Of a stretch of DNA of 64,000 nt, positions 1-64,000 are shown piece after piece. The stretch lies in the NCBI GenBank assembly GCA_900475325.1, contig LS483371.1:1426001-1490000 (forward strand), read 5' to 3'. The first letter of the stretch is position 1, and the number at the start of each line of letters is the position of its first letter. The position numbers and the translations under genes are program-made. This stretch comes from Paucimonas lemoignei. Its GTDB lineage: Bacteria; Pseudomonadota; Gammaproteobacteria; Pseudomonadales; Pseudomonadaceae. Below the pieces are notes generated by a model. That model saw nothing but the letters and a program-made list of their open reading frames with translations. It did no database searches and was not told the origin of the DNA.

Positions 1-1668
1 GGCAAATGACACCGCAAGCCCCAATCCCAGGCCGTCGCCCACCGGTTTGGTGGTGAAAAACGGGTCGAAGATATTGCCCAGATTCTCGGCGGATATACCA
101 CCGCCGCTGTCGCCGACGCTGACCCGCCAGCGTTTGTCCTGAGCATCAATGCGGATTTCCAGACGTTTGACGGCTTTGTCGCGCATTGCATCCAGGGCGT
201 TGCGCAGCAGGTTGATCATCACCTGTTCAAGTCGGATGGCGTCACCGCGCACCCAGGCCGGGCGACTGAGGTTCAGCGTGCAATCAATCTGTTCATCGCG
301 CAGCCGGGAATCGAGTAACAGCAGTGCCTGATCGATCACGGCGGCCAGATCCAGCCGCTCGCGCAGGCCGCCGGGGCTTTTGCGGGCGAAGGTTTTCAAG
401 TGCCCGGTCAAGGCGGCCATGCGGCTCAGCTGTTGGTCCAAAAGGCCCAAAGCCTTATAGGCATCATCGATGCGCCCGTGATCAAGCAGCAAGCGCAAGG
501 TGGCCAGTTGCATGCGCTGCGCGGTGAGCGGCTGGTTGATTTCATGCGCCAGTGCCGCCGACATCTGCCCCAGCGCTGCGAGCTTGGTCGATTGCACCAG
601 GCCTTCCTGAGCGGTGCGCAGGTCACGGGTGCGCTCCTGCACCAGGCGCTCCAGCTCGTCGCGGCTGCGTTCGCGCATTCTAGCCAGGCGCCAGCGCTGA
701 TAAAGGAACAGCCCGAGAAACACCAGCGTCAGCCAGACGCCCGCAGCGGCGAGGGCCGCGTTGCGGGTGTCTTCACTGGCGACCTGCGGTTTGCGCAGCA
801 GGTGCAGGGTCCAGTTTTCACCGGGCAATGGCAGCGATTGCCATAAAAATTCGGCGGTGCCGTCCGGGCCCTCAACCCGCGTCAGGTGGCTGTTCGGGTT
901 GAACTCGCGCAATTGCTGACGGGGCAGCGGGGTCAAGGGCTGCTTGTCATATTGCCGGGTGGTCTGCAGTTCGGCGCGATCCTGCATCGAGAGCGGTCGC
1001 AATTCTCGATAACGCCAGCCTGGCTGATTGGCGATAAACACAATGCCTTTGGCGTCGCTGACCAGTAACAGGTCTTCACCCTGTGCCCATTCGTGTTCCA
1101 GGTCCGGGAATTCCAGCTTGACCACCATGGCGCCGAGAAACTCGCCCGCGTCATTGGTGACCGCGTTGGACAGAAAGTAACCCGGGATGCCGCTGGTCAC
1201 GCCCACGGCATAGAAACGCCCAACACCGGTGGCGATGGTCTGCAGGAAGTAAGGCCGAAAACCGTAGTTATGACCCACGTAGCTGCTGGGCAGACGCCAG
1301 TTGCTGGCGCCGATGGCCAGCCCGTTGCGGTCCAGTAATTCCAGGGTTGAAGATTGGGCGGCGCCGTTGATGCGCTCCAGTTTGCGGTTCAGCGCGTCTT
1401 GGGTCTGAGCATTAATTGGCCCATTCAAGGCGGCGCGCAGCTCCGGGTCCAGTGCGAGCACAGCAGGCAGGGCGCGATAACGTTCGATCAGGGTGTGCAG
1501 CGTGTTGGCGTAGAGCGATAACTGCGCGCCAGCCCTTGCGGCATCATCTTCAACGGCATGCAGCCGCGCTTGCCGCACCGCCAACCCGGCCGAAACGCCT
1601 GCGCCAGCGAGAATCAGCAGGGCATAAAGGGTGATACGCAGCGTGCGGGAAGTGGAGGGCATGGGCAT
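1..1668 (-). CDS. DctB-like sensor histidine kinase (partial, C-terminus cut by window edge)
   Basis: A membrane sensor kinase of the C4-dicarboxylate DctB type, read leftward and running off the window at position 1 (556 codons visible). Seen: an N-terminal membrane helix (about residues 8-27), a long periplasmic Cache-like sensor region (about 40-280), a second membrane helix near 300, a coiled linker, then the H-box '[12 protein letters not shown]' with the phospho-acceptor at about His375, the N-box '[10 protein letters not shown]', and the ATP-lid motifs '[15 protein letters not shown]'. The last visible residues lie just past the G2 box, so only about 50 residues should be missing. The start at 1668 is one of two ATGs (1668, 1662) just before the first membrane helix. 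Known for the family: it phosphorylates a sigma54-dependent DctD-type regulator, which would lie to the left outside the window. The ligand cannot be read from sequence. Confidence 0.9.
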
Positions 1669-1694
1669 GAGCCTGTGTTGCAGGAGTGGCTTGG

Positions 1695-1773
1695 CCCTGT
1701 AGGAGCTGCCGAAGGCTGCGAACGCGGTGAATCAGAAAAACCGCCTTCGCAGCCTTCGGCAGCTCCTACAGGG
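1695..1773. repeat. REPIN, CTGTAGGAGCTGCCGAAGGCTGCG family
   Basis: Two perfectly inverted 28-base arms (1695-1722 and 1746-1773) separated by 23 bases, lying between the kinase and bglX. The same arm type, slightly diverged, recurs at 48,029-48,094. It has the form of a Pseudomonas REP doublet and can fold as a long hairpin in either transcript. Confidence 0.85.
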
Positions 1774-1809
1774 CGCCCGCTGGCTTGATATTGTTTTTAT
1801 TCGTCGTTC

Positions 1810-4119
1810 TTACAGCAAGTTGAAACTCGTCTCTTTAACCGCTTCGGAATCCAGGCCGATCATCAGCTTGAACTCGCCCGCTTCTGCCGCGTATTTCAGT
1901 TGCGGGTTGTAAAACTTCAAATCGTCTTCGCTGAGGGTGAAGGTCACGACCTTCTCTTCGCCCGCCTGCAACATCACTTTCTCGAAGCCTTTGAGCTCTT
2001 TCACCGGACGGCTGATGGACGCTGCCACATCATGCAGGTACAGCTGAACCACCGTTGCGCCTGCGACTTTGCCGGTGTTCTTCACGGTCACACTGGCGGT
2101 CAGTTTGCCTTTGCGGGGCAGGTCCCTGGCCGACAGGGTGATGTCCGAAACGTCAAAGTCGGTGTAGCTCAGGCCAAACCCGAATGGGAACAGCGGGCCG
2201 TTGGTTTCCTCGAAATAGTGCGAGGTGTAGTTGCCTTCCTTCTTCGGCGAGTACGGGCGACCAGTGTTCAGGTGTGCGTAGTAAATCGGCAGCTGGCCGA
2301 TAGAGCGCGGGAAGGACATCGCCAGTTTGCCGGACGGGTTGTAGTCGCCGAACAGCACGTCAGCCACGGCATTGCCGCCTTCGGTGCCGGGGAACCAGGT
2401 TTCCAGCATCGCGTCGGCCTGTTGCACTTCGTCAACCAACACCAGCGGACGGCCATTCATCAATACCAGTACCAACGGCTTGCCAGTGGCCTTTAGCGCC
2501 TTGATGAGATCCTGTTGTTTGCCTGGAATGTTCAGGCTGCTGCGGCTCGCGGCTTCGTGGGACATGCCACGGGATTCGCCTACCACCGCCACGATCACGT
2601 CCGCCTGCTCGGCAGTCTTGACCGCTTCATCAATCATTTCCTGAGCGGGGCGAGGGTCAACCTCGACTTCCTTCTCAATGAAATTCAGGTACTCGAGGAT
2701 GTGCGCGTTATCGCTAACGTTGGCGCCACGGGCGTAGACCAGCTTGGCTTTGTCGCCGACGGCGTTGGCCAGGCCGTCATACACGGTCACTGATTGATGC
2801 GGACGACCCGCCGCAGACCAGCTGCCAAGCATGTCCAGCTGACTTTTTGCCAGGCTGCCGATGACTGCAATGGTGCCCTGCTTTTTCAGCGGCAGGGTCT
2901 GGTTGTCGTTTTTCAGCAGAACCAGAGTTTTACGCGCGACATCGCGGGCTTGCGCGCGGTGCAGGCGATCATCGGAGTAGGTGTCGGCCGGGTCCTGGGC
3001 GGCATCGCCGATACGCAGGTATGGGTTGGCGAACAGGCCCATGTCGTATTTGGCGCCCAGCACTTCACGCACGGCGTTGTCGACTTCCTTGACAGACACT
3101 TCGCCGCTCTTGACCAGCTCCGGCAGGTGCTCGCCGTAAGCCTTGTCGTTCATGCTCAGGTCGACGCCGGCCTTGATCGCCAGTTTTGCGGCTTCGCGGT
3201 AATCCTTGGCGACGCCGTGCTCGATCAGCTCCTTGATCGCCCCGTGGTCGCTGATGGTCACACCCTTGAAACCCCAGTCCTTACGCAGCAGGTCTTGCAG
3301 CAGCCAGTTGTTGGAGGTCGCGGGCACACCATTGATGGAGTTAAGGGCGATCATCACGCCGCCAGCACCTGCATCAATGCCTGCGCGGTACGGCGGGAGG
3401 TAATCCTGGTACATGCGCGTTGGGCTCATGTCTACGGTGTTGTAGTCACGACCACCTTCGACGGCGCCATACAGGGCAAAGTGTTTGACCGCTGCCATGA
3501 TGCTGTCGGCCGAGGCGACCTTCTGGCCCTGGAACGATTTCACCATCTCCTCGGAGATGCGTGAAACCAGGTAGGTGTCTTCGCCAAAGCCTTCGGAGCT
3601 GCGGCCCCAGCGTGGATCACGGGAAATATCCACCATGGGCGCGAAGGTCATGTCCAGACCGTCAGCGCTGGCTTCAATCGCCGAGATGCGGCCTGTTTCG
3701 GTAATGGCTGCCATGTCCCAGCTGGCGGCCAGGCCCAGGCTGATCGGGAAAATCGTCCGATGGCCGTGGATCACGTCGTAGGCAAAGAACATCGGAATTT
3801 TCAAACGGCTCTTGGCGACAGCGGCTTCTTGCAGCGGACGGTTTTCCGAGCGAGTAATGGAGTTGAAGGTGCCGCCAATACGACCGGCAGCAATTTCCTT
3901 GAGGATCAGTGGCTGTGGCATTTCCTGGCTGATACTGATCAACCGCAGTTGACCGATCTTTTCGTCCAGGGTCATTTGCTTCATCAAGTTGCCGATGAAA
4001 GCGTTTTTGGCTTGCAACGTCGCCTGGCTGTTAGTCGCCGCAGCGCTCACATTGTTTGCCGCAAACACCGATTGGCTTGCCAGACCGACCATAAGGCCGA
4101 GGAAACACAGCTTATTCAT
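1810..4119 (-). CDS. bglX: Periplasmic beta-glucosidase, glycoside hydrolase family 3
   Basis: A GH3 enzyme that removes terminal beta-D-glucose from oligosaccharides in the periplasm. Seen: a Sec signal peptide (residues 1-20, 'MNKLCFLGLMVGLASQSVFA'), an N-terminal TIM-barrel domain, the GH3 nucleophile motif 'VTISDHGAI' with Asp at about residue 291, a second alpha/beta sandwich domain ('VIAVVGESRGMSHEA'), and a C-terminal fibronectin-III-like domain ('ASVTVKNTGKVAGATVVQLY'). The length of 769 aa agrees with Pseudomonas/E. coli BglX (about 765). I chose the ATG at 4119 because it opens the signal peptide and has a GAG-type ribosome site; an in-frame ATG ten codons earlier would spoil the signal. 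It stands alone, with a REPIN downstream. Confidence 0.93.
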   Translation of the reverse strand: MNKLCFLGLMVGLASQSVFAANNVSAAATNSQATLQAKNAFIGNLMKQMTLDEKIGQLRLISISQEMPQPLILKEIAAGRIGGTFNSITRSENRPLQEAAVAKSRLKIPMFFAYDVIHGHRTIFPISLGLAASWDMAAITETGRISAIEASADGLDMTFAPMVDISRDPRWGRSSEGFGEDTYLVSRISEEMVKSFQGQKVASADSIMAAVKHFALYGAVEGGRDYNTVDMSPTRMYQDYLPPYRAGIDAGAGGVMIALNSINGVPATSNNWLLQDLLRKDWGFKGVTISDHGAIKELIEHGVAKDYREAAKLAIKAGVDLSMNDKAYGEHLPELVKSGEVSVKEVDNAVREVLGAKYDMGLFANPYLRIGDAAQDPADTYSDDRLHRAQARDVARKTLVLLKNDNQTLPLKKQGTIAVIGSLAKSQLDMLGSWSAAGRPHQSVTVYDGLANAVGDKAKLVYARGANVSDNAHILEYLNFIEKEVEVDPRPAQEMIDEAVKTAEQADVIVAVVGESRGMSHEAASRSSLNIPGKQQDLIKALKATGKPLVLVLMNGRPLVLVDEVQQADAMLETWFPGTEGGNAVADVLFGDYNPSGKLAMSFPRSIGQLPIYYAHLNTGRPYSPKKEGNYTSHYFEETNGPLFPFGFGLSYTDFDVSDITLSARDLPRKGKLTASVTVKNTGKVAGATVVQLYLHDVAASISRPVKELKGFEKVMLQAGEEKVVTFTLSEDDLKFYNPQLKYAAEAGEFKLMIGLDSEAVKETSFNLL

Positions 4120-4367
4120 GAATGATTTTCTCAAGGCGTTTGCCCGCAACTCGCGTTAAATAACAGGCAGCCAACAATTTGGGTTTAGACCTTTGGTGCA
4201 TGTTGTCGGTCACAGCCAGTTAAGGCCGCTGAACTTGTTGTCGCACCGAGCATCTGTAGCGCACAGGTTTTCAACTGGCGCAGGCGACGGATTATGCCGG
4301 GGAACTTCTGTTTTGGCTAAAGCCACTTTGCCATTCAGAATCAAAAAGTAACAAACGAGGGAAACAC

Positions 4368-4994
4368 ATGATGCAAATACAGCACTGCGAGCCAACGCGA
4401 AGCCATCGGTACACGTGGGCCACGGGCCTATTGATGGTGCTCAGTACTTTTCTGGCCGGATGCGGCATCAACAACATCCCCACCTACGATGAACAGGTGA
4501 AGTCTGCCTGGGCGCAGGTGCAGAACCAGTATCAGCGTCGTGCAGACCTGATCCCCAACCTGGTGGAAACCGTGAAGGGCTATGCCAAACAGGAGCAGGA
4601 CACCTTGACCGCCGTGATCGAAGCCCGAGCCAAGGCGACGTCGATCCAGGTCGATGCCAGCACCCTGAACGATCCCGCCAAGCTGAAGCAATTTCAGGAT
4701 GCCCAGGGCCAGTTGACCGGCGCATTGAGCCGCCTGATGGTGGTCTCCGAGCGCTATCCTGATCTGAAATCCAACCAGAACTTCCTCGCCCTGCAATCGC
4801 AGCTTGAAGGCACTGAAAACCGCATCGCCGTGGCCCGTCGGGATTTCATTACCTCGGTCGAGCGCTATAACACAGAGATCCGTACCTTTCCGGGTCGTCT
4901 GTGGCACAGCGTGATGTACAGCGATCTGCCGATTCGGCCGAACTTCGAGGCGACAACGCCGGGTTCTGAAAAAGCCCCGGAAGTTAAATTCTGA
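4368..4994 (+). CDS. lemA: LemA family lipoprotein
   Basis: A LemA-family protein of 208 aa: a membrane-anchored alpha-helical protein of uncertain function. Seen: a hydrophobic N-terminal segment (about residues 20-31) ending in the lipobox 'LAGC' with Cys32, then the conserved LemA core 'NQYQRRADLIPNLVETVKGY' and the C-terminal 'RTFPGRLWHSVMY'. The start at 4368 has GAGGG six bases upstream; Met2 is an equally good start. It is the first gene of a three-gene unit: its TGA overlaps the ATG of the next gene by one base. LemA next to TPM-domain proteins is a recurrent arrangement in bacteria. The family assignment is strong; no biochemical role can be given. Confidence 0.92.
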   Translation: MMQIQHCEPTRSHRYTWATGLLMVLSTFLAGCGINNIPTYDEQVKSAWAQVQNQYQRRADLIPNLVETVKGYAKQEQDTLTAVIEARAKATSIQVDASTLNDPAKLKQFQDAQGQLTGALSRLMVVSERYPDLKSNQNFLALQSQLEGTENRIAVARRDFITSVERYNTEIRTFPGRLWHSVMYSDLPIRPNFEATTPGSEKAPEVKF

Positions 4995-5758
4995 TGCCAG
5001 GCCTGCTCAGGGTTCAGCGCTGGCTGTTGCCCATCGTGCTGTTCTGGGCCTGTGCCTTGTCGGCCCAGGCAGCGCTGCAATTCCCCGCGCTGACCGGCCG
5101 CGTGGTCGACAACGCGCAGATGCTCGATGGGCAGACGCGCACGCAGATCAGCCAAATGCTTGAGGCCCATGAACAAGCCACGGGCGAGCAGGTGGTTGTG
5201 GTCACGCTGCCCGACCTGCAAGGGACGAGCATCGAAGACTTCGGTTATCAGCTCGGGCGCAGCTGGGGCATCGGCGAAAAGGGCAAGGACAGCGGGGCGC
5301 TGCTGATCGTCGCCCGTGACGAGCGCAAGGTGCGCATCGAAGTGGGCTACGGTCTGGAAGAGCGGCTGACCGACGCCCAGTCTTCGGTGATCATCAATCA
5401 GGTGATTACCCCGGCGTTCCGCAATGGCGACTTTGTGGGCGGCATCAGCAAAGGTGCTCAGGCCATGGTTCAGGTGCTGGGCGGCAACCCCCTGGCAGAA
5501 CCTGCCCAATCGGCTGATGAAGACGACTTCTTCGTGGAGCACGGCTTCCTGCTGCTGGGCCTGATTGTGCTGGCCATCGTCGTGTTGAAAATGAGCGGCT
5601 TCGGCGGTTCCGGACGCGGCGGTGGCGGCGGTTTCATTGGCGGCGGCGGGCTGGGCGGCTTTGGCGGCGGCCTGGGCGGTGGTTCCGGCGGCGGTGGTGG
5701 TGGTTTCAGCGGGGGCGGCGGCAGTTTTGGTGGCGGCGGCTCGTCGGGTAACTGGTAG
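4994..5758 (+). CDS. TPM-domain membrane protein with glycine-rich tail (YgcG family)
   Basis: 254 aa, translationally coupled to lemA. Seen: a signal peptide (about 1-26, '...WACALSAQA'), a TPM domain with 'VVDNAQML' near the mature N-terminus and 'LLIVARDERKVRIEVGYGLEERL' in the middle, one membrane helix ('FLLLGLIVLAIVVLKM', about 184-199), and a C-terminal tail of about 50 residues that is nearly all Gly, Ser and Phe. Known: TPM proteins are anchored extracytoplasmic domains found with LemA; plant relatives act in photosystem II repair, but no bacterial function is settled. The Gly-rich tail is typical of this YgcG-like subgroup and would lie on the cytoplasmic side if the first segment is cleaved. 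Confidence 0.88.
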   Translation: MPGLLRVQRWLLPIVLFWACALSAQAALQFPALTGRVVDNAQMLDGQTRTQISQMLEAHEQATGEQVVVVTLPDLQGTSIEDFGYQLGRSWGIGEKGKDSGALLIVARDERKVRIEVGYGLEERLTDAQSSVIINQVITPAFRNGDFVGGISKGAQAMVQVLGGNPLAEPAQSADEDDFFVEHGFLLLGLIVLAIVVLKMSGFGGSGRGGGGGFIGGGGLGGFGGGLGGGSGGGGGGFSGGGGSFGGGGSSGNW

Positions 5759-5823
5759 CGACTGTCACCCCATTGCACCGGTCAGGTTGAAGTGCTCAAG
5801 CAGTACACAAGAGTGATGTGCCC

Positions 5824-6441
5824 ATGGCTTTACTGAATCAAGATGAACAGCGTCAGGTCGCCGAGGCAATTGCCCAGGTTGAACGCCGTACTGACGCCGA
5901 GCTGGTCACCGTGCTCGCGGCTCAGGCCGATGATTACACCTATGTGCCGCTGATCTGGGCCGGGATTATCGGTCTGTTGTTACCGGGTTTGATCAACTTT
6001 TACCCTCAGTGGCTGGACGCCAATCAGCTGCTGCTGGTGCAGATGGCGACGTTTATTGTGGTGGCGCTGATCTGCCGTTTCAGCCGCTGGTCGATGTACC
6101 TGGTGCCCGCAAAGGTTCGACACTGGCGTGCAGGCAATCTGGCCCGTCGGCAGTTTCTCGAACAAAACCTGCACCACACCGCAGGTGGCACGGGGGTGTT
6201 GATCTTTGTCTGCGAGGCAGAGCACTACGTGGAAATCCTGGTGGACCACGGGATTTCAAGCCGGTTGGATAACGAAACCTGGCAAACCATGATCGATGAC
6301 TTCACCCGTCAGGTTCATCAGGGGCAGACGCTGCAAGGGTTTCTCGGCTGTGTCCAGGCCTGCGGCGAAGTGTTGGCCGAGCACGTGCCGGTGACGCAGG
6401 CGCGCAATGAGTTGCCGAACAGATTGGTGGTATTGGGCTGA
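5824..6441 (+). CDS. TPM-domain membrane protein, short form
   Basis: The third gene of the lemA unit (205 aa). Seen: an N-terminal helix 'NQDEQRQVAEAIAQVERRTDAEL' typical of TPM domains, two hydrophobic stretches (about residues 38-57 and 65-83), and the second half of a TPM domain ('TGVLIFVCEAEHYVEILVD', 'FLGCVQACGEVLAEH'). The domain is therefore split by a membrane hairpin, unlike the upstream paralog. ATG 5824 is preferred over the in-frame GTG at 5818 because AAGAG lies ten bases before it. The gap from the previous gene is 65 bases, so co-transcription is likely. Function unknown. Confidence 0.85.
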   Translation: MALLNQDEQRQVAEAIAQVERRTDAELVTVLAAQADDYTYVPLIWAGIIGLLLPGLINFYPQWLDANQLLLVQMATFIVVALICRFSRWSMYLVPAKVRHWRAGNLARRQFLEQNLHHTAGGTGVLIFVCEAEHYVEILVDHGISSRLDNETWQTMIDDFTRQVHQGQTLQGFLGCVQACGEVLAEHVPVTQARNELPNRLVVLG

Positions 6442-6456
6442 ACCTGCAATGCGCCT

Positions 6457-6548
6457 CGTGGGACTGGCTTTGGCCGGGAAGGCGGCCTTTCTATCGACAA
6501 ATAGTGAGTGGACGTACTGGCCTCTTCCCGGCTTAAGCCGGTCCCACG
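6457..6548. repeat. REPIN, CGTGGGACTGGCTTTGGCCGGGAA family
   Basis: Inverted arms at 6457-6480 and 6525-6548 (24 bases each, two mismatched positions) around a 44-base loop, between the TPM operon and the methyltransferase gene. It differs in core sequence from the other REP families in the window. Confidence 0.8.
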
Positions 6549-6688
6549 AACGCGGCATATTGCAGGCCAACACAGAATCGCCGCCCCGAGAGACTCGCCA
6601 CTCGCCCATTAATTAATCCCACCCCAATCTCCGCAACCCGCCTAAAATAGCCGCCTTTGTACCCATCCCGCCCCGAGGCGCTTTTTCG

Positions 6689-7912
6689 ATGTCAGCCACA
6701 GCCACAGCCACTCCCACCCAGCCAGCGCCGGATCACCGTGCGCAGTTCCTGAGCCTGCTGGAAAACAGCCTTTCCCAGAACTTGTTCATCAAACTGGTGC
6801 TGGCCAAGTACGTGGGGGCCGAGGTCGAGCTGCAGCGGGTGATCATCAAGGCGCTGACGGTCAAGGATCAGCCTTGCCTGTCTTTTGTCTATCGCTACAA
6901 GACTCGGGACATCACCAAGAACTTCCCGCTGGCCGAGGCGGTTCAGGTGATTGCCGGGCTGCTGCCTGAGTCGTTCAAGAACGCGCACCTGCTGTCGCTC
7001 ACCGATGAAGTGCAATTGGAATTCAGCAAGAAGGGCAAAAGCACCCTGTTCAAGAGCAAGGCCCAGCAGGAGCGCGAGGCGCCGTCGGCCGGACATGATC
7101 GCGAAAAGAAACGCTACCTCGAGCTGACCCGACCGTTCCTGACGGACCTGGGGGTAACCAACAAGCAGCACGAGCTGATCCCTTCCATGTCGCGCAAGTG
7201 GAAGCAGATCAACAAATTCATCGAGGTGTTCTCCCACGCCTTGACGTCCTCGCCGCTCCAGCTCGATCAGCCGATCAAGGTCGCGGATTTCGGCTCCGGC
7301 AAGGGCTACCTGACGTTCGCCATCCACGATTACCTGCGTAACACCCTGCAAGCGCAAGGGCAGGTCACAGGTGTTGAACTGCGCGAAGACATGGTCACGC
7401 TGTGCAACAACGCGGCGGCGCGGCTTGAACATCCGGGCCTGGTGTTCGAGTGCGGCGACGTGCGCAGTGTGGCGCCCAGTGCGCTGGACGTGATGATCGC
7501 CCTGCATGCCTGCGACATCGCCACCGACTACGCCATTCACATGGGCATCCGTTCCGGGGCGTCGATCATCATGTGTTCGCCGTGCTGCCACAAGCAGATC
7601 CGCCTGCAAATCCAGAGCCCTACCTTGCTGCGGCCGATGCTGCAATATGGTCTGCACATGGGTCAGCAGGCGGAAATGGTCACCGACAGTCTGCGTGCGC
7701 TGTTGCTGGAAGCCTGCGGTTACGAAACCAAAGTCTTCGAGTTCATCTCGTTGGAGCACACCAACAAGAACAAAATGATCCTCGCCGTCAAACGCGCCGA
7801 GCCGCTCAAGTCCGCTGACATCCTGGCGAAAATCCAGGAATTGAAAGTGTTTTACGGCATTCAGGAGCAGTGCCTGGAAACCTTGCTGCTGGCGGACGGG
7901 TTTATTGGTTAA
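6689..7912 (+). CDS. Class I SAM-dependent methyltransferase (Methyltransf_32 type)
   Basis: 407 aa. Seen: the SAM-binding glycine motif 'VADFGSGKGYLTFA' at about residues 198-211, a motif II acidic loop ('VTGVELREDMV'), and later 'ALHACDIATDYAI' and 'MCSPCCHKQI'. The last resembles the Cys-rich segment of methyltransferases of the Methyltransf_32 group, which includes the TRM13-like RNA methyltransferases. The N-terminal 190 residues form a separate domain rich in Lys/Gln. No signal peptide or membrane helix. The substrate cannot be read from sequence; an RNA substrate is a guess from the family. It is a monocistronic gene between two REPINs. Confidence 0.8.
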   Translation: MSATATATPTQPAPDHRAQFLSLLENSLSQNLFIKLVLAKYVGAEVELQRVIIKALTVKDQPCLSFVYRYKTRDITKNFPLAEAVQVIAGLLPESFKNAHLLSLTDEVQLEFSKKGKSTLFKSKAQQEREAPSAGHDREKKRYLELTRPFLTDLGVTNKQHELIPSMSRKWKQINKFIEVFSHALTSSPLQLDQPIKVADFGSGKGYLTFAIHDYLRNTLQAQGQVTGVELREDMVTLCNNAAARLEHPGLVFECGDVRSVAPSALDVMIALHACDIATDYAIHMGIRSGASIIMCSPCCHKQIRLQIQSPTLLRPMLQYGLHMGQQAEMVTDSLRALLLEACGYETKVFEFISLEHTNKNKMILAVKRAEPLKSADILAKIQELKVFYGIQEQCLETLLLADGFIG

Positions 7913-7930
7913 GGCCCGATACACAGCCTC

Positions 7931-8022
7931 TGTGGGAGCGAATTCATTCGCGAAGGGGGCATTCCTGAAATCACGAATGGGTTGGATGTACCGGCCTCTT
8001 CGCGAATGAATTCGCTCCCACA
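7931..8022. repeat. REPIN, TGTGGGAGCGAATTCATTCGCG family
   Basis: Arms 7931-7955 and 7998-8022 are perfect inverted 25-mers separated by 42 bases. The same element recurs at 19,113, 25,320, 27,763 and 54,669. Confidence 0.9.
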
Positions 8023-8152
8023 GGGGGTGAGTCATTTCAGTTGACAGGCCTTCGCAATCCTCCATTCATTGAGCCAGATCAATTGCCCCTTCCTCGGCGC
8101 GCGCATGCTGCAAGCCTCTCCCACGCGCAGGCGACAACGCCGAGGATTCATC

Positions 8153-9301
8153 ATGAGCAGCACTTTTTTCATTCCCGCCGTTAACATCATGGGCCTGGGC
8201 TGTCTCGACGAAGCCATGCAGGCCATTCGCAAGTACGGATTTCTCAAGGCTCTGATCGTCACCGATGCCGGGCTTGCCAAAGCAGGGCTCGCCGCTCATA
8301 TCGCCGGGTTGCTGGTGGAGCAGGGCATCGACTCGGTGGTCTACGATGGCGCCAAACCCAACCCCACCGTCAGCAACGTTGAAAACGGCCTGGCCCTGTT
8401 GCGTGAACGCGAGTGTGACTTCGTGATTTCCCTGGGCGGCGGCTCGCCCCACGACTGCGCCAAGGGTATTGCTCTGTGCGCCACCAACGGCGGGCACATC
8501 AGTGACTACGAAGGCGTGGACCTCTCGAAGAACCCGCAGCTGCCGCTGATCGCCATTAACACCACCGCAGGCACCGCCAGTGAGATGACGCGCTTTTGCA
8601 TCATCACCGATGAAGCGCGCCACGTGAAGATGGCCATCGTCGACCGCAACGTCACGCCGCTGCTGTCGGTCAATGACCCGGCCATGATGGCCAGGATGCC
8701 CAAATCCCTGACCGCAGCCACAGGTATGGATGCGCTGACTCACGCCATTGAAGCTTACGTCTCTACCGCCGCCAACCCGATCACCGATGCCTGTGCGCTC
8801 AAGGCGATGTCGTTGATTGCCGCTTATCTGCCCCGTGCAGTGAATGACGGCTCGGACATGGAGGCGCGGGAAAACATGGCTTACGCGCAGTTCCTGGCGG
8901 GCATGGCGTTCAACAATGCGTCGCTGGGTTTCGTGCACGCCATGGCGCATCAGCTTGGTGGTTTCTACGACTTGCCCCACGGCGTGTGCAACGCGGTGTT
9001 GCTGCCTCACGTACAGAGCTTCAATGCGTCAGTGAGCTCGGCTCGCCTGACGGACGTTGCCCACGCCATGGGCGCTGATATTAACGGTTTGTCCGCAGAG
9101 GATGGCGCCCGGGCAGCCATTGCCGCGATCCGCACGCTGTCGGCTTCCATCGACATCCCGCCAGGTTTGACGGCGCTGGGAGTGAAGGAAGACGACTTCC
9201 CGATCCTGGCCGCCAATGCCTTGAAAGACGCCTGCGGCCTGACCAACCCGCGTCGTGCTGACCAACAACAAATAGAAGGGATTTTCCGTAGCGCACTGTG
9301 A
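8153..9301 (+). CDS. yiaY: Iron-containing (group III) alcohol dehydrogenase
   Basis: An NAD(P)-dependent alcohol dehydrogenase of the Fe-ADH family (382 aa), similar to YiaY/ErcA of Pseudomonas. Seen: the nucleotide-binding '[17 protein letters not shown]', the '[16 protein letters not shown]' loop, and the conserved metal-ligand region with '[12 protein letters not shown]', '[12 protein letters not shown]' and '[14 protein letters not shown]', which carry the His ligands for Fe2+. Start ATG 8153 has GAGGA upstream; the 28 in-frame codons before it show no family similarity. The stop codon overlaps an ATG at 9301 that could begin a longer form of the next gene. The physiological alcohol is not evident. 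Confidence 0.92.
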
Positions 9302-9319
9302 TGGCTGAACATTGTCACT

Positions 9320-9355
9320 GCGCCAACCCGCGATGCATGCATTGCGGGTTGGCGC
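9320..9355 (+). other. Strong perfect hairpin between yiaY and the next gene
   Basis: A 12-base perfect inverted repeat (9320-9331 / 9344-9355) with a 12-base loop that itself contains ATGCAT. It lies 19 bases after the yiaY stop. No U-tract follows, so it is not a classical terminator; it may stabilise the yiaY mRNA 3' end or attenuate the downstream gene. If translation begins at 9301 it would be coding and encode a 'CHCANPRCMHC' peptide. Confidence 0.6.
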
Positions 9356-9372
9356 TCGCCCAGGGACTGTTG

Positions 9373-9702
9373 ATGAAAACCACATCAAGCGCTATCTGCG
9401 AAGCCGCCGATCAACTCGCCGGTTTTGTGGGCTACCACCACAAGGCACATCGTCACATCGTACGTTTCAGCGAAGATGCATTCGGCATGGACGTCAAGGA
9501 CGAGACCATCATCCCGACCTGCGAATTCGTCTGGTCGCCCGGCACTCACCCACTCATGACCCTCAGTCGTCAGCGCCTGCAATTGCTGCTGGAGCAAAAC
9601 ATCGACGACCGCCTGTGCATCAGCGAACCGCTGCGGGTTTACATGCGTCGGCTGGATCTACCCGAAATTGTTGTGGAGCGGCGGCAAATACGGTCCCTGT
9701 AG
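9373..9702 (+). CDS. Small conserved-looking protein of unknown function
   Basis: 109 aa; I do not recognise the family. Seen: no signal peptide or membrane segment, a His-rich stretch 'GYHHKAHRHIVRF' (residues about 21-33), and an amphipathic helical C-terminus. I chose ATG 9373 because AGGGA lies six bases upstream and it follows the hairpin. An alternative start at ATG 9301 (overlapping the yiaY stop) would add a 24-residue Cys-rich leader with the pattern C-x-C-x4-C-x2-C, which could bind metal. The TAG stop (9700-9702) is supplied by the first bases of a REP element, so the C-terminus may have been set by that insertion. Confidence 0.55.
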   Translation: MKTTSSAICEAADQLAGFVGYHHKAHRHIVRFSEDAFGMDVKDETIIPTCEFVWSPGTHPLMTLSRQRLQLLLEQNIDDRLCISEPLRVYMRRLDLPEIVVERRQIRSL

Positions 9703-9784
9703 GAGCGGCTTTAGCCGCGAAGATGTGGGCCTATGCTGGATCTTTATTGTCAGCACCATCGCTCGCGGCTAAAGCCGCTCCTAC
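9699..9784. repeat. REPIN, GTAGGAGCGGCTTTAGCCGCGA family
   Basis: Perfect inverted 22-base arms (9699-9720 and 9763-9784) with a 42-base loop. The left arm overlaps the stop codon of the preceding gene. It lies between convergent genes. Copies of the same family are at 13,972-14,059 and 38,596-38,656. Confidence 0.9.
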
Positions 9785-9795
9785 GGGGTACCGGA

Positions 9796-11427
9796 TTACA
9801 TCCGGAACCGCATCGCCAGTTGATTGAGCCCCACCGCCAGTTGCGACAGTTCGCTGCTGGCCGCCGAGGTCTGGTTGGCGCCTGCCGAGGTCTGCAGGGA
9901 CAAGTCGCGGATGCTGGTCAGGTTGCGGTCCACTTCACGGGCGACCTGCGCCTGTTCTTCGGTGGCTGAAGCGATGCTCATGTTGCGTTCGTTGATCTGC
10001 ACAATGGCGGCAGTGATCTCCACCAGCGCCTGACCGGCCGCTTCTGCAACGTCCAGGCTGGCCCGCGCGCGTTCGCTGCTGTGGCCCATGGCGCTGACCG
10101 CTTTGCCTGCGCCGCTCTGGATCGAGGCGATCATCTTTTCGATTTCCGCAGTCGACTGTTGAGTGCGATGGGCCAGCGCCCGGACTTCATCGGCCACCAC
10201 CGCAAAACCACGACCGGCTTCACCTGCGCGGGCCGCTTCGATGGCGGCGTTAAGCGCCAACAGATTGGTCTGATCGGCAATGCCGCGAATCACGTCCAGC
10301 ACACCGCTGATGCCCTGCACCTGCACCGCCAGGCCATCGATCTCAACCGCTGTGACGCCGACCGCCTCATGCAGTTCGTTGATCACGCTGACGGTTTCGC
10401 CGACACGCTGACGTCCATTTTCTGCCGACTGGCTGGAGTCCCGTGCTGCGCTAGAGGCGAGCGATGCATTGCGGGCAACTTCTTCAACGGCGGCGGTCAT
10501 CTGGTTGATCGCCGTTGCAGCCTGATTGATTTCATCGTTCTGACGCTGCACGCCGCGCAGAGAGTCTTCGGTTACAGCGGTCAGCTCTTCGGAAGTCGAA
10601 GCCAGTTGAGTCGATGAATCGCCCAGCTCGCCCAGGGTGCGACGCAAGTTCTGCTGCATCACGGACAGCGCTTCGAGCAGGCGGCCCGGCTCATCCTTGG
10701 CATCCACTTCAATGGGTTTGCTCAGGTCGTTGGCTGCGATTTGCTGGGCAACGGCCAGGGCTTTGGCGATGGGCGCTACCAGGCTGCGGGTAAACAGCGC
10801 GGCCAGGGCCAGGGTCGCGGCCAAAGCGACGACGATGGCGGCGATGGTCACGTTACGCGACTGCGAGTAGTTCTTGTCGGCGATGGCGTCGGACTCGGTC
10901 ATCTTCAAATTGGCCAGACGGGAGACTTCAGTGATGTCTTTGCTCAGCAGGTCAGCGGCCAGGGTCATCTCGCCGGTCGCAAGGGTCATTGCGTTGATGA
11001 TGTCTTCACGCTTTTGCGCCACGGCATCGAGGAAGCGCGAATGCACCCCCATATACGCCATCAGGTTGCGTTCCATATTGCTGAACGCGGTTTTACCTGC
11101 ATCACTGATCAGCAACGGTTTGAGCTTGCGGACATCGGTCTCCAGACCGCTTCGGGCCTGGCTGATCCGCTCCAGTTGGCGGTTGGCACCCTCGGCATTC
11201 TGCGCGGCACGCAGGCCCGTGTTGCCCAGGCGAATGGTCACCAGGTCCGTCTTGATCTGCTCGATCGCCTGAATCGTCGGCAATACGTTGTCCTGCAAAG
11301 TCTCACGCGACTCCTTCAGCCCCGCTGCCTGGTCCAGGGAAAAAAGCCCAAACGCAGTGATCAGCACGGCGAAAAAGCCGAAGCAGAGCAGTGAGCGGGG
11401 AGCGATATTGAGATTTCTCAGATTCAT
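9796..11427 (-). CDS. Methyl-accepting chemotaxis protein
   Basis: A transmembrane chemoreceptor of 543 aa. Seen: a first membrane helix at about residues 11-30, a periplasmic four-helix-bundle sensor (about 31-190, '4HB_MCP' type), a second helix (about 190-212), a HAMP linker, and the cytoplasmic signalling domain with the conserved hairpin tip '[21 protein letters not shown]'. Known: the tip binds CheW/CheA and flanking Glu/Gln pairs are methylated by CheR. The ligand is not evident; the sensor length is that of small-molecule receptors such as those for organic acids or amino acids. Monocistronic; the REPIN at 9699-9784 lies just downstream. Confidence 0.93.
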
Positions 11428-11690
11428 GCGGGGGGCCTGTCGAGAGGAAACGTTAGTAGCCCTATCGACGTGAAACGGTTCAGCTTTAGGCCGGATAGCA
11501 GGTTTCCATGAAATATCCAGTAATGATCAGAAAAAAGCCCGAAAAACACAGGTTTTTGCACCGCAATGGCGAAAAAGCCTTGAGATAGAGCCTTCGCTGA
11601 GGTGGTGCTTTTAGTTGCAGGGTGGTTTCAACTGGCTACCCGAGTTTTTTTAATGGAAGTTAAAGCGATCAAGCGCCTCATGGCGCGGAT

Positions 11691-12098
11691 TCACGGCTCA
11701 CAACGGAGCTCCTTAAGAGCTGCCGCCGCCAGGAAGCCTGAGCGAGAAGCGTAACGCTGGTCCTTTTTCACACGGTCATCGATGCGCAACAGCAGATTTT
11801 CGGGGAGCGTGGCGTTGAAGCGAACCGCCTTCCCGAAGTAAGGCGTTACGTCGAACTCGACTACGGCCCAGATCCCGCCTGCGTAGTCAGGGTTTGCCAC
11901 GTGATCTTCAATATCTTTGGCTTGCGGCAATGGATCACCGTCCTCTACCAGGCCTTCAAAGTGAAGGGATAGCGCTTCCTTTGCGTTATCCAGCGCCTCC
12001 ATCACCGTGCTGCCTGCCGAGAAACACCCTGGCACATCCGGCACGATCACGCCGTAAGCCGAGTCGGGGTCTTTGTGCAGGACGACTGTAAATTTCAT
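11691..12098 (-). CDS. hicB: HicB family antitoxin
   Basis: 135 aa antitoxin of a type II toxin-antitoxin pair. Seen: the HicB N-terminal degenerate RNase-H-like domain ('FTVVLHKDPDSAYGVIVPDVPGCFSAG', 'EALSLHFEGLVEDG') and a C-terminal DNA-binding domain of RHH/Arc type ('LLLRIDDRVKKDQRYASRSGFLAAAALKEL'). It lies 63 bases downstream of hicA on the same strand. Known: HicB binds and neutralises HicA and represses the operon. The N-terminal half is of usual length. Confidence 0.93.
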   Translation of the reverse strand: MKFTVVLHKDPDSAYGVIVPDVPGCFSAGSTVMEALDNAKEALSLHFEGLVEDGDPLPQAKDIEDHVANPDYAGGIWAVVEFDVTPYFGKAVRFNATLPENLLLRIDDRVKKDQRYASRSGFLAAAALKELRCEP

Positions 12099-12161
12099 AG
12101 GGTTTACCTTTCGCGCTTCTACTTGTTAAGTGTGGCTGCGGACACGTTTGTTCGCTGTGCC

Positions 12162-12347
12162 TCAGCGATTGAGACCTGCTTGTTTCAGAATGCTGCTAAT
12201 GGTCTTTATCGGAATATCGGAATCAGGGTGCTTAATCGTGACCCGGCCGGGTTTGCTCGGGTGTTTGTATTGCCGATGACTGCCCTTGGTGTTCACTAGA
12301 TACCATCCATCGCCTTCGATCATCCTGATCATTTCCCTGCTGCGCAT
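12162..12347 (-). CDS. hicA: HicA family mRNA interferase toxin
   Basis: 61 aa, with the HicA fold: 'MIRMIEGDGWYLVNTKGSHRQYKHP' near the N-terminus with the catalytic His in 'GSHRQY', then 'GRVTIKHPDSDIPIKTISSILKQAGL'. It cleaves mRNA independently of ribosomes. The start at 12,347 has GAGGGG six bases upstream, which excludes the 14-codon longer form. hicA precedes hicB, the standard order. The pair is intact by inspection. Confidence 0.93.
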   Translation of the reverse strand: MRSREMIRMIEGDGWYLVNTKGSHRQYKHPSKPGRVTIKHPDSDIPIKTISSILKQAGLNR

Positions 12348-12579
12348 CCGCGTCCCCTCAAGCTTAGCTGTGGTGTGTACAGTACACACTATTTTTTTCG
12401 CAGGCAGCGCGTGAATCGGTTACTGCTCGCCACTGCTTAAGACATTGCTCATCAGAAGTTAGTGGGTTATCAGGGATTAAGGGCCGTTCTGGGTCGGTGT
12501 TTCTGCATCTGGATTTTGCGGGGATTGAAGCGGAGGAGGGGATAGCGTTGTACAGGTGCATATCCTGTGCGGGAAGCAA

Positions 12580-12638
12580 GCCTTTGCGGCTAAAGCCGAT
12601 CCCACCTTGCCCGCGATGAAGAGGACCTCATCGCGGGC
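12580..12638. repeat. Half-REP and hairpin in hicA/hydrolase intergenic region
   Basis: The 322-base gap between hicA and the hydrolase gene holds a degenerate half-REP (about 12,580-12,605, 'TTTGCGGCTAAAGCCGATCC') and a perfect 11-base hairpin (12,609-12,619 / 12,628-12,638) just beyond the hydrolase stop. The hairpin has no U-tract, so terminator function is uncertain. I see no gene in 12,348-12,669. Confidence 0.5.
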
Positions 12639-12669
12639 AGGTTCACTGTTGGCGGGTACGCCAAGGCGA

Positions 12670-13656
12670 TCAGCCTTTGATAAACGCCAGCAGGTCTTCG
12701 TTGATGACTTCCGGGTGGGTGGAGCACATGCCGTGCGGGTAGCCTTTATAGACTTTCAGCGTGCCGTTTTTGACCAGTTTGATGGCCAGTTCAGCGGAGT
12801 CGGCAATCGGGACGATCTGGTCATCGTCGCCGTGCATGATCAGCACGGGCACGGTGATTTTTTTCAGGTCTTCGGTGAAGTCGGTTTCCGAGAAGGCCTT
12901 GATGCAGTCGTACTGGGCTTTGGCACCGCCCATCATGCCCTGGCGCCACCAGTTGTCTTTCAAGCCTTCGGAGACTTTGGCGCCGTCGCGGTTGAAGCCG
13001 TAGAACGGGATCGGCACTTCTTTGTAGAACTGCGCACGATTGGCAGCCAGTGCAGCGCGGAAGCCATCGAAGACGTCCATCGGCAGGCCGCCCGGGTTGC
13101 TGGCCGACTTGACCATGACCGGCGGCACTGCGCCAATCAATACCGCCTTGGCTACGCGGCCGGCGCCGTGTTGAGCTACATAGCGCGCCACTTCGCCGCC
13201 ACCGGTGGAGTGGCCGATGTGCACGGCGTCCTTGAGTTTCAGGTGAGTCACCAGCGCGCTGACATCGGCGGCGTAGGTGTCCATGTCGTTGCCGGTCGCG
13301 GTTTGAGTCGAGCGGCCATGACCGCGACGGTCATGAGCGATAACGCGGTAGCCCTTGGACACGAAGAACAGCATCTGCGCGTCCCAGTCATCGGCGCTGA
13401 GCGGCCAGCCGTGGTGGAAAACGATGGGCTGACCGGTGCCCCAGTCTTTGTAGAAAATTTCAGTGCCGTCGCTGGTCGTGAAGCTAGTCATGTCGTGTTG
13501 TCCTTTTCCAGTAGGGGCTTTGGTTGCCGCCTGGGCAACGTTGCTGCCAATGGCCATTGCCGAGAGTGAGCCTGCAGCCAGCGCAGTGGCGCCAACTTTG
13601 AGCACTTGCCTGCGTGAACTCGTCGGGATGTTCGGGGTGTTATTGCTCTCTGACAC
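12670..13656 (-). CDS. Alpha/beta hydrolase (chloroperoxidase/esterase type) with Tat-like leader
   Basis: An alpha/beta-hydrolase of the non-haem chloroperoxidase/arylesterase group (328 aa from GTG 13,656). Seen: the oxyanion loop '[12 protein letters not shown]', nucleophile elbow 'IGHSTGGGE' (Ser at about 150), acidic-residue region '[13 protein letters not shown]', and C-terminal His in 'YPHGMCSTH'. The N-terminus has twin arginines followed by a hydrophobic stretch and an AxA site ('[19 protein letters not shown]'), suggesting Tat export. The GTG start has GGAGG immediately upstream. An internal ATG before '[17 protein letters not shown]' with AAAAGGA nearby would give the 273-residue cytosolic form usual for this family, so two products are possible. 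Substrate unknown. Confidence 0.88.
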
Positions 13657-13971
13657 AAAACCTCCAACTCTCGGCAAGGCGAGAAGCTGACTCAAGACGT
13701 TAGCTCAATACGTGAGCGATAGTTGCCGCGACCGACGATGCGCAGCAGGCATCACGGCCTGGTACTTAACGTGAGTGGTTGCAGCATGGTTTCAATTAAA
13801 AAACGGGACGCAAACTACAGAGTGAAGTTGAACCCGTAATCAACAACGCCGATGTAACGAATGTGCTGTTGTCTGGGCAAAACTATACGGCGAGGGGCGC
13901 AAAAGAATAACGAGGTGGGACTGGATTGATTGTCGTGTCTGGGTTGACAGTGGAAGGTGATGTCCTAGCCC

Positions 13972-14059
13972 GTAGGAGCGGCTTTAGCCGCGAGCGGTAG
14001 TGCTGGCAACAAAGGTCCAGCGCATAGGCCTATATTCTCGCGGCTAAAGCCGCTCCTAC
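13972..14059. repeat. REPIN, GTAGGAGCGGCTTTAGCCGCGA family
   Basis: Arms 13,972-13,993 and 14,038-14,059 are exact inverted copies of the element at 9699-9784. It lies in the 427-base gap (13,657-14,083) between the hydrolase and the LysR gene, which otherwise shows no gene; the hydrolase promoter should lie in 13,690-13,900. Confidence 0.9.
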
Positions 14060-14083
14060 GGTTGTCAGGGAATTTCCTGCCCA

Positions 14084-14974
14084 TCACTGCGGCCACTGCT
14101 CCAGCAACATCGAGACGAATTTCTCCGCCGCTGGAGACAATGACGCACCGCGTCGGGACACCAGCCCCAACGTTCTATCAACCACCGGATCTACCAGCGG
14201 CACGCTGACCAACGTCGGGTGACCTTCGGCGGGCATCGCCAGGCTTGGCATGGCGGAGATACCCAAACCGGCCTCGACCATGCCCAGTGAAGTCGACAAG
14301 TGCTGCACCTCGTAAAACCACTTGGGCCGCCAGCTCAGCCCGGCCAGCGCATGGTCGAGGATCATGCGGTTGCCGCTCAGGCGCCCCACGCCGATCAGCC
14401 GGTATTCACTGAGTTCGATCCAGGACACCGACTCGCGTTTGGCCAGCTCATGGTCGCGTCGGCAGGCCAGCACGAACGGCTCTTTGACCAGTGGCACAAA
14501 CTCAATGTCAGGGTGCTGGCCGCTCATCATGTTGATGCCGAAATCCGCCTCGCCGCGCAGCACCGCTTCGAGGCCTTCATTGGCGCTGAGGTCGAGCAGC
14601 CGAATGCGAATCTTGGGGTAGCGCTCGTTGTACAGGCGGATCACGGACGGCAAGAAATAGAACGCTGCAGTCGGGATGCAGGCCAGAGTCACCTGCCCAA
14701 TTTGCCGCTCGGCCAGTTCGCGGATGTTCAGGATCGAGTCTTCGAAATCGTCCAGCAAGCGCCGCGCCTTGGGGAAAAAGTCACGGCCTACGCTCGTCAG
14801 GCTGACCCGCCGCGTGGTTCGGTCCAGAAGTGAGGTGCCTAAACCTTGTTCAAGCTTCTTGATGCGCCGCGTCAAGGCGGGCTGCGAGATATGCAGCACT
14901 TCAGCAGCCTCGTGAAAACTCCCCAGTTCGGCGATTTTCACGAACGATCGGATATCTTGCAGCTCATATTCCAC
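14084..14974 (-). CDS. LysR-type transcriptional regulator
   Basis: A 296-aa LTTR: a winged helix-turn-helix at residues 1-60 ('FHEAAEVLHISQPALTRRIKKLEQ'), a linker helix, and a periplasmic-binding-protein-like effector domain (about 90-290). It is divergent from the PrpF-like gene, with 167 bases between them containing a perfect ATTATT-N11-AATAAT palindrome of LysR type. It is therefore the likely regulator of the tricarboxylate gene set to its right. The effector is unknown; by context it may be a tricarboxylate such as aconitate or citrate. Confidence 0.9.
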   Translation of the reverse strand: MEYELQDIRSFVKIAELGSFHEAAEVLHISQPALTRRIKKLEQGLGTSLLDRTTRRVSLTSVGRDFFPKARRLLDDFEDSILNIRELAERQIGQVTLACIPTAAFYFLPSVIRLYNERYPKIRIRLLDLSANEGLEAVLRGEADFGINMMSGQHPDIEFVPLVKEPFVLACRRDHELAKRESVSWIELSEYRLIGVGRLSGNRMILDHALAGLSWRPKWFYEVQHLSTSLGMVEAGLGISAMPSLAMPAEGHPTLVSVPLVDPVVDRTLGLVSRRGASLSPAAEKFVSMLLEQWPQ

Positions 14975-15023
14975 TTTTATTCTCCTGTCAGTGGATTGCG
15001 ATGGAAGCGTGAACGATGAGTTT

Positions 15024-15046
15024 ATTATTTCGTAAAGTGGAATAAT
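15024..15046. promoter_or_regulatory. LysR-type operator palindrome ATTATT-N11-AATAAT
   Basis: A perfect 6-11-6 dyad containing the LTTR T-N11-A signature, located 49 bases upstream of the LysR start and 95 bases before the PrpF-like gene. The position fits the recognition site of the divergent regulator. Seen directly; binding is inferred. Confidence 0.65.
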
Positions 15047-15141
15047 GCCTACGATCTTTGCATTGGATAAGCTAAAAAATCCATGGGACTCTTGCTTTCA
15101 ACACATCAATTACCCCAATTGATCAATAAGAGTCTGCCATT

Positions 15142-16227
15142 ATGCAACCTATTCCCTGCGTTCTGATGCGCGGCGGCACCTCCAAGGGGCCGGTCTTTCT
15201 TGCCAGCGATCTACCCGCTTCGACCCCTGAGCGTGACGAAATCCTGCTGGCGGTCATGGGCTCCGGTCATGAACTTGAAATCGACGGTATTGGCGGCGGC
15301 AGTCCGCAAACCAGCAAAGTCGCCATCGTCAGCCCTTCGCCTCATCCTGATGCCGATGTCGATTACCTGTTCGTGCAGGTCATGGTGTCCCAGCGCCGGG
15401 TCGATACCGCGCCCAATTGCGGCAACATGCTCTGTGCCGTCGGCCCATTCGCGGTTGAGCAAGGGCTGGTCGAAGCCACTGGGGACGTGACTCAAGTGCG
15501 CATTCGCAACCTCAATACCGGCACGTTCGTCTGCGCCGACGTCAACACGCCCGGTGGTCATGTCAGCTACGACGGCCAGACCACCATCGACGGCGTGCCG
15601 GGTTCAGCGGCGCCCGTGCAACTGACTTTTCTGGACGCGGCGGGCAGCAAGACCGGCAAAATGTTTCCAACTGGTCAACAGATTGACATCCTCGACGGCG
15701 TGCCAGTGACCTGCATCGATATGGCCATGCCGATGGTGATTATCGAAGCATCTCTGTTGGGCAAACGCGGCGATGAAACGCCCGCCGAGCTGGACGGTGA
15801 CAAAGAATTCCTGCGCAAGCTCGAAGCCATCCGCCTGCGTGCCGGGGCAGCCATGGGCCTGGGCGATGTCAGCAACAAAGTCATCCCCAAACCTGTGCTG
15901 GTTTCGCGGCCTGATGCGGGCGGCACCCTCAAGGTTCGCTACTTCATGCCGCATAACTGTCATAAGGCGTTGGCGATCACCGGCTCCATTGGCCTGGCCA
16001 CTGCCTGCGTAAGCGATGGCACTGTGGTAGCCAAGCTGCTTGGGACAGGCAACGAGACGCCGCGTCTGCAACAGGTTCGGATCGAGCATCCAAGCGGTTC
16101 GATCCAGGTTGCCCTGGCTTACGTGGGCGAGAACGGCCAAACCATTCGCGCCTCGGTTGTGCGTACGGCGCGGCGTCTGTTCTCCGGTGAGGTGTACGCG
16201 CCAGCCGCACAACGACTGGCGGGTTGA
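15142..16227 (+). CDS. PrpF family isomerase/tautomerase (GalD-like)
   Basis: A 361-aa protein of the PrpF fold. Relatives include 4-oxalomesaconate tautomerase GalD (gallate pathway) and PrpF, which isomerises methylaconitate. Seen: the family N-terminus 'CVLMRGGTSKGPVF', the substrate-binding 'GGGSPQTSKVAIV', the catalytic-region 'DTAPNCGNMLCAVGPFAVE' with Cys, and 'PHNCHKALAITGSIGLATAC'. In length and motifs it looks like GalD. However, no gallate dioxygenase or hydratase lies nearby; the neighbours are two carboxylate carriers and a porin. I infer that it isomerises an aconitate-like unsaturated tricarboxylate. The start has a weak AATAAGAG site. It probably heads an operon with the DctA-like gene (81-base gap). 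Confidence 0.85.
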   Translation: MQPIPCVLMRGGTSKGPVFLASDLPASTPERDEILLAVMGSGHELEIDGIGGGSPQTSKVAIVSPSPHPDADVDYLFVQVMVSQRRVDTAPNCGNMLCAVGPFAVEQGLVEATGDVTQVRIRNLNTGTFVCADVNTPGGHVSYDGQTTIDGVPGSAAPVQLTFLDAAGSKTGKMFPTGQQIDILDGVPVTCIDMAMPMVIIEASLLGKRGDETPAELDGDKEFLRKLEAIRLRAGAAMGLGDVSNKVIPKPVLVSRPDAGGTLKVRYFMPHNCHKALAITGSIGLATACVSDGTVVAKLLGTGNETPRLQQVRIEHPSGSIQVALAYVGENGQTIRASVVRTARRLFSGEVYAPAAQRLAG

Positions 16228-16308
16228 GTGAGTTATCGCTGCACCCTGATCTGCCTGGCAAGACATTGATTACCGCATCAGAACAACACCAATAATGGGT
16301 GATGCATC

Positions 16309-17619
16309 ATGAAAATCGCTAAATCGCTGTACTTTCAGATTATCTGCGCCGTGGTCCTTGGCGTCCTGGTCGGGCACTTCTGGGGTCAGCAGGCCGTCGC
16401 GCTCAAGCCGTTGGGTGATGCGTTCATCAAGCTGATCAAGATGATGATCGCGCCGGTGGTGTTCTGCACCATCGTCACCGGTATCGCAGGCATGAGTGAC
16501 AAGCGCTCGCTGGGACGCCTGATGAGCAAGACCATGCTGCTGTTTCTGGCCTTGACGGTGGTTAGCCTGTTCATCGGTCTGGTGGCGGTCTATGTGCTCA
16601 AGCCGGGTGTCGGCATGAACATTGACCCGACCAAATTGAGCACGGCCGGATTGAGTCAGTACACCGATTCCGCCGCAAAACTGGGCGTCGTCGATTTTTT
16701 CATGCACATCATTCCTGACACCTTTGTGGGCGCATTCAACAAGGGTGAAGTGTTGCCGGTGCTGTTCATCGCCGTGCTGTCGGGCTTCGCCTTGTCCTCT
16801 CTGGGGGAGCGCGGCAAGCCAGTGCTCAACGTGCTGGAATCGGCGTCGCATATGGTGTTCAAGATTTTCTCGTACCTGATGCGCTTTGCCCCGATTGGCG
16901 CCTTCGGTGCGCTGGCGTTCACGGTCGGCCAGTACGGCATCACCTCGCTGGGCTCGCTGGCCAAGCTGATCATGACCCTGTACATCGCCTGCGCTTTCTT
17001 CGTCTTTGTGGTGCTGGGCGGTATCTGCCGCGCCAACGGCTTCAGTTTGTGGAAGCTGCTGCGCTATTTCCGCGAAGAATTCCTGGTGGTATTGGGCACT
17101 TCGTCCACTGAGCCGGTCATGCCGCGCATGCTGGAGAAGCTGCAGGCGCTGGGCTGCAAGAAAGGCGTGGTCGGTCTGGTGCTGCCAACCGGTTACTCGT
17201 TCAACCTGGATGGCACGGCGATCTACCTGTCGCTGGCCGCCGTGTTCATCGCTCAGGCGTGCAACATCGAGCTGAGCATGACCCAGACCCTGACCATGCT
17301 GGCAATCATGTTGCTGTCGTCCAAAGGCGCGGCGGGCGTGACCGGCAGCGGGTTTGTCGCCCTGGCCTCGACCCTCTCGGTGATCCACGACATCCCGCTG
17401 GCAGGTCTGGCGTTGCTGATCGGTATCGACCGCTTCATGTCCGAAGCCCGCGCATTGACCAGCCTGGCCAGCAACGCCGTGGCCACGGTGGTGATTTCGC
17501 TCTCGGAGAATGCCTGCGATCGCCAGGTGCTCATGCAACGGCTCAATGGCAAAGCCGCTGCGCCAAGCTCCGATAGCGTCCAGTGGGAGACCGCGCCGCC
17601 GGTTGCCGAGCGCATCTAG
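16309..17619 (+). CDS. DctA-like dicarboxylate/cation symporter
   Basis: 436 aa, sodium- or proton-coupled symporter of the DAACS (DctA/GltP) family in the inner membrane. Seen: multiple hydrophobic helices, the family motif 'KMMIAPVVFCTIVTGIAGM' near residue 45, the re-entrant serine-containing loop 'FLVVLGTSSTEPVMPRM', 'TGYSFNLDGTAIYLSLAAVF', and 'MLLSSKGAAGVTGSGFVALA'. It resembles DctA closely. A full-length DctA is expected elsewhere in the genome, so this is probably a paralog dedicated to the substrate of this locus. The leader contains a partial CA motif (AACAACA, 16,282-16,288). Confidence 0.92.
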   Translation: MKIAKSLYFQIICAVVLGVLVGHFWGQQAVALKPLGDAFIKLIKMMIAPVVFCTIVTGIAGMSDKRSLGRLMSKTMLLFLALTVVSLFIGLVAVYVLKPGVGMNIDPTKLSTAGLSQYTDSAAKLGVVDFFMHIIPDTFVGAFNKGEVLPVLFIAVLSGFALSSLGERGKPVLNVLESASHMVFKIFSYLMRFAPIGAFGALAFTVGQYGITSLGSLAKLIMTLYIACAFFVFVVLGGICRANGFSLWKLLRYFREEFLVVLGTSSTEPVMPRMLEKLQALGCKKGVVGLVLPTGYSFNLDGTAIYLSLAAVFIAQACNIELSMTQTLTMLAIMLLSSKGAAGVTGSGFVALASTLSVIHDIPLAGLALLIGIDRFMSEARALTSLASNAVATVVISLSENACDRQVLMQRLNGKAAAPSSDSVQWETAPPVAERI

Positions 17620-17732
17620 CACTCGGAGCGAATGGCTCCCAACCCGTTACCTCTTTCAATCGATGACTATCTGGCCAGGCGAGTATCGTTGACACGGTAC
17701 CCGCCCAGCCAGGCAGCGTTCGCTTGCCCATA

Positions 17733-17743
17733 AATAACAACAA
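17733..17743 (+). promoter_or_regulatory. Hfq/Crc-type CA motif AATAACAACAA in citM-like leader
   Basis: A perfect AAnAAnAAnAA motif 13 bases before the start codon, adjoining the AAGAG ribosome site. In Pseudomonas such motifs are bound by Hfq with Crc to block translation during carbon catabolite repression. The same word occurs before the oprD-like gene and, as AACAACAATAA, before tctC. Confidence 0.65.
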
Positions 17744-17755
17744 GAGAATATCCAT

Positions 17756-19060
17756 ATGCTCGCCTTCCTTGGCTTGTCCATGGTTGTGGTGTTCACCTAC
17801 CTGATCATGTCAAAGCGTTTGTCACCCATCGTCGCGTTGACGGTGGTCCCGATCGTGTTTGCAGTCATCGGCGGTTTTGGCGGTACCACCGGCAAGATGA
17901 TGCTCGACGGTCTGAAGATGGTTGCGCCTTCTGCAGCGTTGCTGCTGTTTGCCATCCTGTTCTTCGGCCTGATGATTGACTCCGGGCTGTTCGACCCGCT
18001 GATCCGCAAGATCCTCAAGCGCGTCAACGGCGACCCGATGAAAATCGCGGTAGGCACCGCGCTGTTGTCGCTGACCGTCGCATTGGACGGCGACGGCACC
18101 ACCACCTACATGATCACCTGTGCTGCGATGCTGCCGTTGTACAAGCGCATCGGCATGAACCCGATGATCCTCGGCATCGTGTCGATGTTGTCGTTGAGCA
18201 TCATGAGCGGCATGACCCCCTGGGGCGGGCCGGCCACCCGTGCAATTGCTGCGCTGGGGCTGGACGCAGGCGAGTACTTTGTACCGCTGCTGCCGACCAT
18301 GATCGGCGGTGCCGCCTGGGTGGTATTTACCGCGTTCCTGCTGGGCCGCGCTGAGCGCAAACGCATTGGCAACGTCAACCTGCAGAGCGGTGGCGGGGAC
18401 TGCTACATCGAAGCAATTCTGGGCGATACCCCGCACAAGCGGCCCAAGCTGGCCTACGTCAACCTGGCGCTGGTCATCGTGGTGATGGTTGCACTGGTCA
18501 TGGGCCTGATGCATTCGGCGATCCTGTTTCTGATCGGCTTTGTGCTGGCGCTGATGATCAACTATCCACAGCTGGATATTCAGAAGGAACGCATCCTGGC
18601 GCATTCCGGCAATGCCATGACCGTGGTGCTGCTGGTGTTTGCCGCCGGTATCTTCGCCGGGATTTTCTCGGGTACCAAAATGGTCGACGCCCTTGCTCAG
18701 ACTCTGGTTGCCTGGATTCCGCCAGAGTGGGGCCACCTGTTCCCACTGGTGGTTGCGCTGACCAGCATGCCGCTGACGTTCGTACTGTCCAACGATGCCT
18801 ATTACTTCGGCGTGGTGCCGATTCTGGCCAACGCTGCGGCTGCCTATGGCATCAGCCCGCTGGAAATTGCCCGGGCCTCGATTCTCGGCCAGCCGGTGCA
18901 TTTGATGAGTCCGCTGGTGGCCTCGACCCTGCTGCTGGTGGGCATGATCGACCGCGATATCGGCGACTTCCAGAAGGCCACGGTGAAGTGGGCGGTCCTC
19001 ACCTCGCTGGTGATCACGGCATTGGCGCTATTGACCGGTGCGCTGACGCTGATCGCGTAA
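17756..19060 (+). CDS. CitMHS family citrate-type carrier
   Basis: 434 aa inner-membrane carrier of the CitMHS family, which imports citrate complexed with a divalent metal. Seen: about 12 hydrophobic segments; family motifs 'TVALDGDGTTTYMITCAAMLPLY' and 'MSGMTPWGGPATRAIAALGL' in the first half, and 'SMPLTFVLSNDAYYFGVVPIL' in the second. Its start has an AAGAG site overlapping a CA motif. It follows the DctA-like gene by 136 bases on the same strand. Metal (Mg or Ca) and substrate (citrate or an aconitate isomer) preferences cannot be read from sequence; context suggests a tricarboxylate. Confidence 0.93.
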   Translation: MLAFLGLSMVVVFTYLIMSKRLSPIVALTVVPIVFAVIGGFGGTTGKMMLDGLKMVAPSAALLLFAILFFGLMIDSGLFDPLIRKILKRVNGDPMKIAVGTALLSLTVALDGDGTTTYMITCAAMLPLYKRIGMNPMILGIVSMLSLSIMSGMTPWGGPATRAIAALGLDAGEYFVPLLPTMIGGAAWVVFTAFLLGRAERKRIGNVNLQSGGGDCYIEAILGDTPHKRPKLAYVNLALVIVVMVALVMGLMHSAILFLIGFVLALMINYPQLDIQKERILAHSGNAMTVVLLVFAAGIFAGIFSGTKMVDALAQTLVAWIPPEWGHLFPLVVALTSMPLTFVLSNDAYYFGVVPILANAAAAYGISPLEIARASILGQPVHLMSPLVASTLLLVGMIDRDIGDFQKATVKWAVLTSLVITALALLTGALTLIA

Positions 19061-19112
19061 CCCTTTCGCACTGAGAACCGATCCGCAATGACTGGATTGC
19101 GGCGGGGTTCAC

Positions 19113-19200
19113 TGTGGGAGCGAATTCATTCGCGAATGGGCCAGACCTGAGAACTATCAGCGCCTGACATGCCGCATTCGCGAATGAATTCGCTCCCACA
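19113..19200. repeat. REPIN, TGTGGGAGCGAATTCATTCGCG family
   Basis: Perfect inverted 25-base arms 19,113-19,137 and 19,176-19,200, in the citM-like/oprD-like gap. It may attenuate or stabilise the polycistronic message at this point. Confidence 0.9.
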
Positions 19201-19229
19201 GGTGTGTCGCCCGCCACTCAAATCACCTT

Positions 19230-19240
19230 AATAACAACAA
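19230..19240 (+). promoter_or_regulatory. Hfq/Crc-type CA motif AATAACAACAA in oprD-like leader
   Basis: The same 11-base word as before the citM-like gene, 12 bases upstream of the porin start and running into a TGAGTA ribosome-site region. It implies shared catabolite repression. Confidence 0.6.
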
Positions 19241-19252
19241 TGAGTACCCAGC

Positions 19253-20521
19253 ATGAGTCTATTTTCCAAGCGTGGCACAACAGCCTTCCTCAAGACCGCG
19301 CCGCTGCTGGGCGTCCTGCCCTGGGCCTGTGTCGACGCCGCAGGTTTTGTCGAAGACAGCAAGTTGAAACTGCAACTGCGCAATGTGTATTTCAATGAAA
19401 ACTTCCGCGACGAAAATGGCCTGAGCGCCCGTGCTGCCAGCACCGCGAAAAGTGAGCGCACCGAGTGGGCTCAGGGTTTTCTGCTCGATTATCAATCCGG
19501 CTTCACCCAGGGCACGCTCGGCTTTGGTGTCGATGCGCTGGGGCTGGTGGGCGTCAAACTCGATTCCGGCAAGGGTCGCAGCGGCACCGGTTTGTTGCCC
19601 GTGCATGCGGATGGCCGTGCTGCGGATGAGTTCTCAAGCCTCGGCGCTGCCGCCAAGGTGCGGTTGTCCAAAACCACGGTGAAATACGGCACCTTGCTGC
19701 CCAAGACGCCGGTGCTGATTTACAACGACGCGCGGCTGTTACCCCAGACCTACCAAGGCGCTCAGGTCACCAGCACCGAGATCGACAACCTGACCCTCAC
19801 GGGCGGGCGTCTGGACCAGTTCAAGCTGCGGGATTCATCCGACAGCCGCTCCATCATCCCCGATGGCTTTACCGGCAGAGGCTCGGATTTCTCCTACGCC
19901 GGTGGCGACTACAAACTGGGCAAGAACATACGCCTGAGCTACTTCTATGGGGAGCTGGAAAACTTCTATCGCCAGCAGTTCGCCTCGATCCAGCACGACT
20001 TGCCACTGGGCGGCGGTGTGCTGACCAGCGACTTGCGCTATTTCCACAGCGTGGATGCCGGAAACGCCCGGGGCGGCAAGATCGACAACGATATGTTCAG
20101 CGGTCAGCTGACCTACGCTCTGGCCGGGCACAGCTTCGGCGGCGGTTACCAGACGTTGAGTGGCGATGCAGGCCTGCCGTACATCAGCGGCGCGACCGTG
20201 TACTCGTTCAGTAACGTCGGCATCGGCAAATTCATCGAGGAGGACGAAAAAACCTGGCTGCTGAGTTATGGCTTCGACTTCGCCAAGGTCGGCGTGCCGG
20301 GCCTGACGTTCTCCACGCGCTACATCAGCGGCAATAACGGCAAGTCAGACTCTGCCGAATTGAAAGAGTGGGAGCGCGATGCGGAGCTGGCCTATGTGCT
20401 GCAAAGCGGCACGTTCAAAGGCCTGGGCGTGAAGCTGCGAAACTACGTTTATCGCGCGGACTTCGCACGGGGGCGCGACAGCAACAGGCTCTACGTCACC
20501 TATGACATTGCGCTCTGGTAA
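19253..20521 (+). CDS. OprD family outer-membrane porin
   Basis: A 422-aa specific channel of the OprD/Opd family. Seen: a signal region (about 1-28, ending 'CVDAA'), the OprD N-terminus 'GFVEDSKLKLQLRNVYFNENF', the family block 'GFLLDYQSGFTQGTLGFGVDALGLVGVKLD', 'NDARLLPQTYQGAQV', and a terminal aromatic 'VTYDIALW' typical of the last beta strand. By position downstream of carboxylate carriers it is the likely outer-membrane entry for the same substrate, as OpdH is for cis-aconitate/tricarballylate in P. aeruginosa. Assignment to a particular Opd subtype is not possible by eye. Confidence 0.93.
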   Translation: MSLFSKRGTTAFLKTAPLLGVLPWACVDAAGFVEDSKLKLQLRNVYFNENFRDENGLSARAASTAKSERTEWAQGFLLDYQSGFTQGTLGFGVDALGLVGVKLDSGKGRSGTGLLPVHADGRAADEFSSLGAAAKVRLSKTTVKYGTLLPKTPVLIYNDARLLPQTYQGAQVTSTEIDNLTLTGGRLDQFKLRDSSDSRSIIPDGFTGRGSDFSYAGGDYKLGKNIRLSYFYGELENFYRQQFASIQHDLPLGGGVLTSDLRYFHSVDAGNARGGKIDNDMFSGQLTYALAGHSFGGGYQTLSGDAGLPYISGATVYSFSNVGIGKFIEEDEKTWLLSYGFDFAKVGVPGLTFSTRYISGNNGKSDSAELKEWERDAELAYVLQSGTFKGLGVKLRNYVYRADFARGRDSNRLYVTYDIALW

Positions 20522-20539
20522 GGCTAGAGCGTCGACGCC

Positions 20540-20927
20540 GCGCAGTAAACACGGGACCTGTGGGAAATTCTATGGTTTTGAACAAGCCGTTATTCCGAGA
20601 GTTATTGATCGCCTGGAATGCAGCCTTCGCAAGCAAGCTTGCTCCCACAGGATCTGTGTTTGCTGCGCGACTCAAGCAGTCGTTTCGTTGGCTCCTACAG
20701 GTCTGGGGGAGGAACGCAAAAATCTGTAGGAGTGCCCTCGTCGTCGAGACGCCGCGCTGTCGCGCAGCAAACACAGGACTTGTGGGAGCGAGCTTGCTCG
20801 CGAAGGCAATGTTCCTGCTTTCAGAAATAGATGCCAATGTCCCGGCCTCTTCGCGAGCAATGTGGAGCACCACCCCGGTCGCTCCCACAGGACCTGTGTT
20901 TGCTGCACGACTCAAGCAGTCGTTTCG
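20540..20927. repeat. Cluster of REP halves with a 47-base direct repeat
   Basis: The 461-base gap between the porin gene and the molybdate-binding-like gene has no gene and is filled with REP-derived DNA. The 47-base segment 20,641-20,687 recurs at 20,881-20,927 with two mismatches. An inverted relative runs 20,760-20,793 ('GCAGCAAACACAGGACTTGTGGGAGCG' in part), and a shorter one lies near 20,541-20,565. A REP arm near 20,850-20,890 is interrupted by about 19 foreign bases. Confidence 0.75.
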
Positions 20928-20982
20928 CATTTGAACGGTTCCTGCAACACCTGACCCCAGACAGCGCTAGCAACTTCGCGGT

Positions 20983-21774
20983 TTAGCGGGTTTTCACCGG
21001 GGTCAGGCCGCTCTGTTCAATGGCTTTGGCGCCTTCCTTGGAGGCCATGTATTTGAGCAGCGCCTCGGCAGCGGGTGCCTGGGTGCTGGAGCGGGTGACT
21101 GCGCCCGAGTACAGGGTCATCTGCTGAACCTGGTCGGGGATCAGGCCCACGATATCGATGCCGGGCACCGGCTTGAGTTCGCTCAGTTGCTGAAAGCCGA
21201 GCTGCGCCTCATCCCGGGCAACCACTGCGCCCACCGGTTCTGCCGGGATCATGCGTGCCTTGGCTTTGAAGTCATCGCCGAGGGTCATCTTCGGGAACAG
21301 AATGCGCGACAGATACACGCCGCTGGCGCTGTCCGAGTAGGCGACGGATTTGCTGTCGAGCAGGGCCTTGCGAAACGTCTCTACAGTGGAGATGTCAGGT
21401 TTACTCTCGCCCTTGCGCACGGCCATGGCGATATAAGATTTGCCCAGGTCCACGCGGCTGGCTTTATTGACCTGATCCTGCGCCACCAGTTTGTCCAGCG
21501 CGGAACCGACCATCAGCACCACATCGGCAGGCTCCTTGCGCGACAGTCGGTTGGGAATGGCCTGGGGCGTGGTGCCCATCGAAGGCGAGGCTTCTATGTT
21601 CAGCTTCACCCCGGTGGCTTTCTCGTAGTCCGGGGCAATTTGTTGCACTGCGCCCATGATGCCGCCAGAGCTGAGCACCGTCAGCGTGGTCGCGGGCGTC
21701 GCCGGGGCAGCTGAGGCGGGCAGCGAGGCGAACAGTGCGCATGAGAAGGCGAGGGGCGTGAGCAGTCGAAGCAT
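20983..21774 (-). CDS. Periplasmic molybdate-binding-like protein; candidate aconitate isomerase
   Basis: A 263-aa secreted protein: a signal peptide (about 1-22, 'MLRLLTPLAFSCALFASLPA'), then a class II periplasmic binding fold related to molybdate-binding ModA ('TLTVLSSGGIMGAVQQIAPD', 'PADVVLMVGSALDKLV', 'SKSVAYSDSASGVYLSRIL', 'QLGFQQLSELKPVPGIDIVG'). No ModB/ModC genes are near, so it is not part of a molybdate importer. Known: an aconitate isomerase described from a Pseudomonas is a secreted protein of about 262 aa of this ModA-like family. Length, export and the neighbouring tricarboxylate genes fit that enzyme. I infer conversion of trans- to cis-aconitate in the periplasm. The start with 8 extra codons (21,798) is less likely because it blunts the signal peptide. 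Confidence 0.7.
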   Translation of the reverse strand: MLRLLTPLAFSCALFASLPASAAPATPATTLTVLSSGGIMGAVQQIAPDYEKATGVKLNIEASPSMGTTPQAIPNRLSRKEPADVVLMVGSALDKLVAQDQVNKASRVDLGKSYIAMAVRKGESKPDISTVETFRKALLDSKSVAYSDSASGVYLSRILFPKMTLGDDFKAKARMIPAEPVGAVVARDEAQLGFQQLSELKPVPGIDIVGLIPDQVQQMTLYSGAVTRSSTQAPAAEALLKYMASKEGAKAIEQSGLTPVKTR

Positions 21775-21852
21775 GGCGGGGTACTCTTTGCAGAACAATC
21801 ATTGAAGAAAACCCAACCCTAAGCGCTGACCTGCGAGTGACCAAGTTACCCC

Positions 21853-21877
21853 GGGTTAATAAATATTTAGTTTACCC
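21853..21877. promoter_or_regulatory. AT-rich dyad between the aconitate-isomerase candidate and the response regulator
   Basis: An imperfect palindrome GGGT...ACCC centred on the perfect TAAATATTTA, in the 172-base divergent intergenic region. It is a plausible site for a regulator of either gene; no protein can be assigned. Confidence 0.35.
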
Positions 21878-21946
21878 ATCGCGGCCAAGTCCCTAGGCTC
21901 GCGGTTCTTTAACTCCGCACGCGCGGACCTGGCCGCAAGGATCAAC

Positions 21947-22624
21947 ATGAATCAGGCGCTGGTCATCGAAGACGACGAGGTGACCGCACAATCAATTGCC
22001 ACCGAACTGCAAGCCCACGGGTTTGCGGTGCAACGCGCCAGTACCGGGCGTGACGGCCTGGCGATGGCCATCGCGGGCAACTACGACGCAATCACCCTGG
22101 ACCGGATGCTGCCGGACTTCGACGGGCTGACCATTGTCACCACCTTGCGCAGCCTGGGCATCGGCACGCCGGTGTTGATGATCAGCGCGCTGTCCGATGT
22201 GGATGAGCGGGTCCGGGGCCTGCGCTGCGGCGGCGATGATTACCTGACCAAACCTTTCTCGATGGTCGAGATGGTCGCCCGGCTGGAGGTGCTCTTGCGT
22301 CGCCCGGCCGCGGGGGCGCAGATCCACCAATTGACGGTCGGCAACCTCAGCCTTGATCTGATCGAGAACACGCTGTCGCTGGGCGGGCAAAGCATCAGCC
22401 TGCTGCCCACCGAATTTAAATTGCTGACTTACCTGATGCGCCATGCCGGGCAACAGGTCACCCGCACGATGTTGTTTGAAGAAGTCTGGGGTTATCACTT
22501 CGATCCGGGTACCAACATCATCGACGTGCACATGGGGCGCCTGCGCAAGAAAATCGAAGGGCCCGGCGCGCCTCTGATCCACACCATCCGCGGCTCGGGG
22601 TATGTGCTTGGCACTCAAGACTGA
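21947..22624 (+). CDS. OmpR-family response regulator
   Basis: 225 aa: a receiver domain (acidic pocket 'IEDDE', phospho-acceptor at Asp52 in 'ITLDRMLP', Lys in 'DDYLTKPF') and a C-terminal winged helix ('LLPTEFKLLTYLMRHAGQQVTRTMLFEEVW', 'IIDVHMGRLRKKIEG', 'IRGSGYVL'). It is followed by a histidine kinase gene overlapping it by 23 bases, so the two are translated together. It is divergent from the aconitate-isomerase candidate, 172 bases apart. Targets are unknown: both the isomerase gene and the carboxypeptidase gene downstream are candidates. Confidence 0.92.
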   Translation: MNQALVIEDDEVTAQSIATELQAHGFAVQRASTGRDGLAMAIAGNYDAITLDRMLPDFDGLTIVTTLRSLGIGTPVLMISALSDVDERVRGLRCGGDDYLTKPFSMVEMVARLEVLLRRPAAGAQIHQLTVGNLSLDLIENTLSLGGQSISLLPTEFKLLTYLMRHAGQQVTRTMLFEEVWGYHFDPGTNIIDVHMGRLRKKIEGPGAPLIHTIRGSGYVLGTQD

Positions 22625-23978
22625 GCGCTGGCGCTCCAGCAACAGCCGCTTGATCGGCCTCTATGCGCTGTTTTTCGTAGCGTGGGGTGCGGTGTTTACC
22701 GGCGTGCTGTACTGGAAGATTTCCGGTTATCTGGGCACGGTGGCCGAGCGCACATTGATGCAGCGCGCGCACTACTACCAGAAAATCAACGACGCCGACC
22801 TGATCGCCGAATTGCAGGGCAGCGAGGCTTACTCGATCCCCGGCATCGACGCCTACGGCCTGTTTGAAAGCAACGGCCAGTACGTGGCGGGCAATCTGCT
22901 GAAACTGCGCGCCAGCCTGCCGGACGATGGCCGCGTGCATTACCTCAAACGCGGCTTGCGAATCGCCGACACCCTCAGCGAAACCCGTAGCAGCCATGCG
23001 TTTTTGCAGCGCCGCGCTGACGGGCGAATCCTGGTGCTGGCCCGCGATGGCGGGTCTATTTCTGCGGTCGGAGGGATCATCGGGCAGGCGTTGTTCTGGG
23101 GTTTGTCGCTGACGCTGATACCGGGCCTGATCGGCTGGCAGTTGCTCAGGCGCAGGCCTTTACGGCGGGTCGAACGCTTGCAGCGCAGCACTGAAAGCAT
23201 CGTTTCCGGCAACCTGCGCGAACGCCTGCCACTGTCGCCCGCGCGGGATGAACTGGACATGCTGGCCAATGCCGTCAACACCATGCTTGAACACATCGAG
23301 CGGCTGTTGCATGAAGTTAAAAGCGTCTGCGATGGCATCGCCCATGACCTGCGCACGCCGCTGACCCGTCTGCGTGCGAGGCTGTATCAGTTGCAGCAAT
23401 TACCCATGACTGACAGCCATGCATCGAGCCTCAACCTGGCGCTGGAAGAGAGCGAGGCGATCATGTTTCGCTTTCAGGGCCTGTTGCGCATTTCAGAGCT
23501 GGAAGACACCCGCCGACGTTTGGCGTTTGCGTCATTTGATCCCGCCACCTTGCTGCGTCAGGTCCACGAATTCTACGAGCCCATGGCGCAGGAAAAAGGC
23601 CAGGTGCTGGCGCTTGAACTGGGCGCCGCATTACCGGCCATGAAGGGCGATCAGGCGCTGCTGTTTGAAGCGCTGACCAACCTCCTGGATAACGCGATCA
23701 AGTTCAGCGCCTCGGGCGGGCAGTTGTGCCTGAGGGCGCACGCCGTGGCCGATGGCTTGCGCATCGAAGTGATCGACGACGGGCCTGGCATCCCCGAGGC
23801 CGAGCGCGAAAGCGTGGTGCGGCGTCTGTATCGCGGCGATGCCAGCCGCCAGCAGCCAGGCTATGGGCTCGGCCTTTCGCTGGTGGCCGCCATCGTCCGG
23901 TTGCACGCGTATAACTTGAAGATCCAGGCGTCTGAGTCGGGCGGCACGCGGGTGATCATCGATTGCCCACAGGCTTAG
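22602..23978 (+). CDS. Sensor histidine kinase
   Basis: 458 aa partner of the upstream response regulator. Seen: membrane helix 1 (about 17-38), a periplasmic sensor of about 120 residues, helix 2 (about 152-175), a HAMP segment ('RRPLRRVERLQRSTESIVSGN'), the dimerisation/phospho-acceptor motif 'GIAHDLRTPLTRLRA' with His248, the N-box 'LTNLLDNAIKFS', G1 'IDDGPGIP' and G2 'GYGLGLSLV'. The start codon lies inside the regulator gene. The sensor region has no recognisable domain. Confidence 0.92.
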   Translation: MCLALKTERWRSSNSRLIGLYALFFVAWGAVFTGVLYWKISGYLGTVAERTLMQRAHYYQKINDADLIAELQGSEAYSIPGIDAYGLFESNGQYVAGNLLKLRASLPDDGRVHYLKRGLRIADTLSETRSSHAFLQRRADGRILVLARDGGSISAVGGIIGQALFWGLSLTLIPGLIGWQLLRRRPLRRVERLQRSTESIVSGNLRERLPLSPARDELDMLANAVNTMLEHIERLLHEVKSVCDGIAHDLRTPLTRLRARLYQLQQLPMTDSHASSLNLALEESEAIMFRFQGLLRISELEDTRRRLAFASFDPATLLRQVHEFYEPMAQEKGQVLALELGAALPAMKGDQALLFEALTNLLDNAIKFSASGGQLCLRAHAVADGLRIEVIDDGPGIPEAERESVVRRLYRGDASRQQPGYGLGLSLVAAIVRLHAYNLKIQASESGGTRVIIDCPQA

Positions 23979-23994
23979 CTAAGCGATTGCCGCA

Positions 23995-24011
23995 CTTAAA
24001 CTTTTCTTAAC
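23995..24011 (+). promoter_or_regulatory. PmrA-box-like direct repeat CTTAAA-N5-CTTAAC
   Basis: Two CTTAA half-sites 11 bases apart lie 73 bases before the carboxypeptidase start, just after the kinase stop. OmpR/PmrA-type regulators bind such phased half-sites. The last base of each half differs from the PmrA consensus (G/T expected). Confidence 0.4.
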
Positions 24012-24083
24012 TTTGCTTCATTTGAGACGGGGCAGGTCCTCACCTACTTTGGCGGACCTTTCGCCAACCCGGACTTGCTTGCT

Positions 24084-25262
24084 GTGAAACCTCTGATATC
24101 GCGGATCAGCCTGCTAGGCGTCTGCACCCTGTGGGCGAGCCTCGCCCTGGCGGCACCCACGCCGGGCGCCATGATCCCTTCACCGCCTCAGTTGTCCGCC
24201 AAAGCCTGGGTGCTGATGGACGCCAACACCGGCCACGTCATCGTCGAGCAGGATGCTGACGAGCATTTGCCACCGGCCAGCCTGACCAAACTGATGACGG
24301 TTTACGTGGCGACCCGGGATATCCAGGCCGGGCGCTTGAAGGAAGACGAGCAAGTGACGGTCAGCGAAAACGCCTGGCGCACCGAGGGCTCGCGGATGTT
24401 CCTGGACCCCGGCAGCAGCGTCAGTGTGCATGACCTGTTGCAAGGCATCGTCATCGACTCGGGCAACGATGCCAGCGTGGCGTTGGCCGAACATATCGCA
24501 GGCAGTACCGACAGCTTCGCCAGCCTGATGAACAAGACCGCGCAGAGCCTGGGGCTGGACAACACCCGATTCGCCAACCCTACCGGCCTGCCGGAACCCG
24601 GCCATTATTCGTCGGCCCATGACATGGCGATCCTGGCCCAATCGATCATCAACGATGAGTCGGCGTACTACCCGCTCTATAAAAAGAAGCACTTCACCTG
24701 GAACGGCATCCGGCAGCCCAATCGCAACCTGCTGCTCTGGCGGGACAAGACGGTCGATGGCCTCAAGACCGGGCACACCGAAGCGGCGGGTTACTGCATG
24801 GTGACCTCCGCGGTGCGCGATGGCCGACGCTTGATTACCGCCGTGTTCGGCTCCAGCTCGGCGGCGTCGCGGGCCAGCGACACCCAGAAACTGCTGACCT
24901 ATGGTTTTCGTTTCTACCAGAACCACACCCTCGAAAAAGCCGGGGAGCCGCTGAGCCAACCGAGACTCTGGAAAGGCGAGAAGCGCGTCGTGGCCGTCGG
25001 CGTACTCGACGACCTCACCCTGACCCTGCCCAAAGGCCTGCCCGACCCCGAGCGCCGAATCCACATCAACACCCCACTCATCGCCCCGGTGGCCCAGGGC
25101 GACGTGGTCGGCACACTCGAAGTCTTCGACCGCGACCAGAAACTCGCCACCCGCCCACTGATCGCGCTGCACAGCGTTGAAGCCGGAAACTGGTGGACCC
25201 GCTGGACCGATGCCGTGCGGCTGTTGTTGCAAAAGTGGTTTGAGGGATTTGGGGAGGATTGA
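24084..25262 (+). CDS. dacC: D-alanyl-D-alanine carboxypeptidase (PBP5/6 family)
   Basis: A low-molecular-mass penicillin-binding protein (392 aa) that trims the terminal D-Ala from peptidoglycan stem peptides. Seen: a signal peptide (about 1-23, ends 'ASLALAA'), the three active-site motifs S-x-x-K ('ASLTKLM', Ser66), S-x-N ('IDSGNDAS') and K-T-G ('DGLKTGHTEAAGYC'), a C-terminal PBP5 beta domain, and a terminal amphipathic anchor ('WTRWTDAVRLLLQKWFEGF'). GTG 24,084 is preferred because GGA lies ten bases upstream; TTG 24,075 is possible. It lies 105 bases after the kinase gene, with a PmrA-box-like site between them, so it may be under control of that system. It could be a dacA/dacC paralog; the symbol is approximate. 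Confidence 0.85.
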   Translation: MKPLISRISLLGVCTLWASLALAAPTPGAMIPSPPQLSAKAWVLMDANTGHVIVEQDADEHLPPASLTKLMTVYVATRDIQAGRLKEDEQVTVSENAWRTEGSRMFLDPGSSVSVHDLLQGIVIDSGNDASVALAEHIAGSTDSFASLMNKTAQSLGLDNTRFANPTGLPEPGHYSSAHDMAILAQSIINDESAYYPLYKKKHFTWNGIRQPNRNLLLWRDKTVDGLKTGHTEAAGYCMVTSAVRDGRRLITAVFGSSSAASRASDTQKLLTYGFRFYQNHTLEKAGEPLSQPRLWKGEKRVVAVGVLDDLTLTLPKGLPDPERRIHINTPLIAPVAQGDVVGTLEVFDRDQKLATRPLIALHSVEAGNWWTRWTDAVRLLLQKWFEGFGED

Positions 25263-25319
25263 AGGTCTGGTCGAGGGGCGATGGGGCGACGCGGTTGCTG
25301 GGCGTGTAAACCGAAACCT

Positions 25320-25405
25320 GTGGGAGCGAATTCATTCGCGAAGGCGTAGGGTCAGGCACTGATGCATTTCAGGTCGGACGCCTTCGCGAATAAATTTGCG
25401 CCCAT
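25320..25405. repeat. Decayed REPIN, GTGGGAGCGAATTCATTCGCG family
   Basis: The left arm 25,320-25,343 is intact. The right arm 25,382-25,405 has at least four substitutions, showing an element losing symmetry. Confidence 0.75.
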
Positions 25406-25488
25406 GGAAAATGCGCCCACGTGTAGGGATGCTGTTTTCGATGGCTGCTGGCGGGATGAAGCAGGAGGGATTTTGAAGCTTGAAAAAA

Positions 25489-25562
25489 TGGAGCGGGTGG
25501 AGGGAATCGAACCCTCAACTAAAGCTTGGGAAGCTTTCGTTTTACCACTAAACTACACCCGC
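25489..25562 (-). tRNA. tRNA-Gly (anticodon CCC), CCA encoded
   Basis: The reverse strand folds as a cloverleaf: acceptor GCGGGTG/CACCCGC, D-loop with GTTTAGTGGT, anticodon stem AAAGC/GCTTT with the 7-base loop TTCCCAA (anticodon CCC), and T-arm GAGGGTTCGATTCCCTC. The terminal T-CCA is encoded. It reads GGG codons, which are rare in this GC-rich codon usage. It is a potential integration site, but I see no integrase nearby. Confidence 0.95.
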
Positions 25563-25742
25563 TTTGGAGCGGCTGACTTTGTACCAGAATGGCACGCTGA
25601 TTTGAAGCGCTAATTTCTCGGCACCTGTATTTTTCCCGCCTGCTTCCCCCTCGAAACCCTCGACTCCGATCACAGCCCATTCGCCAGTTCTGGTGGGTGT
25701 TGCGCTGGCGAATGGGTGTGCGTGTGCGGTCGGATACGCGCT

Positions 25743-26636
25743 TCACAGGGCGAAGGCATGTACGGTCTGCACCTGTTTGAAGTGGTAGGTCGAGCGGCTC
25801 GGTGCCGGGGTTTGTGGGGTGAGGAAGTCCATCAGGGCGAAACGCGAGTCGCGGCAGGCGGCCTTGTGTTCCATGTCCAGAAAGTGCCCGGTGCTTTGCA
25901 CGGTGCTGAAGCTGCTGTTTTGCACCACCGGCGCGAACAGCCTGGCATCGGCAGCGCTGGTGTATTCATCCCATTCGCCATTGAGGAACAGCACCGGCAC
26001 GTTGATGTTCTTCGCGGTGCTGAGGTAATTGTGCGGGTCGAGGTTCAAGACGTCATTGATGTGGAAGTGCATCTGATCGTATTCGTGAGTGTCCAGGTTG
26101 CTCACGTGGCGATGGTTGAAGCGCTTGAACAGTGGCGGCAGGTGCTTGCCGATGGTGCTGTTGACCAGGTTGCCGACCTCGTAGCGATCGTGGACGCTCA
26201 GGTGTGTGATGCCACGTTCCAGGTAATCGCGCATGTGCTCGTTGATCACTGGCGAGAATGAGCTGATGACTGCCTTTTCGATCCGTTTTGGGCGGTGCGA
26301 CAGGGCCACCAGCGCGGCGGCGCCACCCCACGAGAACGACATGATGTGCTCGGCGTTGAAGTGGTCGATCAGTTCCAGCAGGATCTGGCCTTCCAGCTCC
26401 TTGGTCAGCGGCCGCTCGTTGATGTTGTGTGGCTTGGATTTGCCCGCGTAGGGCTGATCGTAAAGCACCACGTTGAAGTGCGGGTGCAGGTTGCGCAATG
26501 TTTGCGCGAATGACGCAGTGGTGGCCAGTGAGCCGTTGACCAGGATGATGGTCTTTTCTGCGGCCTCAGCGCGGTAAAACTCCGTGTAAACCCGAAACTG
26601 TCCCTGTATATCGAGCACAGCGATTTCTGGCCTCAT
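25743..26636 (-). CDS. phaG: PhaG: (R)-3-hydroxyacyl-ACP thioesterase/transacylase
   Basis: A 297-aa alpha/beta-hydrolase-fold enzyme that links fatty-acid synthesis to medium-chain polyhydroxyalkanoate by releasing or transferring (R)-3-hydroxyacyl groups from ACP. Seen: the PhaG/RhlA N-terminus 'MRPEIAVLDIQGQFRVYTEF', 'NGSLATTASFAQTLRNLHP', the nucleophile elbow 'SFSWGGAAAL', 'VISSFSPVINEHMRDYLERG', and the C-terminal His in 'STGHFLDME'. It matches PhaG of P. putida in length and in long blocks remembered from that protein; RhlA and HAA synthases are the nearest alternatives. ATG 26,636 has AGGAG eight bases upstream; the 62-codon longer frame has no similarity. Monocistronic. The 299-base gap 26,637-26,935 holds no other gene. 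Confidence 0.9.
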   Translation of the reverse strand: MRPEIAVLDIQGQFRVYTEFYRAEAAEKTIILVNGSLATTASFAQTLRNLHPHFNVVLYDQPYAGKSKPHNINERPLTKELEGQILLELIDHFNAEHIMSFSWGGAAALVALSHRPKRIEKAVISSFSPVINEHMRDYLERGITHLSVHDRYEVGNLVNSTIGKHLPPLFKRFNHRHVSNLDTHEYDQMHFHINDVLNLDPHNYLSTAKNINVPVLFLNGEWDEYTSAADARLFAPVVQNSSFSTVQSTGHFLDMEHKAACRDSRFALMDFLTPQTPAPSRSTYHFKQVQTVHAFAL

Positions 26637-26935
26637 ATCTATGTCTCCTGGCGTAACAGATGTGCGCACAACCGAAGTTGCACGAGTTTCGTGACAGGTA
26701 GGCATTGCCTTAAGGGGCCCCTTGTCGATCCGAACGATCTGTCCGACAGGTGTTTTATTATTGGCGGGCGATTTGCCGTGAGCCTGGGCTCTGGTCGGCA
26801 AAAGGTTTCTTAGAATGCACAAATGACTCGTCGGTCACATGTGGACCGACGATTGGATTCAAGCAGGGGATCGGGTAACCCGCAAGTGCCGTTGGTAGAT
26901 TGCCAAAGCTGGTCTGCCGAGCGGTCGTCCATGCG

Positions 26936-27628
26936 CTAGACGCCCTGGATTTCCGAGGGCTCAAGTGCACGGTACTGCCCAGGCTCTAGCTCGGGGTTCA
27001 GGTGCAGATGCCCCATGCTCTCGCGATGCAGGCGCAGGACTTTGTTGTCGAAGTGGCCAAACATGCGCTTGATCTGGTGGTAGCGCCCTTCAACGATACT
27101 CAGGCGTGCGCAACGCGGCTCCAGCAGGGTCAGTAGGGCCGGTTGAGTGGTGAGGTCTTCGAAAGCAAAGTAGAAACCGGCGGCGAACTTCTCCACGTAG
27201 TGCTCATCAATCAACTGTTCGGTTTCGACGTAATAGACCTTGGGCAGTTTGGTCTGCGGCTGTGTCAGACGGCGCGACCACTGGCCGTCGTTGGTGATGA
27301 GCATCAGGCCGGTGGTGTTGAAGTCCAAGCGGCCGGCGATGTGCAGTTCGTGCTTGTCCGGTTCGTGCAGCAGGTCCAGCACGGTCGGGTGCTGCGGATC
27401 TGACGTCGCGCTGACGCAACCTTGCGGTTTGTGCAGCATGAAGTAGCGAGCGGGTTTGCCGGCCTGCAGCAGTTCGGTGTCAAACTCCACGCGGCTGAAT
27501 TCGCGCACGTCATGATGCGGATTGCCGACCACTTGCCTGTCCACCTTGATACGCCCGGTGACCAGCGCAAGGCGCACGTCCTTGCGATTGAAGCGCGGCA
27601 GGTTGCTGAGGAAACGGTCGAGGCGCAT
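26936..27628 (-). CDS. rsuA: 16S rRNA pseudouridine-516 synthase
   Basis: 230 aa of the RsuA family. Seen: an N-terminal S4 RNA-binding domain ('MRLDRFLSNLPRFNRKDVRLAL') and the synthase domain with 'MLHKPQGCVSAT', the catalytic-Asp motif 'AGRLDFNTTGLMLITNDG', 'KVYYVET' and 'EGRYHQIKRMFGHFDNKV'. It makes pseudouridine at position 516 of 16S rRNA during small-subunit assembly. Length and motif order are those of RsuA rather than RluB/E/F. Monocistronic; downstream is the phaG promoter region. Confidence 0.93.
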   Translation of the reverse strand: MRLDRFLSNLPRFNRKDVRLALVTGRIKVDRQVVGNPHHDVREFSRVEFDTELLQAGKPARYFMLHKPQGCVSATSDPQHPTVLDLLHEPDKHELHIAGRLDFNTTGLMLITNDGQWSRRLTQPQTKLPKVYYVETEQLIDEHYVEKFAAGFYFAFEDLTTQPALLTLLEPRCARLSIVEGRYHQIKRMFGHFDNKVLRLHRESMGHLHLNPELEPGQYRALEPSEIQGV

Positions 27629-27717
27629 GGCGGTAATCAGTGGGCGGCAAGGGCGGGTATGTTACTCGCTTGCTGAAGCTTCCATGAACTGTGGCGTTTG
27701 CTGCCAGCTCTGATGAT

Positions 27718-27747
27718 CTGTAGGGGCGAGCAAGCTCGCCCCTACAG
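27718..27747. repeat. Perfect palindrome CTGTAGGGGCGAGC/GCTCGCCCCTACAG
   Basis: A 14-base perfect stem with a two-base AA centre, a single REP-like unit collapsed into one palindrome rather than a doublet. It adjoins the REPIN at 27,763. Confidence 0.8.
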
Positions 27748-27762
27748 AAAACCACCGAGCCC

Positions 27763-27852
27763 GTGGGAGCGAATTCATTCGCGATGAGGCCAGTACATCC
27801 ACCGCATCATTATTGATCTTGATATTGCCTTCGCGAATGAATTCGCTCCCAC
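27763..27852. repeat. REPIN, GTGGGAGCGAATTCATTCGCG family
   Basis: Perfect inverted 22-base arms 27,763-27,784 and 27,831-27,852. Together with the palindrome at 27,718 it fills the 282-base gap between rsuA and the CWC gene; no gene lies there. Confidence 0.9.
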
Positions 27853-27910
27853 AGATCCGAGTTCAGTCAAGGCCTTTGGCGAAAAGGGCGTAAAACGCAA
27901 ACATGGCGCC

Positions 27911-28135
27911 TCAGGGATTTTTTTTGCCTGAAAGCTCTTCGTTGATCCCTGCACACCGCGGGCACAGGCAGCTTTTGTTGCGCAGCTCGTCGGGCAGTGC
28001 CTGGATGATGGCGGGGTCGATACTCACCGAAAAGCACCAGCAGGCCTGATCCGCCGTGCCTGGATCGGCCAGTGCGCAGTCATTGCTGGCCCCACAGGCG
28101 GGGCAGGTCGCCGGGGCGTTGGGTGAACGGCTCAT
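27911..28135 (-). CDS. Small cysteine-rich CWC protein
   Basis: 74 aa with eight cysteines, including 'CPACGASNDC', the 'ACWC' motif that gives the Cysteine-rich CWC family its name, and 'CLCPRCAGI'. The pairs suggest zinc binding. It overlaps the stop of the diguanylate cyclase gene by four bases (ATGA), so the two are co-translated. Function is unknown; many gammaproteobacteria have it as a small second gene. Confidence 0.8.
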   Translation of the reverse strand: MSRSPNAPATCPACGASNDCALADPGTADQACWCFSVSIDPAIIQALPDELRNKSCLCPRCAGINEELSGKKNP

Positions 28136-29613
28136 GCCGGGAGTGGCTCCTCGATGCAGACCTGATTGCGGCCGTTCTGCTTGGCGCGATACAGCGCGCT
28201 GTCAGCACGGGCGATCAGGCTGTGCAGGGTGTCGTCGGGTTGCAATTCGGTCAGGCCGATGCTGACCGTGACCTGCAGCGGCTCAGTGCCGAACACATAG
28301 GTGTGTTGCTCGGCCAGCAGGCGAATCTTTTCGGCGACGCGTCGGGCGCTTTGGCTGCTGCTGCCCTTGAGCAGGATGATGAACTCTTCACCGCCCCAGC
28401 GACAAACGATGTCCGACTGACGCAAGCAGCTTTTCAGATCGTCGGCGAAACCCACCAATACTTCGTCGCCCGCCAAGTGCCCACGGGTGTCGTTCAGGCG
28501 CTTGAAATGGTCCAGGTCCAGCAGCATTGCTGACAACGGTTTGGCTTCGCGCAAGGTGTCCTTGAGTGTCCTGTCGGCCAGCAGGTTGAAGCCACGACGG
28601 TTGGGCAGCCCGGTCAGGCTATCAAGGGTGGCCTGGGTTTCGATGCGGTGCTGGTAACGGTTCATCAGGTGTTGCAGCAGATAGACCACCACCAGGGTGA
28701 TGACCAGGCAGATCAGCAGGTTCATGTACAGCGAATTGCGTGCGTTGGTCAGGGCCGAATCTTCTTCTTTGTCGACGAACAGGTACCAGTTCAGCTCCGG
28801 GATATAGCGCACATTGAGAAAGTGCCCATGGCCGTTGCTCTGGTATTCGTAAGTGCCGCTCAGCGGTTTGGGCATTTGTTTGTGCAGCTCGGCAACGCTC
28901 GGCAGGTTGCTCAATGGCTCGCCAATGGCTGCACCTTGCGGGCCGCCCTTTGCACCGGTCAATACGATGTGCCCGAAGGCATCGACGAAGTACACGCTGC
29001 GCTGATACCGCTGCTGATAGCGGTCGATCAGCTTGATCACCGCGTCCACGGTCAGGCCTACGCCGGTTGCGCCGATAAACTTGTTGTTGTAGTCGAAGAC
29101 TTTGTAATTGATGAAGAAGGTCAGGTTGTCCTTGTTGGCCATGTCCGGATCGACATTGATCTCGTAAGGCGCCGCCATGTCCCGTACCCGGTAATACCAG
29201 ACGTCACGCGGCTCCCGGGCGTCGATTTTCTTCAGCACGCCTTTGGCCTGGTAGTACGTCAGGCTTTTGTCGGAGACAAAGAACGAGGTGAAGGCATCGT
29301 AGTGCTCCATGACCTCTTTGAGGTAGCGGGTCATCTGCTCCGGCTTGCGTTCACCGTCGACGACCCAGTCACGCACGAAGGTGTCGCGGGCCATCATGGA
29401 GGAGATCAGCACCGGCCGGACCAGGTCTTTCTGGATTTCCGAATACACCGTGTCGGACGTCAGCGGCAGTTCGGTGTTGATGATGTTGTCGCGGATCGCG
29501 GTACGCGACGCGTAATAGCTGAGCAGCGAAGTTGCCAGAAAGCCACTGCCGAGCAAAACGATCAAGGTCAGCAACAGCGAGCGCTGTGAATACGCCGGGG
29601 TGCGAAAAGGCAT
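28132..29613 (-). CDS. Cache-domain diguanylate cyclase
   Basis: A 493-aa membrane enzyme that makes the second messenger c-di-GMP. Seen: membrane helix 1 (about 12-32), a periplasmic double-Cache sensor (about 35-280, with 'VYFVDAFGHIVLTG' and 'LNWYLFVDKEED'), helix 2 (about 293-314), and a C-terminal GGDEF domain with active-site 'RWGGEEFIILL'. An I-site R-x-x-D ('RQSD') lies five residues before GGEEF, so product inhibition is expected. The domain has all residues needed for activity. The signal sensed is unknown. The CWC gene follows with a 4-base overlap. Confidence 0.93.
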   Translation of the reverse strand: MPFRTPAYSQRSLLLTLIVLLGSGFLATSLLSYYASRTAIRDNIINTELPLTSDTVYSEIQKDLVRPVLISSMMARDTFVRDWVVDGERKPEQMTRYLKEVMEHYDAFTSFFVSDKSLTYYQAKGVLKKIDAREPRDVWYYRVRDMAAPYEINVDPDMANKDNLTFFINYKVFDYNNKFIGATGVGLTVDAVIKLIDRYQQRYQRSVYFVDAFGHIVLTGAKGGPQGAAIGEPLSNLPSVAELHKQMPKPLSGTYEYQSNGHGHFLNVRYIPELNWYLFVDKEEDSALTNARNSLYMNLLICLVITLVVVYLLQHLMNRYQHRIETQATLDSLTGLPNRRGFNLLADRTLKDTLREAKPLSAMLLDLDHFKRLNDTRGHLAGDEVLVGFADDLKSCLRQSDIVCRWGGEEFIILLKGSSSQSARRVAEKIRLLAEQHTYVFGTEPLQVTVSIGLTELQPDDTLHSLIARADSALYRAKQNGRNQVCIEEPLPA

Positions 29614-29741
29614 GACACGTCCGTAAAGTGTTAGACATCTATTAATTGGCGGCCTACTGCCGCCTATGCTTTTACTACCGCGATGTAGCCTGTTTTTTGA
29701 CGCGTTTGCAGTCGGATACGCCGGTATTGCAAAGATCGTGC

Positions 29742-32700
29742 TCAGGGCACTTTATAGACGGGCGCCATGCCCAGCAATGACTTGAAGGCCGAGCAGCGGC
29801 AGTGCACCAGCAGGATCCGGTCGTAATGGATGCCCGCTTCAAACAGGGCATTGAACAGTTTCTCCAGGGTCGGTGGCGCCATGCCAAAGCGGTTTCTGAT
29901 GGTCAGCACGTCCATGGGTGAGGGGGGTAAGGTGCTCATGAACGGAGATCGATGGGAGTTACGCACGATGTGGCTGATATCTCGGTAGCTTTCGCCATGG
30001 GGCGTCTGGAATTTCGCCAGGGTGTAATTCTTGATCATGCCTCGTCGGGCAGTGCCTGCCAGCAGCCTCTCGGTCAATTCATAGGGATTGCTCAGCGCAG
30101 GTGCAAGCCGGTTGTCGCGGCTGTTGAGCACTGCAAACGGGACGGCTTTCCTGCTGACCACCCGGTGAAGCCTGGGGTCCACCAGCTCAAAGCCGTGGGG
30201 CGCAAAGACGCCCAATTCGGTGCCGTTGGGTATCACGGCATTTCTGCTCCAGGGCAGGGAGTAACCGTGACTGCTGACCACCAGCGTGCGTGCCTGGCGG
30301 TTTTCGGCCGTCCACAGCAGGAACTGTCGTTGCAGCTTCCAGGCCTTGACTGCAAGAGTTGCGAAGTTCGGATGGCCGGGTATGTGCCAGGCCTTGAGTG
30401 CGGTGTCGGTATGGAAAAACTGTTCAAGGCGTGTTTCCCGTTCGCGCATCGAACGATGGAGCCAGGTGCCGAAGCTTCGGGTATTGGTTGCAGCAGCCAG
30501 CGCCGGACGTACAGCCGGTTTCACCGGCCTCGCCAACTTGCCCAGGGCATGGGCGATGCGGGGCATGAGCGGCGGGAGTTGCAGCAAACCCAGTGACAGA
30601 ACGCTGAGCATGGCCTGGCGTTTTTCGTCGTGACGCGCCCCCGGCAGGTTTGCCGAGGCGATATTCAGCCCCACGATGCCCAGTTCGGTTGCCAATGCAC
30701 CGATCAGAGCAGGTGTCAGCAGCATGGACAGGGGCGCCAGCAAAAACTGCAAATGGCTGAGCTGACGCGTCCAGTAGCGCAGGGAAACCTCTTGCGAGGT
30801 GACGATGGAGTCGCCCGCATCCCAGCGCGCGTTCTGCCGGAGCATGCTGCGGATGTGGGCAAACGGTGAACCCGCAAAGCGCTGGTCGCTGCGCTCCTGG
30901 GCCAAAGCCTTGCGCGCATCCTGATTGAGCAAGACGTCGGACCAGGGGCGCAATATTGAAATTGGCTCACTCGGCGCCTGCTCTCCGGCCCAGAGTTTCA
31001 GAATGTAGGTGAGCCTCGGCTGATGGCGCATGGGCACATAGTTGAACACGGCTTCGCGCCACGTCTGGCTGCGGGCTGCGTAGCGCAAATAGCGGTTGAG
31101 GTCGTCTTCGCTGGCGAACTCGACGAACGCCTTGAGCATCCCCGCCTGATAGAGCACCCGTTGCGGCTGGTCAGGATGGCTGAGCACCAGCAGGCTTGGG
31201 CAGGACTGCGCCACGGGTCCTTCGAAAATGGAGTGCTGCAAAAAGAAGCCTGGTATCAACCACTCGACAGGCTTGCCGTCGGGGGCGTCGGTCAGCTGAT
31301 CAAGGGCCTGGACGATCAGGTCAAATCCGCTGCGTTGCACGGTGCCTTGTTTGAGGCACAACAGTGCCTGGGTCGTGAAGTGAGCCTGCAACGTCTGATC
31401 AATCGTGGTCTGGTGCAGCGCCCAGAACTCATCAATTTTGCGATGCATGAGGTCCAGGAAGTTGATTTCCCGTATCACGGTTTCGATGGCCTGCGGATCC
31501 ATCGGCAGCTCCTGACCTGCGGTCCACACCCCTTTGCCGGTGCTGTCGTAATACACGGCGGTGCGCCCGCCATGGTCGATGTAGCCGTTGGGGGAAGCGA
31601 CGCGGTAGTTGCTCACCAGGGCTTCGCTCAGGCTGATGGGGCGCTCGTCCGGCACCTGAAAGTCGACCGCGGGATGTCGCGCGTCGCCCAACGGCGTAAT
31701 CGAGTGTCCGCGTTGATAGCGGATGAACACCCGGTCGGGATCAACCGTCCAGCCGTGCTTTTCGCGCAAGGCGTTGGTCATGACGCTGGCGGCCGTGCTC
31801 AATGGCGTGGGTATGTGTTGCAGGATGCCGGGCGTTGATTGCCAGATGTCTATGGCGCCGAGCAGGGACAGGCCACGTTCAATCCTGGTGAAAGGATTGG
31901 GCTGCGGGCTGAGGCCAACCTGTGACTCGCCCGCCTGTGCGTCGAGATAGTCCAGGGAGCGTTTTTCCTCGGCGGCCGTGATGGCTGAAAATATATCGCC
32001 CTGTATCTCACTCAGGCTGGTCCGTCCGGACACGGCTTGCTGACCTCGGGTTCCGTTCAGTGCGGCAACCAGCTTTTGCGTCATGTAGCGTGGCTCAGCG
32101 CCGATGTATTCCACCGGTGTGGTTCTGCCACCCGGCAAATGGATGAAGCAATGCGAGGTGTTTTTCGAGCGCAGTTGAAAGGCATCCGGAATCAGTTGTT
32201 CGTTGATCATGAGCAGGCTCGCCACGGACCAGGTGCCGCGCACGGCCAGCTGCAGGCAAAGCCCCGAGTCTGGAAACGCCTCAAGCCCCAGCGCTTCCAG
32301 CGCCAACTGATACCCTTCGCGGCTGATTTGCCTGCGCTCGTTCTGCCTGGCCAGTTCATCGAGAAAAGACAACTTGGCCAGCGCTCGATAGGTGTCCCGA
32401 TGTTTGTCCCAGAAGCTCTCCAGCAAGGCCGGATAGTCAAAAGCCCAGCGGGCATTGACGACCAGCTCAATGGCGGCTTTGGCGGTCAGGGTTGGCGTTG
32501 ATTTATCCAGCGGCTGGTCGGCGAACGTGTTTTGCAGCAGCGCGCCCATCATCGCCCCGTCGAAGGACATCACGCCGATGTCCGTCAGGGTCATACGACG
32601 CGAGTAACGCTCATGACCCTGATCATCCACCGCAGGGTTAGTGTCGGTGCGAAAGCGAATGCTCAGGGTGTCCGGCGACAGCGCTTTGCCGGTGGTGCGT

Positions 32701-32879
32701 TTCAGGAGCTGCTTCAACTGTTCGCGAACGTAGTCGCGCAGCCGGGGCGGGTAGTCCATGTCCATCTGGCTGGCTTTGAGCAACAGTGTGGAGTGGGCGA
32801 TGAGCTTGAAACCGGGACTTTTGGTCAGCGCCTCAAGACGGTTTCGATGGGCTTCGGTGTGATGGGGGTAGTCGTTCAT
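29742..32879 (-). CDS. Large toxin-like protein (dermonecrotic-toxin/DUF6543 type) with C-terminal HG...C domain
   Basis: 1045 aa with no signal peptide. Seen: a long alpha-helical region resembling the dermonecrotic-toxin-like DUF6543 proteins common in Pseudomonas, a hydrophobic stretch (about 735-770, 'LQFLLAPLSMLLTPALIGAL') that may insert into membranes, and a distinct C-terminal domain of about 180 residues with 'TLVVSSHGYSLPW' (His871-Gly872) and 'RILLVHCRCSAF' (Cys1027, Cys1029). A hydrophobic strand before HG and another before Cys is the layout of clan-CD cysteine peptidases. It also resembles a 'putative adhesin Stv' domain I recall from similar proteins (not verified). The ATG abuts the U-tract of the terminator of the upstream gene and lacks a Shine-Dalgarno site. 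No immunity or secretion gene is adjacent. Function inferred only. Confidence 0.6.
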   Translation of the reverse strand: MNDYPHHTEAHRNRLEALTKSPGFKLIAHSTLLLKASQMDMDYPPRLRDYVREQLKQLLKRTTGKALSPDTLSIRFRTDTNPAVDDQGHERYSRRMTLTDIGVMSFDGAMMGALLQNTFADQPLDKSTPTLTAKAAIELVVNARWAFDYPALLESFWDKHRDTYRALAKLSFLDELARQNERRQISREGYQLALEALGLEAFPDSGLCLQLAVRGTWSVASLLMINEQLIPDAFQLRSKNTSHCFIHLPGGRTTPVEYIGAEPRYMTQKLVAALNGTRGQQAVSGRTSLSEIQGDIFSAITAAEEKRSLDYLDAQAGESQVGLSPQPNPFTRIERGLSLLGAIDIWQSTPGILQHIPTPLSTAASVMTNALREKHGWTVDPDRVFIRYQRGHSITPLGDARHPAVDFQVPDERPISLSEALVSNYRVASPNGYIDHGGRTAVYYDSTGKGVWTAGQELPMDPQAIETVIREINFLDLMHRKIDEFWALHQTTIDQTLQAHFTTQALLCLKQGTVQRSGFDLIVQALDQLTDAPDGKPVEWLIPGFFLQHSIFEGPVAQSCPSLLVLSHPDQPQRVLYQAGMLKAFVEFASEDDLNRYLRYAARSQTWREAVFNYVPMRHQPRLTYILKLWAGEQAPSEPISILRPWSDVLLNQDARKALAQERSDQRFAGSPFAHIRSMLRQNARWDAGDSIVTSQEVSLRYWTRQLSHLQFLLAPLSMLLTPALIGALATELGIVGLNIASANLPGARHDEKRQAMLSVLSLGLLQLPPLMPRIAHALGKLARPVKPAVRPALAAATNTRSFGTWLHRSMRERETRLEQFFHTDTALKAWHIPGHPNFATLAVKAWKLQRQFLLWTAENRQARTLVVSSHGYSLPWSRNAVIPNGTELGVFAPHGFELVDPRLHRVVSRKAVPFAVLNSRDNRLAPALSNPYELTERLLAGTARRGMIKNYTLAKFQTPHGESYRDISHIVRNSHRSPFMSTLPPSPMDVLTIRNRFGMAPPTLEKLFNALFEAGIHYDRILLVHCRCSAFKSLLGMAPVYKVP

Positions 32880-32920
32880 AAAAAAGCCGACAGGGTGAGT
32901 TGAACGCTCACTATGTCGGC
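32880..32920 (-). terminator. Rho-independent terminator of the guanidine operon
   Basis: On the minus strand a 7-base stem GCCGACA/TGTCGGC with an inner TGAG/CTCA pairing is followed by TTTTTT. It lies 26 bases beyond the allophanate hydrolase stop, and the U-tract directly precedes the ATG of the toxin-like gene. Confidence 0.85.
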
Positions 32921-32946
32921 TATGGTTTTTCCCTTGTGCTAACTAT

Positions 32947-34761
32947 TTATCGACTTTGCAAATAAGCCCTCCAGCCGCCCAGGTGGCTGATATTTGTTGC
33001 GCCTTGCAAGCCATAGGCTTCGCAGATGAAACCGCACTCCCAGCGTCCATCGGCCAGCTGCACTTTGCCCATCCCCAACGGTGCCGGGATGCCGGTGAGG
33101 AACGAACCCAGTTCGCGGCTCGGCAACTCCCAGACTTCCACGTCGATAGCGACACCGCCTTGATCGACCCGCACCATACCGGGCCGAAACGGCGGGCCGC
33201 CCACCAAGGCGTAAAGCTGGTAATCGGCCGAACTTTGCGTGCTCTGCACAAGCGTTGCGCCACGCTGCTTGAGCTGCCAGTTCAGGGCCAGGCCATCCAG
33301 GTGGGCGCCGCAGACGACAATCCGAGCCATGTCGTGACGGGCCAGGCTGGGTGGTGTGCTCAATGTCGCGTGTTGCCCGCCAATCAGTGGCAGGTCGGTG
33401 TGACGCTGCAGGGCATCGGCAACGCTCAGCAGGTATTGATCGGTGAACGCCCGGCCAAACAGCGTCACGCCCCACGGCAGGCCGTTTTCCATGAACCCGC
33501 CAGGCACGGCGACGGCGGCGTAATCGAGCAGGTTGACGAAATTGGTGTAATAGCCGAGCTCCGAGTTGCGCAACACAGGCTCGGCTTCCAGTTCGGCATT
33601 GGTCACCGGACGGGGGATGCTGGGCGTGACCACGCAGTCCAGGCATTGCAGCGCCTTGTCGCAGATCGCCTTGAGTTGTTGCAGGCGGTATTGCGCCTGG
33701 AAGGTCTGAACCCCGGTGACGGTCGGCGCTTTGGCCAATACTGCCTGGATGACCGGCAAGACTGCTGCAGGATTGCTCTGCATCAGTTCGCCCGCGACGC
33801 TGTAGCGCTCGGCGACCCAGGGGCCGTTGTAGAGCAGGCTCGCTGCTTCGAGGAACGGTGAAAGATCAATCGTGACCGCTTCGCCGCCCAGGGCTGTCAA
33901 GCGCTCGACGGCGTCTGCGAACAGCCGTGGGCCTTGCGCACAGCCGAAGTATTCAAGGTCTTCGGCGCGAGGCACGCCAAAGCGGAACGGCCTGGGTGCG
34001 CCAAAGGCGCTGGCATCGTTCCACGATGGGTTGCTGCGGCTGTATTCGTCACGCGGGTCCAGCCTTGCGGTCAGGCTCAGCAACTGGCTGGCCTCCCGAG
34101 CGGTGGCGGTGAAGGTGGTGACGCAATCCAGGGTGCGACAGGCGGGCACGACCCCAGCGGTGGAGATCAGCCCTTTGCTGGCCTTCATGCCCACCAGGTT
34201 ATTCAGCGCAGCGGGCACGCGTCCCGAGCCAGCGGTGTCGGTGCCCAGCGAAAAGCTGCTGACCCCCAGCGCCACGGCAAGCGACGAGCCGGAGCTGGAG
34301 CCGCCGGACGGATAGTCCAGGAGCACGCTGTTGGGGCAGGCGCCAAACGGCGAGCGGCTGCCGTTCAAGCCGGTGGCGAACTGATCGAGGTTGGTCTTGC
34401 CCATGGGAATCGCCCCCAGGGCCAGCAATTGCTCGACGATGGTGGCCGATTGTTTGGGTGTGTACGAGTACGCCACGCAGGCCGCAGTGGTGGGTATCCC
34501 GGCCAGATCGATGTTGTCCTTGATGGAAAACGGGACGCCGTACAACGGCAAATCCTTGATGTCTCGGCCTTCCAGCGCGACCAGATAAGGCTCCAGCTCC
34601 GAAGGGTTCAGCAAGTAGATGAACAGGTGATACTGCGGGTTCAGGGCAACGGCCTTTTCTCGCAGGGCCAGGATCAGTTGACGCGGCGTGACGCTGCCGG
34701 ACTCATAGGCTGCACGCACCGAGTCCAGGCGTAGATCAGATAAAAGTACTTCAAGGCTCAT
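32947..34761 (-). CDS. atzF: Allophanate hydrolase
   Basis: 604 aa; hydrolyses allophanate to two ammonia and two CO2, the last step of the guanidine pathway encoded here. Seen: the amidase-signature Ser-Ser-Lys triad ('SIKDNID', Lys81; 'GGSSSGSSLAV', cis-Ser about 155; 'GTDTAGSGRVP', Ser179) and the C-terminal allophanate-hydrolase domain ('VCGAHLDGLALNWQL', 'AYGLQGATNISHLGGW'). The start at 34,761 has GGA upstream; the 22-codon longer frame runs into the end of the carboxylase gene. It lies 28 bases after the carboxylase stop and ends with a clear terminator, so it closes the operon. Confidence 0.95.
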   Translation of the reverse strand: MSLEVLLSDLRLDSVRAAYESGSVTPRQLILALREKAVALNPQYHLFIYLLNPSELEPYLVALEGRDIKDLPLYGVPFSIKDNIDLAGIPTTAACVAYSYTPKQSATIVEQLLALGAIPMGKTNLDQFATGLNGSRSPFGACPNSVLLDYPSGGSSSGSSLAVALGVSSFSLGTDTAGSGRVPAALNNLVGMKASKGLISTAGVVPACRTLDCVTTFTATAREASQLLSLTARLDPRDEYSRSNPSWNDASAFGAPRPFRFGVPRAEDLEYFGCAQGPRLFADAVERLTALGGEAVTIDLSPFLEAASLLYNGPWVAERYSVAGELMQSNPAAVLPVIQAVLAKAPTVTGVQTFQAQYRLQQLKAICDKALQCLDCVVTPSIPRPVTNAELEAEPVLRNSELGYYTNFVNLLDYAAVAVPGGFMENGLPWGVTLFGRAFTDQYLLSVADALQRHTDLPLIGGQHATLSTPPSLARHDMARIVVCGAHLDGLALNWQLKQRGATLVQSTQSSADYQLYALVGGPPFRPGMVRVDQGGVAIDVEVWELPSRELGSFLTGIPAPLGMGKVQLADGRWECGFICEAYGLQGATNISHLGGWRAYLQSR

Positions 34762-34789
34762 GGTTCGATTCCGTCGGTAAGTCAAAAAA

Positions 34790-37700
34790 TCAGTCGGCTT
34801 GCAGAACCACCACGCGCTGCCCGGCACGCACCGCCGAACCCGGTTGCACCCGGACTTCGCGCACGGTACCCGCGATGGGGGCCAGCAGCGGAATTTCCAT
34901 TTTCATCGACTCCAGAATCACCAGTGCATCACCCGCTTCCACGCGCTGGCCTGTTTCTACCTGTACTTGCCAGAGGTTACCGGCGATGTGGCTGTCGACG
35001 CTGTGTTCACCCTCGTTAAGGGGCGCTTCTTCAGTGAGCGGTGCAACTGCTTCTTCGCTTTCGAAGTTGGCCTGACCGCTGGCGATCCAGCGTTCACGCT
35101 CGGCATTGAACGCACCCTGCTGCTGGCTGCGGAACGCTGCAATGCCCTGGGCTTCACGATTGAGGAAGGCTTGATAGTCGGCCAGGTTCAGCGTGCTGTG
35201 TTCAATCTCCAGCGGGAAACGACCCAGGGGGAAATCCCGGCGGATGCGCAGCAGTTCGTCAGCACTGACCGGGTAGAAGTGAATCTGATCGAAGAAGCGC
35301 AACAGCCACGGCTTGCCATCGAACGCGGCGACCTCGCGATAGCGGTTCCACATCTGCAAGGTGCGCCCGACAAACTGATAACCGCCGGGGCCTTCCATGC
35401 CGTAGACGCACATGTAGGCGCCACCGATGCCCACCGAATTCTCGGCGGTCCAGGTGCGCGCCGGGTTGTACTTGGTGGTCACCAGACGGTGGCGCGGGTC
35501 GAGCGGGGTGGCGACCGGCGCGCCGAGGTAAACGTCACCCAGGCCCATGACCAGATAGCTGGCCTCAAAGACCGTGCGCTGCACCTCGTCGAGGTTGGGC
35601 AGGTCATTGATGCGGCGGATGAACTCCAGATTGCTCGGGCACCAGGGTGCATCCTTGCGCACCGTGGTCATGTATTTCTCGATGGCCAGCTGGCAGGCCG
35701 GGTCGTCCCAGGACAACGGCAGATGCACGATGCGCGACGGCACTTGCAAGTCCTTGGCCGCGCAGACGGCGTCCCATTCCCCGGCAACGATTTCCAGCAA
35801 TTGCGCCAGCGGCAGCTGTTCAGGCTGGTAATGAACTTGCAACGAACGTATCCCCGGCGTCAGGTCGATCACGCCGTGCAGCTGTTTGGCTTCCAGCGCC
35901 TGCATCAACGCATGCCCGCGAAAGCGCAACACCAGATCCAGCTCCGGTGCGCCGATTTCCAGCAACAGATGCGTGTCACCGGAAAGACGCGCGACCAGAC
36001 GGGTGTCGTCGGTGCCGATGTCGAGCACGATGGGTGAATTCAGCACCGGTGAAATCCGTGGGAGCGAGCTTGCTCGCGAAGGCAATTTTTCGGGCGTTGA
36101 AGATGTATCTGAAGTCCCGGCCTCTTCGCGAGCAAGCTCGCTCCCACAGGATTGCGCTGATGTTCCAGGCCCCCGTAGGAGCGCGCTCCCTACGATCAAC
36201 TGCCGTGCGGTCTGAATACTCACCGCCTCAAACATCACCTTGTCCCCGGCCTTGAGCTGGCCCAACTGCCAGAGGTCGGCCTCGATGATGGTCACCGGGC
36301 AGACAAAGCCGCCCAGGCTCGGGCCATCCGGGCCGAGGATCACGGGCATGTCACCGGTGAAGTCCACCGCACCAATCGCATAGGGGTTGTCGTGAATGTT
36401 CGACGGGTGCAGGCCTGCTTCGCCACCGTCAGCGCGCACCCATTCCGGCTTCGGCCCGATCAGGCGCACGCCGGTGCGGCTGGAGTTGAAGTGCACTTCC
36501 CAGGCCGTGGCGAAGAAGGTATGCATGTAGTGTTCAGTGAAGTATTCCGGCGCACCGTGGGGGCCATAGATCACGCGAATGTGGCGCACATCTCCCAGCT
36601 CTTCCAACTGGTCCGAGGGGATTTGCTGCCCGGCGCTGCGATCAGCCAGGGGCGCAATGTGCAGCACGTCGCCCGCGCGTAATGCCCGGCCGCCATGCCC
36701 GCCAAACTGCCCCAACGTAAAGGTGCTTTTGCTGCCCAGATAATCCGGAACATCCAGCCCGCCGCGTATGCACAGATAACTGCGCGCACCAGTACCGGCA
36801 ATCGTACCCAGCGCCAATTGCGAACCGGCTGGTACGAACACCGCGGTATTGAGGGGCTGAGACTCGCCATTGAGCGTCAGGGGAATAACCGCGCCAGTCA
36901 CCGCTACAACCGCGTCCGTATTGAAGCGCAACAGCGGCCCGCTCATGGTGATTTCCAGCGCGGCGCACCCTTCGGCATTGCCCAGTAAAAGGTTGCCCTG
37001 ACGCAGGGCGCGGCTGTCCATCGGCCCAGAGGGCGGTACGCCCACGGCCCAGTAACCCAGGCGACCGGGATAATCCTGAACGCTGGATTGCGTACCGCCG
37101 CTGAGCACTTCAAAGGTGTCTGCGCGATAGACCAGACCTTCCAGGCAACGAGTCCACGGCTGGCCGCTGGCGAAGGGCACGTCGGCGATGATCTGGCGCA
37201 GATAATCGCGATTGGTCTCGACGCCATACAGACGGGTTTCGTTCAGAGCGTTAGCCAGGCCGTCGCTGGCCAGTTGGCGATTCGGCGCCCAACTGATGAC
37301 CTTGGCGATCATCGGGTCGAAGAACGGCGGGATCTCGCAACCGGCCTCTACCCAGGTATCGATGCGCAGGCTTTTGCCATCGACGGCGGGGAAGTTCACG
37401 GCCGTAAGCAAGCCAGGGCAGGGCTGGAAATCCCGGCCCGGATCTTCGGCATACAGACGTGCCTGGATGGCGTGTCCGCTGGGTTTGAGTGCGGCCTGCA
37501 ATTGAGCCAACGGCGGCAGATCACCCGCAGCCAGTTGCACCATCCAGCTGACCAGATCCACGCCCCAGACTTGTTCAGTCACGCCATGCTCGACCTGCAA
37601 CCGCGTGTTCACTTCCAAAAAGTAAAAGCGTTGGTCGTCGCTGTCGAAGACGAACTCTACGGTCCCGGCGCTGCGGTAGTTGACCGCCTTGGCCAGCTTG

Positions 37701-38476
37701 ATCGCGGCCATGCACAGGGCTTCGCCCATGCCGTCGGGCAGGTTCGGGGCCGGGGTTTCTTCGAGGACTTTCTGGTTGCGGCGTTGCACCGAGCAATCGC
37801 GCACACCCAAAGCCAGGACTTCGCCGCGACCGTCGCCAAACACCTGCACTTCAAGATGGCGAGCACGCTGGATGTACTTTTCGATAAACACGCCAGCGTC
37901 GCTGAAGTTGTTCTGCCCCAGGCGTTTGACGGCCTCGAAGGACTCGCTCAATTCAGCTGCACTGCGGCATACCCGCATCCCGATGCCGCCACCACCGGCG
38001 GTGCTTTTGAGCATCACCGGGTAACCGATGATGTCGGCGGTGCTCAGGGCGGCTTCGATGCTGTCGAGCAGCTCGGTGCCTTCTAGCATCGGCACGCCGT
38101 GCATTTTGGCCAGCGCGCGGGCGGTGTGCTTGAGGCCGAAAACCCGCAGTTGTTCAGGCGTCGGGCCGACAAAGGCAATACCCGACTCTTCACAGGCCTG
38201 GGCAAACGCGGCGTTTTCCGACAGGAAGCCGTAACCGGGGTGGATGGCTTTTGCGCCGCTGGCTTTGGCGATGGCGAGGATCTTGTCCACCGCCAGATAA
38301 GTCCCGGCTGCGCCGCCTTCGCCCAGGCTGTGAGCTTCGTCGGCCTCCAGCAAGTGCAGGCTGGCGGCGTCGGCTTCGGAATACACCGCCACGCCCTGAA
38401 CGTGTAGGGCACGCAACGTACGCAGGATGCGGCAGGCAATCGCGCCACGGTTGGCAATCAGCAGTTTGTCGAACAT
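34790..38476 (-). CDS. Biotin-dependent guanidine/urea carboxylase with in-frame REPIN
   Basis: 1228 aa. Domains in order: biotin carboxylase (about 1-445; '[15 protein letters not shown]', '[14 protein letters not shown]'), KipA/AHS2-like carboxyltransferase half (about 460-775; '[20 protein letters not shown]'), KipI/AHS1-like half (about 820-1040; '[20 protein letters not shown]', '[15 protein letters not shown]'), and biotinyl domain (about 1155-1228; '[11 protein letters not shown]', Lys biotinylated). Known: relatives in this gene context carboxylate guanidine using ATP and bicarbonate; they were long named urea carboxylase. The guanidine-I riboswitch and DUF1989 genes upstream favour guanidine. 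Odd: residues about 777-807 are encoded by a 90-base REPIN in the linker between the two carboxyltransferase halves; the frame stays open. Whether activity is kept cannot be read from sequence. Confidence 0.93.
   Translation of the reverse strand: [1228 protein letters not shown]
36058..36147. repeat. REPIN inside the carboxylase coding sequence (GTGGGAGCGAGCTTGCTCGCGAAG family)
   Basis: Perfect inverted 24-base arms 36,058-36,081 and 36,124-36,147 with a 42-base loop. The total of 90 bases is exactly 30 codons, so the reading frame is kept. A further near-palindrome GTAGGAGCGCGCTCCCTAC lies 27 bases on (36,175-36,193), also inside the gene. The family matches the cluster at 20,540-20,927. 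Confidence 0.92.
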
Positions 38477-38595
38477 GTCTTGAACCCCGGAGGTCGATCC
38501 GCTCGACCTCGAACTGGGAAGCGGGCCGTCCCGCTATTGATGTGTCTGCACGAGGGTCGTCCGTCGTGGGGTGTTCGCTTGATTTCGCGGCGGGT

Positions 38596-38656
38596 TCGCG
38601 GCTAAAGCCGCTCCTACGACAGGAACGCGATCCCGTAGGAGCCGCGTTAGCCGCGA
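38596..38656. repeat. REP pair in reversed orientation
   Basis: Units 38,596-38,617 and 38,635-38,656 are of the GTAGGAGCGGCTTTAGCCGCGA family, but arranged with the GTAGGAGC ends facing inward, opposite to the other doublets here. They lie between the carboxylase gene and the preceding DUF1989 gene, inside the operon. Confidence 0.8.
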
Positions 38657-38660
38657 TGCC

Positions 38661-39281
38661 TCAATCCCAGACGTGCAACTCAGCCGGCGTCGGGTTGTAG
38701 CCGTTGCACGGGTTGTTCAGCTGCGGGCAGTTGGAGATCAGTACGATCACGTCCATTTCGGCGCGCAACTCGACGTACTTGCCGGGGGCGGAGATCCCGT
38801 CTTCGAAGGTCAGCCCGCCATCGGCGGTCACCGGCACGTTCATGAAGAAATTGATGTTCGGGCTGATGTCGCCTTTACCCAGTCGACCGTCGTGAATGCA
38901 AGCGCGTAGAAAATTGTCGCGGCAGCTGTGCATGTGGCGTTTTTCCAGGGCGTAGCGCACGGTGTTGCTCTCTTGCGCGCAGGCGCCGCCGAGGGTGTCA
39001 TGGCGACCGCAGGTGTCGTCGACGATGGTCAGCATCGGCTTGCCAAGGTTGGAATACAGCACGCTGCCGGTGGTCAGGTAGACGCTGCCCTGACGGCGCA
39101 ACGTACGCTGCACGTCGTAACGCTCGCGCGGGTTGGCCAGGCTGAAGAACAACGTGTCGACGGCCTGATTGCCTTGCAGATCGAGGATGCGCAGGGTTTG
39201 CCCGGCCTTGAGTTCGGTCAGCGACGGCTCGCCTGCCGGGATGTGGGTGGTGGTTGTGGCAATGGTGGAATGCAGACTCAT
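38661..39281 (-). CDS. DUF1989 protein, carboxyguanidine deiminase subunit (formerly urea carboxylase-associated protein)
   Basis: 206 aa, DUF1989 family. Seen: the fold core '[28 protein letters not shown]', '[28 protein letters not shown]', and '[22 protein letters not shown]', with conserved Cys/His/Asp residues suitable for a metal site. Known: in P. syringae two DUF1989 proteins (CgdA and CgdB) form a heteromeric deiminase that turns carboxyguanidine into allophanate and ammonia; I cannot tell which subunit this is. GAGGAG lies eight bases before ATG 39,281. It is 11 bases after its DUF1989 partner. Confidence 0.9.
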
Positions 39282-39292
39282 GGCGGTGCTCC

Positions 39293-40018
39293 TCAGGCGA
39301 ACAGGCGGTCGGTGTTGATGAAGCCACGCTCGTTTTCCGGGCGGGATGTGCGGCAGTGCTCGGCGACGCTGGCGTCGGCTTTCATCCAGCTCAGCTTGAC
39401 CGGCTGTGGCGCGTATTCCGGGTTGGGATCCATGGGGTGTTGCAGGGCGGTGAGCACCACTAGTGTGTCCATCGGCGCGTACAGTTCGATGTAATCCCCC
39501 GCCTTGGCGTTGCTCTCTACGAAATGCAGCTTGCCTGCGTCGTCCACGTTCACCCGGCTGAACAGGTTCAAGGTCATCAGCAGGTCGGACAGGCCCAGAC
39601 CCCACTTGCCGAGTTCAACCAGCAGATTGTCGACGCCGTTGCGGAAGAAGCCATTGCGCAGTTCCTGATAACGGCCCTGGCCGTATTTTTCCGCGACTTC
39701 GTCAGCGCAGAGCACGCCGCCGAGGCTGTCGCTCCAGCCGCAGGTGTCAGCGGTAATTGCCGCCAGTACGCGGCCCATGTCCGAGTACAGGCAATGGCCG
39801 CGGGTGAGCTTGGCGGTGTGTTGGCATTTGAGGCTGTCGGGCAGGTTCAGACGCTCGGTTTTTTCACTGGCGTTGAGCATCGTCAGGCTGACGTTGGCGT
39901 TGCCGTTGAGATCGGTCAGGCGCAGCAATTCGCCGCGCTTGAGCACGAACGAGCGATGGGCGCCGCCGGGCAGCAGTTCTTCGGCGAAGACAGGGAAGAG
40001 CGTGTTGGATGCAGTCAT
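39293..40018 (-). CDS. DUF1989 protein, second carboxyguanidine deiminase subunit
   Basis: 241 aa, paralog of the next gene in the operon. Seen: '[33 protein letters not shown]', '[19 protein letters not shown]', '[21 protein letters not shown]' and '[21 protein letters not shown]'. It has a longer middle helical segment than its partner, containing '[25 protein letters not shown]', which distinguishes the two subunit types. It lies between the ABC ATPase gene (13-base gap) and the shorter DUF1989 gene. Together they are inferred to be CgdAB. Confidence 0.9.
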
Positions 40019-40031
40019 GAGTCAGAATCCT

Positions 40032-40796
40032 TTAAGCCTGTTGCAGCGAATCAAGCGCGGCGCGGGCTGCGCGGCGGTCGCTGTTCAGGGGAATGTCGTA
40101 AGTGATGCGTGCGCCATAGGCGCCGGGGGCGTGGGGGTCGACGCGCACCTTGTCGAAGACCAGCAAGCGCGTACCGAGGTTGAAACCTTCGGACAGGTCG
40201 TGAGTGACCATGAACACCGTCAGTTGCGTCTCGCGCCACAGCTCCAGCAACAGGGCGTGCATGTCTTTGCGAATGCCGGGGTCGAGGGCGCCGAATGGCT
40301 CGTCGAGCAGCAACACCCGAGGCTTCATGATCAAAGCCTGAGCGATGGCCAGCCGTTGCTGCATGCCGCCGGAGAGCTGCGCCGGGTATTTGTCCAGCGC
40401 GTGGCCCAGGCCGACCTTGTGCAACAACTGCGCGGCCTGCTCCCGAGCCTCACGCTTGGCGCTGCCGAACAATCGCCCGAGCAGTGCCGAACGTGGCAGC
40501 TCCAGGCCCAGCGCCACGTTGTCCAGCACCGACAGATGCGGGAACACCGAGTAACGCTGGAACACCACACCGCGACTGGCATCCGGCTCGCAGGCCAGTG
40601 CCTTGCCGTCCAGGGTGATGCTGCCTTTGCTTGCCACTTCCTGCCCCAGCAACAGACGCAGGAAAGTCGACTTGCCGCAGCCTGATGCGCCGACCAGTGT
40701 GCAGAACTCACCTTCGGCGACGCTGAGGTTCAGGCCTTCGAGTACCACCAGGTCATCGTATTTCTGCCATACGTTCTTGACTGAAATGAAGCTCAT
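40032..40796 (-). CDS. ABC transporter ATP-binding protein (guanidine/urea carboxylase-associated)
   Basis: 254 aa nitrate/taurine-class ATPase. Seen: Walker A 'LVGASGCGKSTFLRLL', Q-loop 'GVVFQRYSVFPHL', signature 'LSGGMQQRLAIAQAL', Walker B 'RVLLLDEPFGALDP' and H-loop 'FMVTHDLSEG'. It overlaps the permease gene by four bases. It energises uptake of the operon's substrate, probably guanidine or a related compound. Confidence 0.95.
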   Translation of the reverse strand: MSFISVKNVWQKYDDLVVLEGLNLSVAEGEFCTLVGASGCGKSTFLRLLLGQEVASKGSITLDGKALACEPDASRGVVFQRYSVFPHLSVLDNVALGLELPRSALLGRLFGSAKREAREQAAQLLHKVGLGHALDKYPAQLSGGMQQRLAIAQALIMKPRVLLLDEPFGALDPGIRKDMHALLLELWRETQLTVFMVTHDLSEGFNLGTRLLVFDKVRVDPHAPGAYGARITYDIPLNSDRRAARAALDSLQQA

Positions 40797-41608
40797 GCCC
40801 GTGCCCCCTCATACCAGGGGAACGCCTTGCGGGTCAGTGCCTTGAGGCCCCAGTCCATCAGCCAGGCGAGCAGGGTGATCCAGACCACGTAAGGCAGAAT
40901 CACGTCCATGGCCAGGTAGCGGCGCACCAGAAAGATCCGGTAACCCAGACCGTCCGTGGAGGCGATGGCTTCGGCGGCGATCAGGAACAGCCACGCCGAA
41001 CCCAGCACCAGGCGCAGGGCAATCAGCAGACGCGGCAGCAATTGCGGCAGGATCACCCGCAGGATCAGCGTCCACGTGGAAGCGCCCAACGTCTGGGCCT
41101 TTATGAGCAATTCAACGGGAATTTCCCGCGCCCGTTGCTCCAGATCACGGGCCAGAATCGGGGTGATGCCAATGACGATCAGCATCACCTTCGACAGCTC
41201 CCCCAGGCCGAAGACGATGAACAGAATCGGCAGGATCGCCAGCGGCGGGACCATCGACAGCACCGTCAAAAGGGGCGACAACGGCGCGCCGAACAACGGC
41301 AGGATGCCCGACGCAATCCCAAGGCACAGCCCCAAAAGCGCGCTGATGCCCAGGCCAATGCCCAGCCGTTGCAGGCTGGAACCGGTGTCCTGCCAGAGCA
41401 GATAACCGCCGCTGCGCTGGTCTTCGGTGAAAGCCATGCGTTTTACCGCATCGGCCATTTGCACCGCGCTGGGCAGCAGCTTGTCGTTGGGGTTTTCCGT
41501 CAGCCTGGCTGCCGAGCCCGTGAAGTAGGCGAACAGCAACAAGGCGAACGGCAGGAGCACCAGGATCAGGCGGCTGGCGCGATCCGGGCGGCGATTTATC
41601 AAACGCAT
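40793..41608 (-). CDS. ABC transporter permease (guanidine/urea carboxylase-associated)
   Basis: 271 aa BPD_transp_1 inner-membrane protein: helices at about 14-34, 85-110, 115-140, 195-215 and 235-255, with the EAA-type loop 'LIKAQTLGASTWTLILRVILPQL' that contacts the ATPase. It sits between the ATPase gene (4-base overlap) and the binding-protein gene (24-base gap). Confidence 0.93.
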   Translation of the reverse strand: MRLINRRPDRASRLILVLLPFALLLFAYFTGSAARLTENPNDKLLPSAVQMADAVKRMAFTEDQRSGGYLLWQDTGSSLQRLGIGLGISALLGLCLGIASGILPLFGAPLSPLLTVLSMVPPLAILPILFIVFGLGELSKVMLIVIGITPILARDLEQRAREIPVELLIKAQTLGASTWTLILRVILPQLLPRLLIALRLVLGSAWLFLIAAEAIASTDGLGYRIFLVRRYLAMDVILPYVVWITLLAWLMDWGLKALTRKAFPWYEGARA

Positions 41609-41632
41609 GGCAATGACCTTTCTGGACCCGGT

Positions 41633-42703
41633 TTACAACGTGCCGTCGGCAGCCATCTGCACATAGCTGGTATCGAAGTGCAGCTTCTGGTTGGCTTTGT
41701 CGCCGGACGTGACGCCGTTGGCGAAGGTCATGCCCACGGCGCTGGAGTCCTTGGCGCCTTCACCCAGCAACCCATGCTCGAACGAGAAGTTGGCGACTTT
41801 GCGCATGGTGTCCGGCAGCTGTTTGCTGGTGGCGAACTCCAAGGCTTCCTTGGGCGTGGCGAACAGCTTGGTGGTGTCCAGTTGCGCCTGGAAACCGGCC
41901 AGATCAGTGCCCGAGGCCTTGGCCATGTGTTCCAGCGCGGCTTTGCTCTGAGCGTTTTTCGCGTTCATCAGCGCAACCACTTCAAACCAGGCGCCGGTCA
42001 GGGCTTTGCCCAGCGCGGGGTTGTCTTTCAGGGTCTGGGTGTTTACCACCATCATGTCCATGATCTCGCCCGGAATCTGGCTGGAATTGAACACTTCGGT
42101 CACACCGGGCTTGGCCTTGATATCGGCCAGCATCGGGTTCCAGGTGGTCACCGCCTGAACGTCACTGGTGTTGAATGCGGCAGAAATATCGGCATCGGAC
42201 GTGTTGACGACTTTCAGGTCCTTCTCCGCCAGATCGACGCTGTCCAGCGCCCGGGCCAGCAAGTAGTGGGAAACCGAAAGCTCCACCAGATTGACGTTCA
42301 TGCCTTTGAGGTCCGCGACTTTCTTGTCCGCGCCCTTGATCACGATGCCGTCGTTGCCATTGGAGAAGTCACTGACCACCAGCGCGGTGCTTTCCACGCC
42401 ACCGGCTGCCGGGATTGTCAGCGCATCCATGTTGGTCATGGTGCAGCCATCGAACTGGCCAGCGGTGTATTGGTTGATGGATTCGACGTAGTCGTTGAGC
42501 TGGGTGACATCAATCTTGATGTCGTACTTCTTCGCCCACTTGTCGACGATGCCTTGGGTGCCTGCGTATTCCCAGGGCATCCAGCCGGCGTAGATCGTCC
42601 AGCAGACGTTGAATTCTTTTTTAACGGCAGCCTGTGCCGGGGAGAGGCTTAATGCAGCGATGAGGCCTGCGGTCAGCAGGCCCAATAGACGGGACTTTTG
42701 CAT
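41633..42703 (-). CDS. ABC transporter substrate-binding protein (guanidine/urea carboxylase-associated)
   Basis: 356 aa, NMT1/THI5-like periplasmic binding protein. Seen: a signal peptide (about 1-25, 'LLTAGLIAALSLSPAQAA'), then 'EFNVCWTIYAGWMPWEYAGTQGIVDKW', 'QLNDYVESINQYTAGQFDGC', 'TNMDALTIPAAGG'. Known: this type is regularly encoded directly under guanidine-I riboswitches. It is the first gene of the operon; its ribosome site GGAGG (seven bases before ATG) is in the riboswitch leader, and 11 bases around that site are perfectly complementary to part of the aptamer. Ligand specificity for guanidine is inferred. Confidence 0.93.
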   Translation of the reverse strand: MQKSRLLGLLTAGLIAALSLSPAQAAVKKEFNVCWTIYAGWMPWEYAGTQGIVDKWAKKYDIKIDVTQLNDYVESINQYTAGQFDGCTMTNMDALTIPAAGGVESTALVVSDFSNGNDGIVIKGADKKVADLKGMNVNLVELSVSHYLLARALDSVDLAEKDLKVVNTSDADISAAFNTSDVQAVTTWNPMLADIKAKPGVTEVFNSSQIPGEIMDMMVVNTQTLKDNPALGKALTGAWFEVVALMNAKNAQSKAALEHMAKASGTDLAGFQAQLDTTKLFATPKEALEFATSKQLPDTMRKVANFSFEHGLLGEGAKDSSAVGMTFANGVTSGDKANQKLHFDTSYVQMAADGTL

Positions 42704-42709
42704 GTAATT

Positions 42710-42720
42710 ACCTCCAGTAG
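42710..42720 (-). promoter_or_regulatory. Ribosome site complementary to the riboswitch aptamer
   Basis: The minus-strand CTACTGGAGGT, which carries the Shine-Dalgarno site, is an exact 11-base complement of ACCTCCAGTAG in an aptamer hairpin (42,797-42,807). Pairing would hide the ribosome site. Seen directly; a regulatory role is inferred. Confidence 0.5.
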
Positions 42721-42757
42721 CGAAAGAAAGGCGGTCAGGAGCTACGCGACACCACTG

Positions 42758-42861
42758 GTGTCCTGTCTCCCGGGCTTTTATCCCGCCGTGTAACCTCTAC
42801 TGGAGGTCGCCAACTCTCGGACCAGCCACTCGCCAGAGGCGAGCCGGAACCCTAGTCAGCT
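42758..42861 (-). promoter_or_regulatory. Guanidine-I (ykkC) riboswitch
   Basis: On the minus strand the leader contains the hallmark ykkC words in order: CTAGGGTTCCG, CTGGTCCGAGAG, and ACACGGCGGGATAAAAG followed by CCCGGGAGA. Known: this class binds guanidinium and switches on genes for its export or breakdown; the downstream ABC/DUF1989/carboxylase operon is a standard partner. After the aptamer, GACACC-ACT-GGTGTC (42,749-42,763) and a CCGCC followed by TTTCTTT could form a terminator with the aptamer's GGCGG, which ligand would disrupt. Confidence 0.95.
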
Positions 42862-43166
42862 ATTGCAAATTGTGGTGCCGCGAACCTGAGTTGACTCCTG
42901 CACACCGATTGATAAGCGAGAGTTGTGCCAACTTGCTGGAGGCGGCGGATGACGTGGCCGGGGGCGTTTTCCTGCAGCGGCAGAGGCTCCAATCACGCCA
43001 TTGACTGGTGCACAGCCGCACCGCAATAGGGCGGTAGCTCGTCAGATACTATCCGGTGGGGGGCACTTGATTGTCTTTTTAGTGTCTCATTTCACGTCCG
43101 CCAACCTTTGGCTGGACGCCGACCAGCGTCGCTGGTTTGTGCCCAATAGCGGTCCAGGAGGCCGCC

Positions 43167-43631
43167 ATGTATCGACGAACCTTGCTCATCGTTGTATTGG
43201 CTCTGACACTCTCAGGTTGCTATGCAACCTCTGGCTATTACGAATCCGAGGTTTACACACAGCCGGCGTACGTACGTGGTGATACTTACGTCTACGACAA
43301 CGGTTATCGCCCCTATTATCAGGAGCGGCGAATCTACGTAGCGCCGCAACAACGCTACTACGCGCCACCACCGGTGCGCTATTACTCACCACCGCCGGTG
43401 CCGCGCTACTACCAGCCGGGCCGACCACCGGGTTACGGCTGGGGCGATAACCGCTACCGTCCCAACCCCGGTTATCGCAACCCGCGCAACGACTACCGCA
43501 ACTACCCAGGCCGCCCAGGCCCTTCATGGGGCGACGGACACGGCGGCCGAGGCCATGACGGACCAGGTCGAGGAGGTAGAGGGGATGGCCGAGGTGGTCG
43601 CGGGGGTGATGGGAGAGGGGGGCATCGGTAG
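43167..43631 (+). CDS. Tyr/Pro/Gly-rich small lipoprotein
   Basis: 154 aa. Seen: a lipoprotein signal with lipobox 'LSGC' (Cys18), then a Tyr/Pro-rich middle ('YYQERRIYVAPQQRYYAPPP') and a Gly/Arg/Asp-rich tail of about 40 residues with repeated GRGG-type units. No known enzymatic domain. Low-complexity proteins of this kind are envelope or biofilm-matrix associated, but no function can be given. AGGAGG lies six bases before ATG 43,167. It is followed by a strong terminator. The 305-base gap 42,862-43,166 upstream holds no other gene that I can support. Confidence 0.75.
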   Translation: MYRRTLLIVVLALTLSGCYATSGYYESEVYTQPAYVRGDTYVYDNGYRPYYQERRIYVAPQQRYYAPPPVRYYSPPPVPRYYQPGRPPGYGWGDNRYRPNPGYRNPRNDYRNYPGRPGPSWGDGHGGRGHDGPGRGGRGDGRGGRGGDGRGGHR

Positions 43632-43652
43632 TCGGTAGGTAGAGGAATCGAG

Positions 43653-43680
43653 AACGGCGCTTATTTAGGCGCCGTTTTTG
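43653..43680 (+). terminator. Rho-independent terminator
   Basis: Stem AACGGCGC/GCGCCGTT with loop TTATTTAG followed by TTTTTG, 21 bases after the lipoprotein stop. Confidence 0.88.
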
Positions 43681-43736
43681 TTAGCGAATCGAAAGCCTTG
43701 GAACCGCTTGGTTCACGACTGTTATTGATCTTTAGT

Positions 43737-44699
43737 TTAAATAGGCGTTTTGAAATCGCTCGTTCGGACCAGCTCCACGTGAGCAAAATCCACCTCATCG
43801 TGTTTAACGAAATAACTGTCTCCGTGCTTTTCATAAGGACGCCCAGAGTTCATTTCAGCAGCGGCCATCGGATTGAAAAATTTATCATGGTGATAAACCG
43901 GCGTGCCCCGTGGCGTTGTATGCATCACAAAGCTGAATCTGCTTTTCGTGATGTCTTTTATCTGTCCTCCACCATGCGGTAGTTGCGGGTGCCAGATAAC
44001 GGTGTCACCGGCCTCTACTGTTAATTGCTCTTTTTTGATACCGGCTTCTGCGCAGAGTCGTTGAACTTCATTTTGAAAGCCATCCCACAGAAGAGCGGAG
44101 CTACTTGGCACCGCATCCAGGCTTTTAAAATGAGCCAGGGCAATTGCTTCACGGTCCGGTTCAGGAATATTGTGCCCGCCACGCATCACTTCCAAAGCAC
44201 CGTTTTGCTCGTTTGCATCCTCGAGTGCGACCCATACTCCTAGGTAATACATCTCAGGCTTCGTCGAGAAATAAGGGGTATCGCGATGAATAGGCTGCGC
44301 CGAGCCGCGCTCGTAGAACAACGATGTGTAGAGGCTTGGCGCGCTCCCGAACATGGCTTCCTGAACGTCGTACGCAATCCTATTCTTGTCGAATAGGTCA
44401 ATGAGCTCAGGAAAGGTCGCGTGCAGATTGACAATGCGGGGGTAGTGCCCGTCCTGATCGAGAAATTTAGCGAATTTGTCACTGTTCAAGCGGGCAAAGG
44501 TCTTGAAGTTTTCAATGACTGAAATGCATTTTTCCTTGGGTATCGACCCTTTGATGACGGTGAAACCATCACGTATCAGGTCTGCCACGTAAGGCCTGAT
44601 ATTGCTAGGTAGTGTTTGAAGACGTTGGGGTGCCTGGGTGGGGCTCAGAAACCAAGGGCTTGAATGCCTGACTGGATTTTCAAATATCATCCATTTCAT
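43737..44699 (-). CDS. Phytanoyl-CoA dioxygenase (PhyH) family oxygenase
   Basis: A 320-aa Fe(II)/2-oxoglutarate-dependent oxygenase. Seen: the metal-binding H-x-D in 'QPIHRDTPYF' and the distal His in 'HPQLPHGGG', with the 2-oxoglutarate-binding Arg in 'KSRFSFVMHTTPRG'. Known: members hydroxylate diverse small molecules, often in secondary metabolism or ectoine synthesis; the substrate here is not evident. It stands alone, and its DNA and the 260 bases upstream are visibly AT-richer than the rest of the window, suggesting acquisition by transfer. The region 44,700-44,963 upstream is AT-rich and non-coding. Confidence 0.85.
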   Translation of the reverse strand: MKWMIFENPVRHSSPWFLSPTQAPQRLQTLPSNIRPYVADLIRDGFTVIKGSIPKEKCISVIENFKTFARLNSDKFAKFLDQDGHYPRIVNLHATFPELIDLFDKNRIAYDVQEAMFGSAPSLYTSLFYERGSAQPIHRDTPYFSTKPEMYYLGVWVALEDANEQNGALEVMRGGHNIPEPDREAIALAHFKSLDAVPSSSALLWDGFQNEVQRLCAEAGIKKEQLTVEAGDTVIWHPQLPHGGGQIKDITKSRFSFVMHTTPRGTPVYHHDKFFNPMAAAEMNSGRPYEKHGDSYFVKHDEVDFAHVELVRTSDFKTPI

Positions 44700-44963
44700 T
44701 CCAATTGTCGGTACATATTTATATTTTTTGCTTATGGAGCAGCATCGCTCAAGACGCGCCTAAGTATCAGTTAAATTCTTTGAGGGTTCACGTTTGTGAT
44801 TTAAAAATTTGTATCTTGATACAGCGGTTGGATTGAGTCGGATGCCTCAATCTTTGACTTTTTGTGAGAAGGTTCTGAAGTTGGTGTGGGATTGTTGCCG
44901 AGTTATGTATTTGCAATGAAGTTCAAAGATCAGTAATAAGATTTTTTAAAAAAAGGAGACGTT

Positions 44964-45140
44964 ATGACACCATCACGCAACGGTCATTGGAGCCTTTCAA
45001 ACGCGAGGCCGCAGCCGATGTCCCTATCACTCAAGATCCCGAATCGCCCTACAACCCTAATGATGCGCAAGCAGTCGACGCATTTTGGGATCGGGCATTC
45101 ATTTGCCGTCTGGAAGAGGAAAGCTCACAAGGGGCGCCGG
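44964..45140 (+). pseudogene. Frameshifted 5' remnant of a small gene (antitoxin-like)
   Basis: An ideal AAGGAG precedes ATG 44,964, but the protein-like frame is the one starting at 44,966: 'LEPFKREAAADVPITQDPES' then 'PYNPNDAQAVDAFWDRA'. The ATG frame itself gives an unlikely peptide. The 'PNDAQAVDAFWDRA' segment resembles the N-terminus of BrnA/AbrB-like antitoxins I have seen, but this is from memory. Similarity stops near 45,100, where the opposite-strand HicB remnant begins. I read it as a gene broken by a frameshift and a deletion. Confidence 0.5.
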
Positions 45141-45312
45141 TTGCAAGATAGTCATCCACCGCATCTCGAAATGCTTGAGACAGGTCAACGGCAGTCTGGC
45201 CTTCATAGCTGACCAGTGCCGGGATGAACTGGAGCTTCCCGAGCAGGCAGTTATCTTCAGGGCTGACTTCGATTGAGCCTAGGAAGCCTCTGTACTGAAG
45301 GAATGTGTTCAT
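45138..45312 (-). pseudogene. Truncated HicB-like antitoxin gene
   Basis: The minus-strand frame encodes the N-terminal two thirds of a HicB antitoxin: 'MNTFLQYRGFLGSIEVSPED' then 'NCLLGKLQFIPALVSYEG' and 'AVDLSQAFRDAVDDYLA'. After residue 58 the expected HicB tail is replaced by 'GAPCELSSSRRQMNARSQN', which is antisense to the neighbouring gene remnant. The frame stays open to 45,049. The DNA-binding half is missing and there is no hicA nearby, so it is probably non-functional. Its ATG (45,312) lies 18 bases beyond the vapC stop. Confidence 0.65.
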
Positions 45313-45329
45313 GGGTAAGCGCTCTTGCA

Positions 45330-45725
45330 TCAAGAGAGCCTCTGCATTCCTGCGGTCTTGGCTGCCTTACTATCAAACGTGACGGTATGGTCACAGCCCG
45401 CCGCATTAGCGGAGCGTTCAATCAAACAGTCTGCAAAATCAGCGTTGGACTCACTGAATCGTCTCAGCGCCTGCCAAACAGTTTCAGCGTTTTCCAGTGT
45501 TAATTCGCGGGTACGCAGAAGTGTTTCAAGCACCACGATAATTTCAGATTTACTGGATTGATAACTCGATTGCAGCACCCATACCAGCTCTACGACTGAG
45601 ACCAGGGCGATGAAGCCAGGGGAGGACGCAGTGAGCGACTCAATCAGCTCGGATGCGACTGCAGACTGTTTCTGATCATCTTGAGCAACGTAACGCACCA
45701 GCACATTGGTATCCAAACCGATCAT
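45330..45725 (-). CDS. vapC: PIN-domain ribonuclease toxin (VapC family)
   Basis: 131 aa with the PIN signature: 'MIGLDTNVLVRYVAQDD' (Asp5), 'ALVSVVELVWVL' (Glu), 'NADFADCLIERSA' (two Asp) and 'HTVTFDSKAAK' (Asp). These acidic residues coordinate Mg for RNA cleavage. It overlaps vapB by four bases. Length and motifs are complete. Confidence 0.92.
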   Translation of the reverse strand: MIGLDTNVLVRYVAQDDQKQSAVASELIESLTASSPGFIALVSVVELVWVLQSSYQSSKSEIIVVLETLLRTRELTLENAETVWQALRRFSESNADFADCLIERSANAAGCDHTVTFDSKAAKTAGMQRLS

Positions 45726-45964
45726 TTGGCTTTTGCCCCCTGTGCTTCGATGGCAAGGTTCATGTCCTCAATGCTGATCGGTTTGGCTGGTTTGCGTATC
45801 AGCCCTTTAAGATCCCGCACAGAGTGTGTGGCAGCCATAATCGCGAATTTGCCATTGCCGATATCGACAAATTCGATTCTGTCTCCGGTATCAAGACCGA
45901 GGGAGGCCCGCACTTGCGCAGGAATGGTGATTTGGCCTTTCGATGTGACCGTAGCAGCAGCCAT
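45722..45964 (-). CDS. vapB: AbrB/MazE-type antitoxin (VapB family)
   Basis: 80 aa: an N-terminal swapped-hairpin AbrB DNA-binding domain ('TVTSKGQITIPAQVRASLGLDTGDRIEFV') and a C-terminal tail that should bind VapC. GGAGG lies six bases before ATG 45,964. A CCTTAC-N6-GTAAGG dyad (45,988-46,005) lies 23 bases upstream and is a likely autoregulatory site. Confidence 0.92.
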   Translation of the reverse strand: MAAATVTSKGQITIPAQVRASLGLDTGDRIEFVDIGNGKFAIMAATHSVRDLKGLIRKPAKPISIEDMNLAIEAQGAKAK

Positions 45965-45987
45965 AGCTACCTCCGTTGAGTTGATTT

Positions 45988-46005
45988 CCTTACTTCGTGG
46001 TAAGG
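45988..46005. promoter_or_regulatory. Candidate VapB operator CCTTAC-N6-GTAAGG
   Basis: A perfect 6-6-6 inverted repeat just upstream of vapB, in the position expected for antitoxin autorepression. Confidence 0.45.
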
Positions 46006-46030
46006 AGGATATTCAATCTGGGGTCGGCCA

Positions 46031-47143
46031 TCAATACCCCGACAAATCCGCCAACGGATGCCGTCCCTCCCACGCCTTGCTGAAGTGTGCATCCACCACT
46101 GTCGATGGAATGCTCGCGACATCCGGCCAGTGCCAGTGGGGCTGGTTGTCTTTGTCGATCAGACGGGCGCGGACGCCTTCGCTGAATTCCGGGTGGCGGC
46201 AGCAGTTGAGGCTCATGGTGTATTCCATCTGCAGGGCTTCGGCCAGGGACATGTGGCGGGCGCGGTGCAGTTGTTCCCATACCAGATGGGCGGTCATCGG
46301 GCAGCCGTGCACGAGGGTTCTCGCCGCGCGGGCGAGTAGGGCGTCTTCGCTGTGTTGCAGGTGGCTGATGGCGTTCCAGGCGCAGGTCAGGTTACCCACG
46401 TCCAGCAGTTCATCGATCTGTGCCCGGCGCGGTAACCACTGCGCTTCTGGCAGTTGGCCGATGGCTTCCTGCTGAAGTGCTTTGAGCAGGCTGTTGAGCT
46501 GAATGGCGGTCTGTTCCTGCCAGTTGAGCTGTTGCAGGCCGTCGATCAGTTCGTCCTGCTGGTCTTCAAGCAGGAAACGATCCGCCAGACCCAGATCCAG
46601 GGCATCACGGCCGTTGATATGTGCGCCGGTCAGGCCCAGGAACAGGCCGAGCTTGCCGGGGAGTTTCGACAGGAACCAACTGGCGCCGACATCCGGGAAC
46701 AAACCGATACTGATTTCCGGCATCGCCAGACGGCTGCTCGGAGTGACGATGCGGATTCCGGCGCCCTGCAACAGCCCCATGCCGCCGCCGAGTACGTAGC
46801 CGTGGCCCCAACAAATCAAAGGTTTCGGATAGGTGTGCAGGCTGTAGTCGAGCCGGTATTCAGCAGCGAAAAAGGTCGCGGCCAATGCAGGAACCTGCCC
46901 CGGATGTTCACGGCTGGCGTCCACCAGCGATCTGACGTCGCCACCTGCGCAAAACGCCTTGGCACCGTTGCCGCGCAACAGCACGCAGACAATGCCGTCG
47001 TCGCTGGCCCACGCGTCCAGCCGCTGCTGCAAGGCATTAAGCATGGGCAACGACAAGGCGTTCAGTGATTTCTCGGCATCCAGGGTCGCGATGCCGATAC
47101 GGGCGCCGTCCTGAGCGGGAAGTTCTTCAAAGTGCAGGTTCAT
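46031..47143 (-). CDS. Enoyl-CoA hydratase/isomerase family protein (3-hydroxyisobutyryl-CoA hydrolase-like)
   Basis: 370 aa, crotonase superfamily, ECH_2 type. Seen: 'VLLRGNGAKAFCAGGDVRSL' (CoA/oxyanion loop), 'GYVLGGGMGLLQGAGIRIVT' (second oxyanion glycines), 'PEISIGLFPDVGASWFL' (Glu and Asp in the positions used by hydrolases of 3-hydroxyisobutyryl-CoA), and a C-terminal ECH_2 extension ('SLNCCRHPEFSEGVRARLID'). Length fits HIBCH (about 370) rather than hydratases (about 260). It would act in valine catabolism. ATG 47,143 has GAGAGGA upstream. Monocistronic. Confidence 0.85.
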   Translation of the reverse strand: MNLHFEELPAQDGARIGIATLDAEKSLNALSLPMLNALQQRLDAWASDDGIVCVLLRGNGAKAFCAGGDVRSLVDASREHPGQVPALAATFFAAEYRLDYSLHTYPKPLICWGHGYVLGGGMGLLQGAGIRIVTPSSRLAMPEISIGLFPDVGASWFLSKLPGKLGLFLGLTGAHINGRDALDLGLADRFLLEDQQDELIDGLQQLNWQEQTAIQLNSLLKALQQEAIGQLPEAQWLPRRAQIDELLDVGNLTCAWNAISHLQHSEDALLARAARTLVHGCPMTAHLVWEQLHRARHMSLAEALQMEYTMSLNCCRHPEFSEGVRARLIDKDNQPHWHWPDVASIPSTVVDAHFSKAWEGRHPLADLSGY

Positions 47144-47305
47144 CGTGTCCTCTCGAGGCTGTGCAGGTTTCCAACAGGGGCAGTGATGCGCTGTAGGTTC
47201 AGGTTGCATGAGGTGCAGTGTAGGAAATGACGACTCAGCATGTGCTGTATTTGACATTGGCGGTCAGCTTTCCTAGTGTCCGCCCATTGATTTCAAGGTG
47301 TGACC

Positions 47306-47998
47306 ATGACAAGCGACGACCGTATCAAACTTGAAGCCGGCTGGAAGCAAGCGCTGCGTGAGGAATTCGAAAAACCGTACATGGGCCAACTGCGAGAATT
47401 TCTGCGCCAGGAGCACGCGGCAGGCAAGGAAATCTATCCGCCGGGGCCGCTGATCTTCAATGCGCTGAATTCAACGCCGCTGGACCAGGTGAAGGTCGTC
47501 ATTCTAGGCCAGGACCCTTATCACGGGCCCGGTCAGGCTCATGGCCTGTGCTTTTCGGTACAACCCGGCGTGCCTGCCCCACCTTCGCTGGTCAACATTT
47601 ATAAAGAGTTGAAGCGCGATCTGAACATCGACATCCCGAGCCATGGTCACCTGCAATCCTGGGCGGATCAGGGCGTGTTGATGCTCAATACCACGCTGAC
47701 TGTAGAGCGCGCCAACGCGGCGTCTCATGCGGGCAAAGGCTGGCAGCATTTCACGGACAAGGTCATCGAGACGGTCAGCGAACACCAGCCACACCTGGTG
47801 TTCATGCTGTGGGGCGCCCATGCGCAGAGCAAGCAGAAACTGGTGGACGCCACCAAACATCTGGTGCTGACGTCGGTGCATCCGTCACCGCTGTCTGCTT
47901 ATAAGGGCTTCCTGGGGTGCGGGCATTTCAGTCGGGCCAACAAGTACCTTGAGCAGAACGGGATGGCGCCGATCGAGTGGCGGTTGCCGCCGGTTTGA
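47306..47998 (+). CDS. ung: Uracil-DNA glycosylase
   Basis: 230 aa, family 1 UDG, removes uracil from DNA. Seen: the water-activating motif '[20 protein letters not shown]', '[11 protein letters not shown]', '[11 protein letters not shown]', and the minor-groove loop '[12 protein letters not shown]'. ATG 47,306 has AAGG seven bases upstream; an in-frame GTG two codons earlier is possible. It is divergent from the crotonase gene. Confidence 0.96.
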
Positions 47999-48028
47999 TG
48001 AGTGCCCATTCCTGAGCTGGCTGAAGGT

Positions 48029-48094
48029 GCTGCCGCAGGCTGCGAAGAAGGTATATCTGATACACCGCCGTTCGCAGCCTGCGGCAGCTCCTAC
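48029..48094. repeat. REPIN, GCTGCCGCAGGCTGCGAA family
   Basis: Inverted 18-base arms 48,029-48,046 and 48,071-48,088, extending as CTCCTACAGGG on the right. It is a variant of the element at 1695. Its right end supplies the TAG stop of the abrB-like gene. Confidence 0.8.
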
Positions 48095-49146
48095 AGGGAT
48101 TGATCTTCGCTGCGCTGATTCCAGTATCTGAAAATCGGCTCGGCCAGAAACAGCACAAACAGCAAACGCATGACCTGCATCGCCGTGACCAAAGGCACGG
48201 ACAGTTGCAGCACTTCGGCCGTCAGGCTCATTTCGGCAATGCCGCCGGGCATCATGCCCAAGGTCAGCGAACGCAGGTCCAGATGGGTCGCCGAACTCAA
48301 GGCAAGGGCCGCCAGGGCAGCGATCATCATGGTCAGCGCCGTGCCCAGCAAGGTGCGGCCAATGAACGAGGGTGCTCGCTGAAAGAACTGGCGGTTGAAG
48401 TGGCAACCCAGGCCGCTGCCGATCAACCATTGGCCGATCTGACTGCTGCCATTTGGCAAACCGATGTGCAGATCGAAGCTGACGCTGATGACCGCGCTTA
48501 CCAGAAGCGGGCCGAACAGCCAGGGGTTGGGTTGCTTCAGGCGTTGCCAGAGCCAGGCAACCGCCGCGCCCAAGGGGAACAACAGCGCCAGCCATGGCCA
48601 GTCGACACTGCCCCCATGCACCAGCGGTGTGCCGTTGCCCATCAGGTATTTGAAGATCGCCGGAACGCACAGCACCACTGCCAGGACCCGCAGGCTTTGA
48701 CCGGCTGCTACGCTGCTGAGGATGGCGCCGTTACGTGCGCCGAGGTTGACCATCTCCCCCGAGCCGCCAGGCATGCTGGAGAAAAACGCCGTGGCGCGGT
48801 CTTCGCCGCTGCGGCGCATCAACCACACACCGACCACGCTGGAAATGCTGGTGATCAGTGCGGCAAAAAAAATCAGTCCGAAATGGGCCAGTACCTGCTC
48901 AATCACGATAGGCGTGAAGTGCAGGCCGATGCCGATCCCGACAATCCATTGGCCGCATTTGCGGCCGCCGGGTATTTCCGCCAACTGCCAGGGTGTCAGG
49001 CAGCGGACCAGGATGATCGCCAGCAACGAGCCGATCATCCAGGGCAAAGGCCAGCCGACCTGGCTGGCGAGGTATCCGCCCAGCAGGCCGACCAGCGGTG
49101 TTCCCCACCAGGTCTTGAAGGGTCGATCAGACACTGGTCGCAGCAT
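48091..49146 (-). CDS. AbrB family membrane protein (ammonia-monooxygenase-type, PF05145-like)
   Basis: 351 aa polytopic membrane protein with two repeats of the AbrB/AmoA-type family: 'GGYLASQVGWPLPWMIGSLL' and 'GQWIVGIGIGLHFTPIVI' in the first half, 'GQWLIGSGLGCHFNRQFF' and 'LTLGMMPGGIAEMSLTAEVL' in the second. 'FSSMPGGSGEMVNLG' and the later 'MMPGGIAEM' are paired motifs. Known: these proteins are transport or regulatory membrane proteins with no settled function and often sit beside tripartite tricarboxylate transporters. It starts 20 bases inside the end of tctA, so it is translationally coupled. Its stop codon comes from a REP element. Confidence 0.85.
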   Translation of the reverse strand: MLRPVSDRPFKTWWGTPLVGLLGGYLASQVGWPLPWMIGSLLAIILVRCLTPWQLAEIPGGRKCGQWIVGIGIGLHFTPIVIEQVLAHFGLIFFAALITSISSVVGVWLMRRSGEDRATAFFSSMPGGSGEMVNLGARNGAILSSVAAGQSLRVLAVVLCVPAIFKYLMGNGTPLVHGGSVDWPWLALLFPLGAAVAWLWQRLKQPNPWLFGPLLVSAVISVSFDLHIGLPNGSSQIGQWLIGSGLGCHFNRQFFQRAPSFIGRTLLGTALTMMIAALAALALSSATHLDLRSLTLGMMPGGIAEMSLTAEVLQLSVPLVTAMQVMRLLFVLFLAEPIFRYWNQRSEDQSL

Positions 49147-50641
49147 TACGCTGAGCGGAGCGCTTGCGCCAGATGCGGATGATCGGGAACAGCAGCATGA
49201 AGATGGTCAGCACCCAGACGCCGATGGTGATCGGGCTGGACCAGAGAATCTCCATGGCGCCGTTGGAGATCGACAGCGCGCGACGCAGGTTCTGCTCCAT
49301 CAGACCGCCGAGGATGAACCCCAGCAGAATCGGTGACAACGGGAAGTCCAGCTTGCGCAGGATGTAGCCGAAGATACCGATGCCGACCATCAGGAACAGG
49401 TCAAAGGTGGTGGCGTGAACCGCGTAGACGCCGATCCCGGTAATGATCGCGATCACGGGCACCAACGCCCAGTTCGGCACATTAAGGATGCGAGTGAAGA
49501 TGCGGATCATCGGGATGTTCAGGATCACCAGCATGATGTTGGCGATGAACAACGAAGCGATCAGGCCCCAGACGATGTCCGGCTGTTGCTGAAACAGCAT
49601 CGGACCCGGCGTGATGTTGTACAGCGACAACGCGCCGATCATTACTGCCGTGGTGCCCGAACCTGGCACACCCAGGGTCAGCATCGGCACCAGTGCACCG
49701 CAGGCCGAAGCCCCGATGGCGGTTTCCGGTGCAGCGAGGCCGCGCATGTCACCCTGGCCGAATTTCCCGGAGGCGCCCGCGATGCGTTTTTCCGTCATGT
49801 AGGCCACGGCACTGGCCAGGGTTGCACCTGCGCCTGGCAATACACCCATGATGAAACCCAGCAAGCCGCAACGGATGTTCACGACAAAGACCGCACTCGC
49901 TTCCTTGAAGTTGAACAGCATGCGTCCGGTGGCCTGAACCGCTTCCTGGCCGCGATGGGTTTTTTCCAGCAGCAACAGAATCTCACTGATGGAGAACAGG
50001 CCGAGTACCAGCACCACGAACTGAATGCCGTCAGTCAGGTGAATGTTGTCGCCGGTGAAGCGATACACGCCACTGTTTGCGTCGATGCCGACAGCTGACA
50101 GGAACAGGCCGATCAACGCGGCGATAAAAGTCTTGATCGGACGATCACCCGCCATGCCGCCGAGGCAGACGATGGCAAAGACCATCAGTACGAAATACTC
50201 CGCCGGTCCGAAGGCAATTGCCCATTTGGCCAGGAGCGGGGCGAACAACACCATGCCGCAAGTCGCAATGAAGGCCCCGATGAACGAGCTCCATGCTGAC
50301 AGTGACAAAGCAACGCCTGCAAGGCCCTGACGCGCCATTGGGTAGCCGTCGAGGGTGGTCATGACAGTGGAGGCTTCGCCAGGGATGTTCAGCAGGATCG
50401 AACTGATTCGGCCGCCATATTCACAACCCAGGTAAACCGCCGCGAGCAGAATCAGTGCCGACTCCGGTGGCAGGCCCAGGGCGAAGGCAATCGGGATCAG
50501 CAGTGCCACGCCGTTGATCGGGCCAAGGCCCGGCAACAGGCCGACCACGGTGCCAATCAATGTGCCGCACAACGCGGTGACGAGGTTGTAGGGGGTCAGC
50601 GCGACGCCGAACCCCTGGCCCAGATAGCTGAAAGTATCCAT
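49127..50641 (-). CDS. tctA: Tripartite tricarboxylate transporter, large membrane subunit
   Basis: 504 aa, TctA family. Seen: 'GTLIGTVVGLLPGLGPINGVALLIPI' (N-terminal repeat), 'GCEYGGRISSILLNIPGEAS', 'GFIMGVLPGAGATLASAVAYMTE' (second repeat), 'GVPGSGTTAVMIGALSLYNI' and about 11 membrane segments. It forms the citrate/tricarboxylate channel with TctB and receives ligand from periplasmic TctC. It lies three bases after tctB and overlaps abrB. Confidence 0.95.
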   Translation of the reverse strand: MDTFSYLGQGFGVALTPYNLVTALCGTLIGTVVGLLPGLGPINGVALLIPIAFALGLPPESALILLAAVYLGCEYGGRISSILLNIPGEASTVMTTLDGYPMARQGLAGVALSLSAWSSFIGAFIATCGMVLFAPLLAKWAIAFGPAEYFVLMVFAIVCLGGMAGDRPIKTFIAALIGLFLSAVGIDANSGVYRFTGDNIHLTDGIQFVVLVLGLFSISEILLLLEKTHRGQEAVQATGRMLFNFKEASAVFVVNIRCGLLGFIMGVLPGAGATLASAVAYMTEKRIAGASGKFGQGDMRGLAAPETAIGASACGALVPMLTLGVPGSGTTAVMIGALSLYNITPGPMLFQQQPDIVWGLIASLFIANIMLVILNIPMIRIFTRILNVPNWALVPVIAIITGIGVYAVHATTFDLFLMVGIGIFGYILRKLDFPLSPILLGFILGGLMEQNLRRALSISNGAMEILWSSPITIGVWVLTIFMLLFPIIRIWRKRSAQRNAATSV

Positions 50642-50644
50642 GTG

Positions 50645-51103
50645 TTAGTTCTCCAGAACGTCGAGCAGGCCCAGGGGCAACGGAACGTCCATGGCTTTGT
50701 CGAAAAGCAGGTAGAGGCCGATGCTCATCAGAATCACCACGATCACGCTGGGCACCCAGCGACCGCCATACAGGCGCGCCATCGGGATGCCGATCAGAAT
50801 ACTGCTGAGGATGAAGCCCAGCGGTTCGAAGGTGCCGGCAAACACCAGCAGCAAGGCGACGCAGGCGACGATCTTGACGATGGTTTCGCGGTCCAGCTCG
50901 GGTTCTTCTTCGGTGTGCACAATGGGCGCCGGGCGGAACAGCATGTAAATCAGAGCGATGCTCATCAGCCCCAGCATCAGCAGGGGAAAGGCTCGAGGAC
51001 CGACAGGCTCGTAGGAAAACGGTGCCTGATAGGGCCAGGCCATGACCGCCAGCGCTGCGCAGAGCAGCAGCAGAAAAGCGGCGAAAATGCGTTGGATCAC
51101 CAT
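50645..51103 (-). CDS. tctB: Tripartite tricarboxylate transporter, small membrane subunit
   Basis: 152 aa with four hydrophobic helices (about 5-23, 38-56, 78-110, 122-142) and the TctB features 'PVGPRAFPLLMLGLMSIAL' and 'FEPLGFILSSILIGIPMARLYG'. Located between tctC (59-base gap) and tctA, the usual order C-B-A. Confidence 0.93.
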   Translation of the reverse strand: MVIQRIFAAFLLLLCAALAVMAWPYQAPFSYEPVGPRAFPLLMLGLMSIALIYMLFRPAPIVHTEEEPELDRETIVKIVACVALLLVFAGTFEPLGFILSSILIGIPMARLYGGRWVPSVIVVILMSIGLYLLFDKAMDVPLPLGLLDVLEN

Positions 51104-51162
51104 GGTGAAACTCCCGGGTCGCCGTGCCGCGCAGGCAGGGCGACCGCTAGTCAGTCAATCGA

Positions 51163-52143
51163 TCACTGAATCAGGCCAAACTCTTTGGCGAGGGTCTTGT
51201 AGTCAGCGACTTGTTTCTTCACGTAGGTGTCCAGTTCTTCGCCAGTCATGGCAAACGGGAACAGTTCGCGCTGGTCACGCAGCTTGGCGAAGTCTTCCGA
51301 TGCCAGCAGCTTGTCGAAGGCATCCTTCCACCATTTGTATTCGGCGTCGGTCACCTTCGGCCCGAGGTAGAAGCCGCGAACCACTGGCCAGACGATGTCG
51401 TAGCCTTGCTCCTTGGCGGTCGGGATATTTTTCATTTCCGGCTCGTCCAGACGCTTGTCGGAGAACACGGCCAACAGACGCATGTCACCGCTGAGGATGT
51501 GTGGCATGGAGTCGGAGATGTCGGTACTGCCGACCTGAATGTGGCCGCCGAGCAATGCGGTTGCGATTTCGCCGCCGCCTTCAAGGGCGACATAACGCAG
51601 GTCACGGGGGTTGATGCCTGCAGCCTTGGCGATCAGGGCGGTCTGCATCCAGTCCTGGCTACCGACGGTGCCGCCGGAGCCGATCACGACTTTGCTTGGG
51701 TCGGCCTTGAGTGCCTTGACCAGATCGTCGAGGGTTTTGTAAGGCGAATCGTTTTTAACGGCGATGGCGCCATAGCTGGTACCAACCGCAGCCAGCCAGC
51801 GGACGGCGTTTTCATCGAAACGCCCGAACTTGCCTTGCGCCAGGTTCAGCAGCGAGCCGCTCGACCAGGCCACCAGCGTACCGGCGTCGGCAGGGCGCTG
51901 AGCCACGACCGCGTTATAGGCCACCGCGCCAACGCCGCCCGGCATGTAGGTCACACGCATGGGTTTGGTGAGGATCTTCTCGTTGATCAATGCGCTCTGG
52001 ACCAGTTTGCAGGTCAGATCGAAGCCACCGCCGGGTGAGGCGGGTGCAATGCATTCGGGGCGTTTGGGTTCGTCAGCCAGCAGATGCGTGGCAAACATCA
52101 TGCAGCCCGCGGCTAGCGCAAAGCGACGCAAGGATAAAGTCAT
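51163..52143 (-). CDS. tctC: Tripartite tricarboxylate transporter, periplasmic binding protein
   Basis: 326 aa of the Bug/TctC family. Seen: a signal peptide (about 1-23, 'LAAGCMMFATHLLADE'), 'CIAPASPGGGFDLTCKLVQS' (ligand loop), 'MPGGVGAVAYNAV', and 'VVIGSGGTVGSQDWMQTALI'. It captures citrate or related tricarboxylates. GGAG lies upstream of ATG 52,143 and an AACAACAATAA CA motif precedes it, pointing to Hfq/Crc control. It is the first gene of tctCBA-abrB and is divergent from tctDE. Confidence 0.95.
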   Translation of the reverse strand: MTLSLRRFALAAGCMMFATHLLADEPKRPECIAPASPGGGFDLTCKLVQSALINEKILTKPMRVTYMPGGVGAVAYNAVVAQRPADAGTLVAWSSGSLLNLAQGKFGRFDENAVRWLAAVGTSYGAIAVKNDSPYKTLDDLVKALKADPSKVVIGSGGTVGSQDWMQTALIAKAAGINPRDLRYVALEGGGEIATALLGGHIQVGSTDISDSMPHILSGDMRLLAVFSDKRLDEPEMKNIPTAKEQGYDIVWPVVRGFYLGPKVTDAEYKWWKDAFDKLLASEDFAKLRDQRELFPFAMTGEELDTYVKKQVADYKTLAKEFGLIQ

Positions 52144-52159
52144 GGTCAGTCTCCAGAAT

Positions 52160-52170
52160 TTATTGTTGTT
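52160..52170 (-). promoter_or_regulatory. Hfq/Crc-type CA motif in tctC leader
   Basis: Minus-strand AACAACAATAA, a perfect AAnAAnAAnAA, 16 bases before the start codon and close to the GGAG ribosome site. Confidence 0.6.
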
Positions 52171-52459
52171 GGGTATACAGCGGTTTTAGGTGCTTCCTTT
52201 CAGAACGGCGGCCATGACCAGGCCGCTGATCACTGTTTCTTTCAGCGTTTGCGGGGTAAATCAGAGGTGAACGCAGTCGTGCCCGCCGTGATAGGCGTAC
52301 AGTCAGAAAAATGGGGGTGGTGGTTGCGAGTGGGCAAAGCAGCCCTGGACGTTGGCATCGTCATGGTTGACTCCGATATTGTTCTTATTTTGAAAACGCT
52401 TCGAGGCGTCTTTCTATCAGCCACTGATATGGCCGTTTGCCTGATGCTAAACAGTGAAG

Positions 52460-52492
52460 CTTTCGTAAACCTTTCAATAACCTTTCAAGAGC
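52460..52492 (+). promoter_or_regulatory. Three tandem 11-mers CTTTCNNNNNC (candidate TctD box)
   Basis: CTTTCGTAAAC, CTTTCAATAAC and CTTTCAAGAGC follow one another without gap, in helical phase as bound by OmpR-type regulators. They lie 97 bases before tctD and 316 bases before tctC. The rest of the 446-base gap 52,144-52,589 holds no gene I can support. Confidence 0.55.
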
Positions 52493-52589
52493 AAGCTAAA
52501 TTGAGTTTTGATTTGTTTCCGGGCTTCACAGTCGCCAGTGCGCCTGTAAACTCCGGACTCCTAAAAAGTCACGCAATCAGGAGAAGTCG

Positions 52590-53267
52590 ATGCGTGTTCT
52601 TCTCGTTGAAGATCATCTGCAGTTAGCCGAAAGCGTAGCCCAGGCACTCAAGGGCGCGGGTTTGACGGTTGATGTGCTGCATGATGGGGTGGCTGCAGAC
52701 CTGGCGCTGAGCAGTGAGGAATATGCTGTCGCCATTCTGGATGTAGGTCTGCCGCGCATGGATGGCTTTGAAGTGCTGGCGCGTCTTCGCGGGCGGGGTA
52801 AAAACCTGCCGGTATTGATGCTGACCGCTCGCAGTGACGTGAAGGACCGCGTGCATGGCCTGAACCTGGGTGCTGACGATTACCTGGCCAAACCTTTCGA
52901 GCTTTCCGAGCTGGAAGCGCGGGTCAAGGCGCTGTTGCGTCGCAGTGTGTTGGGGGGTGAGCGGCAGCAGCGTTGCGGCGTGCTGGCCTATGACCTGGAC
53001 ACCCGTCGCTTCACCCTCGGCGATGAGCTGTTGACCCTGACCTCCCGGGAACAGGCGGTGCTGGAAGCGCTGATCGCCCGGCCTGGGCGAGTGATGAGCA
53101 AGGAGCAGGTGGCTTCACAAGTGTTCGGTCTGGATGAAGAGGCGAGTGCCGACGCCATCGAAATCTATGTGCATCGCCTGCGCAAGAAGCTCGACGGCCA
53201 TCCGGTGGCCATCGTGACATTCCGTGGCCTGGGTTATCTGCTGGAAAGCCGTGATGAGCAGCCATAA
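52590..53267 (+). CDS. tctD: Response regulator TctD
   Basis: 225 aa OmpR-family regulator: receiver with 'LLVEDH', phospho-acceptor Asp51 ('AILDVGLPRMDGFEVL'), 'ADDYLAKPFELSELEARV', and a winged helix ('LLTLTSREQAVLEALIARPGRVMSKEQVA', 'IEIYVHRLRKKLDG', 'FRGLGYLL'). Known: with TctE it induces tctCBA in response to citrate. GGAG precedes its start. It overlaps tctE by 14 bases. Confidence 0.94.
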   Translation: MRVLLVEDHLQLAESVAQALKGAGLTVDVLHDGVAADLALSSEEYAVAILDVGLPRMDGFEVLARLRGRGKNLPVLMLTARSDVKDRVHGLNLGADDYLAKPFELSELEARVKALLRRSVLGGERQQRCGVLAYDLDTRRFTLGDELLTLTSREQAVLEALIARPGRVMSKEQVASQVFGLDEEASADAIEIYVHRLRKKLDGHPVAIVTFRGLGYLLESRDEQP

Positions 53268-54639
53268 CAGCCTGCGTTGGCGGCTGCTGTGGAACCTGGG
53301 CCTGCTGATGACCGTGCTGATGCTGGCCAGCGGCTTGAGCGCCTACTGGAATGGACGCGAAGCCGCCGACATCGCTTACGACCGAACCCTGCTGGCCTCG
53401 GCGCGGACGATCGCAGCCGGGGTTTCCCAGCGCGACGGCACGCTGAGCGCCGATGTGCCTTATATCGCGCTGGATACCTTTGCGTATGACAGTGCGGGAC
53501 GCATCTACTACCAGGTCAACGACATCGAAAAAAAGCTGATCTCCGGTTATGAAGGGCTCCCGCCACCGCCTCCCGGCACGCTGAGAACCGACGATTACCC
53601 CGCCCTGGCCAGCTTCTATACCGCGCGCTATCAAGGGCAGTCGGTGCGGGTGGTCAGCCTGCTCAAACCGGTCAGTGAACCGAATATGAACGGTATGGCC
53701 GAAATCCGCGTCGCCGAAACCGAAGAAGCGCGGGTCAGCATGGCGCGCAGCTTGATGGCCGATACCCTGTTGCGCCTGGGCATGCTGGGGGCGGGCGCAC
53801 TGCTGCTGGTGTGGTTCACCGTCAGTGCTGCGTTACGACCGTTGGAGCGCTTGCGGACCGAAGTCGAGGAGCGCCAGCCTGATGACTTGCGCGCGCTGCC
53901 ACTGGTTGAAGTGCAACATGAGCTGCGTCCGCTGGTGAGCGCGCTCAACCACTTCACCGAGCGCCTGCGTCAGCAGTTCGAACGCCAGGCCCAGTTCATC
54001 GCTGACGCCGCCCATGAGTTGCGCACGCCGTTGGCGGCCCTCAAGGCCAGGGTTGAGCTGGGCCTGCGTGACCCTGAACCTGCGCATTGGCGCACCACAC
54101 TTGAAGAGGCGGCGCAGGGCACTGATCGGCTGACTCATCTGGCCAATCAGTTGCTGTCTCTGGCCCGTATCGAAAACGGTGCGCGGGCCATTGCCGAAGG
54201 TGGCGCGCAAACCCTGGACCTCAGCCAGTTGGCTCGGGAACTGGGCATGGCGATGGCACCGTTGGCTCACGCCCATGGCGTGTCGCTGGCGCTGGAGGCG
54301 GAAAAGCCGGTGATGCTGCTGGGCGAGCCGACCTTGCTCAACGAGCTGCTGAGTAACCTCATCGACAACGCGTTGGCCCACACGCCTTCGGGGGGCAATG
54401 TGATCCTGCGAGTCAGTGCGCCGGGTGTTCTGGAAGTGGAAGACGACGGCCCCGGGATCCCCGAGGCGGAACGTGATCGGGTGTTCGAGCGTTTCTACCG
54501 CAGCCAGCAGCAGGGCAAGGGTTCGGGGCTTGGATTGGCGATTGTCGGAGAGATCTGCCGAGCGCACCTTGCCCAGATCAGCCTGCATGATGGCGCTGCT
54601 GGCGGGTTGAAGGTGCGGGTCAGTTTTGTGGTGGGGTGA
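53254..54639 (+). CDS. tctE: Sensor histidine kinase TctE
   Basis: 461 aa. Seen: membrane helix 1 (about 10-28), a periplasmic 2CSK_N-type sensor (about 30-165, 'AARTIAAGVSQRDGTLSADVPY'-like region with 'VPYIALDTFAYDSAGRIYYQV'), helix 2 (about 170-190), the H-box 'DAAHELRTPLAALKARVELG' with His254, N-box 'LLSNLIDNALAH', G1 'EDDGPGIPEAER', and G2 'GSGLGLAIV'. ATG 53,254 overlaps the end of tctD. The 2CSK_N sensor is characteristic of TctE. Confidence 0.93.
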   Translation: MSSHNSLRWRLLWNLGLLMTVLMLASGLSAYWNGREAADIAYDRTLLASARTIAAGVSQRDGTLSADVPYIALDTFAYDSAGRIYYQVNDIEKKLISGYEGLPPPPPGTLRTDDYPALASFYTARYQGQSVRVVSLLKPVSEPNMNGMAEIRVAETEEARVSMARSLMADTLLRLGMLGAGALLLVWFTVSAALRPLERLRTEVEERQPDDLRALPLVEVQHELRPLVSALNHFTERLRQQFERQAQFIADAAHELRTPLAALKARVELGLRDPEPAHWRTTLEEAAQGTDRLTHLANQLLSLARIENGARAIAEGGAQTLDLSQLARELGMAMAPLAHAHGVSLALEAEKPVMLLGEPTLLNELLSNLIDNALAHTPSGGNVILRVSAPGVLEVEDDGPGIPEAERDRVFERFYRSQQQGKGSGLGLAIVGEICRAHLAQISLHDGAAGGLKVRVSFVVG

Positions 54640-54668
54640 TGTGTTGTTGATTCAGCCGATGGACACCC

Positions 54669-54758
54669 GTGGGAGCGAATTCATTCGCGAATAGGCCGGT
54701 ACATCCGATAAAGATCTGTCGACTGAAACCGATCATTCGCGAATGAATTCGCTCCCAC
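54669..54758. repeat. REPIN, GTGGGAGCGAATTCATTCGCG family
   Basis: Perfect inverted 24-base arms 54,669-54,692 and 54,735-54,758, between the convergent tctE and HDOD genes. Confidence 0.9.
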
Positions 54759-54793
54759 AGCAACCCCTGTTGTCGTGAATTTTTGCGTTACCT

Positions 54794-55615
54794 CTAGTAC
54801 AACATCATCTTCGCTTCATCCATCTCCGCACCCAGATGACCGCCGCTCAGGTCCAGCCCCAGTTGATGGAAGGCGGGCAGGCTGCTCATTTCGATCTGGC
54901 TATAAGGATGGCCGGTGTTCTGGTGCAGGTGCACGGTGGCGATCTGCACCAGATCGATGTAATCCGGGGCAGCGGATACACGCGTGAAGTCCTGAAACTT
55001 CAACGGCACCGTGGCCAATAGCTCCGGGAAATCCCAGGAGCGCAGCAGGCGTTCGCCGATCACCGGGTGAATGCGTTCGATCACGTGGTTGAGGCTGACC
55101 GAGTCAGCCAGCAGCTCGTTGTGATCTTCGGCATAGGTCAGGATCGGCAATACGCCAATCAGATGGATCAACCCGGCAAGGGTTGCCTTATCGGGTTTGA
55201 GGGTAGCCCGCTTCTGGCTGAGCTTGTAAGCGATACCCGCGACCTGCAGGCTCTGTTGCCAGATTTCACGCAGTTTGCGTTCAACCACGTCGGACTTGGC
55301 ATGGAACATTTGCTCGACCACCAGGCCGATTGCCAGGTTGCAGGTGTAATTGACCCCCAGCCGGGTAATGGCGGTATTGACGTCACTGACTTCAAAATTG
55401 GGGCGCAGCAATGGGCTGTTCACCACCTTGATCAGGCGAGCGGAAAGAGCAGTGTCGCTGCCAATCACTTTACTCAGGGCGGCCACACTGATTTCGGTGT
55501 TCTCGGCAGCAAGGCGGATCTTTAGTGCTACTTCAGGGAGAGTTGGCAGAAACAAAGCATCTCTATCGATGGCCTTGATTAAGTTTCTCTGCACCTCTTC
55601 AGCCATATTGCTCAT
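54794..55615 (-). CDS. HDOD-domain protein
   Basis: 273 aa single-domain HDOD protein. Seen: 'ALFLPTLPEVALKIRLAAEN', 'LSKVIGSDTALSARLIKVVNSPLLRP', 'ITRLGVNYTCNLAIGLVVEQMF', 'AYKLSQKRATLKPDKATLAGLIHLIGVLPI', and 'ERIHPVIGERLLRSWDFPELL'. Known: HDOD proteins are metal-free HD-related signalling modules that affect cell-cycle, motility or c-di-GMP responses, without clear enzymatic activity. ATG 55,615 has GAG eight bases upstream; a second ATG four codons earlier is possible. Monocistronic. Confidence 0.9.
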   Translation of the reverse strand: MSNMAEEVQRNLIKAIDRDALFLPTLPEVALKIRLAAENTEISVAALSKVIGSDTALSARLIKVVNSPLLRPNFEVSDVNTAITRLGVNYTCNLAIGLVVEQMFHAKSDVVERKLREIWQQSLQVAGIAYKLSQKRATLKPDKATLAGLIHLIGVLPILTYAEDHNELLADSVSLNHVIERIHPVIGERLLRSWDFPELLATVPLKFQDFTRVSAAPDYIDLVQIATVHLHQNTGHPYSQIEMSSLPAFHQLGLDLSGGHLGAEMDEAKMMLY

Positions 55616-55721
55616 GTCGCATCTCATAGGCGTTGGGATCGTCCCGCCCCTCCGGGCTCGTAATGAGCCGAGAGTCGGGACCAATATGCAGACATTTCAA
55701 GCATGAAGGTGTTCGTATTAT

Positions 55722-56663
55722 TCAGCGCTGTGTTTCAAGTTTGCTATCCAGCTGGTACGGCAGATCAGCCAAGTGCAGCGCCGGGCCATCGGGTCCACCC
55801 AGATGGATGTCACCACTTTCGGCAGCATCGGCTTGAAGGACCGCGAGCAGCTGTACGCCGTGGTCGGCGAGAGCGGCGATCACCACGTTGCCAACCGCGC
55901 TGGCATGAACCGATGAAAACAAGGCAGTGCCGGGTTCCGGTAGGCCCTGATCGGCAAGGCTCAGGCGATAAAGGCGACGCTTGAGTTTGCCCAGGTACTG
56001 CATGCGCGCGACGATTTCCTGGCCGGTGTAGCAGCCTTTCTTGAAGCTCACGCCACCGACGGCCTGCAGATTGATCATCTGTGGGATGAATTCTTCACGG
56101 GTGCTGCCAAATACCTGACCGATACCCGCTTCAATCTGGCCGAGCAGCCAGTCATTGAGCGAGCCCTCGGGCAATTGCGCGGCAAGCTGCGACTGGATAT
56201 CAGCTGCCTGTTCGGCGCGGACCCAGACTTCAGCGCGCGCAGGCGAAACGCGGATGGCGATCAGCTCGTTGCCGCGCGCAACGGCGTCGGTGTCCTGTGG
56301 CAGATCGAGCCCGAGACTGGCCAAGGCAGCGTCGCCGTTGTGAACGCCGAAACGTACCCAGGCGGCGCTTTCGTCGGTCAGTTTGGATTTGGAGAACACG
56401 GCGTATTTCTTCAGGTCCGCCAGCTGCGCTTCGATCAGCTCGCTGGCCATTGCCAGCAGGCAACCGTCATCTTCGAGCAGGATGCGAAAGCTGGACTGCA
56501 TGCGGCCTTTTTGTGTGCAGCGCGCGCCCAGTGTGGCTTTGGCGTCGCTGAGGTAATCAAGGTTGCAGGTCAATTGACCTTGCAGGAATTTGCTGGCATC
56601 GACGCCGCGGACGGCGAGAACACCTTCATGGGAAAGCGGGCAGTAGAAAGCTGAGTCGGCCAT
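55722..56663 (-). CDS. ygfZ: Folate-binding Fe-S cluster repair protein YgfZ
   Basis: 313 aa, tRNA-modifying/GcvT-like YgfZ. Seen: '[25 protein letters not shown]' at the N-terminus and the signature K-G-C-Y-T-G-Q-E motif in '[22 protein letters not shown]'. It supports folate-dependent maintenance of Fe-S enzymes such as MiaB. It is divergent from sdhE, as commonly seen in Pseudomonas. Confidence 0.94.
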
Positions 56664-56805
56664 GGGTCATCGCAACGGAAAAAGTCTGGGGCACATGATA
56701 GTGCCGAGACTGGCTAATGGGTACATGAAAACTACTGCGACCAATGCGCGGTGCCCTCATTGGGCTTGCGGTTGTATACTCGCCGCCTATTTTGAGGAGC
56801 GCTCC

Positions 56806-57060
56806 ATGGTCGAAGAAGTCGAACTCAACCGCCTTTACTGGCACAGCCGCCGCGGCATGCTTGAACTGGACGTGCTGCTGGTACCGTTTGTCCGGGAAGT
56901 CTACCCGACGCTGAATGATGTTGATCGCGATCTGTATCGCCGCCTGCTGACCTGTGAAGACCAGGACATGTTTGGCTGGTTCATGCAGCGTGCGGAGTCC
57001 GAAGACGCTGAATTGCAGCGCATGGTCCGCATGATTCTGGATCGTGTCCAGCCTGCCTGA
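56806..57060 (+). CDS. sdhE: Succinate dehydrogenase flavinylation factor SdhE
   Basis: 84 aa. Seen: the invariant R-G-M/L-E-L-D motif in '[18 protein letters not shown]' needed for FAD attachment to SdhA, and '[15 protein letters not shown]'. ATG 56,806 has GAGGAG seven bases upstream. The next gene overlaps it by 17 bases. In E. coli the pair was also named cptBA as a proposed toxin-antitoxin system. Confidence 0.95.
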
Positions 57061-57502
57061 CCGCTTCGAATGCCACTGGCGACCCTCCCGAGGGTTGCTG
57101 ATGGCTTATCTGGTCGCACAGCTTGCGGCGCTTGTTTCCTTATATGTGTTGGCAGTACCAAGCTGGGCCTTGGCGCTGGGCCTCACTGCGTGTGCGGCCC
57201 ATGCGCTGTGGGTGATGCCCGGCTCCATTACGCTCAGCCGTGCTAGCGCGTTCACCGGGTTGCGCCGCACTACCGAAGGTTGGCAGCTATGGAGTGAGCA
57301 GGACGGCTGGCAATCTGTGCAGTTGCGGCGCGACAGCATGGCGTTGCCGCTGATCGTCGTGCTGCGTTTTCGGCTGGCGGGGAAGGGCTGGCGCAGAACG
57401 CAGGGGATCTGCATCCCCCGCGACGCGATGACGCCGGATCTGCATCGGCGCCTTCGGGTGCGTCTCAAGTTCAGCCGACGTAGGTGGGCGGCACCAGAAT
57501 AG
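57044..57502 (+). CDS. YgfX-like membrane protein (CptA family)
   Basis: 152 aa, GTG start inside sdhE. Seen: '[30 protein letters not shown]' with two close membrane helices (about 18-36 and 41-58) and a cytoplasmic C-terminal half of basic character. Gene order sdhE-ygfX is conserved in gammaproteobacteria. The E. coli homolog was reported to inhibit cytoskeletal proteins when overproduced; the physiological role is unsettled. Its end overlaps nadB, read from the other strand, by 32 bases. Confidence 0.85.
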
Positions 57503-59087
57503 TGTCCAGGGCGACCGGCAACAGGTCCGGGTAATCCAGGGTGTAATGCAAACCCCGGCTTTCCTTGCGCTCCATGGCAGACACGATCATCAGTTCAGCT
57601 ACTTGCGCCAGATTGCGCAGCTCGATCAGGTCGCGGCTGACTTTATAGTTGCTGTAGAACTCGTCGATTTCATCCAGCAGCAACCGCACCCGGTGCTGGG
57701 CGCGTTGCAGGCGTTTGTTGGTGCGCACGATCCCCACGTAATCCCACATGAAGCGCCGTAACTCATCCCAGTTGTGGGCGATGATCACGTCTTCGTCTGA
57801 GTCTGTGACTTGGCTGGCATCCCAGCCTGGCAGCTTGGCCGGGGCCTGAACCAAAGGTAACTGGTCGATAATCTCTGCCGCCGCCGAGCGACCATAAACA
57901 AAACACTCCAGCAGTGAATTGCTCGCCATGCGGTTGGCGCCGTGCAGGCCGGTGAAGCTGGTTTCGCCGATCGCATACAGGCCGGGTACGTCAGTGCGGC
58001 CTTGGGCGTCAACCATCACGCCGCCACAGGTGTAATGCGCTGCGGGCACGACCGGTATCGGCTGGCGGGTGATGTCGATGGAGAATTCAAGGCAGCGTTC
58101 GTAGACGGTCGGGAAGTGGCTTTTGATGAACGCCTCAGGCTTGTGGCTGATGTCCAGGTACACACAGTCGATGCCCAGGCGTTTCATTTCGTGGTCGATG
58201 GCGCGGGCAACGATGTCCCGCGGGGCCAACTCGGCGCGGGGGTCGAAACGTTGCATGAAGCGTTCGCCGTTGGGCAGCTTCAAGTACGCCCCTTCGCCGC
58301 GCAGGGCTTCGGTGATCAGAAAACTCTTGGCCTGAGGGTGATAAAGACAGGTGGGGTGGAACTGGTTGAACTCCAGGTTCGCCACTCGGCAGCCGGCACG
58401 CCAGGCCATGGCGATGCCATCACCGCAGGCGCCATCGGGGTTGCTGGTATAGAGGTAGACCTTCGCCGCGCCGCCACAGGCCAGCACCGTGAAGCGTGCG
58501 CCATAGGTGTCGACCTCGCCGCTTTGGCGATTGAGTACATACGCGCCCAGGCAGCGTTGCCCATCAAGGCCCAGGCGGCGCTCGGTGATCAGGTCCACGG
58601 CGACACGCTGTTCCAGCAGCTCGATATTCGGTCGCGTCTCGGCCTGGGACAGTAAGGTCTTGAAGATCGCCGCGCCGGTGGCATCGGCAGCATGGATGAT
58701 CCGCCGATGGCTGTGGCCACCTTCACGGGTCAGATGAAATTCAAAGCCGCTGTCTTCGGTCCCCGGTTGCTCATCGCGCGTGAACGGCACGCCCTGGTCA
58801 ATCAGCCACTGGATGGCTTCGCGGCTGTGCTCGACGGTAAAGCGCACCGCGTCTTCATTGCACAGCCCGCCACCGGCATTGAGGGTGTCTTCGACATGTG
58901 ACTGAACGGTGTCTGTGTTATCCAGCACCGCCGCTACACCGCCCTGTGCCCAGAAAGTCGAGCCATTTGCCAGGTCGCCTTTGCTCAGCACGGCAATGCG
59001 CAGATGAGCGGGCAGAGTCAGTGCAAGGCTCAAACCGGCTGCGCCGCTGCCGATGACCAATACGTCGTATTGAAAAACTTGGCTCAT
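57471..59087 (-). CDS. nadB: L-aspartate oxidase
   Basis: 538 aa FAD enzyme, first step of NAD synthesis (aspartate to iminoaspartate). Seen: the FAD-binding '[19 protein letters not shown]', '[14 protein letters not shown]', '[22 protein letters not shown]', '[12 protein letters not shown]', '[25 protein letters not shown]' and '[21 protein letters not shown]'. Length is that of Pseudomonas NadB. It is divergent from algU, separated by about 650 bases. Confidence 0.96.
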
Positions 59088-59463
59088 GAATGGATTCCGT
59101 GCGCAGCGGCCACTGGTGGCCCGTCTCTAAATAAGCTCTTCACACCGGTGGCGCTTGATTTCAACACAGCGTTGCCGCTGATCTGCCTCGCGCCACGAGT
59201 GGCCGCTTTACCGCGTCTGAGCAGACTCGCGAGTCGACCAAAACGAAGGTATTTGCGAAACGGGCCACTAGTATAAGTAAGGGGGGAGCGGCACAATAGC
59301 CCCGCTTTTATGGCAATGTGGAACCATGGCAGGCCCGGATTGTGCTTTAGTCCGATACTTGCTGCATCCATTCTCGTGGTTTGGAACGCGCTTTAGCACG
59401 CTATCGCGGCGTTTTTCCTACGATAAATGGAATGCTGGTCCTACACCGGTGAGTGGCGCTCGG

Positions 59464-59491
59464 GAACTTTTCATGATGGCCCGAGTTCAAT
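59464..59491 (+). promoter_or_regulatory. Candidate AlgU-dependent promoter (distal)
   Basis: GAACTT (59,464-59,469), 17-base spacer, TCAAT (59,487-59,491). It fits the -35 GAACTT of ECF sigma E/AlgU, with a less typical -10. It lies about 245 bases before algU. Confidence 0.4.
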
Positions 59492-59650
59492 AGCAGGTTG
59501 CCTGTAAAGGGAAACGTCGGCTTTAACGGAGCTTGATATCAGCTACCGCCAGCGGATTCGACGACAAGATTATTCGCGCAGCCGACCTGGTTCGAGCTGC
59601 GTTTTTCGTGCGGGCCATTGAGTGCCGGCAGGAAACTTGCCTGGAGGGGA

Positions 59651-59677
59651 GAACTTTTGCGAGAAGCCCGAGTCTAT
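59651..59677 (+). promoter_or_regulatory. Candidate AlgU-dependent promoter (proximal)
   Basis: GAACTT (59,651-59,656), 16-base spacer, TCTAT (59,673-59,677): a good match to the AlgU/sigma E consensus GAACTT-N16/17-TCtgA, about 60 bases before the algU start. It suggests autoregulation. No gene is supported in the 649-base gap 59,088-59,736. Confidence 0.65.
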
Positions 59678-59736
59678 GTATTCAAGCCAACACAGTGGCT
59701 GGTACAGCGCTCCTTCAAGCTCAATGAGGAGTGTTC

Positions 59737-60318
59737 ATGCTAACCCAGGAAGAAGATCAGCAGCTGGTCGAGCGCGTTCAGCGCGGCGACAAGCGAGCTT
59801 TTGATCTGTTGGTGCTGAAGTATCAGCACAAGATTCTCGGGTTGATCGTGCGTTTCGTGCACGACACCCATGAAGCTCAAGACGTAGCGCAGGAAGCCTT
59901 TATCAAGGCCTATCGCGCGCTTGGAAACTTTCGCGGTGACAGCGCCTTTTATACATGGCTGTACCGCATCGCCATTAACACGGCGAAAAACTATTTGGTG
60001 TCGCGCGGTCGGCGGCCACCAGATAGCGATGTCAGGTCTGAAGATGCGGAGTTCTACGACGGCGATCATGGCCTCAAGGACATCGAATCGCCAGAACGCG
60101 CATTGTTGAGGGATGAGATCGAGGGCACTGTCCATCGAACCATCCAGCTGCTCCCGGAAGATTTGCGTACGGCACTAACTTTACGTGAATTCGACGGTCT
60201 GAGTTACGAGGACATTGCCAGCGTCATGCAATGTCCGGTGGGTACCGTGCGATCTCGGATTTTCCGCGCTCGGGAAGCCATCGATAAAGCCCTGCAGCCG
60301 TTGTTGCAGGAATCCTGA
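59737..60318 (+). CDS. algU: ECF sigma factor AlgU (RpoE/sigma-22)
   Basis: 193 aa. Seen: sigma region 2 ('AFDLLVLKYQHKILGLIVRFV', 'DAQDVAQEAFIKAYRAL'-type motif as 'EAQDVAQEAFIKAYRALGNF', 'FYTWLYRIAINTAKNYL') and region 4 ('LPEDLRTALTLREFDGLSYEDIA', 'GTVRSRIFRAREAI'). It directs envelope-stress and alginate genes and is held by MucA. ATG 59,737 has GAGGAG five bases upstream; an in-frame GTG two codons earlier is less likely. Confidence 0.97.
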   Translation: MLTQEEDQQLVERVQRGDKRAFDLLVLKYQHKILGLIVRFVHDTHEAQDVAQEAFIKAYRALGNFRGDSAFYTWLYRIAINTAKNYLVSRGRRPPDSDVRSEDAEFYDGDHGLKDIESPERALLRDEIEGTVHRTIQLLPEDLRTALTLREFDGLSYEDIASVMQCPVGTVRSRIFRAREAIDKALQPLLQES

Positions 60319-60350
60319 GACAGCGGCGATAGCCAAGAGAGGAAACCGCC

Positions 60351-60944
60351 ATGAGTCGTGAAGCCCTGCAGGAATCGCTGTCCGCGGTGATGGATAACGA
60401 AGCGGACGAATTGGAATTACGTCGGGTGTTGAACGCCATTGACGATGCGGATACACGTGCCACATGGTCGCGTTATCAGATTGCTCGTGCAGCGATGCAC
60501 AAAGAGCTGTTGATACCTCACTTGGATATCACGGCTGCAGTCTCTGCCGCGATCGCTGATGAAGTCAGTCCGTTGAAAGCTGCTCGTGGTCCATGGCGTA
60601 GCCTGGGTCGTCTGGCAGTAGCCGCTTCCGTTACCGTTGCTGTTCTGGCTGGCGTACGTTTGTACAACCAGGACGACATCGCGGGTGCCCAGCTGGCGCA
60701 ACAGGCTCCACAGCCTGCCAACCTGTCTGTTCCGCAAGTGAAAGGCCCGGCCGTACTGGCTGGCTACACCGAAAGCAACGAGCAGGCACCAGGTCCTATG
60801 GCCAATGGTGTGATGCAAGGTCAGGCGGGTTCGCAAGATCAGCGTCTGCCCGGTTACCTGCGCCAACACGCACAGGAAGCCGCGTTGAAAGGAACTGAAA
60901 GCGCTCTGCCTTACGCTCGTGCTGCCAGCCTGGAAAACCGTTAA
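60351..60944 (+). CDS. mucA: Anti-sigma factor MucA
   Basis: 197 aa. Seen: the N-terminal AlgU-binding region ('EALQESLSAVMDNEADELELRRVL'), one membrane helix (about 84-102, 'RLAVAASVTVAVLAGVRLY'), and a periplasmic domain that MucB protects from AlgW. It ends 'AASLENR'. The reading frame is complete, so no mucoid-type truncation is present. It follows algU by 32 bases. Confidence 0.96.
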   Translation: MSREALQESLSAVMDNEADELELRRVLNAIDDADTRATWSRYQIARAAMHKELLIPHLDITAAVSAAIADEVSPLKAARGPWRSLGRLAVAASVTVAVLAGVRLYNQDDIAGAQLAQQAPQPANLSVPQVKGPAVLAGYTESNEQAPGPMANGVMQGQAGSQDQRLPGYLRQHAQEAALKGTESALPYARAASLENR

Positions 60945-60952
60945 GGAAGATA

Positions 60953-61909
60953 ATGCGCGCCGTCCCTCTATTGCCTTTATTGCTTGGTGGATGGCTCGTC
61001 CTTCCCGCTTACGCCGATCAAGCGCAAGACACCTTAAAGCGTCTTGCGCAGGCGGAGCAGCAGCAAAGCTATCAAGGTACTTTCGTTTACGAACGAAATG
61101 GTAGTTTCTCCACTCATCGAATCTGGCACCGGGTCACCGATGGCAAGGTTCGTGAGCGCCTGCTACAGCTCGACGGCTCCGCCCAGGAAGTCGTTCGTGC
61201 TGATGGCCTGACGCAATGCGTCAGCGGCAAGCTGGAAGCAGGGGTGTCCAACCACCCTGAGTCAGCTTCCCGTTCCTTTGATACCCAAAAGCTTTCTGAG
61301 TCGTACGACATTAAGTCTGTCGGTACTTCGCGGGTGGCTGGCCGTGCTGCAACCATCATCGCGCTGACTCCCAAGGATCAGCACCGTTATGGTGTGGAAT
61401 TGCACCTGGATAAAGAAACCGGACTGCCCGTCAAATCGCTGTTGTTGAGCGAGAAAGGTCAGTTGCTTGAGCGTTTTCAGTTCACCGAACTCAGTACCAC
61501 AGTCCCCAGCGACGAGTCGTTGCAGCCTAGTGCCGATTGTCGAGCTGTGGACGTTGCAAAGGCCAAGCCTGATGCGTCCGCTAAAGCCGTGCCATGGCGT
61601 CTGGCATGGGTGCCGCCAGGTTTTGAACTCAGCGCCAGCGCAGTGCGCAAGGATGCTGAATCCAAGGTCCAGGTCAGTAGCTTGATGTACGGCGATGGCT
61701 TGTCCCGATTCTCGGTATTCATCGAGCCGGTCAGCGGCAAGGCGGCGACCGATACGCGAACCCAGCTGGGTCCGACCGTTGCGGTGTCGCGCCGACTGAC
61801 CACGCCTAAAGGCGACACGCTGGTGACCGTCGTGGGTGAGATTCCCCTGGGTACAGCCGAACGCATCGCGCTTTCTCTACGCAGCGCCGATGTACAAGCC
61901 AAGCAGTAG
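60953..61909 (+). CDS. mucB: Sigma factor regulator MucB (RseB family)
   Basis: 318 aa periplasmic protein: a signal peptide (about 1-21, 'LLPLLLGGWLVLPAYADQ'), an LolA-like N-terminal domain ('QSYQGTFVYERNGSFSTHRIWH', 'KETGLPVKSLLL') and a C-terminal RseB domain ('WRLAWVPPGFELSASAV', 'SRFSVFIEPVSGK'). It binds MucA and senses lipopolysaccharide signals. It starts eight bases after mucA. Confidence 0.95.
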   Translation: MRAVPLLPLLLGGWLVLPAYADQAQDTLKRLAQAEQQQSYQGTFVYERNGSFSTHRIWHRVTDGKVRERLLQLDGSAQEVVRADGLTQCVSGKLEAGVSNHPESASRSFDTQKLSESYDIKSVGTSRVAGRAATIIALTPKDQHRYGVELHLDKETGLPVKSLLLSEKGQLLERFQFTELSTTVPSDESLQPSADCRAVDVAKAKPDASAKAVPWRLAWVPPGFELSASAVRKDAESKVQVSSLMYGDGLSRFSVFIEPVSGKAATDTRTQLGPTVAVSRRLTTPKGDTLVTVVGEIPLGTAERIALSLRSADVQAKQ

Positions 61910-62208
61910 GCTTGCGCAGTGAACAATAAGGCCCAAGGTGTAAAAGGTTTCATCTTGGGCTCGGTATCCCGCAGCACAAGCCTTTGCAGGATATTTGCAG
62001 ACCTCGCTGAAACGTTTGGTGAGGTTTGCGAGTTGCATAAACTCTCTTTTTTTCCTATAGGTCACAGCCTAGCCGCTCTGGCCTTTCTTGTTTTCGGGTC
62101 GGGAAATTGGCTGATGTGGAATTGCCTGCGCTTGAAAACCGCAGACGTGCCCCCATCAGATTATTCGGTCTGCATCGCTTAACTATGCTCGTTGTGCACG
62201 GGAGCCTT

Positions 62209-63648
62209 ATGTCCATACCATGCTTTAAATCCTATTTCTCACTGGTGGCCGCGCTATTGATGCTCGGACAGGTTGCAACGGTGCAAGCCGAAGCCTTGCC
62301 TGACTTCACCACGCTCGTCGAGCAAGCGTCACCTGCTGTCGTCAACATCAGCACCACGCAGAAGATGCCGGATCGCGCCATCGCCCAGCAGCAGATGCCA
62401 GACCTCGAAGGGTTGCCGCCCATGCTGCGTGAATTCCTTGAGCGAGGCATCCCTCCGCAGGGTCGCAAGCCTGGCTCGCCCAAGGGCGATCGTCAGCGTG
62501 AGGCGCAATCGCTGGGGTCGGGCTTCATCATCTCCAAAGATGGTTACGTGCTGACCAACAACCACGTGATCGACGGTGCCGATGAAATTCTCGTGCGCCT
62601 CTCTGATCGCAGCGAACTCAAAGCCAAGCTGGTGGGCACCGATCCACGCACTGACGTTGCCGTTCTGAAAATCGAGGGCAAGGATCTGCCAACTGTGCAA
62701 CTGGGCAACTCTGAAAAACTCAAGGTAGGCGAATGGGTCCTGGCCATCGGCTCGCCGTTCGGCTTCGACCACTCGGTGACCAAAGGCATCGTCAGTGCCA
62801 AGGGGCGCAGCCTGCCTAACGACACTTACGTGCCGTTCATCCAGACCGATGTGGCGATCAACCCAGGCAACTCGGGTGGTCCGTTGTTCAACATGGCGGG
62901 CGAAGTGGTCGGCATCAACTCGCAGATCTTCACCCGCTCCGGTGGTTTCATGGGCCTGTCGTTCGCGATCCCGATTGATGTCGCGATGGATGTGGCGAAC
63001 CAGATCAAGGCCAGCGGCAAAGTGAACCGTGGCTGGTTGGGCGTGGTGATTCAGGAGGTCAACAAAGACCTGGCCGAATCCTTCGGTCTCGACAAACCAG
63101 CCGGTGCACTGGTTGCTCAGGTGCTGGACAGCGGTCCTGCGGCCAAGGGTGGCGTTCAGGTCGGTGACGTGATTCTCAGCGCCAACGGTACGCCAATCGT
63201 CATGTCGGCTGATTTGCCGCACCTGATCGGCAACCTCAAGGATGGCAGCAAGGCTGAACTGGAAGTCATCCGTGACGGCAAGCGCCAGAAGCTGACCGTG
63301 ACCGTGGGAGCCTTGCCGGATGAAGGCCAGGAGATGGGCACGCCTGACTCTGCCGGTGCTGAACGCAGCAGTAATCGTCTGGGTGTATCGGTGGTCGACC
63401 TGACGGCTGAACAGCAGAAGAGCCTTGATATCAAAGGCGGCGTGATCATCAAGGAAGTCACCGATGGTCCTGCGGCGCTGATCGGCCTGCAGCCTGGCGA
63501 CGTGATTACTCACCTGAATAATCAGGCACTGACGTCGGCGAAGAACTTCACCGAAGTTGCCAAAGGCCTGCCGAAGAATCGTTCGGTCTCAATGCGCGTA
63601 CTGCGTCAGGGCCGTGCGAGTTTCATCACCTTCAAACTGGCTGAATAA
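62209..63648 (+). CDS. mucD: Periplasmic HtrA/DegP-type serine protease MucD
   Basis: 479 aa. Seen: a signal peptide (about 1-28), trypsin-like domain with the triad His ('LTNNHVIDGADEI'), Asp ('DPRTDVAVLKI') and Ser ('INPGNSGGPLFNM'), then two PDZ domains ('GWLGVVIQEV...' and 'LGVSVVDLTAEQQ...'). It degrades misfolded envelope proteins and dampens AlgU. ATG 62,209 has GGGAG five bases upstream. The gene follows mucB after 299 bases with no mucC; that gap holds no supported gene. Confidence 0.96.
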   Translation: MSIPCFKSYFSLVAALLMLGQVATVQAEALPDFTTLVEQASPAVVNISTTQKMPDRAIAQQQMPDLEGLPPMLREFLERGIPPQGRKPGSPKGDRQREAQSLGSGFIISKDGYVLTNNHVIDGADEILVRLSDRSELKAKLVGTDPRTDVAVLKIEGKDLPTVQLGNSEKLKVGEWVLAIGSPFGFDHSVTKGIVSAKGRSLPNDTYVPFIQTDVAINPGNSGGPLFNMAGEVVGINSQIFTRSGGFMGLSFAIPIDVAMDVANQIKASGKVNRGWLGVVIQEVNKDLAESFGLDKPAGALVAQVLDSGPAAKGGVQVGDVILSANGTPIVMSADLPHLIGNLKDGSKAELEVIRDGKRQKLTVTVGALPDEGQEMGTPDSAGAERSSNRLGVSVVDLTAEQQKSLDIKGGVIIKEVTDGPAALIGLQPGDVITHLNNQALTSAKNFTEVAKGLPKNRSVSMRVLRQGRASFITFKLAE

Positions 63649-63664
63649 AACAGCCGGGATGATC

Positions 63665-63701
63665 AAAAAAGGGGGGCGGTTTATACCGCCCCCCTTTTTT
63701 T
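63665..63701. terminator. Bidirectional Rho-independent terminator
   Basis: AAAAAAGGGGGGCGGT / ACCGCCCCCCTTTTTT with a 4-base TTAT loop, between convergent mucD and the next gene. The A-tract and T-tract serve both strands. Confidence 0.95.
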
Positions 63702-63729
63702 GGTGTTGCGCGCGACCTTCCCGCCAGGT

Positions 63730-64000
63730 TTACCGCTCAAACCTGAACTCATACTTACCCGTAGGATATTCCAGCGCATACGTCTGCATCACTTCCTTGA
63801 GGGTCTGCGCAGAGGGTTCATCGGTGGCGTAGAAGGCCACAGTATTGAATGCGGCGGCGATTTTCGGGATGTTCATCTGCAGCTCACCGACCTTGATCCA
63901 GTTCCCGGGGCGCTGCGCGAACCACTCCTCGTAGACGAACGCGTAGTGCGCATTCTTGCGTTGCATCAGGTCGCTGATCCACTCGGGCCCGCGTTCGGAT
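63730..64000 (-). CDS. C-terminal part of an unidentified protein (gene continues beyond window)
   Basis: The last 90 codons of a leftward gene; the frame is open through position 64,000. The visible part reads '...EWISDLMQRKNAHYAFVYEEW', 'GNWIKVGELQMNIPKIAAAF', 'FYATDEPSAQTLKEVMQTYA'. It is soluble in character, with no membrane helix here, and ends 'YEFRFER'. I do not recognise the family. An internal ATG at 63,966 is not evidence of a start. Confidence 0.6.
   Translation of the reverse strand, partial: SERGPEWISDLMQRKNAHYAFVYEEWFAQRPGNWIKVGELQMNIPKIAAAFNTVAFYATDEPSAQTLKEVMQTYALEYPTGKYEFRFER

Follow-up and report, generated by a model that had tools for sequence, protein, structure and literature searches.

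How does a mobile palindromic repeat come to lie inside the reading frame of a conserved enzyme gene, and is this the result of one insertion or of a recurring process? The gene encodes a urea/guanidine carboxylase of 1228 codons (34790..38476, minus strand) in Paucimonas lemoignei; the window is the whole stretch of 64,000 nucleotides that was analyzed (contig LS483371.1, positions 1,426,001 to 1,490,000). The carboxylase passed the urea carboxylase model TIGR02712 at full length (1854.8 bits, cut-off 1303.85) and gave a full-length match to the solved chain 3va7_A. The repeat is located in an inter-domain linker, residues 750-826 (35999..36229, minus strand), between the KipA-like and KipI-like halves in the carboxyltransferase part of the protein. 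An AlphaFold model of residues 455-1115, made from 17 sequences, had a mean pLDDT of 51.2, with linker blocks at 25-33 and other parts equally low, a quality insufficient for assessing the linker.

The element at 36058..36147 (minus strand) consists of two inverted REPs and a loop, as in the REPIN definition of Bertels and Rainey. Its arms, 36058-36081 and 36124-36147, are 24 nt each, complementary at every position (100%), and separated by 42 nt. All 90 nt are free of stop codons in the carboxylase frame and encode GSELAREEAGTSDTSSTPEKLPSRASSLP, spanning residues 777 to about 807. Another palindrome, of 19 nt (36175..36193, minus strand), lies 27 nt farther on. On these points the initial annotation was confirmed: it had described a perfect 90-base REPIN with 24-base arms inside the 1228-codon gene, a multiple of three in length, lacking in-frame stops and encoding about 30 residues, with a second palindrome 27 bases on. 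The predicted RNA fold of the region has an energy of -78.8 kcal/mol, compared to -51.3 +/- 4.0 for shuffled sequences.

The window element is an ordinary member of its own genome's REPIN population. The REP of its arms is abundant in the same genome (265 exact cores). Scoring 40 of 411 candidate sites elsewhere in the genome gave 44 further full-length relatives, a lower bound, with 81-86% identity along the entire element. Seventeen other 90-nt copies had an identity of 0.823 to it and of 0.813 to one another. An open reading frame of the RAYT family is flanked on both sides by identical cores; its Y1_Tnp match (5260770-5260979) reached 28.4 bits against a cut-off of 23 and covered positions 44-119 of 121. 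The second Y1_Tnp match, at 754607-754927, had no REP core within 1.5 kb. A tandem array of REPIN matches (G000:C1:5253676-5255151 and L347) lies a few kb from the core-flanked Y1_Tnp reading frame.

We scanned 60 evenly spaced 20-kb stretches plus the window, together 1.264 Mb of the 5.92 Mb genome and 83% coding by a simple gene finder. The expectation that REPINs are normally intergenic was borne out, with 59 of 65 exact (strict-pattern) cores outside predicted genes, and the carboxylase copy was the exception to this mainly extragenic population. Six cores were inside predicted genes. Only the carboxylase pair was well inside coding sequence (coding scores 352/238 and 363/217); the other four were 29 to 106 nt past a predicted start, with preceding scores of -33 to 0.6 (negative for three, and 0.6 for the one at 29 nt, L323). 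A looser REP pattern gave 261 cores, of which 251 were intergenic and 9 in predicted open reading frames; one locus, L305, had a single imperfect core, detected with the loose pattern only. In 400 kb of another genome, G121, 119 of 128 cores were outside predicted genes, and the 9 in-gene cores all lacked a positive score on at least one side; eight of them were no more than 159 nt from the start of a reading frame and one was 34 nt from the end of one. The same repeat was not found in several unrelated genes within the 1.264 Mb of 5.92 Mb scanned. Protein-word searches restricted to the linker matched 5 of 46 candidates among proteins of 675-2149 amino acids, all with the urea carboxylase domain set and the window's own protein included. 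Among proteins of 220-700 amino acids the linker word search matched 0 of 32 candidates, at a low sensitivity that missed known orthologs and makes it weak on other proteins.

The initial annotation had called for an alignment with homologs. Across 29 loci, the window's own included, REP-like peptides of several kinds occupied the linker. We extracted 244 linkers from the best 80 of 590 contigs and from further genome loci, and dropped six with weak anchors (two same-genus paralogs and four from other families) and one partial match (L030). The final set was 238 orthologs, 210 of them distinct (76 from contigs, 134 from genomes), drawn from the top of score lists rather than randomly. Nearly all were Pseudomonas; the outliers were L028 from another family of the order, L103 from Stutzerimonas, and a few MAGs under other names. 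Of 398 genomes of the genus searched, 217 matched at E 1e-290, with about 150 rows among the matches listed.

A REP, or a recognizable part of one, was present in frame in the linker of 188 of the 210 distinct orthologs (180 by motif and 8 by eye), and repeats of several types were involved. The remaining 22 linkers were REP-free, so that an in-frame repeat in a conserved protein exists here alongside repeat-free homologs. Stop codons within the linker were found in 0 of 210 orthologs; frames were thus open in the linkers examined. Median linker length was 48 residues without a REP vs 63.5 for the main type. The stem score was 16 or higher in 127 linkers and weaker in 83, and no control window of the same 210 genes reached 16 (0 of 6425, highest 15; windows from 2.1 kb before the linker to 1.25 kb after). 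At a score of 12 or higher, the count was 150 linkers vs 19 genes for the control windows. Because no control window attained 16 and the RNA fold of the region exceeded its shuffles, chance was excluded. The initial annotation had proposed that one REPIN had inserted in a tolerant inter-domain linker. The tolerant linker stands, given that the element is in frame and open and that the linker varies across relatives; the single insertion event does not, given that sister sequences hold a different REPIN there and that 188 of 210 orthologs carry REPs of several types.

At least 7 types of repeat were distinguishable in the linkers, as single, tandem or nested elements. The commonest was S1, with GGAGC stems (104 of 210 linkers), followed by S2, with CTGGC/CCAGC stems (37), S4, CCCTCTCCC (15), S3, GGGGCTTTAGCC (11), S6, GGCGAGGGAGC (8), and S5, GTAGCCCGG (6); 5 were mixed, 2 were others and 22 had none. 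S1, S2, S3 and S7 have a GTRGGAG end in common. A GTRGGAG or GTRGGA end was present in the GGAGC stems (many variants), the CTGGC/CCAGC stems, GGGGCTTTAGCC and an ACCGG type, and absent from CCCTCTCCC-GGGAGAGGG, GTAGCCCGGATGCAATCCGGG, GGCGAGGGAGCTTGCTCCC and GGGGCGAATTC. Three tandem copies were present in L038 and, judged by peptide, five in P0009, a protein of 1361 residues. Linkers L132, L205, L014 and L070 had small frame-keeping inserts within REP arms (15 nt in L014 vs L073). The linkers of P0017, P0018 and P0021 were near-identical, with P0021 lacking one REPIN-sized stretch between two ALLQG peptides, apparently a change in copy number.

Some linkers also appeared to retain traces of earlier occupants. 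The sister sequences L031 and L032 keep a REPIN of the GTAGGAGCGCGCTTGCCCGCGA type whose start coincides within one base with the palindrome at 36175-36193 in the window. This palindrome is best read as an older GTAGGAGCGCGCTTGCCCGCGA-type REPIN that collapsed to its outer ends, and the perfect 90-nt REPIN would have arrived later, beside the relic. L023 had a collapse similar to that of the window, and in L215 an older REPIN survives as its 3' end, located behind another, different REPIN. As far as sequence comparison can tell, the window, L023 and L215 represent relics and replacement intermediates.

Among 35 distinct REPINs of this genome with exact 22-nt arms, a set taken partly from the best matches to the window element and so biased to its length, 19 had a length divisible by three. 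The readings of those 19 were stop-free in 88 of 114 cases. Taken together, these proportions indicate that the reading frame would remain open after about four of every ten insertions of this kind of element. Insertions that were not open were presumably purged. Readable left arms were in one phase in 120 of 129 cases, and two neighboring offsets from the AR motif took 56 and 34 of the 129. This uneven use of phases could mean that insertion was rarer and conversion in place more frequent, or that frames were under selection. Insertion boundaries and frames differed between ortholog groups. L237, L097, L274 and L284 had REPINs in another frame (WEPGLPAM and WEQGLPAK peptides), which points to separate insertions.

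A FastTree tree was built from the carboxylase gene minus the linker. Repeat types clustered on this flank tree yet changed often. At least 68 type changes were counted, or at least 49 with the two commonest types, S1 and S2, merged, vs at least 95 and at least 64, respectively, when labels were shuffled (50 shuffles). Most of the counted changes were among types with the common GTRGGAG end; with all of these merged, at least 41 changes were left (shuffled, at least 52), and the strictest count, which also used the 127 strong stems only, was at least 15. Presence or absence of a REP changed 11 times. L074 and L082 were retyped for the type counts; the core-match, near-pair, phase and flank comparisons rest on earlier labels or on none. 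Near-identical genes carried different repeats, for example L271 and L276 at 96.9%. For the 22 rows with a nearest neighbor more than 95% identical in the gene, 6 differed in merged family and 6 had the same exact label. In 95 elements with both arms readable there were 0.77 mismatches between an element's own arms on average vs 3.55 between species, and in 29 closest pairs both arms differed in 21, one in 3 and neither in 5. Since the arms change together, element replacement, or correction of one arm from its partner, is needed, and independent point mutation is insufficient.

The repeat in the linker was also compared to the REPs of the host. Four REP cores were counted in each of 77 genomes, chosen by linker type from 158. 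In 61 linkers with exactly one of the four cores, that core was the genome's commonest in 43, compared to a shuffled mean of 15.1; 0 of 10000 shuffles reached 43, although the shuffle ignores species relatedness. By type, the match was 14/18 for A, 13/15 for B, 12/12 for C and 4/16 for D. Of the four genomes with REP-free linkers in this set, three were without any of the four cores. The fourth, G009, had 1367 type-D cores and still a short linker without a REP, so tolerance alone does not predict occupancy.

These results fit more than one scenario. A single ancient REP insertion in the Pseudomonas ancestor could have been passed on vertically while gene conversion kept it matched to the genome's REPs, and the dominance of one phase and two offsets in the left arms, together with arms that change jointly and match the genome's REP, is what this would produce. 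The end common to S1, S2, S3 and S7 also makes conversion among these types conceivable. However, types without that end (CCCTCTCCC, GTAGCCCGG and GGCGAGGGAGC) replace it and each other, with at least 15 changes, boundaries and frames are group-specific, tandem copies occur, and the 11 presence/absence changes put REP-free linkers in several places. As the sole process, an ancient insertion is already refuted by these unrelated types, and we consider it unlikely as the general account; combined with conversion, it probably accounts for some of the turnover within S1. Alternatively, exchange of carboxylase alleles between species could move linkers, in which case the tree, built from the gene itself, would count transfers instead of insertions. 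Recombination between Pseudomonas species is common. In 12 disjoint pairs with different states (2 of them repeat vs none), however, the 150-nt flanks of the linker were as alike (0.947 and 0.942) as the whole gene (0.940), so any exchanged tract would need to have both its ends at the repeat. The type of repeat also tends to agree with the REP population of the host genome itself, and allelic exchange seems to us a poor prospect as the main cause.

Selection for the repeat is a different possibility, in which an mRNA hairpin between the domains would slow ribosomes or protect the operon mRNA and the site would be kept stocked. The window has a very strong predicted hairpin, 127 of 210 linkers have strong stems, and REP-free sites are rare (22 of 210), all of which is in line with it; for the ribosome stalling or other mRNA effect raised in the initial annotation, the evidence is limited to the predicted hairpin. 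However, repeats collapse and decay (the window relic, L023, L133 and L059), stems are weaker in 83 of 210 linkers, and REP-free relatives keep an open gene, all of which make such selection improbable. Palindromes can also be misassembled, but an artefact of annotation, assembly or palindromes is scarcely credible when the same picture, with open frames, was obtained in 210 distinct orthologs from many assemblies.

We favor, with a probability of about 0.7, a tolerant linker that has been colonized repeatedly by resident REPINs open in frame, with later modification through collapse, tandem change and replacement. Changes of length and sequence would be tolerated in this linker, between the two carboxyltransferase halves, and this would make the linker one of very few places inside a gene where a REPIN can persist. 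Tolerance is read here from sequence variation across relatives, and activity of the variant enzymes is a prediction. Resident REPINs would insert, and the survivors would be those whose length and frame keep the reading frame open. Editing in place may then expand an element to tandem copies or, by internal deletion, shrink it to a brief remnant. A newcomer, in most cases from whichever type is common in the genome at that time, would replace the old element or land in or beside it; this swap could occur by RAYT transposition, by recombination with other copies, or by both. The protein would thereby acquire a linker that keeps changing and has a high content of Ser, Arg and Ala, and the repeat a refuge inside a gene.

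A stronger version is tentative and, in our view, doubtful: a resident REP or its relic may itself be the target recognized by RAYT, or by REP-to-REP recombination, with the frame kept, so that the site would perpetuate itself as a landing pad. If so, families would swap far faster than by random insertion, and the linker would be continuously rewritten by selfish DNA. Transposition rates in enterobacteria were estimated at 3.8e-9 to 1.4e-8 (PMC8049555). Our rough estimate for the linker was about 1e-10 insertions per generation (about 1000 elements, a target of about 70 bases and 6.5 Mb). By this rough reckoning, in which the substitution rates are assumed values, random insertion would be at least an order of magnitude too slow for the changes between genes that are 95% identical. 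The shortfall hints at targeted or recombinational exchange, subject to the assumed rates and to the non-independence of the 22 rows.

Related systems have been described, and the comparisons here hold for the portions of these sources available to us. Rickettsia palindromic elements (RPEs), as told in PMC3733652, are in-frame palindromic repeats in proteins that are likely functional. The carboxylase repeat likewise lies in frame in a protein-coding gene, but RPEs are in many unrelated genes of one genome, whereas here one protein site is occupied across the genus by many repeat types, and no other gene is occupied in the portion of the genome that was scanned. It works like an RPE but is not classed as one. 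Over half of the intragenic GTAG/CGTC REPs are dimers or groups encoding 20-30 residues, and in recB of X. campestris and X. oryzae different REPs lie at about the same site (PMC3733652), similar to the different REPs at one in-gene site here. That precedent concerns two species and one gene, compared to 188 of 210 orthologs, at least 7 types and turnover on a gene tree. The REPINs of P. fluorescens SBW25 (PMC3116915) resemble the window element in having two inverted REPs and a loop, many copies, and a RAYT associated with the same REP. In SBW25, genes are overlapped by only 14 of the 1,067 most frequent 16-mers, and in contrast to our study, the available text of that account singles out no gene and does not contain the word "urea" (PMC3116915). 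Coding palindromes in mitochondria of Nematomorpha (PMC6649704) are also perfect inverted repeats in protein-coding genes, but they are mitochondrial, and a mobile repeat population is not mentioned in the part of that report available. No report of REPs in a urea or guanidine carboxylase was found in the literature searched, which had little reach into subscription journals. In-frame REPs and RPEs are thus known, and that literature gave no example of genus-wide turnover of several families at a single protein site.

The spread of REPs has been described as poorly understood (PMC8266576). The carboxylase linker offers a fixed, alignable place that is represented across the genus in occupied, empty, tandem, nested and collapsed forms. 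Its flanks give each change a relative age, so that insertion boundaries, replacement, changes in copy number and rate can be measured, and the site is a natural test site for how mobile repeats move. Our findings suggest that a stretch of a conserved enzyme can be written, and written anew, by mobile palindromes with no loss of the open reading frame, and that members of a single named protein family have linkers consisting of genome-specific repeat DNA.

The surroundings of the gene bear on the identity of the enzyme. The downstream gene (32947..34827, minus strand) encodes allophanate hydrolase (TIGR02713, 776.2 bits, cut-off 511.05), and two reading frames at 38661..40018 (minus strand) encode the urea amidolyase associated proteins UAAP2 and UAAP1 (TIGR03424 and TIGR03425, both above cut-off). 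A Guanidine-II riboswitch lies just upstream of the carboxylase (38521..38568, minus strand; RF01068, 38.9 bits, gathering 32) and a Guanidine-I riboswitch upstream of a transporter gene (42765..42866, minus strand; RF00442, 96.8 bits, gathering 63). Because both riboswitches and the UAAP1/2 genes adjoin it, the enzyme is probably a guanidine carboxylase. A 1045-codon reading frame adjoining the operon (29742-32879) had no NCBIfam match at E 0.001. The two riboswitch classes, Guanidine-II and Guanidine-I, precede genes of the same strand and pathway.
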